From: Longimicrobiales bacterium
GTDB lineage: Bacteria > Gemmatimonadota > Gemmatimonadetes > Longimicrobiales > Gaopeijiaceae
DNA: 35,115 bases
Assembly (NCBI GenBank): GCA_029245345.1
Contig: JAQWPM010000028.1
Location: 1-35,115 of the forward strand
Reading direction: 5' to 3'
Part shown: positions 1-35,115 of the stretch, piece by piece
Layout: every line of letters starts with the position of its first letter
How positions within the stretch are numbered: position 1 is the first letter of the stretch
Made by a program: the position numbers and the translations under genes
Notes under the pieces: model-generated
What the model was told of the DNA's origin: nothing
The model's database searches: none
The model's input: only the letters and a program-made list of their open reading frames with translations

Positions 1-816
1 GTGTGCATCATCAAGCACACGACGCCCTGCGGCCTTGGGATCGCTGACACCTTGGCGGAAGCCTACACGAAGGCCCTCGCGACAGACCCGATGAGCGCCT
101 TCGGCTCGGTGATTGCGGTGAACCGAGAAGTGGACGGTGCCACGGCCGATCTGATCTCTCAGCTCTTCGTAGAGTGCATCGTCGCCCCTGGGTACTCCGA
201 GGTCGCGTTGGCTGCGCTCACCCAAAAGAAGAACATCCGTCTTCTGACCTATGAGGGAGGCCCGGTACCTTCCGAAGGCGCGGTTCCGGAGAATGCCGAG
301 TTGAGTCAGGAGTTCCTCGCGAACTGGTGCAGAGTTCCGGAGCCGCGGATGCTGAGGTCCGTCTACGGTGGCATGCTCGTTCAGACGCCGCCTATTCCTC
401 CGTTCTATGCCGTGGAGAACCCCGACTGGTCCGTTGCATCGGGCCGTGAGCCGACCGAGGCTGAGTGGGACGACCTCCGCTTCGCCTGGGCTGCCATCTT
501 CGGCGTGAAGTCGAACGCGATCCTTATGGCTCGTGAAGGCGCCGTTCTGGGCATCGGGGCTGGCCAGATGAGCCGAGTCGATTCCTCGAAGCTTGCGGTG
601 AGAAAGGCGGCCGATGCCGGGCTCGACCTCACTGGATCGGTACTGGCGTCGGACGCTTTCTTCCCGTTCCGGGATGGTGTGGACGCTGCCGCTGCGGCAG
701 GTGTGAAAGCGCTGATTCAGCCGGGCGGGTCAATCCGCGACGATGAGGTCATTGCAGCAGCGAACGAGCACGGGATGGCGATGGTCTTCACAGGCCGGCG
801 GCTCTTCCGCCACTAG
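1..816 (+). CDS. purH: Bifunctional AICAR transformylase / IMP cyclohydrolase, C-terminal part (5' end outside window)
   Basis: PurH performs the last two steps of IMP synthesis: formylation of AICAR using 10-formyl-THF, then ring closure. Only the transformylase portion is present. It begins in the KHTTPCG motif (residues 5-11 of the visible part), whose Lys-His pair is catalytic in the family. It continues through a DPMSAFGS and AVNREV block, an IVAPGYSE block, and ends with [20 protein letters not shown] and the family's terminal FTGRRLFRH. PurH is normally about 510 residues, so roughly 240, including the N-terminal cyclohydrolase domain, lie upstream of the window. The GTG at base 1 is therefore probably an internal valine codon and not a start. 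A hairpin terminator follows 28 bases after the stop. The family assignment is secure; the start is not visible. Confidence 0.95.
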
Positions 817-843
817 GCAGCGGCCCTCAGGAACTCGTAAGTC

Positions 844-879
844 AGCGGTCGACGACACTCACTGTCGTCGGCCGCTTTT
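844..879 (+). terminator. Rho-independent terminator after purH
   Basis: The arms AGCGGTCGACGAC and GTCGTCGGCCGCT pair over 13 positions, with one G-U pair, around the loop ACTCACT. The right arm is followed by a short T run. It sits just after the purH stop and before the end of the convergent thioredoxin-like gene, so it probably ends purH transcription. The T run is short (four T, one of them in the stem). Confidence 0.65.
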
Positions 880-884
880 CGCAT

Positions 885-1481
885 TTAGGGCACTATAGCG
901 GCTGCCGCCGGCGCCTCTTTCAGGAGCCGATTCACGGCCACGCGTAGCGCAGGTGGAGCGAAGTACCCGACCACCCGATGGCGGACGACCCCTGAACGAT
1001 CGATCACGAAGGTGGTGGGCGTACCATGGATGCCCCCAAACGCCTGCCGGTGCGCTGCCGTGGCTCGGCCGACGGGAAACGTGATGTCGCGTTCGATCAA
1101 GAATTCCGCGATTCCCGCCTGGCTGCCTACATCCGTCGAGAGCCCGACGACGGCAACGCCATCGTCGGCGCGGTCTTCGTGAAGCGACTGTAGGGAGGGC
1201 ATCTCGAGTTTGCACGGGCCGCACCAAGTGGCCCAGAAATTCACGACGACGACCTTGCCCGCGAGATCTTCGGAGGTAATGAGCCCGCCATCGAGTGTGG
1301 CCAGTTCATAAGTAGGGACCCGACCCTCGTCTGGGCCTACTCCGGTGAGAGCGCCGAGCTGCGGCCCAAGCCGGTAGGCAACAAACACCAACAGGCCGAA
1401 CGTCACGAGACGTTCGCCCCATAGAAAGAGACGACCGTGCTTCGGTTTCTCAGGCTTTCGTGATTCGGCGGAGTGGCTCAT
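885..1481 (-). CDS. Membrane-anchored TlpA/ResA-like thiol-disulfide oxidoreductase
   Basis: The 198-residue product has a basic N-terminus, one hydrophobic anchor at about residues 25-37, and then a thioredoxin fold facing the periplasm. The redox motif WCGPC places cysteines at about 87 and 90 and follows VVVVNFWAT, which is typical of TlpA/ResA/AhpC-TSA proteins. [10 protein letters not shown] segment carries the cis-proline expected opposite the active site. Family members reduce apocytochrome c or other periplasmic disulfides; the substrate here is unknown. I chose the ATG at 1481 because it leaves a short basic leader before the anchor. An in-frame ATG at 1550 would add 23 atypical residues, and its AAGGA abuts the start codon, too close to act as a ribosome site. 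The gene converges on purH and stands alone. Confidence 0.85.
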
Positions 1482-1644
1482 GGACCCATAGAACCCGTGA
1501 AGGGCTCCGTGGGGTCCGTGGAGGGTCGCTTGGCTCACCTCACCACGCATTCCTTGCCAACTCGGGCCACCGACAGCGTAGATGCTAGGCGCTGACGGCC
1601 TCCTCGCATTCGTAAATCATCTCTTCGCCCAGAGGCACCGGCCC

Positions 1645-1950
1645 GTGATTCAACTGCACGACGTCACCAAGACCTACAGATCTCTGATCCCGCCAAAGCC
1701 GGTCGTCGCTCTGGCCGGTATGACGCTGAGCTTCGACGCGGGAGAGGTCGTCGGGATCGCGGGCCCGAACGGTGCCGGAAAGAGCACCATGCTCAGCCTG
1801 GTCCTCGGCTTTCTATCTCCGACGGCTGGAAGCGTCGATATCGACGGCATGAAGCCTCGTCGCTTCGCGCTGGCCTGGGGGGCCGCTCGACTCGAACCCA
1901 CTTTGCGCTCTGCTTCGCAGATCGCGTGGGTTCGAACGGATAGGTTGTGA
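1645..1950 (+). pseudogene. 3'-truncated ABC transporter ATP-binding protein (ABC-2 type)
   Basis: From the GTG at 1645 the reading frame opens like an ABC-2-type ATPase: IQLHDVTKTYRSL, then a complete Walker A, GPNGAGKST, at residues 40-48, then LGFLSPTAGSVDIDGMKPRRFA. Family resemblance stops around 1870. The frame runs about 80 more bases through unrelated residues to a stop at 1948-1950. Q-loop, LSGGQ signature, Walker B and H-loop are all missing, so the product (about 100 residues) cannot be a working ATPase. An AGAGG nine bases upstream supports the GTG start; an ATG at 1582 in frame would add 21 unlikely residues. No permease gene is adjacent. The break lies about 120 bases from tRNA-Ser, suggesting a deletion or recombination at the tRNA. 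Confidence 0.75.
1892..1935. repeat. 10-bp inverted repeat matching the tRNA-Ser T-arm
   Basis: TCGAACCCAC (1892-1901) is inverted as GTGGGTTCGA (1926-1935) with 24 bases between. The same ten bases occur in the T-arm of the adjacent tRNA-Ser gene at 2005-2014, and the second copy extends the match to eleven. The pair lies where homology to the ABC ATPase has just ended, so it may mark old recombination end points. T-arm sequence is common, so chance is not excluded. Confidence 0.5.
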
Positions 1951-1989
1951 CGGCTTTTGAGTCTTCGGAAGCCTGTCTGGTTCTTACTA

Positions 1990-2073
1990 CGGAGAGGGTG
2001 GGATTCGAACCCACGAGGGCTTTCGCCCGCCAGTTTTCAAGACTGGTGCATTGAACCGCTCTGCCACCTCTCC
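1990..2073 (-). tRNA. tRNA-Ser (anticodon UGA)
   Basis: Read on the minus strand, the acceptor arm GGAGAGG pairs with CCTCTCC followed by discriminator G, as expected for serine tRNAs. The anticodon stem is CCAGT/ACTGG with loop CTTGAAA, giving anticodon TGA. A long variable arm (GGGC, loop GAAA, GCCC) is characteristic of class II tRNAs, and the T-arm is GTGGG TTCGAAT CCCAC. No CCA is encoded after the discriminator base. Length is 84 bases. Confidence 0.95.
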
Positions 2074-2076
2074 TGT

Positions 2077-2090
2077 GCGGACGCGTCCGC
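2077..2090. repeat. Perfect 14-bp palindrome at the 5' side of tRNA-Ser
   Basis: GCGGACGCGTCCGC is a perfect dyad ending four bases before the tRNA-Ser 5' end. It could be a protein site or a hairpin in the tRNA precursor leader; nothing in the sequence decides between these. Confidence 0.35.
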
Positions 2091-2174
2091 GGTGGGAAAG
2101 ATGACGGAGGGACCCACTGGCTTCAACCGATCAGGGTGATCAAATCACGGGGAGTGATCCGTTGATACGATTCC

Positions 2175-2203
2175 TTGGTACGGAGTATGCGGTCGGGTAG
2201 ATT
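2175..2203 (+). promoter_or_regulatory. Putative sigma-70 promoter of ispG
   Basis: TTGGTA and TAGATT are separated by 17 bases. The predicted start near 2210 leaves a leader of about 50 bases before ispG. The same -10 hexamer, TAGATT, occurs in the stronger rpsT promoter of this window. The call rests on hexamers only. Confidence 0.4.
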
Positions 2204-2262
2204 CTCTCTGCCCGTGGGTGTGCCCCGAGCCACCCGCATCGCTTGTCTGTCCGAGGTGAGGC

Positions 2263-3483
2263 GTGATCCCGGTAGATCGCAGAAAAACAGTCCCCGTCAA
2301 TGTTGGTGGCGTCACGATTGGTGGCGATGCCCCGATTGTTGTTCAGTCGATGACCAACACGGACACGGCCGACGTGGCGTCCACAGTCGACCAGGTAAAG
2401 CTGCTGGCGGACGCAGGGTCGCAGTTGGTGCGGGTTACGGTGAACAATGATGCTTCGGCCCAGGCCGTCCCTGAGATCGTGTCGCAGTTGGCTGACCAGG
2501 GGTACGCCACCCCGATCGTAGGGGACTTTCACTACAACGGGCACCTGCTGCTCACGAAGTACGAAGCCGCTGCGCAGGCGTTGGCCAAGCTTCGGATCAA
2601 CCCGGGTAACGTGGGGACGAAACACCGGGACAAGAATTTCACCGAGATCGTCAAAGTTGCGATCGCTCATGACAAGCCTGTCCGAATCGGCGTGAACTGG
2701 GGCTCGCTGGATCAGCGACTCCTCACGGAGTTGATGGACGCCAACGCGGCGTCTGATCAACCGAAGGGCGCGAAGGAGGTTCTCCTCCAAGCGATGGTGG
2801 AGAGCGCTGTGCGGTCTGCAGCGCTCGCGGAGGAAGTGGGCCTGGCTCACGACAAGATCGTGCTCTCGACGAAAGTCTCGACGGTTCGTGACCTGATTAC
2901 GGTGTACCGCATGCTCGCAGCTCGGACCGAACATTCCCTGCATCTCGGACTCACCGAGGCTGGGTTGGGCACGAAGGGGATCGTCGCGACCACTGCTGGA
3001 CTCGCTCCGCTGCTCTTGGACGGCATCGGGGACACGATTCGTGTCTCGCTCACTCCGAAGCCCGGCGGTGACCGAGCGGAAGAGGTGCGGGTCGCACGAC
3101 AGATCCTTCAGTCCCTCGCGATTCGGCACTTCGAGCCGCAGGTCACGTCCTGCCCAGGGTGTGGTCGAACAACCAGCACGTTCTTCCAGGAAATGGCTGA
3201 GGACATCACCGACTACATTCGTGAGATGATGCCCGAGTGGCAGGAAAAGTACCCGGGTGTCGAAGAAATGGACGTCGCGGTCATGGGGTGCGTCGTAAAT
3301 GGCCCAGGCGAGTCGAAGTATGCGAATATCGGCATCTCCTTGCCGGGTACATTCGAGGAGCCGGTGGCCCCTGTCTATATTGATGGGAGCCACTCGGTGA
3401 CCCTGAAAGGCGACGGCCTGGTGGACGAGTTCAAGGACATTCTCTCGGACTACGTCCGCCGCACCTATGGAGCCGAGGCCTGA
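2263..3483 (+). CDS. ispG: 4-hydroxy-3-methylbut-2-en-1-yl diphosphate synthase (GcpE)
   Basis: IspG converts methylerythritol cyclodiphosphate to HMBPP, the penultimate step of the non-mevalonate isoprenoid pathway, using a [4Fe-4S] cluster and a reduced electron carrier. The 406-residue product shows the N-terminal barrel with [28 protein letters not shown] and LRINPGNVG, and the C-terminal cluster domain. The cluster cysteines are visible as SCPGCGRTT (297 and 300) and [10 protein letters not shown] (343). Length and motif order fit the two-domain bacterial form. The GTG start is supported by GAGGTGAG just upstream. It appears to be a single-gene unit, with a candidate promoter ahead of it and the efflux operon about 205 bases downstream. 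Confidence 0.97.
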
Positions 3484-3550
3484 TCACGGCCGCTAGAGCC
3501 CGATAGTCTCGCCCCGCCATGGCGGGTGGGGACATTCGGTGTTTAACCTT

Positions 3551-3563
3551 CTAACGCCGTTAG
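3551..3563. repeat. Short dyad CTAAC-GCC-GTTAG upstream of the efflux operon
   Basis: Five-base arms flank a three-base centre in the 205-base gap between ispG and the membrane fusion gene. Drug-efflux operons are often controlled by dimeric repressors, and this is the tidiest dyad in the gap. No regulator gene is adjacent and I found no convincing promoter, so the role is conjectural. Confidence 0.25.
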
Positions 3564-3688
3564 CGGATCAGCTGCATGTGTCGGTGCAACGGGCGCGCAT
3601 GGGTTTGTGCGTCGTACGTTCTGAACACAGCAGCGGTTCATTTCGCAGAACCTCCTGGCTGTCTCACACATGCACGTCGAGGATGACA

Positions 3689-4903
3689 ATGAGCTTTTCC
3701 AGGCGCACTCTGAGCTTGGTGACTGTACTGATTGTTTTGGGTGGCTTGAGCGCCGGGGTTTGGTGGCGATTGGGCGGATCCGCGGCCCCCGATTCGGCCG
3801 ACGGAGAGGGGGGAGGTGAAGTCGCAGAGGGTGTAGACCTTCCCGAGACCACCGGCGGCAGTCAGTTCTCGACCGATGTCCCGCAGCCCGTACTCGGCGC
3901 AGAGGTCCAATTGGACACTCTTTGGATTCGCGTCGGCGCAGCTGGGCAGGCGGAGGCGTTCCGGCGCACCTTGGTGAACGCTCAGGTGGCAGGAGTGATC
4001 CAGTCCGTGCCGATCCGAGAGAACCAAAGGGTTCGACAGGGGGCGAACTTGCTCCTCGTCGACACGACCGAGTACGCGCTCGGCGTCGCACAGGCACAGG
4101 CTGATTTGCTTTCCGCCGAGACCGACTACCGGCAACTCGTGCTCTTCGACGACGAGATCGAAGACCCTCAGGTCCGAGCCGAGCGCGAGCGGATTGCCCG
4201 GTCGCGGAGTGGGGTCGATCAGCGTGAAGTCGCTCTGAGGCAGGCGGAGCTCCAGCTGGACCGTGCACAAACGACTGCACCGTTCGGTGGACGCATCGCG
4301 GACGTCCGGGTGGTCCAGGGACAGCATGTGACCGCGGGCACCGAACTCATGACGGTCGTGGACCTCGATCCGATCAAAGTCGAAGTGCAAGTGCTCGAGG
4401 CCGAACTGGGCTTCTTGGATGAGGGCAGGCGGGCTGAGGTGACGTTCGCGGCGTATCCCGGTGAGGTCTTCGAAGGGTCGATCGAGACGATCAATCCGGT
4501 TGTGGATCCTGAAAGCCGGACGGGCCGCGTGACGGTGTTGCTGTCGAATCCGGAACATCGGATCAAGCCGGGCATGTACGCCGAAGTGTCGCTCGACGCG
4601 GAGGCGCTCCCGGATCGAGTGATCGTGCCCCGATCAGCGATACTGGAACGTGGTGACGGGATTCGCCGGAAGATGTTGTTCGTCTACGAACCCAACGGCA
4701 GCAATGGCGTCGCCAAGTGGCGATACGTAAACACCGGCAGAGAAAGCGACACGCACGTCGAGATCCTGCCCGAGGGTCAAGAACAGGGCATGGTCGCTGC
4801 AGGTGAGATCGTTCTCATCGACGGACACCACTACCTCGCGCATGATACTCCGGTTCGTTTGGTCGAGAATGTTGCGGCTGAGGGTGGGAGGCCAGGGCGA
4901 TGA
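3689..4903 (+). CDS. RND efflux periplasmic adaptor (membrane fusion protein)
   Basis: The 404-residue protein bridges an inner-membrane RND pump and the outer-membrane channel. A single N-terminal anchor (about 7-27) is followed by an acidic, Gly-rich linker. Next comes a split lipoyl domain (about 98-128, GVIQSVPIRENQRVRQG, and 195-225, APFGGRIADVRVVQGQHV) around a helical hairpin. A beta-barrel region (about 228-310) contains AYPGEVFEGSIETINPVVD and RIKPGMYAEV. A membrane-proximal domain ends the protein. I chose the ATG at 3689 because GAGG lies six bases before it. The open frame reaches back to 3539, but those 50 residues look non-coding and would bury the anchor. The stop overlaps the start of the TolC-like gene as ATGA, so the two are translationally coupled. 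Confidence 0.92.
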   Translation: MSFSRRTLSLVTVLIVLGGLSAGVWWRLGGSAAPDSADGEGGGEVAEGVDLPETTGGSQFSTDVPQPVLGAEVQLDTLWIRVGAAGQAEAFRRTLVNAQVAGVIQSVPIRENQRVRQGANLLLVDTTEYALGVAQAQADLLSAETDYRQLVLFDDEIEDPQVRAERERIARSRSGVDQREVALRQAELQLDRAQTTAPFGGRIADVRVVQGQHVTAGTELMTVVDLDPIKVEVQVLEAELGFLDEGRRAEVTFAAYPGEVFEGSIETINPVVDPESRTGRVTVLLSNPEHRIKPGMYAEVSLDAEALPDRVIVPRSAILERGDGIRRKMLFVYEPNGSNGVAKWRYVNTGRESDTHVEILPEGQEQGMVAAGEIVLIDGHHYLAHDTPVRLVENVAAEGGRPGR

Positions 4904-6297
4904 TGCGACGGTCCGCCCTTGGAGCGCCGCTCGCCGCGTTGCTCTTCATGGCGCCCGCAGCGGCACAAGATTCCGGAGCGTCCAGGCTTACGCTGTCGGA
5001 TGCGCTGGACATCGCTGAGGGGCACAACCCGGGATATCGACAGGCGAGCAATAGTGCAGCGCTGAACAGTGTCGAGATGCGCACGATATGGCTGGACCAA
5101 CTGTTACCTCGCGCAAGCGTGTCGCTCTTCAACACCGGATTCACCGGCAACCTCCAGCGCGTCGGTCAGGACAACTTCGGGAATCCGATCCAGAATCCAT
5201 CTGCTGACTGGAATTATTTCTCGAACACCAGTCAGCAGTTGGGGCTGACGTGGGCGCTCCAGGGGCAGTCCCTTCTGCATGCATACAAACGTCAGGGACT
5301 AACCGGGGAAGATCGTGCGCTTACTGAGACCCGGGCGCTTACTGAACTCCAGGTTGAGGTGCAGCGCTCCTACATGGATGCGCTCGAACAGCGTGAGCTG
5401 CTGCGTGCGGAGGCCGAACTGGGGGAGGCCCGCGCAATCGACCTCAACGTCGCCGAACGACTCTTCTCCTTGGCGCTTCGGACTCGCGTCGATGTACTGA
5501 ACGCCGAGTTGGCTGTGGAGCAGCAAGCATTCGCACTTCAGCAGCAACAGACGGCATACGACCGGGCCGTGCTCGCGCTGCGCACGCGGTTGGGAAATGA
5601 CGAGGTGGGTGCCATTGAACTCGTTGAGGAGTCTTTGCCGCTCTTCGACCCCGCGAGTTTGGATCCCGACGCGTTGGTCCGCATGGCGCTCAGAGTAAAT
5701 CCAGAGATCCAGCAGTCGGCGGTGGCGGTTAGATCGTCCGGCCTCGGAGTCTCGGAGTCGAAGAACGCATGGTGGCCCGAAGTGTCCATGAATCTCTTCG
5801 TCTATCGGCGCTCCCAGCAGCCCCATGGGTCATCGCTGTTCAACATCGGCATCAACGAACCGCTCGAGAGCCAGTTTCAGATCCAGTTCTCGATCCCGAT
5901 GTTCAACAATTTCTTCCAAAACAAGCTCACGATGGACCGAGCGTCAGTTCAGCTCGAGAACGATCGTGAGGTGGATCGCGCGACGCGACTGCGTATTGAA
6001 GAGACGGTGCGGGTCGCCTCCCTTGAACTCACGAATCAGTGGGAGTCACTCCGGCTTGCCGAGCGCTCGCTTGAGATTGCTCAGGAGGCTCTCCGGTTGG
6101 CTCGGGAGGAGTACCGGATCGGGACGAGGACCTTTGAGGACCTTCGGTCCAGCTTCGATCAGGAGGCTTTGACTCGCAGGCAGGTGATCACGTCGCGGCA
6201 CAGTTTCGTCGACGCATTGTTGAGCCTCGAGGTCGCGGTTGGGGAACGCGTGAGATCCGCCGTAGTGCCGTCGACCCGTGACGTGGGAGTGCGCTGA
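4900..6297 (+). CDS. TolC-family outer-membrane efflux channel
   Basis: The 465-residue protein has a signal peptide (hydrophobic stretch about 8-18, likely cleavage in APAAAQD near 22). It is followed by two OEP repeats rich in long helices with heptad-like Leu/Ala spacing, for example ALTELQVEVQRSYMDALEQ and SLELTNQWESLRLAERSLEI. The SFDQEALTRRQVITSRHSF segment near the C-terminus is typical of the family. TolC-type trimers form the exit duct through the outer membrane and across the periplasm. Length is close to the usual 420-490. Its start codon overlaps the adaptor stop, and the first RND gene starts one base after its stop, so the three are co-translated parts of one pump. Confidence 0.92.
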   Translation: MMRRSALGAPLAALLFMAPAAAQDSGASRLTLSDALDIAEGHNPGYRQASNSAALNSVEMRTIWLDQLLPRASVSLFNTGFTGNLQRVGQDNFGNPIQNPSADWNYFSNTSQQLGLTWALQGQSLLHAYKRQGLTGEDRALTETRALTELQVEVQRSYMDALEQRELLRAEAELGEARAIDLNVAERLFSLALRTRVDVLNAELAVEQQAFALQQQQTAYDRAVLALRTRLGNDEVGAIELVEESLPLFDPASLDPDALVRMALRVNPEIQQSAVAVRSSGLGVSESKNAWWPEVSMNLFVYRRSQQPHGSSLFNIGINEPLESQFQIQFSIPMFNNFFQNKLTMDRASVQLENDREVDRATRLRIEETVRVASLELTNQWESLRLAERSLEIAQEALRLAREEYRIGTRTFEDLRSSFDQEALTRRQVITSRHSFVDALLSLEVAVGERVRSAVVPSTRDVGVR

Positions 6298-6298
6298 C

Positions 6299-9200
6299 GT
6301 GTCGATCCCTAGCGTATCGACCACAAGACCCGTCGCGGTATGGATGCTCTTCCTCGCGGTGATCCTGCTGGGGGGGATTTCCTACGTCCGGCTCCCGATC
6401 GACCTGTTGCCGGATGTCAGCTACCCGCGCCTGGTCATCTACACGTCCTACCCGGATGTGGCGCCAGCAGAGGTCGAGCGGCAGATCACCGAGCGGATCG
6501 AAGGTGAGGCCGCTGCAGTACCCGGTGTCGAGCGTGTCACGTCGGTATCGCGGGAAGGTGTCAGTTTGGTGACCCTGCGCTTCGCGTGGGGCACCGATAT
6601 GGACTTCGCGATGCTGAACGTCCGTGAGCGGATGGACAACGTTCGTGATGCGCTCCCCGAGAGCGCGACCCGGCCATCGATTCTCAGGGTCGATCCGGAG
6701 TCCGAGCCGATCATGACGCTCTCCGTCGCGGGCGGATCGGATCTGTGGCAGACGAAGGAGATGGCCGAAACGGTGTTTCGGCGGCGTCTCGAACAGCTGG
6801 ACGGGGTGGCGCAGGCGTCGGTCAGCGGTGGACTCGACCGAGAAATTCAGGTTGAAGTCGATCCATGGCTGCTCGACTCCTATGGTCTGACCATCGCAGA
6901 GATCTCGCGCGCTTTGGACCAAGCCAACGTCAGTGCACCCGGTGGGACGATCCTCCAGGGCCGATATCGCTACCCGCTGCGAACGCTGGGTGAGTTCCAG
7001 GACGTCGAGGAGATCGCGTCGGTGGTGGTTGCTCGTCAGGCGATCGGCGCAGGGGCTGGTGGCGGGGGGTCCGGAGGAGCTCCGAACGAGGGGTACCGTG
7101 TCGTGCGCCTCGGTGACATTGCCCGGGTGACCGATGGTTTTGCCGACCGTGAGTCCATCGCGCGGTATGCCGGCGAGGAGTCGGTCGGAGTCCTTGTGTT
7201 CAAGGAAGCCGGCGCCAACACAGTTAGCGTTGCCGCCGCAGTGGAAGACGTGCTCGAGGAACTCGCAATCGAGTATCCGGCGATGCGCATCGACGTGGCG
7301 GACAGCCAGGCAGGCTTCATCGCCGATTCGATCTCGAATGTGGTCCAGGCGCTGATCTTTGGTGGCGTTCTGGCCTTTCTGGTCCTGTTCTTTTTCTTGC
7401 GTGATCCGCGATACCCGGTGGCGATCGCATTGGCGATCCCCATCTCGGTGGTCGGGACCTTCACACTGATGGAAGCCGCAGGTGTGAGCCTGAACATTAT
7501 GAGCCTGGGCGGCCTCGCGCTCGGGGTCGGGATGCTCGTCGATAACTCGATCGTGGTGTTGGAGAATATCTTCAGGCACCGCGAGGAGTTGGGCGATGAC
7601 CCGGTGGCTGCCGCAACGATCGGGACTGAAGAAGTCCAATCGGCAATCACTGCCTCCACCCTGACGACGATCTCGGTCTTCGGACCCATTATCTATGTGG
7701 AAGGCGTGGCGGGTGAGCTCTTCAAGGACCTTTCTCTCGCCGTCGCCTTCTCACTGCTCGTGTCGCTTCTGGTCGCGCTCACTCTGCTTCCATCGCTTGC
7801 GGCCCGGTTCGCCGGCGGTGAAGCCCCGGCCCGCGTGGCGCCTGCAAAAGCGGGACGGCCCAAAGGAGTGTTCAGGACGATCGGATGGGCGCTCAAGGGT
7901 GCCTTCCTTGCGCCGTTCCGTCTCATGCGGGGGGCTTGGCGCCTCACGGCGGACCTCCTGAAGTTTTGGGGCGGCGGGCTCGGCAAAATGTTGTCCACGG
8001 TATTCACCCCGATGCTCAACGCCTTTGATCGGCGCTTCGACCGCTTTGCCGAGTGGTATCACGTCGTCCTCGAACGTTCCTTGGAACGGCCGGGGCCGGT
8101 CCTCGTAGGTTCGGCGGTGGCACTCATCTTGACGGTGGCCACGGGAGCGGTTCTTCAGCGAGACCTGCTGCCCGACGTAGATCAAGGCGGCTTCAGCATC
8201 CGTCTCGAGTTGGACGAAGGGACTGCCTTGGACGCCACGATCGAGGCGGCTACGCAGATCGAGTCAGCCGCGCTTGCGGATCCGGACGTGGCGGCGGTTT
8301 TCAGCAACGTCGGTCGGGATGTGAGGGCCTATGCTGGAGGGGAGGAGGCGTCCGGGCTGCACACCGCTTCCTTCCAAGTGCGCGTGAAGGAGGGGGTTCG
8401 CACCCATGCCGTAGCCGAACGCCTTCGCGGGTTGGCGAACCGATTCCCGCCCGGAGCACTCTCCGTGGAGACGGGGCAGGCGACCGCGCTCGGCACCATG
8501 CTGGGCGGATCTGAGGCAGATGTCGCGGTGCGGGTCCGTAGTGAAGACCTCGATGCCGCCTATGAGGTTGCGGAAGAGGTTCGGAGCCGAATGTCGGTGC
8601 TGCCGACGATCGGGAACGTACGCATCGGTACTGAGCGCGGTCAGCCCGAAGTGCAGATCGAGATCGATCGTGCGGCATGTGCCAGCTACGGAATCGACCC
8701 ACGGCTCGTGGCCGAGACTGTGGATCGATCGATGCGTGGTGACATTGCCACGGAATTCGTCGACTTCGATCGGAAGATCGACGTAGTGGTCCGATATCCC
8801 GACGACATGCGCTACTCCCGCGCCACGCTCGACGGCCTTCGGGTCCAGGGCGTTCCGATCCGCGAGCTGGTGACCATCAGGGAAGCAATGGGGCCGGCGC
8901 AGGTGCGCCGCGAGGACCAGGCACGTGTGCTCCCCGTCTACGCCGATGTCGTCGAAGGTGGCCTCGATCAGGGGATTGGGGATATCCAGGTGGCGTTGAG
9001 CGATATGGTTCCGTCACGGGACGTCCGCTGGCAAGTCGGTGGCGAGAACGAGGAGATGCGTCGGTCTTTCAGGGATTTGGCTTTTGCCTTCGGGTTGGCC
9101 CTCATTCTGGTCTATATGATCCTCGCCGCTCAGTTCGAGTCGTTCGTGCATCCGCTCACCATCCTAGTGTCGGTTCCCTTGGCCTTGGTGGGGGCTGTCC

Positions 9201-9610
9201 TTGCCCTCGTCCTAACAGGACAGGGACTGAACACGATGAGCCTGATCGGGGCGGTGATCCTGGTTGGAATCGTCGTGAACGATGCGATCGTAAAAGTCGA
9301 TTTCATCAACCAGTCACGTGAACAGGGGATGCAGCTACGGGCGGCCATTTTGAAAGCGGGAAGGGTTCGACTCCGCCCCATCATCATGACGACAGTCACC
9401 ACAGTATTGGGTCTTACCCCGATGGCACTCGGGATCGGCAGAGGGTCGGACCTACGGGCCCCGCTGGCCATCGCCGTGATCGGCGGTTTGCTCGTAGCCA
9501 CTGCACTGACGCTGATCATCGTGCCGGTCGTGTACCAATCGATAGAGAACATCCGCCACATGGTCACGGGTGGCGCGCTAGACCCTGAGTCGGTGCCGGC
9601 GGGGGACTGA
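6299..9610 (+). CDS. RND efflux pump inner-membrane transporter (first of two)
   Basis: The 1103-residue transporter has the HAE1-like duplicated layout: TM1, a large periplasmic porter loop, TM2-6, then a repeat. TM4 carries GMLVDNSIVVLEN (Asp415-Asn416), where AcrB has two aspartates, and TM10 carries GIVVNDAIVKVDF (Asn994, Lys999), where AcrB has Lys940. This single-Asp arrangement is common in SwrC-like members. Two additions are notable: a Gly-rich run near 247-263 in the porter domain, and an extended amphipathic linker of about 75 residues between TM6 and TM7 (about 505-580). I chose GTG 6299 because GGGAG lies nine bases upstream and the protein then opens MSIPSVSTTRPVAVWM, as usual; a GTG 21 bases earlier is in frame but less likely. 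The substrate cannot be predicted. Confidence 0.93.
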   Translation: MSIPSVSTTRPVAVWMLFLAVILLGGISYVRLPIDLLPDVSYPRLVIYTSYPDVAPAEVERQITERIEGEAAAVPGVERVTSVSREGVSLVTLRFAWGTDMDFAMLNVRERMDNVRDALPESATRPSILRVDPESEPIMTLSVAGGSDLWQTKEMAETVFRRRLEQLDGVAQASVSGGLDREIQVEVDPWLLDSYGLTIAEISRALDQANVSAPGGTILQGRYRYPLRTLGEFQDVEEIASVVVARQAIGAGAGGGGSGGAPNEGYRVVRLGDIARVTDGFADRESIARYAGEESVGVLVFKEAGANTVSVAAAVEDVLEELAIEYPAMRIDVADSQAGFIADSISNVVQALIFGGVLAFLVLFFFLRDPRYPVAIALAIPISVVGTFTLMEAAGVSLNIMSLGGLALGVGMLVDNSIVVLENIFRHREELGDDPVAAATIGTEEVQSAITASTLTTISVFGPIIYVEGVAGELFKDLSLAVAFSLLVSLLVALTLLPSLAARFAGGEAPARVAPAKAGRPKGVFRTIGWALKGAFLAPFRLMRGAWRLTADLLKFWGGGLGKMLSTVFTPMLNAFDRRFDRFAEWYHVVLERSLERPGPVLVGSAVALILTVATGAVLQRDLLPDVDQGGFSIRLELDEGTALDATIEAATQIESAALADPDVAAVFSNVGRDVRAYAGGEEASGLHTASFQVRVKEGVRTHAVAERLRGLANRFPPGALSVETGQATALGTMLGGSEADVAVRVRSEDLDAAYEVAEEVRSRMSVLPTIGNVRIGTERGQPEVQIEIDRAACASYGIDPRLVAETVDRSMRGDIATEFVDFDRKIDVVVRYPDDMRYSRATLDGLRVQGVPIRELVTIREAMGPAQVRREDQARVLPVYADVVEGGLDQGIGDIQVALSDMVPSRDVRWQVGGENEEMRRSFRDLAFAFGLALILVYMILAAQFESFVHPLTILVSVPLALVGAVLALVLTGQGLNTMSLIGAVILVGIVVNDAIVKVDFINQSREQGMQLRAAILKAGRVRLRPIIMTTVTTVLGLTPMALGIGRGSDLRAPLAIAVIGGLLVATALTLIIVPVVYQSIENIRHMVTGGALDPESVPAGD

Positions 9611-9613
9611 CCC

Positions 9614-12600
9614 ATGATCCGGATGAGCTTGAGGCGGCCGGTCGCGGTTGCAATGACCTACACGGCGGTGGCGTTACTGGGCCTCGCCGCCTGGCAGAAC
9701 ATCCCGATCGAGATGCTCCCGGAAACGCAACTTCCGCAGCTGACGGTGAGAGGGGCATGGCGTGGAGCTTCACCTGAAACGGTTGAGGCGTTCCTGACCG
9801 CGCCTCTCGAAGCCGCCATCCAGCAGGTGGAGGGCGTCGAGAAGATCGTTTCGGAGTCCTTTGAGGCCGAGAGTTCGGGCGTAGGAACCGCCCAGATCGT
9901 GGTTGAGTTCGATCGCGACACGGATATGGACTTCGCACGCCTCGACTTGGCGGAGCGAATCGCCACTCTAGGGGAGTCGCTGCCGCCCGGCATCGACCGG
10001 ATTAACGTCGAGCCTTATGTGCCCGAGGAGTTCCAGGAGCAGAGTCAGCCGTTCTTGTCGTACACCTTTTGGGGCCCGTACACGCTCGAAGCGCTTCGCC
10101 AACACTTGGACGATGTGGTGCAGCCGGAACTTGCTCAGGTAGATGGCGTGGCCTTGGTGCGGGTGTACGGTGGGCGTGAGCGACGCCTCGAAATCAATCT
10201 CGACGAAGTACAACTTGCAGCGTTGGGCCTGGATCCCTGGACGATTCAGCAGGCCATTGGAGACCTCGATCTCGTGCGCGAGGCCGGAGCGATCCGAGAA
10301 AGCGACAATCAGCGCACGATTACCATCGTGAACCGGCCGGCGAGCGCGGAGGACGTTCGCAACGCGGTAATCTCTGCCGCCGATGGGACCCCGATCCGTG
10401 TGTCAGACATCGCGACCGTTCACGACACCTACGAAGAGGCATTGTCCTTCTCGCGCATCAATGGGCGACCCGCGGTTCGATTCCAAGTCATCAAGGATAT
10501 TGGGGTGAACACCGTCCAGGTCGCCGATGCGGTGAAGGCCCGGCTGGTCGAACTCGAGAGACTCAGCCCCTTCGGCACAGAATTCGTGCTGGATCGGGAT
10601 GAGAGTGAGGACATTGAGCGGCAACTCACGGATCTGCGCACACGCGCGTTGTTCAGCGCCGTAGTGATCTTCGTGGTGCTGTTGCTCTTTTTGCGCTCGT
10701 TCCGGTCCGCGGCGCTCGTATTTGCAACGATCGTGTTCAGCGTCCTAATCGCGCTGAATCTGATCTATTTCGGTGGTCTGACGCTCAATCTCCTCACGCT
10801 CATGGGTCTCGCCATGGGTTTTGGCCTCATCGTCGATAACTCGATCGTCGTGCTCGAAAACGTGTATAGGCGATGGCAACGCGGAGAAGACGCGTTCGAA
10901 GCAGCGGAGGAGGGAGCGAAAGAGGTCGTTCTTCCGATCCTGGCGTCCACCGCGACCACACTCATCGTCTTTGTCCCGTTCGTGTACCTACAGGGTGAGC
11001 TGAGGGTCTTCTACGTCCCTTTGGCGATCGTGGTCGCACTGACCTTGGTCGCGTCCATCTTCGTGGCGTTCACGTTCATTCCGACGCTCGCAGCACGCTT
11101 CCTGAAGGGCGGGGCCCTACGTGGGTCCACAGGACCGAAACAGCCGCTCTACGTCCGCTTCTACTCCGATGTGGTCTCGTTCACCGTAAGGAACCCATGG
11201 TTCGCCATCATGGTGGCCGGGGGCGTGTTCGGAGGCTCGTACCACCTGTTTGACCGCTATGTGAACACGTGGGCGATGTGGGGCGGGGGATTTGGGGGCA
11301 GGACCTACATCCAGGTCTTTGTAGATCTCCCGCGGGGGTCGAATCTGGAGCGATCCGACCAATTGGTGCAGTTCTTCGAGGAACGCATCGAGGAAATGCC
11401 CGAAGTGGAGCAGTACACGGCGGATATCTACGGAAACCGTGGATATATGGAGATTACGTTCCCGGATTCGTTGGAGAACACACAGGTCCCGGGTGCCATC
11501 AAGGAGCAGATGGTGGCGTACAGCCACACGTTCACGGGTGCCACGGTGCGAGTGTACGGCTTCGGGCCGTCCTTCTACGGAGGGGGGTCGAGTGCCCCGA
11601 ACTATGCGATTCAGGTCCTCGGCTATAACTACGAGGAAGTACGAAATATTGCCGAAGAATTGGGCAGGCGACTCGAGAGATTGAATCGGGTTCAGGAGGT
11701 GGATACCAACTCCTCTTCGGGGCGATTCAATCGTGACAAGGCATCAGAATACGTCGTGTTCGTGGACCGTAACCGACTTTCCCACCATGGACTTACGGTC
11801 GATGGTCTCGTGCGAAATATGAATGCTGCGATTGGTGGTGCCGCACAACTCGGGTACGTGAAGCTGGGCGGAGAAGAGGTCCAATACCAAGTGAAGCTGG
11901 AGAAGACGGTCGACATGGACGTCCTGCAGCTCACCGAGACGCTCATCGACACACCTGATGGCCGCCGGATCAGGCTCGGTGACGTGATGCGCATGGAGTC
12001 CCGGGACATCTTGGCCCGAATCCGCAGGGAAAACCAACAGTACGAACGGACCGTGGCTTATGAGTTCCGGGGCCCGCAGAAGCTCGGGGACCTCTATCAC
12101 GAAAATGTGATCAACACGACTGAGGTCATGCCCGGATATACAGTGAAAAAGGGCGAATCTGGCTTCTCGATCAGCCAGGAGCAGCAGCAACAGATCTGGC
12201 TCGTGATCGCGATCGCGCTCCTTCTTGTGTACATGGTGACGGCGGCGCTCTTCGAGTCGTTGCTGCAGCCTCTGTGCGTGATCTTCACAGTCCCGATGGC
12301 GTTGATTGGGGTGTATCTCATCTTCTTCTACACCGGGGCGTCCTTCACGCGGGAGGCGTACATCGGGGTGATCATGATGTTCGGAATCGTTGTAAACAAT
12401 GCGATTCTGCTTGTGGATCACGTGAACGGGGTCCGTCGAAGGGCCCCGGAGCTCCCTCTGCAGGACGCGATCGTAGACGGGACTGTGGAACGGGTACGGC
12501 CCATCTTGATGACCACCGCGACGACCGTATTAGGCCTGATGCCCTTGGTGTTGTTCGGTGACAACACCGGCTCGAACATCTGGGACGCATTGGCTCTGGT

Positions 12601-12751
12601 CCTGATCGGAGGTTTGTTGTCCTCCACTCTCTTTGTGCTGACGATCACCCCGGCTGTCTACCACATTCTTGAACGCGGGAAGGCTAGGGCTGTTGCGGTT
12701 CCTGCTAAATCCGTGGCCTCTGTCCCCCAGCCAGCCCCGGTGTCCGGCTAA
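9614..12751 (+). CDS. RND efflux pump inner-membrane transporter (second of two)
   Basis: The 1045-residue RND transporter is clearly distinct from the preceding one. It opens MIRMSLRRPVAVAMTYTAVALLG, a standard TM1, and has two porter loops. TM4 has GFGLIVDNSIVVLENVY (Asp408-Asn409) and TM10 has MFGIVVNNAILLVDHVN (Asn928-Asn929). As in its neighbour, the AcrB lysine 940 position is Asn. Aromatic and glycine-rich segments (MWGGGFGGRTY and YGFGPSFYGGGSS) fall in the second porter loop. GGGGGAC precedes the ATG by about seven bases, and the gap to the previous stop is three bases. With a single adaptor and a single channel in the operon, the two pumps may share them or form a mixed trimer, as MdtB and MdtC do in E. 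coli. That is inference. Confidence 0.93.
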   Translation: MIRMSLRRPVAVAMTYTAVALLGLAAWQNIPIEMLPETQLPQLTVRGAWRGASPETVEAFLTAPLEAAIQQVEGVEKIVSESFEAESSGVGTAQIVVEFDRDTDMDFARLDLAERIATLGESLPPGIDRINVEPYVPEEFQEQSQPFLSYTFWGPYTLEALRQHLDDVVQPELAQVDGVALVRVYGGRERRLEINLDEVQLAALGLDPWTIQQAIGDLDLVREAGAIRESDNQRTITIVNRPASAEDVRNAVISAADGTPIRVSDIATVHDTYEEALSFSRINGRPAVRFQVIKDIGVNTVQVADAVKARLVELERLSPFGTEFVLDRDESEDIERQLTDLRTRALFSAVVIFVVLLLFLRSFRSAALVFATIVFSVLIALNLIYFGGLTLNLLTLMGLAMGFGLIVDNSIVVLENVYRRWQRGEDAFEAAEEGAKEVVLPILASTATTLIVFVPFVYLQGELRVFYVPLAIVVALTLVASIFVAFTFIPTLAARFLKGGALRGSTGPKQPLYVRFYSDVVSFTVRNPWFAIMVAGGVFGGSYHLFDRYVNTWAMWGGGFGGRTYIQVFVDLPRGSNLERSDQLVQFFEERIEEMPEVEQYTADIYGNRGYMEITFPDSLENTQVPGAIKEQMVAYSHTFTGATVRVYGFGPSFYGGGSSAPNYAIQVLGYNYEEVRNIAEELGRRLERLNRVQEVDTNSSSGRFNRDKASEYVVFVDRNRLSHHGLTVDGLVRNMNAAIGGAAQLGYVKLGGEEVQYQVKLEKTVDMDVLQLTETLIDTPDGRRIRLGDVMRMESRDILARIRRENQQYERTVAYEFRGPQKLGDLYHENVINTTEVMPGYTVKKGESGFSISQEQQQQIWLVIAIALLLVYMVTAALFESLLQPLCVIFTVPMALIGVYLIFFYTGASFTREAYIGVIMMFGIVVNNAILLVDHVNGVRRRAPELPLQDAIVDGTVERVRPILMTTATTVLGLMPLVLFGDNTGSNIWDALALVLIGGLLSSTLFVLTITPAVYHILERGKARAVAVPAKSVASVPQPAPVSG

Positions 12752-12857
12752 CCGAGGTGTCCCTGTGCGGGGACGTAGATGTACCCTCGGGTGGATCACA
12801 CCGCTCTCCGGGGGAGCACAGGCCGCTAAAATAAAGGGGTTTCTGGGGCCACATGTT

Positions 12858-12873
12858 TGGCACAAGCCTTGCT
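12858..12873 (+). promoter_or_regulatory. Sigma-54 (RpoN) promoter of the barrel/secreted-protein unit
   Basis: TGGCAC-N5-TTGCT matches the sigma-54 -24/-12 consensus fully, with the GG and GC dinucleotides correctly ten bases apart. The predicted start is near 12884, which leaves a leader of about 35 bases containing GGAGAG just before the ATG at 12919. It lies in a true intergenic gap and in the right orientation. Such promoters need an AAA+ activator; none is encoded in this window. Confidence 0.72.
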
Positions 12874-12918
12874 TTTAGTCCTATTGCGGGAACATGGTGT
12901 TGCACACGGAGAGACGAC

Positions 12919-13680
12919 ATGATTCGGAAGCACGTTCGAGGGACTCGCGCGATCTTGGGGGCTGTGGCTGCTTTGGTGGCCGCGCCTGCTGCAGTTGTGG
13001 CCCAGTCCGGTGGGGAGGGATTCCTCTTCAATCAGCCGCGTGTCACTGTGAGCATACGGAGCGGCTACGCGTTACCACGTGCCGGAAGCGACATCTACGA
13101 CCACACAATTTCGCAGCTCACGATTGATCGTGGTGACTTCGCAAGCGGCTACTTCGGTGGTGAAATCGCGGCCCGGCTGACGAATCGTCTCGATCTCGCA
13201 CTCGGCGCAGGTTACTCCAGCTCCTCAACGCAATCTGAGTTCCGCGATTGGGTAGACGGGGACGACCTGCCCATTGAGCAGACGACGGACCTGTCGACGA
13301 CAGCCCTTACGCTCAGCGCCAAGTACTACCTGACGAATCGTGGACGGTCTGTGGGGCGCTTCGCCTGGATCCCCACCAAGTTCAATGCTTTTGTGGGTGC
13401 CGGGGTAGGAATCACGAACTTCGACTTCTTACAGCGCGGGGACTGGGTCGATTTCGAGACCTTTGACGTCTTCAACACCAAGTACCGCTCAAACGGTGCT
13501 ACGGGGTCGACGCACGCGTTCGCGGGTCTCGACATGTCTCTGACTAAGAACCTTTTCCTTACGGGAGAGGGTAGATATAGCTGGGCAAAAGGTGACCTCG
13601 ATCGGTACCATTTCGAGGGGTTTGAGAAGATGGATCTTTCCGGTTTGCAACTGTCGATCGGCATTTCGGCCCGCTTCTAG
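12919..13680 (+). CDS. Outer-membrane beta-barrel protein of unknown role
   Basis: The 253-residue product begins with a clear signal peptide (basic MIRKHVRGTR, hydrophobic AILGAVAALVAAPA, cleavage near AVVAQ at about 28). The mature part is a series of alternating-polarity strands, such as RVTVSIRSGYAL, RLDLALGAGYSS, ALTLSAKYYLT, KFNAFVGAGVGI and LFLTGEGRYSW. It ends SGLQLSIGISARF, with the terminal Phe typical of a BAM recognition signal. Length and pattern fit a small eight- to ten-strand porin-like or OmpW/OmpA-type barrel. I do not recognise a specific family. GGAGAG lies six bases before the ATG. An upstream in-frame ATG at 12853 lies upstream of the sigma-54 promoter and would spoil the signal peptide, so I rejected it. 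The gene is probably transcribed with the next gene, 16 bases downstream. Confidence 0.82.
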   Translation: MIRKHVRGTRAILGAVAALVAAPAAVVAQSGGEGFLFNQPRVTVSIRSGYALPRAGSDIYDHTISQLTIDRGDFASGYFGGEIAARLTNRLDLALGAGYSSSSTQSEFRDWVDGDDLPIEQTTDLSTTALTLSAKYYLTNRGRSVGRFAWIPTKFNAFVGAGVGITNFDFLQRGDWVDFETFDVFNTKYRSNGATGSTHAFAGLDMSLTKNLFLTGEGRYSWAKGDLDRYHFEGFEKMDLSGLQLSIGISARF

Positions 13681-13696
13681 GGTGAGGAAGAGAAAG

Positions 13697-14932
13697 ATGA
13701 ACAACGGATACGGACGCAGGTCATGGGTAACGGCTCTTGCCGTGGCACTCTCGCTCGCCTCTACGGTCGCTGCGGCGGCCCAGGAAACGGACGGCCGGTG
13801 GACTGCCTTCTATGGATGTTGGGAGCCGGTGGATGAGACCGTGGATCGTGGAGTTCTGTGTGTCCGTCCTGAAGCGGGCGGCGTCGAGCTCTACACGGTT
13901 GTCGACGGCATCATCACCACCAGCGATGCAATCGTCGCGGACGGCGGACGCAACGAAACAAGCGTTGAAGGTTGCGAGGGCTGGGAGTCAGCGACTTTCT
14001 CGGACGACGGGCGCCGCGTATTCACGTCTTCCGAGTTCGTATGCGGCGAGGAAACGCCACGTTCGGCCACCGGGGTGATGTCACTCGTTGCTCCGACGCG
14101 CTGGATCGATGTCCGCTCGGTGGACGTTGATGGCGAGAAGGTCGCCTGGGTCCAGCACTACCAGTTGGTCGGCCCGGAACGGTTGGCTGAAGAAGGAATT
14201 GAGGACATCACGGCTGATATTGGGATGGCTGTGCGCACGGCCAGGATGGCCGCTTCGGGGTCAATCGGGATCAACGATGTGGAAGAGGCCACCGTCTTGA
14301 TGGACGCAAAAGCCGTCGAAACGTGGATTGCGGAGCGCGGCGAGCGCTTCGACATCGACGCGGACGAGCTTATCCGTATGGCCGACGCAGGAATACCTGA
14401 GAATGTGATCGATGTCGTCGTTGCCGTGTCGTACCCAGAGACCTTTACAGTCAACGGTGGCTCGGAAATGCAAGAACGACCCACGGCACGCGGTGCCCGA
14501 GCTGGTGTCTTCGGGGACGCGTATGGACTCGGAATTCGCACGGGCGGTCGCGGCTACGGGGTCCGGTCCGCCTTCTGGGACCCGTTCTACTACGGGTATA
14601 GCCCTTACCGGTCCTCGATGGGGTACGGGTACGGGAATAGCTACGGCTACGGGAACGGCTACGGCTCATACGGAATGCCCTACGGCGGCTATTACTACAG
14701 GCCGATTACGGTGGTCGTCGAGCCGAGGACGCCGGAAAACCGGGCTCGTGTCGTTAACGGCCGCGGTTATTCGCGGCCTGGTGGAGGTAGCAGTGCCGGC
14801 GCGGGTTCGTCGCCCAGATCGGGTGCCAGTTCTTCACCGCCTCGTAGTTCAGGGGGGGCGACGGGTGCTGCCTCGAGTGGTGGGTCCAGCACCGCGAAGC
14901 CGCGCACCGCGAAGCCACGGGGCGGTCGTTAG
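13697..14932 (+). CDS. Secreted protein with four cysteines and a Tyr/Gly-rich segment, unknown function
   Basis: The 411-residue protein has a signal peptide (hydrophobic about 11-28, likely cleavage in AAAAQE). A first globular region (about 30-155) holds four cysteines (41, 55, 93, 116), which could form two disulfides, and reads like an extracellular beta domain. A helical region (about 160-250) follows. Then comes a Tyr/Gly-rich run (about 274-335), with GYGYGNSYGYGNGYGSYG at its centre, and a Ser/Gly/Pro-rich tail ending in a duplicated KPRTAKPR. No known domain was recognised by eye. The Tyr/Gly segment resembles adhesive or surface-layer low-complexity sequence, but that is only an analogy. 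GAGGAAG precedes the ATG. The gene follows the barrel gene closely and ends 22 bases before a strong terminator. Confidence 0.75.
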   Translation: MNNGYGRRSWVTALAVALSLASTVAAAAQETDGRWTAFYGCWEPVDETVDRGVLCVRPEAGGVELYTVVDGIITTSDAIVADGGRNETSVEGCEGWESATFSDDGRRVFTSSEFVCGEETPRSATGVMSLVAPTRWIDVRSVDVDGEKVAWVQHYQLVGPERLAEEGIEDITADIGMAVRTARMAASGSIGINDVEEATVLMDAKAVETWIAERGERFDIDADELIRMADAGIPENVIDVVVAVSYPETFTVNGGSEMQERPTARGARAGVFGDAYGLGIRTGGRGYGVRSAFWDPFYYGYSPYRSSMGYGYGNSYGYGNGYGSYGMPYGGYYYRPITVVVEPRTPENRARVVNGRGYSRPGGGSSAGAGSSPRSGASSSPPRSSGGATGAASSGGSSTAKPRTAKPRGGR

Positions 14933-14954
14933 ATCAGCACCACTTCGTTGAACG

Positions 14955-14989
14955 AGAAGGGCCCGAGGCGAAATGCCTCGGGCCCTTCT
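14955..14989 (+). terminator. Strong hairpin terminator after the barrel/secreted-protein unit
   Basis: AGAAGGGCCCGAGGC pairs perfectly with GCCTCGGGCCCTTCT over 15 bases around the loop GAAAT. GAACG and CGTTC extend the stem beyond a two-base bulge. The downstream stretch is T-rich but interrupted. Confidence 0.75.
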
Positions 14990-15037
14990 GTCGTTCTGCT
15001 TGAGCCACTGCTACCGCTCCACTGAGACTGGCCCATG

Positions 15038-15046
15038 TGCTAGTTT
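15038..15046 (+). promoter_or_regulatory. Putative extended -10 element of glnS
   Basis: TGC-TAGTTT resembles an extended -10 (TGn plus hexamer). A start about seven bases later would fall at or just before the glnS ATG at 15055, giving a nearly leaderless message, which agrees with the absence of a ribosome site there. No good -35 is visible. Confidence 0.3.
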
Positions 15047-15054
15047 CTCACCCC

Positions 15055-17406
15055 ATGGACGAGACCAAGGGCGCGAGCCCAAACACCGACTTTATCCGCC
15101 AGATTGTGGCGTCCGACCTCGAGAAGGGGCGTTATGACGAAGTCGTCACGCGTTTCCCGCCCGAGCCGAACGGCTACCTGCATCTGGGTCATGTGAAAGC
15201 GATCTGCGTGAGCTTCGGGATCGCCGAGGACTTCGGCGGCCGATGCCACCTTCGCTACGACGACACGAACCCGGAGAAAGAGAGTGAGGAGTTCGCGCTC
15301 TCGATGCAGGAAGACATCCGCTGGCTGGGCTTCGACTGGGGGGAGCACCTCTACTACGGCTCGGACTACTTCGAACAGATGTATGACTTCGCGGTGGTGC
15401 TCATCAACAAAGGGCTCGCATACGTCGATTCCCAGGACGCCGAGGAGATCCGAGAGCACCGTGGGACCGTGACCGAGGCTGGCGTGCACAGCCCGTTCAG
15501 AGATCGTTCGGTCGAGGACAATCTCGATCTCTTCGGCCGAATGCGTGCAGGGGAGTTCGGGGATGGGGCCCATGTCCTGCGCGCCAAAATCGACATGGGC
15601 TCGTCCAACATGATCATGCGTGACCCGATCCTTTATAGGATCCGGCACGCGCATCATTTCAGGCAGGGCGACGATTGGTGCATCTACCCGCTGTACGACT
15701 ATGCTCACTGCTTGGAAGACGCCATCGAGGGAGTGACCCACTCTCTTTGCACTATGGAGTTCGAACTCAACAGGACTCTGTATGACTGGGTGCTCGAGAA
15801 TGTCGGGTTCGAAGAGCCCCGTCCGCACCAGTATGAGTTCGCCCCTCTCGTGGTCGAACATGCGGTGCTGTCCAAGCGGCAGATCGCTCCATTAGTCAAC
15901 GATGGGGTCGTAAGCGGTTGGGACGATCCCCGACTGTCTACGTTGCGGGGGTTCAGACGTCGCGGAGTGCCGCCTGAAGCCATGCGCAACTTCGTGAACA
16001 TGGTTGGCATTGCGCGGACCGAGTCGACCATCGACGTCGCGAAGTTCGACTTCTCCGTGCGGGAGGTCCTTAACCAGACGTCTCCGCGTGTGATGGCGGT
16101 CCTAGATCCACTGAAGATTGTCCTCACGAATTACGCCTCGGGCGAAGTCGAGTGGCTCGACGCTCCGTACTTCCCGCACGATATACCGCTCGAGGGTACC
16201 CGCCAGGTGCCTTTCACACGTGAACTCTACATTGAGCGTTCCGACTTCTCCGAGGATCCGCCGAAGGGTTATCGGCGACTCATCCCGGGTGCGGAAGTAC
16301 GCCTCCGGTACGGATATGTGGTGCGCTGCGACGAGGTCGTCCGAGATGACGACGGCCGGGTGAGCGAGCTGCACTGTAGTTACGACCCGGAGACGCGTGG
16401 CGGAAACACACCCGATGGGCGAAAGGTGAAGGGAACGATCCAATGGGTCTCCGCGTCCGAGGGTCTGGAGGCTGAAGTCAGATTGTACGATCGCCTCTTT
16501 CTGGACGCCGACGAGGTAGAAGGTGGAGACGACGAGCCGGATCTTCTCGCGCTCGTGAATCCGGCTTCGCTCACCAGGGTCGAAGGTGCCTGGATCGAGC
16601 CGTCTGTTGTGAACGACGACCGAGATGTTCGCTACCAGTTCGAGCGGACGGGGTACTTCTGGCGCGACCCTGTCGACGGCGCCGGGGATGCGCTCGTGTT
16701 CAATAGAATCGTGACGCTGAAGGACACGTGGAGCAGGAAGTCCGCGGAGAAACTTCAGGGTCAGCCTGTTGAGCCCAAGAGACCCAAGAAGGTAGCCAGC
16801 CAAGGGACGGCGCCGGGGGATCGGCCCGTCGTAAGCGAGGGGCGCTCTGAGGCTCGTGATGCGGATCCGGAACTGGCTGCTCGCTTCGAACGGTATCAGA
16901 GTGCAATGGGCCTCAGCGTCGAGCATGCGGACCTGCTGACACGGTTGCTGACTACGTCTGATTTTTTCGAGGCGGCGGTCAGTGTTCAGGCCTCGCCGGT
17001 GGACCTCGCGGCCTGGATGGCGACCGATCTCCGTGGCCTTCTAGGAGACCGAAGCCTTACGGACCTGACGTTTGGTGGGGAGGGGCTCGGCGCCCTAGTG
17101 GCGCTCGTGGAGTCCGGGCGTCTGACCCGGCGCGCCGCGAAGGACGTACTCGCTCGAATGGTCTTGGACGGGGGTGACCCCGAGTCGCTCATGACCGAGA
17201 TGGGCCTTGAAGTCATGGGCGTTGGCGACGCATTGGGTGCCGCCGTCGACGAAGTCCTCGGCCGGTGGCCGGACAAGGTCGACGCGTATCGCGCGGGCAA
17301 CAAGAATTTGCTTGGGATGTTCGTTGGGCAGGTGATGAAGGCTACCGGTGGTGCCGCGGACCCGCATGCGGTCCGATCATTCCTATCTGAGAGGCTGGAC
17401 AGCTGA
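15055..17406 (+). CDS. glnS: Glutaminyl-tRNA synthetase with C-terminal YqeY/GatB-type tail
   Basis: This enzyme charges tRNA-Gln directly. The class I catalytic core shows PPEPNGYLHLGH (HIGH equivalent at 43-46), RYDDTNPEKE and the KMSKS equivalent VLSKR (271-275). Two anticodon-binding barrels follow, up to about 560. After a charged linker rich in Lys/Arg/Pro, a helical domain of about 180 residues resembles YqeY and the GatB C-terminal tail (for example ARFERYQSAMGLS, SGRLTRRAAKDVLARMV and NKNLLGMFVGQVMKATGG). Deinococcus GlnRS is a known case of this fusion; the extra domain aids tRNA binding. Total length is 783, against about 550 for E. coli. I chose ATG 15055; the in-frame GTG 15037 adds six residues and also lacks a ribosome site. 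The last base of its stop codon is the first base of the gltX start. Confidence 0.95.
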   Translation: MDETKGASPNTDFIRQIVASDLEKGRYDEVVTRFPPEPNGYLHLGHVKAICVSFGIAEDFGGRCHLRYDDTNPEKESEEFALSMQEDIRWLGFDWGEHLYYGSDYFEQMYDFAVVLINKGLAYVDSQDAEEIREHRGTVTEAGVHSPFRDRSVEDNLDLFGRMRAGEFGDGAHVLRAKIDMGSSNMIMRDPILYRIRHAHHFRQGDDWCIYPLYDYAHCLEDAIEGVTHSLCTMEFELNRTLYDWVLENVGFEEPRPHQYEFAPLVVEHAVLSKRQIAPLVNDGVVSGWDDPRLSTLRGFRRRGVPPEAMRNFVNMVGIARTESTIDVAKFDFSVREVLNQTSPRVMAVLDPLKIVLTNYASGEVEWLDAPYFPHDIPLEGTRQVPFTRELYIERSDFSEDPPKGYRRLIPGAEVRLRYGYVVRCDEVVRDDDGRVSELHCSYDPETRGGNTPDGRKVKGTIQWVSASEGLEAEVRLYDRLFLDADEVEGGDDEPDLLALVNPASLTRVEGAWIEPSVVNDDRDVRYQFERTGYFWRDPVDGAGDALVFNRIVTLKDTWSRKSAEKLQGQPVEPKRPKKVASQGTAPGDRPVVSEGRSEARDADPELAARFERYQSAMGLSVEHADLLTRLLTTSDFFEAAVSVQASPVDLAAWMATDLRGLLGDRSLTDLTFGGEGLGALVALVESGRLTRRAAKDVLARMVLDGGDPESLMTEMGLEVMGVGDALGAAVDEVLGRWPDKVDAYRAGNKNLLGMFVGQVMKATGGAADPHAVRSFLSERLDS

Positions 17407-18851
17407 TGACCCGGGTTCGTTTTGCTCCGTCCCCGACGGGGTACCTCCATGTGGGCGGCGCGCGCACTGCGATCTTCAATTGGCTCCTGGCGCGCAAGGA
17501 AGGTGGTGTGTTTGTGCTCCGGATCGAGGATACCGACCGCGAGCGCTCTAAGGACGAACACACCCAGCGGATCCTGGATGGACTGGGCTGGCTGGGCATC
17601 GATTGGGACGAAGGTCCGTTGTTTCAAAGTGAAGGAGCGGACCGTCACCGGGCAGATGCGCTGCGGTTGTTGGAAGAGGGGAAGGCCTACCGGGACTTCT
17701 CAGATCCTGCGGCGGTGCGAGCCGAGGCAGAGGTGCGAAAGTGGCACCCCAGTCGGGTCGCTCGAGAATACGCCTTCGAGATGAGCGCAGATCAGGTAGC
17801 GGCGAAGATCGACGCAGGTGACTCCTTCGCAATTCGATTCCTCGTGCCTGACGGAGAGACGCTCTTCACGGACATGGTCCACGGCGAGATGCGCTTCGGT
17901 AACGAGGACATCGACGACCTCGTGATCCTGCGAGCAGACGGTACCCCTGTGTACAACATGGCAGTGGTGTCCGACGATGCGGACGCGGAGATCACGCATG
18001 TCATTCGTGGCGACGACCACCTCTCGAATACACCCAAACAGGTACTCCTTTGCCGCGCGTTGGGGTTGCCCGAGCCTGCCTTCGGTCATGTCCCAATGAT
18101 CCTAGGATCGGATGGGAAGCGACTTTCGAAGCGGCACGGAGCGACAGCCGTGGGGGACTATGCCGCAGAGGGCGTCCTCCCCGAGGCGATGCTCAACTTC
18201 CTCACCCTCCTAGGATGGAGTCCGGGGGACGATCGGGAGTTCATGGATCGAGCGGAACTCGTCGAGGCGTTCACTATGGAACGCGTGCTCAAAGCGAGCT
18301 CCGTCTTCGACCAGGACAAGCTCGCTTGGATGAACGGGCGTCACCTTGCGGCCAAGCCGGCGGCGGAGTTGGTGGCTGCGGTGCGCGAGAAACTGGAAGA
18401 GCAGGGCGACTTGGATTCCTCTCGCCTGGCCGACAGCGATTGGATGGCCGGCGCGGTCGAGGTGCACATCACTCGGTCTCGCACCGTGGACGATCTGGCG
18501 TCCCAACTCACGCCCTTTGTGGTCACCTCACTCGACTTCGACGAGAAAGCCGTCGTGAAACATTGGGAGAAGGACCCGTCTGCGGCTTTGCAGCGATTGC
18601 AGGCTGTCTTGGACCTGCTCGAGTCCGTCGATTGGGAACATCAGGCGCTCGACGACGGCCTCAGGGGATTGGCGGAGAGCCTTGGAGTTGGCTTAGGAAA
18701 GGTGATTCATCCGCTCCGAGTGGCGGTGACTGGCCGCATGTCCAGTGCCGGTATTTTCGACGTCTTGATGCTTCTGGGGCGAGATCGCGCACTGTCTCGC
18801 GTACGTGCTGGAATCGAGTCGGTGATGGCTTTGAAGAAAAAGGTTTCTTGA
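17406..18851 (+). CDS. gltX: Glutamyl-tRNA synthetase
   Basis: The 481-residue class I synthetase opens VRFAPSPTGYLHVGGARTA (HIGH equivalent HVGG at 15-18), followed by RIEDTDRERS. It carries KRLSKRHG, the KMSKS loop, at 238-245. The helical anticodon-binding domain fills the C-terminal third. Zinc-binding cysteines seen in E. coli GluRS are absent here (AYRDFSDP replaces the usual Cys-containing stretch), as in several other bacteria. Because a GlnRS is present, this enzyme may be discriminating, with no need for the GatCAB transamidation route; residues deciding that were not checked. The start overlaps the glnS stop by one base (TGATG), so the two synthetases are coupled. The lexA promoter overlaps its stop codon. 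Confidence 0.96.
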   Translation: MTRVRFAPSPTGYLHVGGARTAIFNWLLARKEGGVFVLRIEDTDRERSKDEHTQRILDGLGWLGIDWDEGPLFQSEGADRHRADALRLLEEGKAYRDFSDPAAVRAEAEVRKWHPSRVAREYAFEMSADQVAAKIDAGDSFAIRFLVPDGETLFTDMVHGEMRFGNEDIDDLVILRADGTPVYNMAVVSDDADAEITHVIRGDDHLSNTPKQVLLCRALGLPEPAFGHVPMILGSDGKRLSKRHGATAVGDYAAEGVLPEAMLNFLTLLGWSPGDDREFMDRAELVEAFTMERVLKASSVFDQDKLAWMNGRHLAAKPAAELVAAVREKLEEQGDLDSSRLADSDWMAGAVEVHITRSRTVDDLASQLTPFVVTSLDFDEKAVVKHWEKDPSAALQRLQAVLDLLESVDWEHQALDDGLRGLAESLGVGLGKVIHPLRVAVTGRMSSAGIFDVLMLLGRDRALSRVRAGIESVMALKKKVS

Positions 18852-18877
18852 CACTGTTCCGACGCGCACATTAGGAT
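18848..18877 (+). promoter_or_regulatory. Sigma-70 promoter of lexA
   Basis: A perfect -35 TTGACA overlaps the gltX stop codon and is followed after 18 bases by TAGGAT. The predicted start is near 18884, which leaves a leader of about 45 bases. This is the strongest vegetative promoter match in the window. Confidence 0.65.
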
Positions 18878-18883
18878 AGTCGC

Positions 18884-18899
18884 CCCGGCAGAATCCGGG
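18884..18899. promoter_or_regulatory. Dyad at the lexA transcription start, candidate operator
   Basis: CCCGG-CAGAAT-CCGGG lies directly at the predicted start site of lexA. A repressor binding here would block its own promoter, and LexA proteins are usually autoregulated. It does not match the E. coli or Bacillus SOS box, and it could equally be a small leader hairpin. Confidence 0.3.
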
Positions 18900-18928
18900 C
18901 GGAATCACTGCTCTTATAGGACTTCACG

Positions 18929-19630
18929 TTGGCCCGTTCTAACACAACGACGGAGCACCAAACTCCGACCACGGGTCGGAGGGTCGAGCCGCTCAATGAG
19001 ATTGAGGAGAAGATCCTCGATTTCATGGTTCAGTACCTGCGCGCGAACACGTATCAGCCTTCGATCCGCGAGATCGGGGAGCGGTTTGGTATCAAGAGCA
19101 CCAAGACTGTCTCCGAGCAGCTGCAGGCGCTCGCGGACAAGGGTTTCCTAGAACGAGATCCGTCGCGGTCACGCGGCGTGAAGATCTTGGACGTGGACTT
19201 GAGTGATCAGACCGTGTCGGTGCCCTGCCTTGACGCGCTTCCTGAGACCTCCGGTGCTGTTCCTTCTGAAGACGCCGAGGTGCACCTCTCCATCGATCGT
19301 CGAATGGGCGTTGAGGAGGGCTGCTTCATGGTGAAGGCCGGAGCCAGCGACTTGGCCGTACTCGGAATCACCGAAGGTGATTTCGTCATCGTGTCGCCTG
19401 CCGACATCGAGTCGATTGACGACGGGGCCATCGTAGTTGCGAAGGTTGGCACGGCATCCGCCTATCATCGGTTCACGCGGAACGGAAAAGGTGTCTGCCT
19501 CGAGTCGCTCAAGCCGGGTGGTGAGCAGACTCTCGTGGAGGACGCTGCAGACGTCGGACTCATTGGACGCGTAACTGCGTCCTATCGCCGCATGGATGAA
19601 GCTTCCGCGGTCAATCTGACCCAGCACTAA
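18929..19630 (+). CDS. lexA: LexA-family repressor with degenerate self-cleavage domain
   Basis: LexA represses DNA-damage genes and is normally inactivated by RecA-stimulated self-cleavage. The N-terminal winged helix is well preserved (about 21-86: NEIEEKILDFMVQYL, QPSIREIGERFGIKS, LADKGFLERD, RSRGVKI). The C-terminal S24-like fold is recognisable (VPCLDALPE, FMVKAG, GDFVIV, DGAIVVAKV). Against E. coli LexA, the Ala84-Gly85 scissile pair aligns with Glu106-Thr107. The nucleophile Ser119 aligns with Ser140, within a one-residue insertion. The base Lys156 aligns with His180 (AYHRF for VKRL). The protein is therefore probably uncleavable. The TTG start has AGGA seven bases upstream, and no other in-frame start precedes the helix. 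tadA begins 11 bases after the stop. The family call is firm; loss of cleavage is inferred from a hand alignment. Confidence 0.88.
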   Translation: MARSNTTTEHQTPTTGRRVEPLNEIEEKILDFMVQYLRANTYQPSIREIGERFGIKSTKTVSEQLQALADKGFLERDPSRSRGVKILDVDLSDQTVSVPCLDALPETSGAVPSEDAEVHLSIDRRMGVEEGCFMVKAGASDLAVLGITEGDFVIVSPADIESIDDGAIVVAKVGTASAYHRFTRNGKGVCLESLKPGGEQTLVEDAADVGLIGRVTASYRRMDEASAVNLTQH

Positions 19631-19641
19631 GCCATAGCTGC

Positions 19642-20148
19642 ATGATGGCTGCAGGGCCGTCGAGTCCCGAATCTTCCTTGGAGCCTGGTTCCGTGGATCC
19701 CGTCGACGAACTTTGGATGAGGCGTGCTCTTGAACTCGCCGAAGTCGCGGCCGACCAGGGTGAGGTCCCAGTCGGAGCGGTGCTCGTCCGCGATGGGGAG
19801 ATGGTGGCTGAGGGGCACAATCTCACTGTGACCACATCCGACCCGACGGCCCATGCGGAAGTGGTGGTCCTCCGTGCGGCCGCGCGCGAGCAGGGCGATT
19901 GGAGGCTCCTCGAGACCACCTTGTACGTGTCGCTCGAGCCCTGTTCGATGTGTGCGGGTGCGATCGTTCTGGCTCGTGTGCCCCGGGTCGTATATGCGGC
20001 TGCGGATCCGAAGGCGGGTATGGCTGGGTCGCTGGGCAACCTTCTTCAAGATCCGCGCCTCAACCACCGGTGTGAGTTGAAGACTGGCGTCTTGGCACAG
20101 GAAGCCGGAGATCTCCTTCGAAACTTCTTTCGAGAGCGCCGCAAATGA
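19642..20148 (+). CDS. tadA: tRNA-specific adenosine deaminase
   Basis: TadA converts A34 to inosine in tRNA-Arg(ACG) so that it can read CGU, CGC and CGA codons. The 168-residue product has the cytidine-deaminase-fold motifs: HAE at 71-73 (zinc His and catalytic Glu) and PCSMC at 100-104 (zinc Cys101 and Cys104). GEVPVGAVLV precedes them and DPKAGMAGSLGNLLQDPRLNH follows, as usual for TadA. An N-terminal extension of about 20 residues, rich in Ser and Pro, precedes the conserved DELWMRRALELA. Two adjacent ATGs (19642, 19645) are possible, with no clear ribosome site; the lexA stop is 11 bases upstream. Its own stop overlaps the next start as ATGA. Confidence 0.95.
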   Translation: MMAAGPSSPESSLEPGSVDPVDELWMRRALELAEVAADQGEVPVGAVLVRDGEMVAEGHNLTVTTSDPTAHAEVVVLRAAAREQGDWRLLETTLYVSLEPCSMCAGAIVLARVPRVVYAAADPKAGMAGSLGNLLQDPRLNHRCELKTGVLAQEAGDLLRNFFRERRK

Positions 20149-21488
20149 GGGCGACCCGGGCGATTCCGCTCGCTCTCTTCGTGGCCGGTTGTGCTGTGGT
20201 GGCGTCTCCCAGACCCTCGTCTCCCAGACCCTCGTCGCCACCGTCCGAGCCCGTTACCGATTTACCCACGCGCCAGGTAACGCCGATCTCAGGCCCGGAG
20301 GTGCCGACAGGGCAGCCGGCCCGGCCGTTCGAAGAGGTTAGAGCGCTGTGGGTTGTCCGTTCTACGATGACGAGCGCAGCCGAAGTGACTGCGATGGTAG
20401 AGCAGGCGGATCAGGCGGGTTTTAATACCGTCCTGGTCCAGGTCCGCGGACGGGCGGACGCCTTCTATTCGTCTAGCTGGGAGCCGCGAGGAGAGACCAT
20501 CACTGAAGCGGATGGGTTCGACCCGTTGGCCCTCACGATCGATCTGGCTCATGCGCGCGGAATAGCGGTTCACGCTTGGGTGAATACACATTTGGTGTGG
20601 GGAGGTGCGGGCCCCGCCCCGCGGGATTCGCGCCACATCGTGCGCGCCCATCCCGAGTGGTTGGCGGTACCGAGGGCGCTCTCAGTAGAGCTGTTCGACG
20701 TCAGCCCCTGGGACCCCATCTTCGTCGAGAGACTCCGGAAGTACGCGGCGGACAACTCCGGTACGGTGGAGGGCGTTTATACCAGCCCGTCGGACGCACG
20801 GGTGAAGGAACGCGTGCGGTCGGTCTGGCTGGACTTGGCTTCTCGGTACGACCTGGATGGCATCCACTTTGACTACATCCGGTTTCCGTCTGGGGACTTC
20901 GACTACTCGCGTGGCGCCCTGGAACGTTTCCGCCGTTGGGTTACTCCCCGGTTGTCACCGGGACTCCGCGCTGAGCTGGCCGCAGCGCACGCAGGAGACC
21001 CTCTAGCTTACGTGGACGCGCTTTCCGAGCCCTGGGCCGAGTTCCGCCGCAAGCACGTTACAGAGCTTGTACGTTGGGTCTACCACGGAATCAAAGCGCG
21101 ACGACCGGAGTTGGTGGTTTCAGCGGCTGTGTTCTCGAACCAGGAAGACGCCTTCCGTAACCGATATCAGGATTGGCCCGCTTGGCTTGAGGAGGGGATT
21201 CTCGATGTCGCGGTGCCAATGGCGTACACGACGGACGATGATCGCTTTAGAGCCCAGATCCGCGAGGGAGTCGCCGTGGCTGGAAAGGGCCGACTTTGGG
21301 CAGGTGTGGGAGCATATCTGAATTCCCATGCGGGTACGCTCACCAAGATCGACATCGCTCGGGAAGAGGCGACCGCCGGTGTGGTGCTCTTCTCGTACGA
21401 CTGGGCCGTGGGTGATGGATATGACGGGCAGGGGCCCACGCTGTTGGAAGTCGTGGGGCGCACCAAGTTCGGAGGAGGCAGACCGTGA
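20145..21488 (+). CDS. Lipoprotein, family 10-like glycoside hydrolase (GHL10/YngK type)
   Basis: The 447-residue protein starts with a lipoprotein signal: MRATRAIPLALFVAGC, with the lipobox cysteine at 16. A Pro/Ser-rich tether contains a duplicated SPRPS. The catalytic-type barrel follows: EVRALWVVRSTMTS, GFNTVLVQVRGRADAFYSS, DPLALTIDLAHARGIAVHAWVN, YDLDGIHFDYIRFP and ILDVAVPMAYTTDD. These are hallmarks of the family of putative glycosyl hydrolases (formerly DUF187) whose substrates are mostly cell-wall or extracellular glycans. Location would be membrane-anchored, facing the periplasm or surface. It is coupled to tadA by an ATGA overlap, and its stop overlaps the next gene as GTGA. The enzymatic activity is not established from sequence. 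Confidence 0.87.
   Translation: MRATRAIPLALFVAGCAVVASPRPSSPRPSSPPSEPVTDLPTRQVTPISGPEVPTGQPARPFEEVRALWVVRSTMTSAAEVTAMVEQADQAGFNTVLVQVRGRADAFYSSSWEPRGETITEADGFDPLALTIDLAHARGIAVHAWVNTHLVWGGAGPAPRDSRHIVRAHPEWLAVPRALSVELFDVSPWDPIFVERLRKYAADNSGTVEGVYTSPSDARVKERVRSVWLDLASRYDLDGIHFDYIRFPSGDFDYSRGALERFRRWVTPRLSPGLRAELAAAHAGDPLAYVDALSEPWAEFRRKHVTELVRWVYHGIKARRPELVVSAAVFSNQEDAFRNRYQDWPAWLEEGILDVAVPMAYTTDDDRFRAQIREGVAVAGKGRLWAGVGAYLNSHAGTLTKIDIAREEATAGVVLFSYDWAVGDGYDGQGPTLLEVVGRTKFGGGRP
20204..20233 (+). repeat. 15-bp tandem duplication in the lipoprotein tether
   Basis: The unit GTCTCCCAGACCCTC occurs twice, head to tail, and encodes a duplicated five-residue Ser/Pro/Arg unit just after the lipobox. 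Being a multiple of three, it changes tether length without shifting the frame. Confidence 0.7.
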
Positions 21489-21889
21489 ATCCTAAGATCC
21501 TTTTTCCACTAGCTGCCGCCATCTACGGAGTTACGGGGGTGGGTCTTCTTTTCGTGCCTCTGGAACTCGGGCCCTTCTTGGGTCTCTCCTCCCTAGCCGC
21601 GAACGAGGTCCCGCTGCAAATGGCCTCGGCGGGGTTGATCGGTTTCGCCGCTCTGAACTGGATGGGCCGGGGTGCCATATACGGCGGCATCTACGGTCGA
21701 CCGATTGCCGTGGCGAATTTCGGATTCGGGGCCGTCCTCGCGCCCACGCTCATACAGTACCAGATGAGCGGACAGGGCCAGCCCTTGGGGTGGGCGCTCA
21801 GCGTGCTCCTAACGGGGCTGTGGGTGGCGTACGGTGCCTTGCTTTGGTCGAAGCCATGGTTTCCAAAGGAGACCGCCGGCGAGTCCTAG
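21485..21889 (+). CDS. Small four-helix membrane protein, unknown function
   Basis: The 134-residue product is almost entirely hydrophobic. It has likely helices at about 5-27, 42-60, 72-90 and 103-122, a polar QYQMSGQGQ loop before the last helix, and a short hydrophilic C-terminus. Gly-rich stretches (MGRGAIYGGIYG) lie between helices 2 and 3. I do not recognise the family. The GTG start overlaps the lipoprotein stop, so it is coupled to that gene and may act with it at the inner membrane. Its stop codon overlaps the stop of the convergent antiporter gene by two bases. Confidence 0.75.
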   Translation: MNPKILFPLAAAIYGVTGVGLLFVPLELGPFLGLSSLAANEVPLQMASAGLIGFAALNWMGRGAIYGGIYGRPIAVANFGFGAVLAPTLIQYQMSGQGQPLGWALSVLLTGLWVAYGALLWSKPWFPKETAGES

Positions 21890-23796
21890 GACTCCCGTGA
21901 CACGCGCTCGCCCTTGAAGTGCAGCAAGGCGAAGAGGACAGAAACGCCGAGCAGTAGTGCCGCCCAAGCCGGGAGTCCGTATGCGGTTCCGATGTTGCCC
22001 AACAGCATCCCCACCATGGCCACAATGAGCGCGTAGGGCATTTGCGTCCGCACATGGTCCATGTGGTCACAGGCCGACGCTGTAGAGGAAAGGACGGTTG
22101 TGTCGGAGATCGGCGAGCAGTGATCCCCGAAGATCGCCCCGGCGAGTACCGATGCAGTGGCGCCCAACAGAATGGCCACTTCCGGCCCCCCCGGAAGCAC
22201 TGCCGCCCCACCAAGAGCGATCGTCAGTGGGACAACCAACGGCACCATGATGGCCATGGTCCCCCAGGAAGTGCCGGTGGCGAAAGCCATTGCCGCGGAC
22301 GTGATGAACACGATCACAGGGATGAGTTGGAGAGCGACCCGGTCCGAGAGCAATTGTGAGAGGAACTGTGCTGTGCCGACCTCTTCCGTAGCGGCACCGA
22401 GGGACCAGGCGAGCGTCAAGATGACCATGGCGATCATCATGGCCTTCATCCCGCCGAGCCAGGAGTCGAGGGACTCCTGCATGGTGAGGAGGCCCTGTCC
22501 TACGGACATCGCGATCGCGACCAGGCAGCCTGCGAGCGAGCCCCAAAGGAGCGTGGCGAAGGGATCTGCCGCGCCGAACACGTCCATGAGGTTGGCGTCG
22601 GGCCCCTCGCTGGCTCGCCCATCGGTATAAAGGCCGACCAAGACCACGAGGATTACGGTTAGGACGGGGACCGCTGCATTCCACCATCTATGCTCAACGT
22701 TCTCCTTCGCATCCATCAGATGGGACGAAGTGTCCGTGGCAAGGGTCGCACCCTCTCGATACAGACCTTTCCCCGCAGCGGCGCGTTTCTCTGCTGCGGC
22801 CATGGGGCCGAAGTCCTTGTCCATCGCCGACGTCATGATGACGAAGGTCACCGCAAGAAGTGGGTAGAAGAGGAAGGGGATCGTCTGCAAGAAGATCGCA
22901 AACGGATTGGCAGCGAGGAGTATTTCAGCGTTGGCCGGGTTTTGCTCCGCCGCGATGCGGAGGCCGTCGCCGATCAGTGTGATCTCGTATCCGACCCAAG
23001 TGGAGATCGGGACGAGGGCCGCAACCGGGGCCGCTGTGGAATCGACAATGTAGGCCAACTTTTCACGAGAGATCTTCAGGCGGTCCGTGATCGGCCGCAT
23101 CGTATTCCCGACAATGAGCGTGTTGGCGTAGTCGTCGAAGAAGATCGCCATGCCAGCCGCCCATGTGGCGAGTTTTCCGCGCCGACTCGTGTTGGCGAAT
23201 GGGGTCACTGCCTCGACAATGCCCATAGTCCCCCCATTCCTGGCAATGATGCCGACCATGCCGCCAAGTAATAGCGAGAATACGGCGATCGACATGTGGG
23301 CGGAGTCCGCCAACGCTGGGACAACGAACGTGTCGATCAGCCGCCAGGTCGCAGTGATTGGGTTGAACCCCGCGACGGCGAGCGCAGCAAACCAGACCCC
23401 TGCGAAGAGCGCTGTGATGACCTCGCGGAAGAGTAGAGCCAGCACGATCGCGATGATCGGGGGCATAAGAGAGTACCAAGGAGACGTCACCGTCGCCGGC
23501 ATCTCGTGGGTTGTATCCCCGATCATCACGGTGAGGGGCAGGTCGGCTTTGGATGTGACGAGGAGATCATCAACGACGATCGAGCCGTAGGCGGGTACCG
23601 CCCCCACGGACATCACTGCGCCCGCAGCATTACGGATTTCGTAGGCCACGGCTCCCGTTCCGGGGCCAGCAAGCAGCGTCATCTGAAAGGGGATCCCCTT
23701 CAATAGCACCGTGGGCGGTTCCGAGATCTCCTGCGCTCCCGATGCGAGCGGCAAGAAAAGGAGGCTGAGCAGAACGGCTGGCAGCGTGCGACGCAT
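21886..23796 (-). CDS. nhaC: NhaC-family Na+/H+ antiporter with N-terminal extracytoplasmic domain
   Basis: The 636-residue protein carries the NhaC signatures MAIFFDDYANTLIVGNTMRP (Asp221-Asp222), VAALVPISTWVGYE and GDHCSPISDTTVLSS. About eleven transmembrane segments run from residue 108 onward. NhaC proteins exchange Na+ for H+, although related transporters move amino acids or malate/lactate, so the substrate is inferred. Unusually, a cleavable-looking signal peptide (MRRTLPAVLLSLLFLPLASGAQ) precedes about 80 beta-rich residues before the first helix (SLMPPIIAIVLALLF), which would sit in the periplasm. ATG 23796 is preferred; the frame extends to a TTG at 23808. No ribosome site is clear. 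It is divergent from pyrR across a 175-base gap. Confidence 0.88.
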   Translation of the reverse strand: MRRTLPAVLLSLLFLPLASGAQEISEPPTVLLKGIPFQMTLLAGPGTGAVAYEIRNAAGAVMSVGAVPAYGSIVVDDLLVTSKADLPLTVMIGDTTHEMPATVTSPWYSLMPPIIAIVLALLFREVITALFAGVWFAALAVAGFNPITATWRLIDTFVVPALADSAHMSIAVFSLLLGGMVGIIARNGGTMGIVEAVTPFANTSRRGKLATWAAGMAIFFDDYANTLIVGNTMRPITDRLKISREKLAYIVDSTAAPVAALVPISTWVGYEITLIGDGLRIAAEQNPANAEILLAANPFAIFLQTIPFLFYPLLAVTFVIMTSAMDKDFGPMAAAEKRAAAGKGLYREGATLATDTSSHLMDAKENVEHRWWNAAVPVLTVILVVLVGLYTDGRASEGPDANLMDVFGAADPFATLLWGSLAGCLVAIAMSVGQGLLTMQESLDSWLGGMKAMMIAMVILTLAWSLGAATEEVGTAQFLSQLLSDRVALQLIPVIVFITSAAMAFATGTSWGTMAIMVPLVVPLTIALGGAAVLPGGPEVAILLGATASVLAGAIFGDHCSPISDTTVLSSTASACDHMDHVRTQMPYALIVAMVGMLLGNIGTAYGLPAWAALLLGVSVLFALLHFKGERVSRES

Positions 23797-23971
23797 GGGC
23801 AGTGGCAAGGTTAAGGGCTCAGAGGGCCTGCGCGGCCCGAATCAATGGCGGCAATCATGGGGACTGCGACGGGATGATGACAGGGCTTGCTGGATTGTCG
23901 AGTGGGGTCGTTGACCGGGAGGCGTTGAAGGCCGAACTTAGCGCGGCTGACACGCCCCGTACCGACAGGGT

Positions 23972-24532
23972 ATGACCGAGAAGAACCGCATTCACGTGAT
24001 GGACGAGGCTGACGTCCGCAGGGCGATTGGCCGTATGGCCCGTGAAATTGTGGAGAAGAATGGCGGTACGGAAGCCCTCACGCTCATGGGCATTCATCGG
24101 CGCGGCGTCCACGTCAGTGAGTTGCTCAGGGAAGAGATCCAGCGCGCCGAGGGTGTGTCGATCTCCTCGGGATCGCTCGACATCACCCTGTACCGCGACG
24201 ACCTCATGGTGATCGGTCCAAGGCCGGTCATCGGTGAGACCAAACTCCCGCCCGAGGGCGTCGACGACAGGAATATCGTGATTGTCGATGACGTCCTGTA
24301 CACGGGTCGGACAACTCGAGCAGCGCTCAACGAATTGACGGACTGGGGTAGGCCGAGTCGCATCAGCCTATGTGTGGTCGTTGATCGTGGCGGGCGGGAA
24401 CTGCCCATCCAGCCCGACATCGTGGGGCGGGAAGTCCCGGTCCTGCGCAATCAGCGTGTCGAAGTGCTCGTTCCGGAGTTGGACGACCGCCTCGGCGTCG
24501 AGATCATCCACCTGGAATCGGAGGAAGCGTGA
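23972..24532 (+). CDS. pyrR: PyrR: pyrimidine operon regulator / uracil phosphoribosyltransferase
   Basis: The 186-residue protein has the type I PRTase fold with PRPP loop [35 protein letters not shown] near the N-terminus, and [12 protein letters not shown]. In Bacillus PyrR binds pyr mRNA to promote attenuation and also has weak Upp activity; in other groups it acts on mRNA translation. I found no terminator/antiterminator pair or canonical PyrR-binding loop in the 175 bases upstream, so the mode of control here is unknown. A weak ACAGGG lies before the ATG. The stop overlaps the pyrB GTG start. A separate, dedicated Upp is encoded elsewhere in the window. Confidence 0.94.
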
Positions 24533-25500
24533 ATCCGTCGGTCTCTCCTCTCGGAAAAGACCTCGTCGGCCTCGAATCCCTTTCTCGCGAGCAGATCCTC
24601 TCGATTCTCGACACGGCCGAACCGTTCAAAGAAATCTCTGAACGCCGCATCAAGAAGGTCCCTGTGCTACGGGGTAAGACGATCGTCAATCTCTTCTTCG
24701 AGGCGTCTACCCGGACTCGAGTGTCGTTCGAATTTGCAGAGAAGCGGCTCAGTGCGGATACGGTCAATATCGCCTCGAGCGGCTCCTCGGTCGTCAAGGG
24801 TGAAACGTTGGTCGACACGGCTCGGAATCTCGAGGCCATGCGGATCGACATGGTCGTTATGCGACATGGCGCTTCGGGGGCAGCCCGCTTTCTCGGCGAG
24901 CGCATTCCGTCCAACGTCATCAATGCGGGTGATGGACAGCATGAGCACCCTACGCAGGGATTGCTCGATCTTCTGACCATACGAGACCACAAAGGCCCGA
25001 TCGACGGCCTGAAGGTGTGCATCGTCGGAGACGTACTACACTCGCGTGTGGCTCGGTCGAATATCCACGGACTGATGAAGCTCGGCGCCGAAGTGGCGGT
25101 CTGCGGGCCACCGACACTGTTGCCGTATGAGATCGCGGGCTTAGGCGTGAAGGTCTTCACACGGGTGGAGGAGGCGATTGAGTGGGCCGACGTACTCAAC
25201 ATCCTCCGGCTTCAGTTGGAGCGTATGCAAGGCGGGTACGTGCCGAGTCTCCGGGAATACAACCGGATCTGGGGCGTCACCAGCGCGCGACTACAACTAG
25301 CGCCTCGAGAGATACTGATCTTGCACCCAGGTCCGATGAATCGCGGGGTTGAGATCGATTCGGATGTGGCGGACGGTCCCCACTCCGTAATTCTGAACCA
25401 GGTCACCAACGGCGTTGCCGTGCGGATGGCCGTACTCTACCTGCTCGCTGGCGGCCAGCCTGAGAGCGCCGAAGCGGCGAAACAGGGAGGTGACTCGTGA
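24529..25500 (+). CDS. pyrB: Aspartate carbamoyltransferase catalytic chain
   Basis: PyrB condenses carbamoyl phosphate with aspartate, the first committed step of pyrimidine synthesis. The 323-residue protein shows [15 protein letters not shown] (carbamoyl-phosphate site), [30 protein letters not shown], and [11 protein letters not shown] near the C-terminus. Length is typical of the 300-330-residue catalytic chain. No pyrI regulatory chain is present. The next gene is pyrC, as in class A dodecameric ATCase-dihydroorotase complexes, but whether a complex forms cannot be told. The GTG start overlaps the pyrR stop and its own stop overlaps the pyrC GTG, so the three proteins are coupled. Confidence 0.96.
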
Positions 25501-26780
25501 GCGGTACCACGCTCTTGAAGGGAGGCCGCGTCCTCGATCCAAGACAGGATATGGACGGGACGCTTGATGTTCTCCTCAAGGACGGACTGATCGTGTCCGT
25601 GGGGGACGCCATAAGTGCCTCAGAGGACGCCCGCACAATCGATTGTACGGGCCTCCTCGTGACACCAGGGCTTATCGACGTGCATGTGCACCTTCGCGAG
25701 CCTGGGGGGGAACACAAAGAGACGATCGCCACAGGAGCGCGATCGGCGGCGGCAGGAGGCTTCACGGCCGTGTGCGCGATGCCGAACACGGATCCACCGC
25801 TCGACGACCCGGCATCCGTGGGTTGGGTTCTAGCCGAAGGGAAGCGCGCGGGCGCCGCCCGGGTCTACCCGACGGGTTGTATCTCGGTCGACCGAGCCGG
25901 GGAGCGCCTCGCTCCGGTCGGAGAGATGATCGACGCGGGTGCAGTCGCGATCACGGACGACGGCTCACCGATCATGAAGTCGGGGCTCATGCGGCTCGCG
26001 TTGGAATACGCGCAGTCGTTTGGGATTCCCGTCGCCGATCACCCGGAAGACCTGAGCCTGTCTCCGGCAGGGCAGATGAACGAAGGCCTCATGTCCACAC
26101 GAATGGGACTTGTCGGCAAGCCCAACGCCTCCGAAGACATCCACATCATTCGCGATCTCCTCCTCGCGGAGCTTACAGGGGGGCACATCCATCTTCAGCA
26201 CGTCTCCACACGCTGGGGTGTTGACGCGATCCGTCAGGCGAAGGCCCGTGGTGTACATGTGACGGCAGAAGCATCGCCGCATCACCTCGTGCTGACCGAC
26301 GAAGCCGTGGAGGGTTACCGGACCGAGGCCAAGATGAACCCGCCCCTCAGGACGGCGGAGGACGTCGAGGCCGTGCGTGCCGGGTTGGCGGACGGTTCAT
26401 TAGACCACATCGCGACCGACCATGCTCCGCATCATTACGACGAGAAGGAGGCCCCGTTCGCTGAGGCTCCGAATGGCATCGTTGGGCTAGAAACCGCGGT
26501 AGGGATCATCCTGACGCGCGTCGTGGACGAGGGTGTCATCGATCTTCCTACGATGATCGAGCGGATGAGCTGTCACCCTGCGAAGACGTTCAACCTTCCA
26601 GGTGGAACACTCGCCCCGGGTGGGGTCGCCGACGTGTCGGTCCTCGATCTGAGCGCTGAGTGGACGGTGGACGCCTCCAGCTTTGTCTCAAAAAGTCGCA
26701 ATACGCCGTTCGATGGCTGGGCGCTCAAGGGCGGCCCTGCATATACGATCGTCGGGGGCCGGATCGTCTGGGAACGCTGA
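25497..26780 (+). CDS. pyrC: Dihydroorotase (type I)
   Basis: PyrC cyclises N-carbamoylaspartate to dihydroorotate. The 427-residue amidohydrolase has [10 protein letters not shown] (zinc ligands His63 and His65). Further metal-site histidines lie in [15 protein letters not shown] and ATDHAPH, and ITDDGSP supplies the bridging acid. GLETAVGI and [14 protein letters not shown] follow in the usual order. The fold and length fit the long type I (class I) enzymes rather than the 350-residue E. coli form. AGGGAGGTGA, lying inside the end of pyrB, is a strong ribosome site for the GTG start. It is the last gene of the pyrRBC unit and is followed by a bidirectional terminator. Confidence 0.96.
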
Positions 26781-26800
26781 TCGGGTAGGGGTATAAGAAA

Positions 26801-26832
26801 AGGACCCGGGCGGCAGTTGCCACCCGGGTCCT
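26801..26832. terminator. Bidirectional terminator between pyrC and rpsT
   Basis: AGGACCCGGG pairs perfectly with CCCGGGTCCT; the interior GGC/GCC extends the stem past a C-A mismatch. On the plus strand CTTTCGTT follows (pyrC end). On the minus strand a better tract, TTTCTTATAC, follows (rpsT end). It therefore probably serves both convergent genes. Confidence 0.8.
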
Positions 26833-26854
26833 CTTTCGTTCCCGAAGGGGGTCG

Positions 26855-27106
26855 TTAGAGCGAACCCACGTGTCGTGTGAGTTGCCCTTTCACCCGAGCC
26901 ACCCGATTGGGGTGGAACAGGCGTCGCGTCGCAGCGCGATCGAGAAGCGCGACGGCTTCACGAAGGTTGGCCTGACCCTCTTCAGCGTTCGGGGCTTGGC
27001 GGACCCTCTTGATGACCGTGCGGATCTTACGGCGCTCAGCTCGGTTCCTTAACCGGGCTGCTGCACTCAGTACCATCCGCTTTTTGGCGCTCTTGATGTT
27101 CGGCAT
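26855..27106 (-). CDS. rpsT: 30S ribosomal protein S20
   Basis: The 83-residue basic protein binds 16S rRNA early in small-subunit assembly. It opens MPNIKSAKKRMVLSAAARLRN, matching the S20 start, and continues with RNRAERRKIRTVIKRV and LLDRAATRRLFHPNRVARVKGQL, the three-helix pattern of the family. The length matches the usual 83-90. GAGGG lies four to five bases before the ATG. It has its own strong promoter and terminator, as rpsT usually does. Confidence 0.97.
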   Translation of the reverse strand: MPNIKSAKKRMVLSAAARLRNRAERRKIRTVIKRVRQAPNAEEGQANLREAVALLDRAATRRLFHPNRVARVKGQLTRHVGSL

Positions 27107-27131
27107 GCGTCCCTCGGGGCGCTGTGATTCG

Positions 27132-27159
27132 TTTACTTACGAGCCCACAAATCTAGAAA
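27132..27159 (+). promoter_or_regulatory. Putative promoter of the site-2 protease gene
   Basis: TTTACT and TAGAAA are separated by 16 bases. Its -10 shares the TCTAGA centre with the divergent rpsT promoter. The match is moderate. Confidence 0.3.
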
Positions 27160-27178
27160 CGACAGCCAGTGGGATCAA
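27150..27178 (-). promoter_or_regulatory. Sigma-70 promoter of rpsT
   Basis: On the minus strand TTGATC and TAGATT are separated by 17 bases. The start would lie near 27143, about 36 bases before rpsT. The -10 agrees with the ispG candidate and resembles lexA's TAGGAT. Confidence 0.6.
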
Positions 27179-27207
27179 CAGGTGGAGTGAGGTTAAGTTA
27201 TCAACCT

Positions 27208-27861
27208 ATGGAAGCCATTCTCCTTATTGTTGTTCTCATCTTTTCCGTCGTTGTGCATGAGGTCGCTCACGCATGGCAGGCGCGTAGAGAAGGGGACTTT
27301 ACCGCAGACCGCCTCGGGCGCATCACGCTCAATCCGATCCCCCACCTCGACGTGATGGGGTCGGTCTTGGTGCCCATGCTCCTGCACTTTAGTGGAAGCG
27401 GATTCTTGTTCGGGTGGGCAAAGCCGGTTCCGGTGGATCCTCGGAATTACCGGGATCCGGTATGGGGTGACATTCGAGTTTCGATGGCCGGCATTGTGTC
27501 GAACCTCGTCCTTGCGGTGTTGGCGACGATCGCCTCGGGTGTGGTAGTAAAGATCAATGCCACGGTAGGGCCTCTGGGTGGGTTGACTGACCTCCTGGGA
27601 CAAGCTGCGTTCTACGGGATTCTTATCAACCTGGTCCTGGCCTTCTTCAACCTGATTCCGTTGCCGCCCCTGGATGGTTCGCACGTTGTTGCTCACTTGC
27701 TTCCCGAGGCCGCGGCACTGCGCTACCGTCAAGCCGGCCGGTACGGTATTCCGGTCCTAATGGCACTCTTTTTCTTTGCTCCGGGAGCGTTTCGTTACCT
27801 GATGTGGCCGGTGACTTTTTTTCTAGGCTTGGCGGACTCGTTCATTCGTTTGTGGATGTGA
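27208..27861 (+). CDS. Site-2 protease family membrane metalloprotease (M50)
   Basis: The 217-residue intramembrane zinc protease has HEVAH at 17-21 in its first helix (zinc ligands and catalytic Glu18). The third zinc ligand lies in NLIPLPPLDGSH (Asp156). About five transmembrane segments are visible, and GWAKPVPVDPRNYRDPVWGDI is typical of the short, PDZ-less Rv1/YwhC-type group. Natural substrates of this group are poorly known. I used ATG 27208, directly before the first helix, although the nearest purine-rich stretch (GGTGGAGTGAGG) is over 15 bases away; GTG codons at 27187 or 27169 are in frame. scpA starts four bases after the stop. Confidence 0.9.
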   Translation: MEAILLIVVLIFSVVVHEVAHAWQARREGDFTADRLGRITLNPIPHLDVMGSVLVPMLLHFSGSGFLFGWAKPVPVDPRNYRDPVWGDIRVSMAGIVSNLVLAVLATIASGVVVKINATVGPLGGLTDLLGQAAFYGILINLVLAFFNLIPLPPLDGSHVVAHLLPEAAALRYRQAGRYGIPVLMALFFFAPGAFRYLMWPVTFFLGLADSFIRLWM

Positions 27862-27865
27862 CCAG

Positions 27866-28708
27866 GTGAATCTTGCCGTTCTTGAGGGTAAGGCCGAACG
27901 AGGGGATTTCTTCCTCGTCGAGTTCGATCGGTTTCAGGGGCCGCTCGACCTGCTTCTTCATCTCATTCGGTCTCAGGATATCGATATTTTCGATATCCCG
28001 ATCTCGACGATCACGAAGCAGTTCTTGCGGGCTATCAAGGATCTGGAAGTCAGTGATCTCGACGGCGCCGGCGAATTTTTGGAGATGGCTGCCACCCTCA
28101 TCCGTATCAAAGCGCAGATGCTCCTGCCGCGGCCGATGGACGAAGAGGACGAGGATCCACGTGCCGAACTCGTCCGGCGTCTCCTCGAGCACGAGCAGAT
28201 TCGGGAGATCTCGCAGCGAATGAGGGTGGCTGAGGCGGATCGGGCCAGGAGATTCGGGAAGGGTTTTATTCCTCCCCGCCCGAAGGCGGCGAAGACGGAC
28301 CTGCCCCTGGAGACCAGCTGGGATGAGGTCTTTGCTACGGCGCTTCTCGTCGAGATGCCGACGCCGGAACGCGTGCACCAGATTTCGCACCGAAGTACCG
28401 TCTCCATGCAGGAGAAGGTCGTGCTCATCTTGGATACCCTGAAGGACAACTCCCGAGTCGAGTTCAACAAGCTCGTGTTTGGTTTCCAGGACAAGATGCA
28501 CGGCGTCATGACCTTCTTGGCAGGGCTTGAATTGACTCGGCGCCGGGTGCTTTTCTTGCGCCAGACACGGCCCTTCCAAGAACTATGGATGTACCGGCGA
28601 AACGACGAGGCTCAAGAAGAGCCGTTCCCTGAGGAACTCGCCGACGATTTCGGGGCTCCCGACGAGCCCTCCACTGAACTCGAGCCCGAAGAAGGAGTCG
28701 ACGCTTGA
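27866..28708 (+). CDS. scpA: Segregation and condensation protein A
   Basis: ScpA is the kleisin subunit that links the heads of an SMC dimer in chromosome compaction. The 280-residue protein shows FDRFQGPLDLLLHLI, DIFDIPISTITKQFL and FLEMAATLIRIKAQMLLPR, the classic N-terminal SMC-binding helices. A charged middle follows, and then the C-terminal winged helix with VSMQEKVVLILDTLKD and VMTFLAGLEL. An acidic tail of about 30 residues ends the protein. The GTG start lies four bases after the protease gene. The stop overlaps the scpB TTG, and the GAAGGAG for scpB lies inside this gene, so the two are made together. Confidence 0.95.
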   Translation: MNLAVLEGKAERGDFFLVEFDRFQGPLDLLLHLIRSQDIDIFDIPISTITKQFLRAIKDLEVSDLDGAGEFLEMAATLIRIKAQMLLPRPMDEEDEDPRAELVRRLLEHEQIREISQRMRVAEADRARRFGKGFIPPRPKAAKTDLPLETSWDEVFATALLVEMPTPERVHQISHRSTVSMQEKVVLILDTLKDNSRVEFNKLVFGFQDKMHGVMTFLAGLELTRRRVLFLRQTRPFQELWMYRRNDEAQEEPFPEELADDFGAPDEPSTELEPEEGVDA

Positions 28709-29520
28709 ACGCTTCACAGATTGTGGAAGCTGTCCTCTTCGCTTCCGACGCTCCGCTTACCCCTGACGAGATTGCTCGCGCGGACTCTCAGCTGGACGAA
28801 GACCTGGTCGAGACCGCTCTGAAGGAGTTGCGGGCGGAGTACGACGATGCTCAGCGCGCCTTCGAGCTCACGGAGGTGGCGGAAGGGTACCAGATCCTGA
28901 CGCGATCGGAATTCGCGCCGTACTTGGAACGATTCGACAACGTCCCTCGCTCGACGCGTCTGTCCGGACCTTCGATCGAGACGTTGGCAATCATCGCGTA
29001 TCGACAGCCATTGGGTCGCCTTGAGATCGAGTACATCCGTGGAGTTGGTGCGTCAGGCGTCATTCGTACACTGCAGGACCGAAACTTGATCGACATTGTC
29101 GGCCGTTCAGAAGGGCTGGGACGTCCGCTTCTCTACGGGACGACAACTCACTTCCTCGAACATTTTGGATTCCGTTCTCTGGAAGACCTGCCGCGGCCGG
29201 AAGAGCTCCCGATCATCCTTCGCGACCGACTGCCCTTGGGCACCGATGGTGAGGACGCCGAGGAAGAGGCACAGGTCACCCTGGCGTTGGGTGAAAGTGA
29301 AGAGGGTGATGCCGAGGAAGGCCTCGCCCAGGGCGCGGGTGCCGATGCGGAAGGCGAAGCCGTCGTTGAGGCTGGAGATGCCGAAACGGCGGCCGCTGTC
29401 GACGCGGACGTCGAAGAGTCGTCCGAGGGTGAAGAAGAGTCAGCTGACGTCGAAGAGCCGGTAATCGACGAAGAGCCCGACGACGAAGAGGCCACTAGTG
29501 CCCCCGACGCCTCTTACTGA
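28705..29520 (+). CDS. scpB: Segregation and condensation protein B with long acidic tail
   Basis: ScpB dimers bind ScpA and complete the SMC-ScpAB condensin. The 271-residue product has the two winged helices (about 1-180), with VEAVLFASDAPLT, GYQILTRSEFAPYLERF, RLSGPSIETLAIIAYRQPL, EIEYIRGVGASGVIRTL and GRPLLYGTT. This is the whole normal protein (about 180-200 residues). After that comes a highly acidic, low-complexity tail of some 80 residues made mostly of Glu, Asp, Ala and Gly, with hardly any basic residue. The TTG start is backed by GAAGGAG eight bases upstream and overlaps the scpA stop. The tail may be disordered; its role is unknown. Confidence 0.95.
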   Translation: MNASQIVEAVLFASDAPLTPDEIARADSQLDEDLVETALKELRAEYDDAQRAFELTEVAEGYQILTRSEFAPYLERFDNVPRSTRLSGPSIETLAIIAYRQPLGRLEIEYIRGVGASGVIRTLQDRNLIDIVGRSEGLGRPLLYGTTTHFLEHFGFRSLEDLPRPEELPIILRDRLPLGTDGEDAEEEAQVTLALGESEEGDAEEGLAQGAGADAEGEAVVEAGDAETAAAVDADVEESSEGEEESADVEEPVIDEEPDDEEATSAPDASY

Positions 29521-29528
29521 GTCGGCGG

Positions 29529-30257
29529 GTGACTGAAGAGATCCGGGTTCAGAAGTATCTTTCTAGGGCCGGTCGTGCATCTCGGCGAGAGGCCGAGCGT
29601 CTCATGGCGGCCGGACGCGTCTCCGTAAACGGGGAAGTGACTACCGAACTCGGTACTCGAGTGGTCGCGGGAAGGGACGTGGTCGCTGTGGATGGGGTCG
29701 TGGTTGAAATCCAAGCCAAGAAATGGATCGCGTTTCATAAGCCGGTCGGGGTGCTTACGACGCGAAGCGACCCACACGGAGGGAGGACGATCTACGATGT
29801 CCTTCCCGATGAGTTCTCCGCGCTGCGCTATGTGGGGCGCTTGGACCGTCCGACAGAAGGTCTTCTCCTCCTCACGAACGACGGAGATGCCGCCAACGGC
29901 TTGCTGCACCCCGGTCGTGAGGTCGAGAGGGAGTATTCAGTCGTGGTTGCGGGTGTGATGGACGAGGCCGCAGTGAACCGACTCCGGCGTGGCGTGGAGC
30001 TCGACGACGGTCCGGCTCGCCCAAAATCGGTCCGAGTTGTGGAGCGAGGTGAGTTGGATACGACGTTGGCGCTGGTGCTCACGGAAGGCCGGAAGCGGGA
30101 AGTCCGCCGCATGTTGTTGGCCGTAAATTTCGGCGTCCAACGTTTGGTGAGAACGAGGTTCGGACGCGTGCGGTTGGAGCGCCTCGCCAGTGGTGAGTGG
30201 CGTAAGTTGAGTGCGTTTGAAATCGAGAGCCTACTGGACTTGTCCAGTCTAAAATAG
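29529..30257 (+). CDS. rluB: Pseudouridine synthase, RluB/RsuA family
   Basis: The 242-residue enzyme has an N-terminal S4 RNA-binding domain (VQKYLSRAGRASRREAERLMAAGRVSVNG). The RsuA-type catalytic domain follows, with FHKPVGVLTTRSD and the active-site Asp106 in GRLDRPTEGLLLLTNDG. EGRKREVRRML closes the signature set. Family members isomerise single uridines in rRNA: RluB at 23S position 2605, RsuA at 16S position 516. scpAB-rluB adjacency is frequent in bacteria, which favours RluB, but specificity is inferred. The GTG start follows scpB by eight bases without an obvious ribosome site. Confidence 0.9.
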   Translation: MTEEIRVQKYLSRAGRASRREAERLMAAGRVSVNGEVTTELGTRVVAGRDVVAVDGVVVEIQAKKWIAFHKPVGVLTTRSDPHGGRTIYDVLPDEFSALRYVGRLDRPTEGLLLLTNDGDAANGLLHPGREVEREYSVVVAGVMDEAAVNRLRRGVELDDGPARPKSVRVVERGELDTTLALVLTEGRKREVRRMLLAVNFGVQRLVRTRFGRVRLERLASGEWRKLSAFEIESLLDLSSLK

Positions 30258-30270
30258 AGCGCACAGGTCG

Positions 30271-30655
30271 ATGGATCTTCGAGACAAGATCGTTCTGACT
30301 CTGGGGAGTGCCGGACTGATGGAACTCGCGGTCACCCGGCCCGTGATGGAAGATCGCCCCGAGCGAAGCGTGCTCGGCTCGCTTCGTAAGGAACAGTCGG
30401 GCGCACGTCGGCGTCGGGGAGAACGGCTTGCTCAGATTTCCGGATTTCGAAGCCTTGACCGCGCTCGGGCTCATGGAGTTCGTCACGCCTGACGTGATCG
30501 CAGAGAACGTGGTCCGCGAGAGGTTTTCGCCCCCAATAGGTAAGACCACGCTCGACTCGGCGACCAACGGAGACTTTGCCGGGAGGATCCAGTCGGGTAG
30601 ACTCGGGGCGTGGATCTTCCGCTACGAGGACAAAGGCGAACGCATCAAGAGGTGA
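30271..30655 (+). pseudogene. Possible small frameshifted gene between rluB and upp, unknown
   Basis: Frame 1 opens at ATG 30271 with a natural-looking start (MDLRDKIVLTLGSAGLMELA). By hand count its third-codon positions are GC-rich up to about 30345 and then less so. From about 30347 the next frame is open to TGA 30655 and has clearly GC-rich third positions. It reads FPDFEALTALGLMEFVTPDV and ends [13 protein letters not shown]. Together this looks like one protein of roughly 120 residues with a frame change near 30345-30380. Alternatively the second part is a separate 75-residue gene from TTG 30428, which has GGAG six bases upstream. I recognise no family. A sequencing error could also cause this. 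It ends just before upp. Confidence 0.35.
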
Positions 30656-30657
30656 CC

Positions 30658-31296
30658 ATGTCCGAGCTGCCTAACCTGACCGTCGTAGACCACCCGCTCA
30701 TTCGGCATAAGCTCGGCCTGCTGCGCTCTGTCGATACCCCGGTGAAACTGTTCCGGGAGCTTGTGGACGAGATTTCGACGTTGATGGCGTATGAAGCCAC
30801 ACGAGACCTCGCAGAAGAACCCACAGACGTTCAGACCCCGCTCGAGCAGATGGTCGGGTCTCGCCTAGCCGGGGGAAAGTTGGTAATCGTGCCGGTACTT
30901 AGGGCAGGATTAGGCATGGTGGAGGGAGTTCTGAGGCTCCTCCCGAGTGCCCGCGTGGGTCACGTGGGGATGGCCCGCGACGAGGAGTCGCTTCAGCCCG
31001 ACGAGTACTACTTCAAGATCCCGGAACATCCCGAAGAGCGCCGCTTCCTCGTGGTCGATCCCATGCTCGCCACAGGCGGCTCCGCTGCTGCGGCGATCGA
31101 TGGACTCAAGCGCCGAGGAGTGAGGAAAATCACGCTCATGTGCTTGGTCGCGGCTCCTGAAGGAGTGCGTGCCTTGCTGGAGGCCCATCCTGATGTGTCG
31201 ATCTTCGCGGCGGCGCTCGATCGGAAGCTAAACGAACTCGGGTACATCGTCCCTGGCTTGGGCGATGCTGGGGACCGGCTCTACGGGACCAAGTAG
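30658..31296 (+). CDS. upp: Uracil phosphoribosyltransferase
   Basis: Upp salvages uracil to UMP with PRPP. The 212-residue protein shows [15 protein letters not shown] at the start, [14 protein letters not shown], the PRPP loop [14 protein letters not shown] (130-143) and the uracil-binding [16 protein letters not shown] at the C-terminus. Length is standard (208-212). AGAGGTGA before the ATG is a good ribosome site; the frame extends upstream to 30610 but those residues belong to the uncertain preceding gene. Its stop lies 13 bases from the stop of the convergent trkH. Confidence 0.96.
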
Positions 31297-31309
31297 AACT
31301 CGACGACCG

Positions 31310-32767
31310 CTAGTGGAAGGACTTTCGTGACTTCCACATTTCCGGGTGGAACAGAAGTAAGACCGTGTAGATCTCAAGCCGTCCGACCAGCATGAAGAAC
31401 GACAGGACTCCAAGGGCCGGCCCGGACATCCACCCGTAGTTGTCAGTTGCCCCGACACCTCCGAATCCAGGGCCGACGTTGCCAACCGTTGCGATACTGG
31501 CGCTCAGAGCCGTCACCAGGTCCATGCCCATGAAGCCGAGGACGATCGCTCCGAGCAGGCAGAGTAGGAGATACAGGATCACGAATCCCGTCACATTCGC
31601 GAGGACGTCCTGCTTGACTGCCTTGGTCCCCACTCGAGTCAACAAAATCGCTTTCGGATGAAGATGACGGCGGATTTCATTCGCGGTCTGCTTGAGGAGA
31701 AGCATGACACGAATCGTCTTGATGCCACCCCCGGTCGAGCCGGCCATACCGCCCACGAAGAAGAGCGCGAACAGCGTCAGCTGAGCGCCGGGTACCCAGA
31801 CCTCGTAATCAGCACTCACGAAGCCGGTCGTCGTGATGATCGCAGTCGCCTGAAAGAGCGCATCCCGAATGGCGAGCTCGGCGCCCGAATATGCGCCCGA
31901 CGTGAAGTTCACCACGGCGATCGCCGCCGCCGACAACACGACGATGTACGTGTAGAAGCGCCACTCCTGATCCTTGAAGTAGATCGGACGACCTGTGGCG
32001 GCGCGAAAATGGAGCGAGAAATTCACGCCGGCCAGGTACATGAAGATGATCGTTACCCAATGGATGTAACTTGAGTCGAACCCCGCGATCGAAGCATTCT
32101 TGGTACTGAAGCCGCCCGTCGCGAGTGTCGTGAAGCTGTGATTTACGGCGTCGAAGAGGGACATGCCGCCGAGTAGATAGAGCCCGGTCTCCGCCACCGT
32201 CAGTCCGACGTAGACCAGCCAAAGCAGTTTCGCCGTTTGTGTGATGCGCGGGCGTAGGCGCTCGGGCGTGGGACCCGGCACCTCCGCCTTGAAGAGCTGC
32301 ATGCCCCCGACACCGAGGTATGGGAGCACCGCAATCACGAGCACAATGATCCCCATTCCGCCCAACCATTGCGTGAGCGACCGCCAGAACAGGATGCCGT
32401 GTGGCAATGCTTCGATTTCGGTGAAGACGGTGGCACCCGTCGTTGTGAACCCGGACATCGCCTCGAAGAAGGCGGCAACCGGTGACTCCAACGCGCCCGT
32501 AAGGAGGTAAGGAAGGGCCCCGGACGCCGCCGTCGCGGCCCAGGCCAGTGTCACGATTGCGAAGCCTTCCCGCGCCGTAACGGCACCCTCAAACATGGTG
32601 ACGCGGTATACCGCACCACTCACGAAGAAGGTGAGGACGGCCGCGAACAGGATGCCTTGGAAGTCCCCGTCGCCGTATATGAAGGCCACACCGGCCGCGA
32701 GCATCATGGACAGGGCAACGAAGACCTGAAGAAGCCCGATGACGTTGATTACGCGTGAGAGGGACAT
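31310..32767 (-). CDS. trkH: Trk potassium uptake system membrane subunit
   Basis: TrkH is the K+-conducting membrane subunit. The 485-residue protein has the fourfold membrane-pore-membrane repeat with a selectivity-filter-like segment in each: FEAMSGFTTTGATVF, NHSFTTLATGGFST, QATAIITTTGFVS and SASIATVGNVGPGFG. The FFVGGMAGSTGGGIKTIRV segment, which forms the intramembrane gate region in TrkH, is intact. Length matches the family (about 480). The start overlaps the last base of the trkA stop (TGATG on the minus strand), so regulator and channel are translated together, with trkA first. It converges on upp. Confidence 0.96.
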   Translation of the reverse strand: MSLSRVINVIGLLQVFVALSMMLAAGVAFIYGDGDFQGILFAAVLTFFVSGAVYRVTMFEGAVTAREGFAIVTLAWAATAASGALPYLLTGALESPVAAFFEAMSGFTTTGATVFTEIEALPHGILFWRSLTQWLGGMGIIVLVIAVLPYLGVGGMQLFKAEVPGPTPERLRPRITQTAKLLWLVYVGLTVAETGLYLLGGMSLFDAVNHSFTTLATGGFSTKNASIAGFDSSYIHWVTIIFMYLAGVNFSLHFRAATGRPIYFKDQEWRFYTYIVVLSAAAIAVVNFTSGAYSGAELAIRDALFQATAIITTTGFVSADYEVWVPGAQLTLFALFFVGGMAGSTGGGIKTIRVMLLLKQTANEIRRHLHPKAILLTRVGTKAVKQDVLANVTGFVILYLLLCLLGAIVLGFMGMDLVTALSASIATVGNVGPGFGGVGATDNYGWMSGPALGVLSFFMLVGRLEIYTVLLLFHPEMWKSRKSFH

Positions 32768-34110
32768 CAGTCGAAGAGCTGCTCGACCTCGGAGACCGCA
32801 GCCGGCAGGGTGAAGACGATGACGTCGTCACCGGGCAAAATTTGGTCGTCACCCCGCGGGATGATGATGTCATCTCCTCGAATGATCGTCCCGATCACGG
32901 CGTCCTTGGGGAAGTGGACCTCCTTCAAGGTTTTTCCCGCGATCATGGAGTCCTCGTCCACCGCGAATTCAATGGCCTCGGCGTCCGTGCCCGTCAGTCC
33001 GCCGACCGTCACGACTCGTCCGCGCCGCACATACCGCAGGATGGCGTTGACGGTCGACATTCGCGGCGAGACTGAAGCGTCGACACCTACTTTCGGTACG
33101 AGCCTCAGATACTCGAACTTGTGAACGAGGCTCACCACCTTCTGAGCGCCTGCCGTCTTGGCCAGCAGGCTCGACAGAAGGTTTGTCTCGTCGTAATTGG
33201 TGGCGGCAACGAAGCCATCGATGCCTGCCACGCCCTCCATTTCCAGAAGCTCGAGGTCGGTCGCGTCCCCGTGGAGCACGAGCGCCCGGGGCAGTTGTTC
33301 CGCGAGTTCGAGACATCGGCGGCGATCTCGGTCCAGAATCGTGCATTCGATTCCGTGCTCTTGGAGGATCTCCGCGAGGTAGGCGCCCTCTCTGCTACCC
33401 CCTGCGATCATGACCCGCCGAAGCTCTGAATGTTTGTAGCCAGCCAGCGGCGCGATGTCTTGAATTTCGGCCGTAGGGGAGAGGATGTAGAGCTGGTCCC
33501 CCGCTTCGATTTGTGAGTCGGCTCGGGGGATACGCGTCTTGCCGTCTCGCTCGATGGCTACTGTGGCGTAATGATGGCCGTGCAAACTATCGGTGAGTTC
33601 TGCCATACTCTTGCCGACCACAGGCGCGCCGTCATTGATTCTGAGCCCCACGAGTTGAACCCGACCGTCGGCGAAAGGCACTACGTCTGTGGCGATCTCG
33701 CTTCGCAGAAGGTCGAATGTCTCTCGGGCGCACTCCCGCTCTGGGTTGATCATGAGGTCGATCCCCATTTGCTCTTGAGAGAGCACAGAGCCTTGGCCGT
33801 AATACTCGGGGTTTGAGATCCGGGCGACCGCGACCTGAACGCCAAGGCGCTTGGCGGCCATAGACGCGATGAGATTTACTTCGTCTTTGCTGGTGACGGA
33901 CAACAGCATTAATGCGTCTTTGATGCCGGCTTCTTCTAATACCGGCAAGGAGGCGCCATTCCCAACAACTGTGAGCACATCGAGTTGCTGCGAAGCGAAT
34001 TCCGCTCGTTCAGGATCCGACTCGATCAGGACGACGTCCTGATTTTCTTCGGACAGGCGCTTGGCGAGGTGGAATCCCACTTGGCCCGCACCCAACACGA
34101 GCACTTTCAT
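32767..34110 (-). CDS. trkA: Trk potassium uptake NAD-binding regulatory subunit
   Basis: TrkA binds NAD(H) and ATP/ADP in the cytoplasm and gates TrkH. The 447-residue protein is a tandem duplication. Each half has a Rossmann RCK-N domain, starting KVLVLGAGQVGFHLAKRL (GxGxxG at 7-12) and RRVMIAGGSREGAYLAEIL (about 232-250), followed by an RCK-C domain. VVGNGASLPVLEEAGI and LHGDATDLELLEMEGV are the matching segments of the two halves. In the second half the glycine motif is GGSREG. GAGAG lies seven bases before the ATG. It is the first gene of the trkA-trkH unit. Confidence 0.96.
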   Translation of the reverse strand: MKVLVLGAGQVGFHLAKRLSEENQDVVLIESDPERAEFASQQLDVLTVVGNGASLPVLEEAGIKDALMLLSVTSKDEVNLIASMAAKRLGVQVAVARISNPEYYGQGSVLSQEQMGIDLMINPERECARETFDLLRSEIATDVVPFADGRVQLVGLRINDGAPVVGKSMAELTDSLHGHHYATVAIERDGKTRIPRADSQIEAGDQLYILSPTAEIQDIAPLAGYKHSELRRVMIAGGSREGAYLAEILQEHGIECTILDRDRRRCLELAEQLPRALVLHGDATDLELLEMEGVAGIDGFVAATNYDETNLLSSLLAKTAGAQKVVSLVHKFEYLRLVPKVGVDASVSPRMSTVNAILRYVRRGRVVTVGGLTGTDAEAIEFAVDEDSMIAGKTLKEVHFPKDAVIGTIIRGDDIIIPRGDDQILPGDDVIVFTLPAAVSEVEQLFD

Positions 34111-34135
34111 AGGGCGCTCTCATGTGCACGCATTT

Positions 34136-34158
34136 GCGCTATCCGGAACGGATGGCGC
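34136..34158. repeat. 10-bp inverted repeat upstream of trkA
   Basis: GCGCTATCCG and CGGATGGCGC pair around GAA, with one G-U in RNA. It lies 26 bases before trkA, so it could be an operator or a leader hairpin. No further support. Confidence 0.35.
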
Positions 34159-34243
34159 TGGTGAATGAAGCTAGCGAGCCCTAGCCGAAGATCCAGTGAT
34201 GGGGCCTGCCGCTCGGCGCTGCTGAGTGTATCTTTCGCGCCGC

Positions 34244-34317
34244 GGGCCCGTAGCTCAGTTGGTTAGAGCAGCCGACTCATAATCGGTAGGTCCCAGGTTC
34301 AAGTCCTGGCGGGCCCA
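34244..34317 (+). tRNA. tRNA with CAU anticodon, probably tRNA-Ile2
   Basis: The acceptor GGGCCCG pairs with CGGGCCC, with discriminator A. The D-arm is GCTC/GAGC, the anticodon arm CCGACTCATAATCGG and the T-arm CCAGG TTCAAGT CCTGG. The anticodon is CAT. The anticodon stem-loop and the C4-G69, C5-G68 pairs resemble E. coli tRNA-Ile2, whose C34 is changed to lysidine by TilS, more than elongator tRNA-Met, but elongator Met is not excluded. The T-arm rules out nothing and the A-arm start G1-C72 argues against initiator Met. CCA is not encoded. Confidence 0.93.
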
Positions 34318-34329
34318 CTTACGAGTGGG

Positions 34330-34365
34330 GCGAGCGCCGCGGCGGTCACCCGCTGCGGCGCTCGC
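34330..34365 (+). terminator. 16-bp hairpin downstream of the CAU tRNA
   Basis: GCGAGCGCCGCGGCGG pairs with CCGCTGCGGCGCTCGC, with one G-U, around TCAC. It begins 13 bases after the tRNA and is very GC-rich, but no T tract follows. It may be a terminator of unusual form or a 3'-processing/stalling structure. Confidence 0.5.
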
Positions 34366-34451
34366 AGCAGCCCCGAGATCAGGCGGTCCCAGACGATGAG
34401 ATCGGTGACCTAATGCTCAGATTCATCCAGGGGCACGAGTAGACCCACCCT

Positions 34452-34607
34452 GTGGAGCGCGATATTTATCGAGTGATTGCTACTGACACGGAAGGCATAA
34501 GATGGGAGCGCTACACGCTCGTCATCTGGCCGGCCGTGCGGCAGAATCGCGAGACGTTCGGTAGCCTCTTTTCCGGACTTCACCCATCGCATGCGGAGGC
34601 GGGATGA
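34452..34607 (+). CDS. Possible 51-residue protein upstream of the SGNH hydrolase
   Basis: From GTG 34452 a frame of 51 codons runs to a TGA that overlaps the hydrolase start as ATGA, the coupling style seen throughout this window. The product (opening MERDIYRVIATDTEGIRWER) is not recognised. It contains two Trp and several aromatic residues. No good ribosome site precedes it, and the first codons are less GC-rich at third positions than is usual here. It fills the otherwise empty 286-base gap after the tRNA, together with the hairpin. Confidence 0.25.
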   Translation: MERDIYRVIATDTEGIRWERYTLVIWPAVRQNRETFGSLFSGLHPSHAEAG

Positions 34608-35115
34608 GATTGCCCATGTTTTTTGCGACTGTTGCCTGCTTGTCCGCTACTGCACCGCTGGCCGGGCAGGCAGAAGACTGGGGGTCGCTGACACGGTACC
34701 GCGAGGCAAATGAGCAGCTCGGTCTCCCCTTGGCCGGTGAGGACCGGGTCGTGTTCTACGGCAATTCCATCACAGACGCGTGGGCATCGCACTTCGCTCA
34801 GATGTTTCCTGGCAAACCTTACGTAGGCCGAGGCATTAGCGGGCAGACGACGCCACAGATGTTGGTGCGATTTCGCCAGGATGTGATCGCGTTGGAGCCC
34901 GCGGTTGTGGTTATCCTGGCAGGAACCAACGATATCGCTGGGAACACGGGTCCGTCGACACAGGCCATGATCCAAGACAACCTCGCCTCAATGGTGGAAC
35001 TAGCCCGAGCGAACGCGATCAACGTGGTACTTAGCTCAGTCCTTCCAGCGTCTGATTACCGTTGGCGACCCGGCTTGGAGCCGGGCCCAAAGATCGTCGC
35101 GCTCAACGAATGGAT
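34604..35115 (+). CDS. Secreted SGNH/GDSL-type esterase, N-terminal part (runs off window)
   Basis: The visible 170 codons start with a signal peptide (MRLPMFFATVACLSATAPLAG, likely cleavage after GQA at 23). The SGNH blocks follow in order: block I FYGNSITDAW, with nucleophile Ser55; block II GRGISGQTT, with its oxyanion glycine; and block III LAGTNDIAGN, with Asn109. Block V, with the catalytic Asp and His, lies beyond the window edge. Block I has Asn where GDSL enzymes have Asp, a variant (GNSIT) common in secreted platelet-activating-factor acetylhydrolase-like and carbohydrate esterases. GGAGG lies four bases before the ATG. The substrate is unknown; deacetylation of a glycan is one possibility. 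Confidence 0.9.
   Translation, partial: MRLPMFFATVACLSATAPLAGQAEDWGSLTRYREANEQLGLPLAGEDRVVFYGNSITDAWASHFAQMFPGKPYVGRGISGQTTPQMLVRFRQDVIALEPAVVVILAGTNDIAGNTGPSTQAMIQDNLASMVELARANAINVVLSSVLPASDYRWRPGLEPGPKIVALNEW

Follow-up and report, generated by a model that had tools for sequence, protein, structure and literature searches.

The closest precedent for the protein described here is the LexA of Synechocystis sp. PCC 6803, in which Gly-Gly stands in place of the Ala-Gly cleavage pair and Asp in place of Ser119; no cleavage products were seen under salt stress, the protein represses non-SOS genes, and its graded control by modification has been proposed (PMC3091678; PMC7567884). A second LexA is also known from Leptospira interrogans, where LexA2, located in a prophage-like region, is ~28% identical to LexA1 and differs from it in the DNA-binding face; it keeps the Ser, the Lys and a Cys-Gly pair, and is depleted after UV (PMC3789691). 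In Gemmatimonadota, our literature search found no study of LexA, an absence that is not proof. The window of our study (the whole stretch of 35,115 nucleotides that was analysed) comes from a 3.8 Mb, 98% complete Longimicrobiales genome and contains a gene, here called lexA2, that shares with the Synechocystis protein the LexA architecture, the loss of the cleavage pair and the change from Ser to Asp. By sequence, it is thus like the non-cleavable Synechocystis type in having a LexA fold with the cleavage pair and the Ser lost. The two differ in that lexA2 has also lost the Lys and in that the dyad has been lost in several of its lineages; moreover, the Synechocystis protein is described as the LexA of that species, whereas lexA2 is a paralogue that stands beside a canonical LexA. 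The likeness is probably convergent rather than a sign of the same lineage. The Leptospira LexA2 is likewise a second LexA, but it has kept its dyad.

The lexA2 gene was recognized from its open reading frame and profile matches as a LexA paralogue whose S24 domain is dead (18929..19630, + strand; 233 amino acids, TTG start). Profile searches with its product gave matches to LexA_DNA_bind (PF01726, 1.2e-18) and Peptidase_S24 (1.8e-08), as well as a full-length match to the TIGR00498 lexA model, which scored 119.6 bits where the cut-off is 110.95; a distant lexA2 orthologue falls just under this cut-off, with 108.2 bits. The winged-helix DNA-binding domain comprises residues 20-83 (18986..19177, +), and its recognition region, IKSTKTVSE, is nearly invariant. 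The Peptidase_S24-like domain, delimited by profile, alignment and fold and lacking the catalytic dyad, comprises residues 113-215 (19265..19573, +). Two AlphaFold models of the protein (mean pLDDT 78.8 and 82.0) present a winged helix and an S24-type beta domain, and the closest solved structure is the LexA of Thermotoga maritima (3k2z, Z 16.1, 187 residues aligned), with E. coli LexA as the next-best match (Z about 13). The profile and structural matches agree with the initial annotation, which had described a LexA homologue with a conserved winged helix, and the models suggest that the S24 half keeps the LexA fold. It is important to note that annotation pipelines would label this protein as 'transcriptional repressor LexA' and S24 peptidase, which would mislead models of the SOS response in Gemmatimonadota.

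A self-cleaving S24 peptidase is recognized by an Ala-Gly or Cys-Gly scissile pair and a Ser-Lys dyad, and neither is present in the window protein. In the alignment with E. coli LexA, Glu106-Thr107 (19244..19249, +) stands where the E. coli protein has its scissile Ala84-Gly85 bond, and His180 (19466..19468, +) where it has the catalytic Lys156, as the initial annotation had indicated. Its further claim, that Ser140 is kept next to a one-residue insertion, did not hold: the segment FMVKAGASDLAVLGITEGD can be aligned to E. coli FLLRVSGMSMKDIGIMDGD without any gap, so that in the Ser140-Asp141 pair (19346..19351, +) it is Asp141 that occupies the column of the catalytic Ser119, and Ser140 lies one residue ahead of it. 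We consequently rejected Ser140 as a surviving nucleophile, a Ser being found at this position in only three of the 85 orthologues. These sites were placed by sequence alignment, the fold comparison reporting aligned ranges only and not a superposition. The orthologue survey proposed in the initial annotation was carried out with 85 distinct sequences from the family of the window protein (f1), and it revealed the same losses. The scissile-pair column contains Ala-Gly in one sequence and Cys-Gly in none; the Ser119 column holds Asp or Glu in 57/85 and Ser in 1/85; and the Lys156 column holds His, Tyr or Phe in 74/85 and Lys in 0/85. The Ser-Lys dyad is absent from all of them, even when a Ser and a Lys were accepted together at up to two columns from their respective sites. 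The cleavage chemistry has therefore been lost entirely. A divergent member of the family (L032) and its relatives, excluded from the set of 85, are likewise devoid of the dyad, and their C-terminal residue is not His. It could still be argued that proteolysis inactivates lexA2, whether the protein cuts itself in a non-canonical manner or a different protease acts on it in trans, given that the interdomain region is variable and probably exposed and that the action of other proteases is invisible in a sequence; the complete lack of a nearby Ser-Lys pair and the single Ala-Gly among the 85 orthologues make this very improbable.

A second, canonical LexA, for which the initial annotation had suggested searching, is indeed encoded in the same genome (G000:C7:76633-77235). 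It has the same domain order as lexA2 and also matches the LexA profile, but it is only ~29% identical to the window protein, has the Ala-Gly, Ser and Lys intact, as do 20/20 canonical LexAs from relatives, and carries a different recognition region (YSSLATVHE, versus IKSTKTVSE in lexA2) and direct-repeat operators of its own. The repeat TTCGG-N6-TTCGG occurs in all 21 canonical lexA promoters examined in the order (two copies in 20 of them and one copy in the other), and in none of the 110 lexA2 upstream regions. In the window genome, it is found at 25 sites, compared with 10 for the reversed control, and these include positions 20-220 bases upstream of a dnaE2-like error-prone polymerase, nrdJ and a PA0069-type radical-SAM gene. 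The two tandem copies upstream of the canonical lexA lie at G000:C7:76566-76607 (positions 1434-1475 of L002). This direct repeat, which is not a palindrome, is the probable SOS operator of Gemmatimonadota, and its presence in the promoter of the canonical lexA and before the three genes mentioned above makes the canonical LexA the likely SOS repressor of this genome. No such repeat was found upstream of recA, and the regulon is therefore provisional. As the two proteins share a fold and the same cell, lexA2 might be thought to damp the SOS response by modulating its canonical counterpart, for instance through mixed dimers or through competition for SOS promoters. We consider this quite improbable: the identity is low, the recognition regions differ, canonical-type operators are missing from the 110 lexA2 promoters, and a canonical LexA without any lexA2 is found in many families of the class.

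In our sample, lexA2 is present in five of ten families of the class (f1, f2, f3, f7, and f9) and absent from the sampled members of f4, f5, f6, f8, and f10, as well as from those of the other class of the phylum. Within the family of the window, three genomes that are >90% complete (G009, G014, and G017) do not have the gene, which indicates that it is dispensable. The 80 orthologues that were fetched by name come from metagenome-assembled genomes labelled Gemmatimonadetes, Gemmatimonadota, Gemmatimonadales, Longimicrobiales and, in one case, Gammaproteobacteria; this last contig (L102, JAHEKL010000093.1) bears a Gemmatimonadota lexA2-tadA locus and is probably a mislabelled genome or a misbinned contig. 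The dyad is kept in all sampled members of f3 and in several of f7, and it is missing from f1, f2, f9 and other members of f7. The dyad-bearing genes of f3 and f7 are orthologous to the window gene, adjoin gltX, and have a near-identical recognition region, but they retain AAG, a GDSM-type Ser and a VKR/VKT-type Lys. When the four catalytic columns were removed before the tree was built, the intact or lost label still required at least four changes, a count that gives no direction and comes from a quick tree with open forks inside f7. The presence of the dyad in the canonical LexA and in scattered lexA2 genes makes repeated loss the natural interpretation. These results describe lexA2 as an old, gltX-linked LexA paralogue in part of one Gemmatimonadota class, and what is new here is a LexA paralogue lineage with a dead protease, in which the loss recurs and new residues have become invariant.

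The genomic context is also conserved. The gltX gene (17406..18851, +) is the conserved upstream neighbour across the class and marks orthology; it precedes lexA2 at most f1, f2 and f3 loci, and tadA follows directly at nearly every one of these loci with enough flanking sequence. The lexA2 promoter, TTGACA-N18-TAGGAT (18848..18877, +), has a -35 box that overlaps the gltX stop codon and is kept nearly letter for letter over many genera. As its conserved string has a single copy in the genome, it does not represent a motif common to a regulon. No conserved operator-like palindrome was found in this promoter region across the family. One candidate autoregulatory operator, the palindrome GAATYCGGGCGRATTC located 3' of the promoter, was discarded: it is restricted to the nearest relatives, and its near-matches in the genome lie mostly inside reading frames. 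Downstream, in tight order, follow tadA, encoding the tRNA adenosine-34 deaminase (19642..20148, +; NCBIfam 3.4e-57), a GHL10 (glycosyl hydrolase-like 10) protein with a lipoprotein-like N-terminus (20145..21488, +), and a small membrane protein with no family match (21485..21889, +), in accordance with the three neighbours named in the initial annotation. According to the initial annotation, lexA2 'drives' this operon. It is indeed the first gene, but this position does not by itself imply that lexA2 regulates the tadA operon, and no conserved operator was found there. Next to the operon, on the opposite strand, is a Na+/H+ antiporter-family transporter gene (21886-23808, -), related to Tet(35)/NhaC with scores under the family cut-offs; genes of this type often neighbour lexA2-tadA in relatives.

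Among close pairs of sequences, the non-synonymous/synonymous ratio was ~0.03 for the DNA-binding half, compared with ~0.2 for the S24 half; more distant pairs were ignored in this comparison as they were saturated. Both domains are thus under purifying selection, and lexA2 is not decaying. In addition, two residues absent from the canonical LexA are invariant in all 85 orthologues: Cys100, in the first strand of the S24 half (19226..19228, +), and the C-terminal His233 (19625..19627, +). The first is encoded by TGC and TGT and the second by CAC and CAT, followed by three stop codons, a variety that indicates selection on the protein. The tail carrying His233 is predicted to be disordered (pLDDT under 50) in both AlphaFold models, including the second one, made with 59 orthologues, and a role of His233 in a folded site is consequently unsupported by the monomer model. 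The lost catalytic residues and the fast divergence of the S24 half could also suggest a decaying gene copy without function; this reading is largely refuted, and almost certainly wrong, given the open frame, the selection on both halves, the conserved promoter and neighbourhood, and the two new residues that do not vary across many genera.

Because none of the 85 orthologues has the dyad, the genome carries a canonical LexA, the gene is under purifying selection and there is a cyanobacterial precedent, it is well supported, as far as sequences can tell, that the window protein is a LexA homologue unable to cleave itself and not in charge of the SOS response. We consider it probable that it is a non-cleaving, dimeric, non-SOS DNA-binding regulator, either reversibly controlled or constitutive; the constitutive or ligand-responsive role put forward in the initial annotation is plausible. 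Such a regulator would be constitutive from its conserved housekeeping-type promoter, or be adjusted reversibly; it would dimerise through the S24-like domain, bind operators of its own that differ from those of the canonical LexA, and repress (or activate) non-SOS genes, and RecA-induced self-cleavage would not remove it. A purely constitutive regulator, with the S24 domain kept for dimerisation and folding only and without signal input, would be consistent with the recurrent loss of the dyad (at least four changes on the tree), with the strong conservation of one domain and the looser conservation of the other, and with a conserved housekeeping-like promoter in which no autoregulatory site was found; it is nevertheless a possible but rather unlikely explanation, as dimerisation alone is not obviously enough to account for the invariance of Cys100 and His233, which have no known role in canonical LexA. 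If the non-cleaving regulator is reversibly controlled, the site of sensing or contact (redox, a metal or a partner) would, speculatively, most likely involve these two residues. The more specific proposal that the protease domain has repeatedly turned into a reversible sensor within this one class, with Cys100 and His233 as the input in the family of the window and a non-SOS regulon of its own beside the canonical LexA, is doubtful.

The presence of dyad-bearing and dyad-less orthologues in one syntenic position makes the transition from a self-destroying to a permanent or ligand-controlled repressor testable, with independent replicates. Among related genera, the orthologous gltX-linked lexA2 genes of f7 and f9 (L136-L155) range from an intact cleavage site through a half-lost one (ATSK) to complete loss, and this gradation is useful for studying how self-cleavage disappears.
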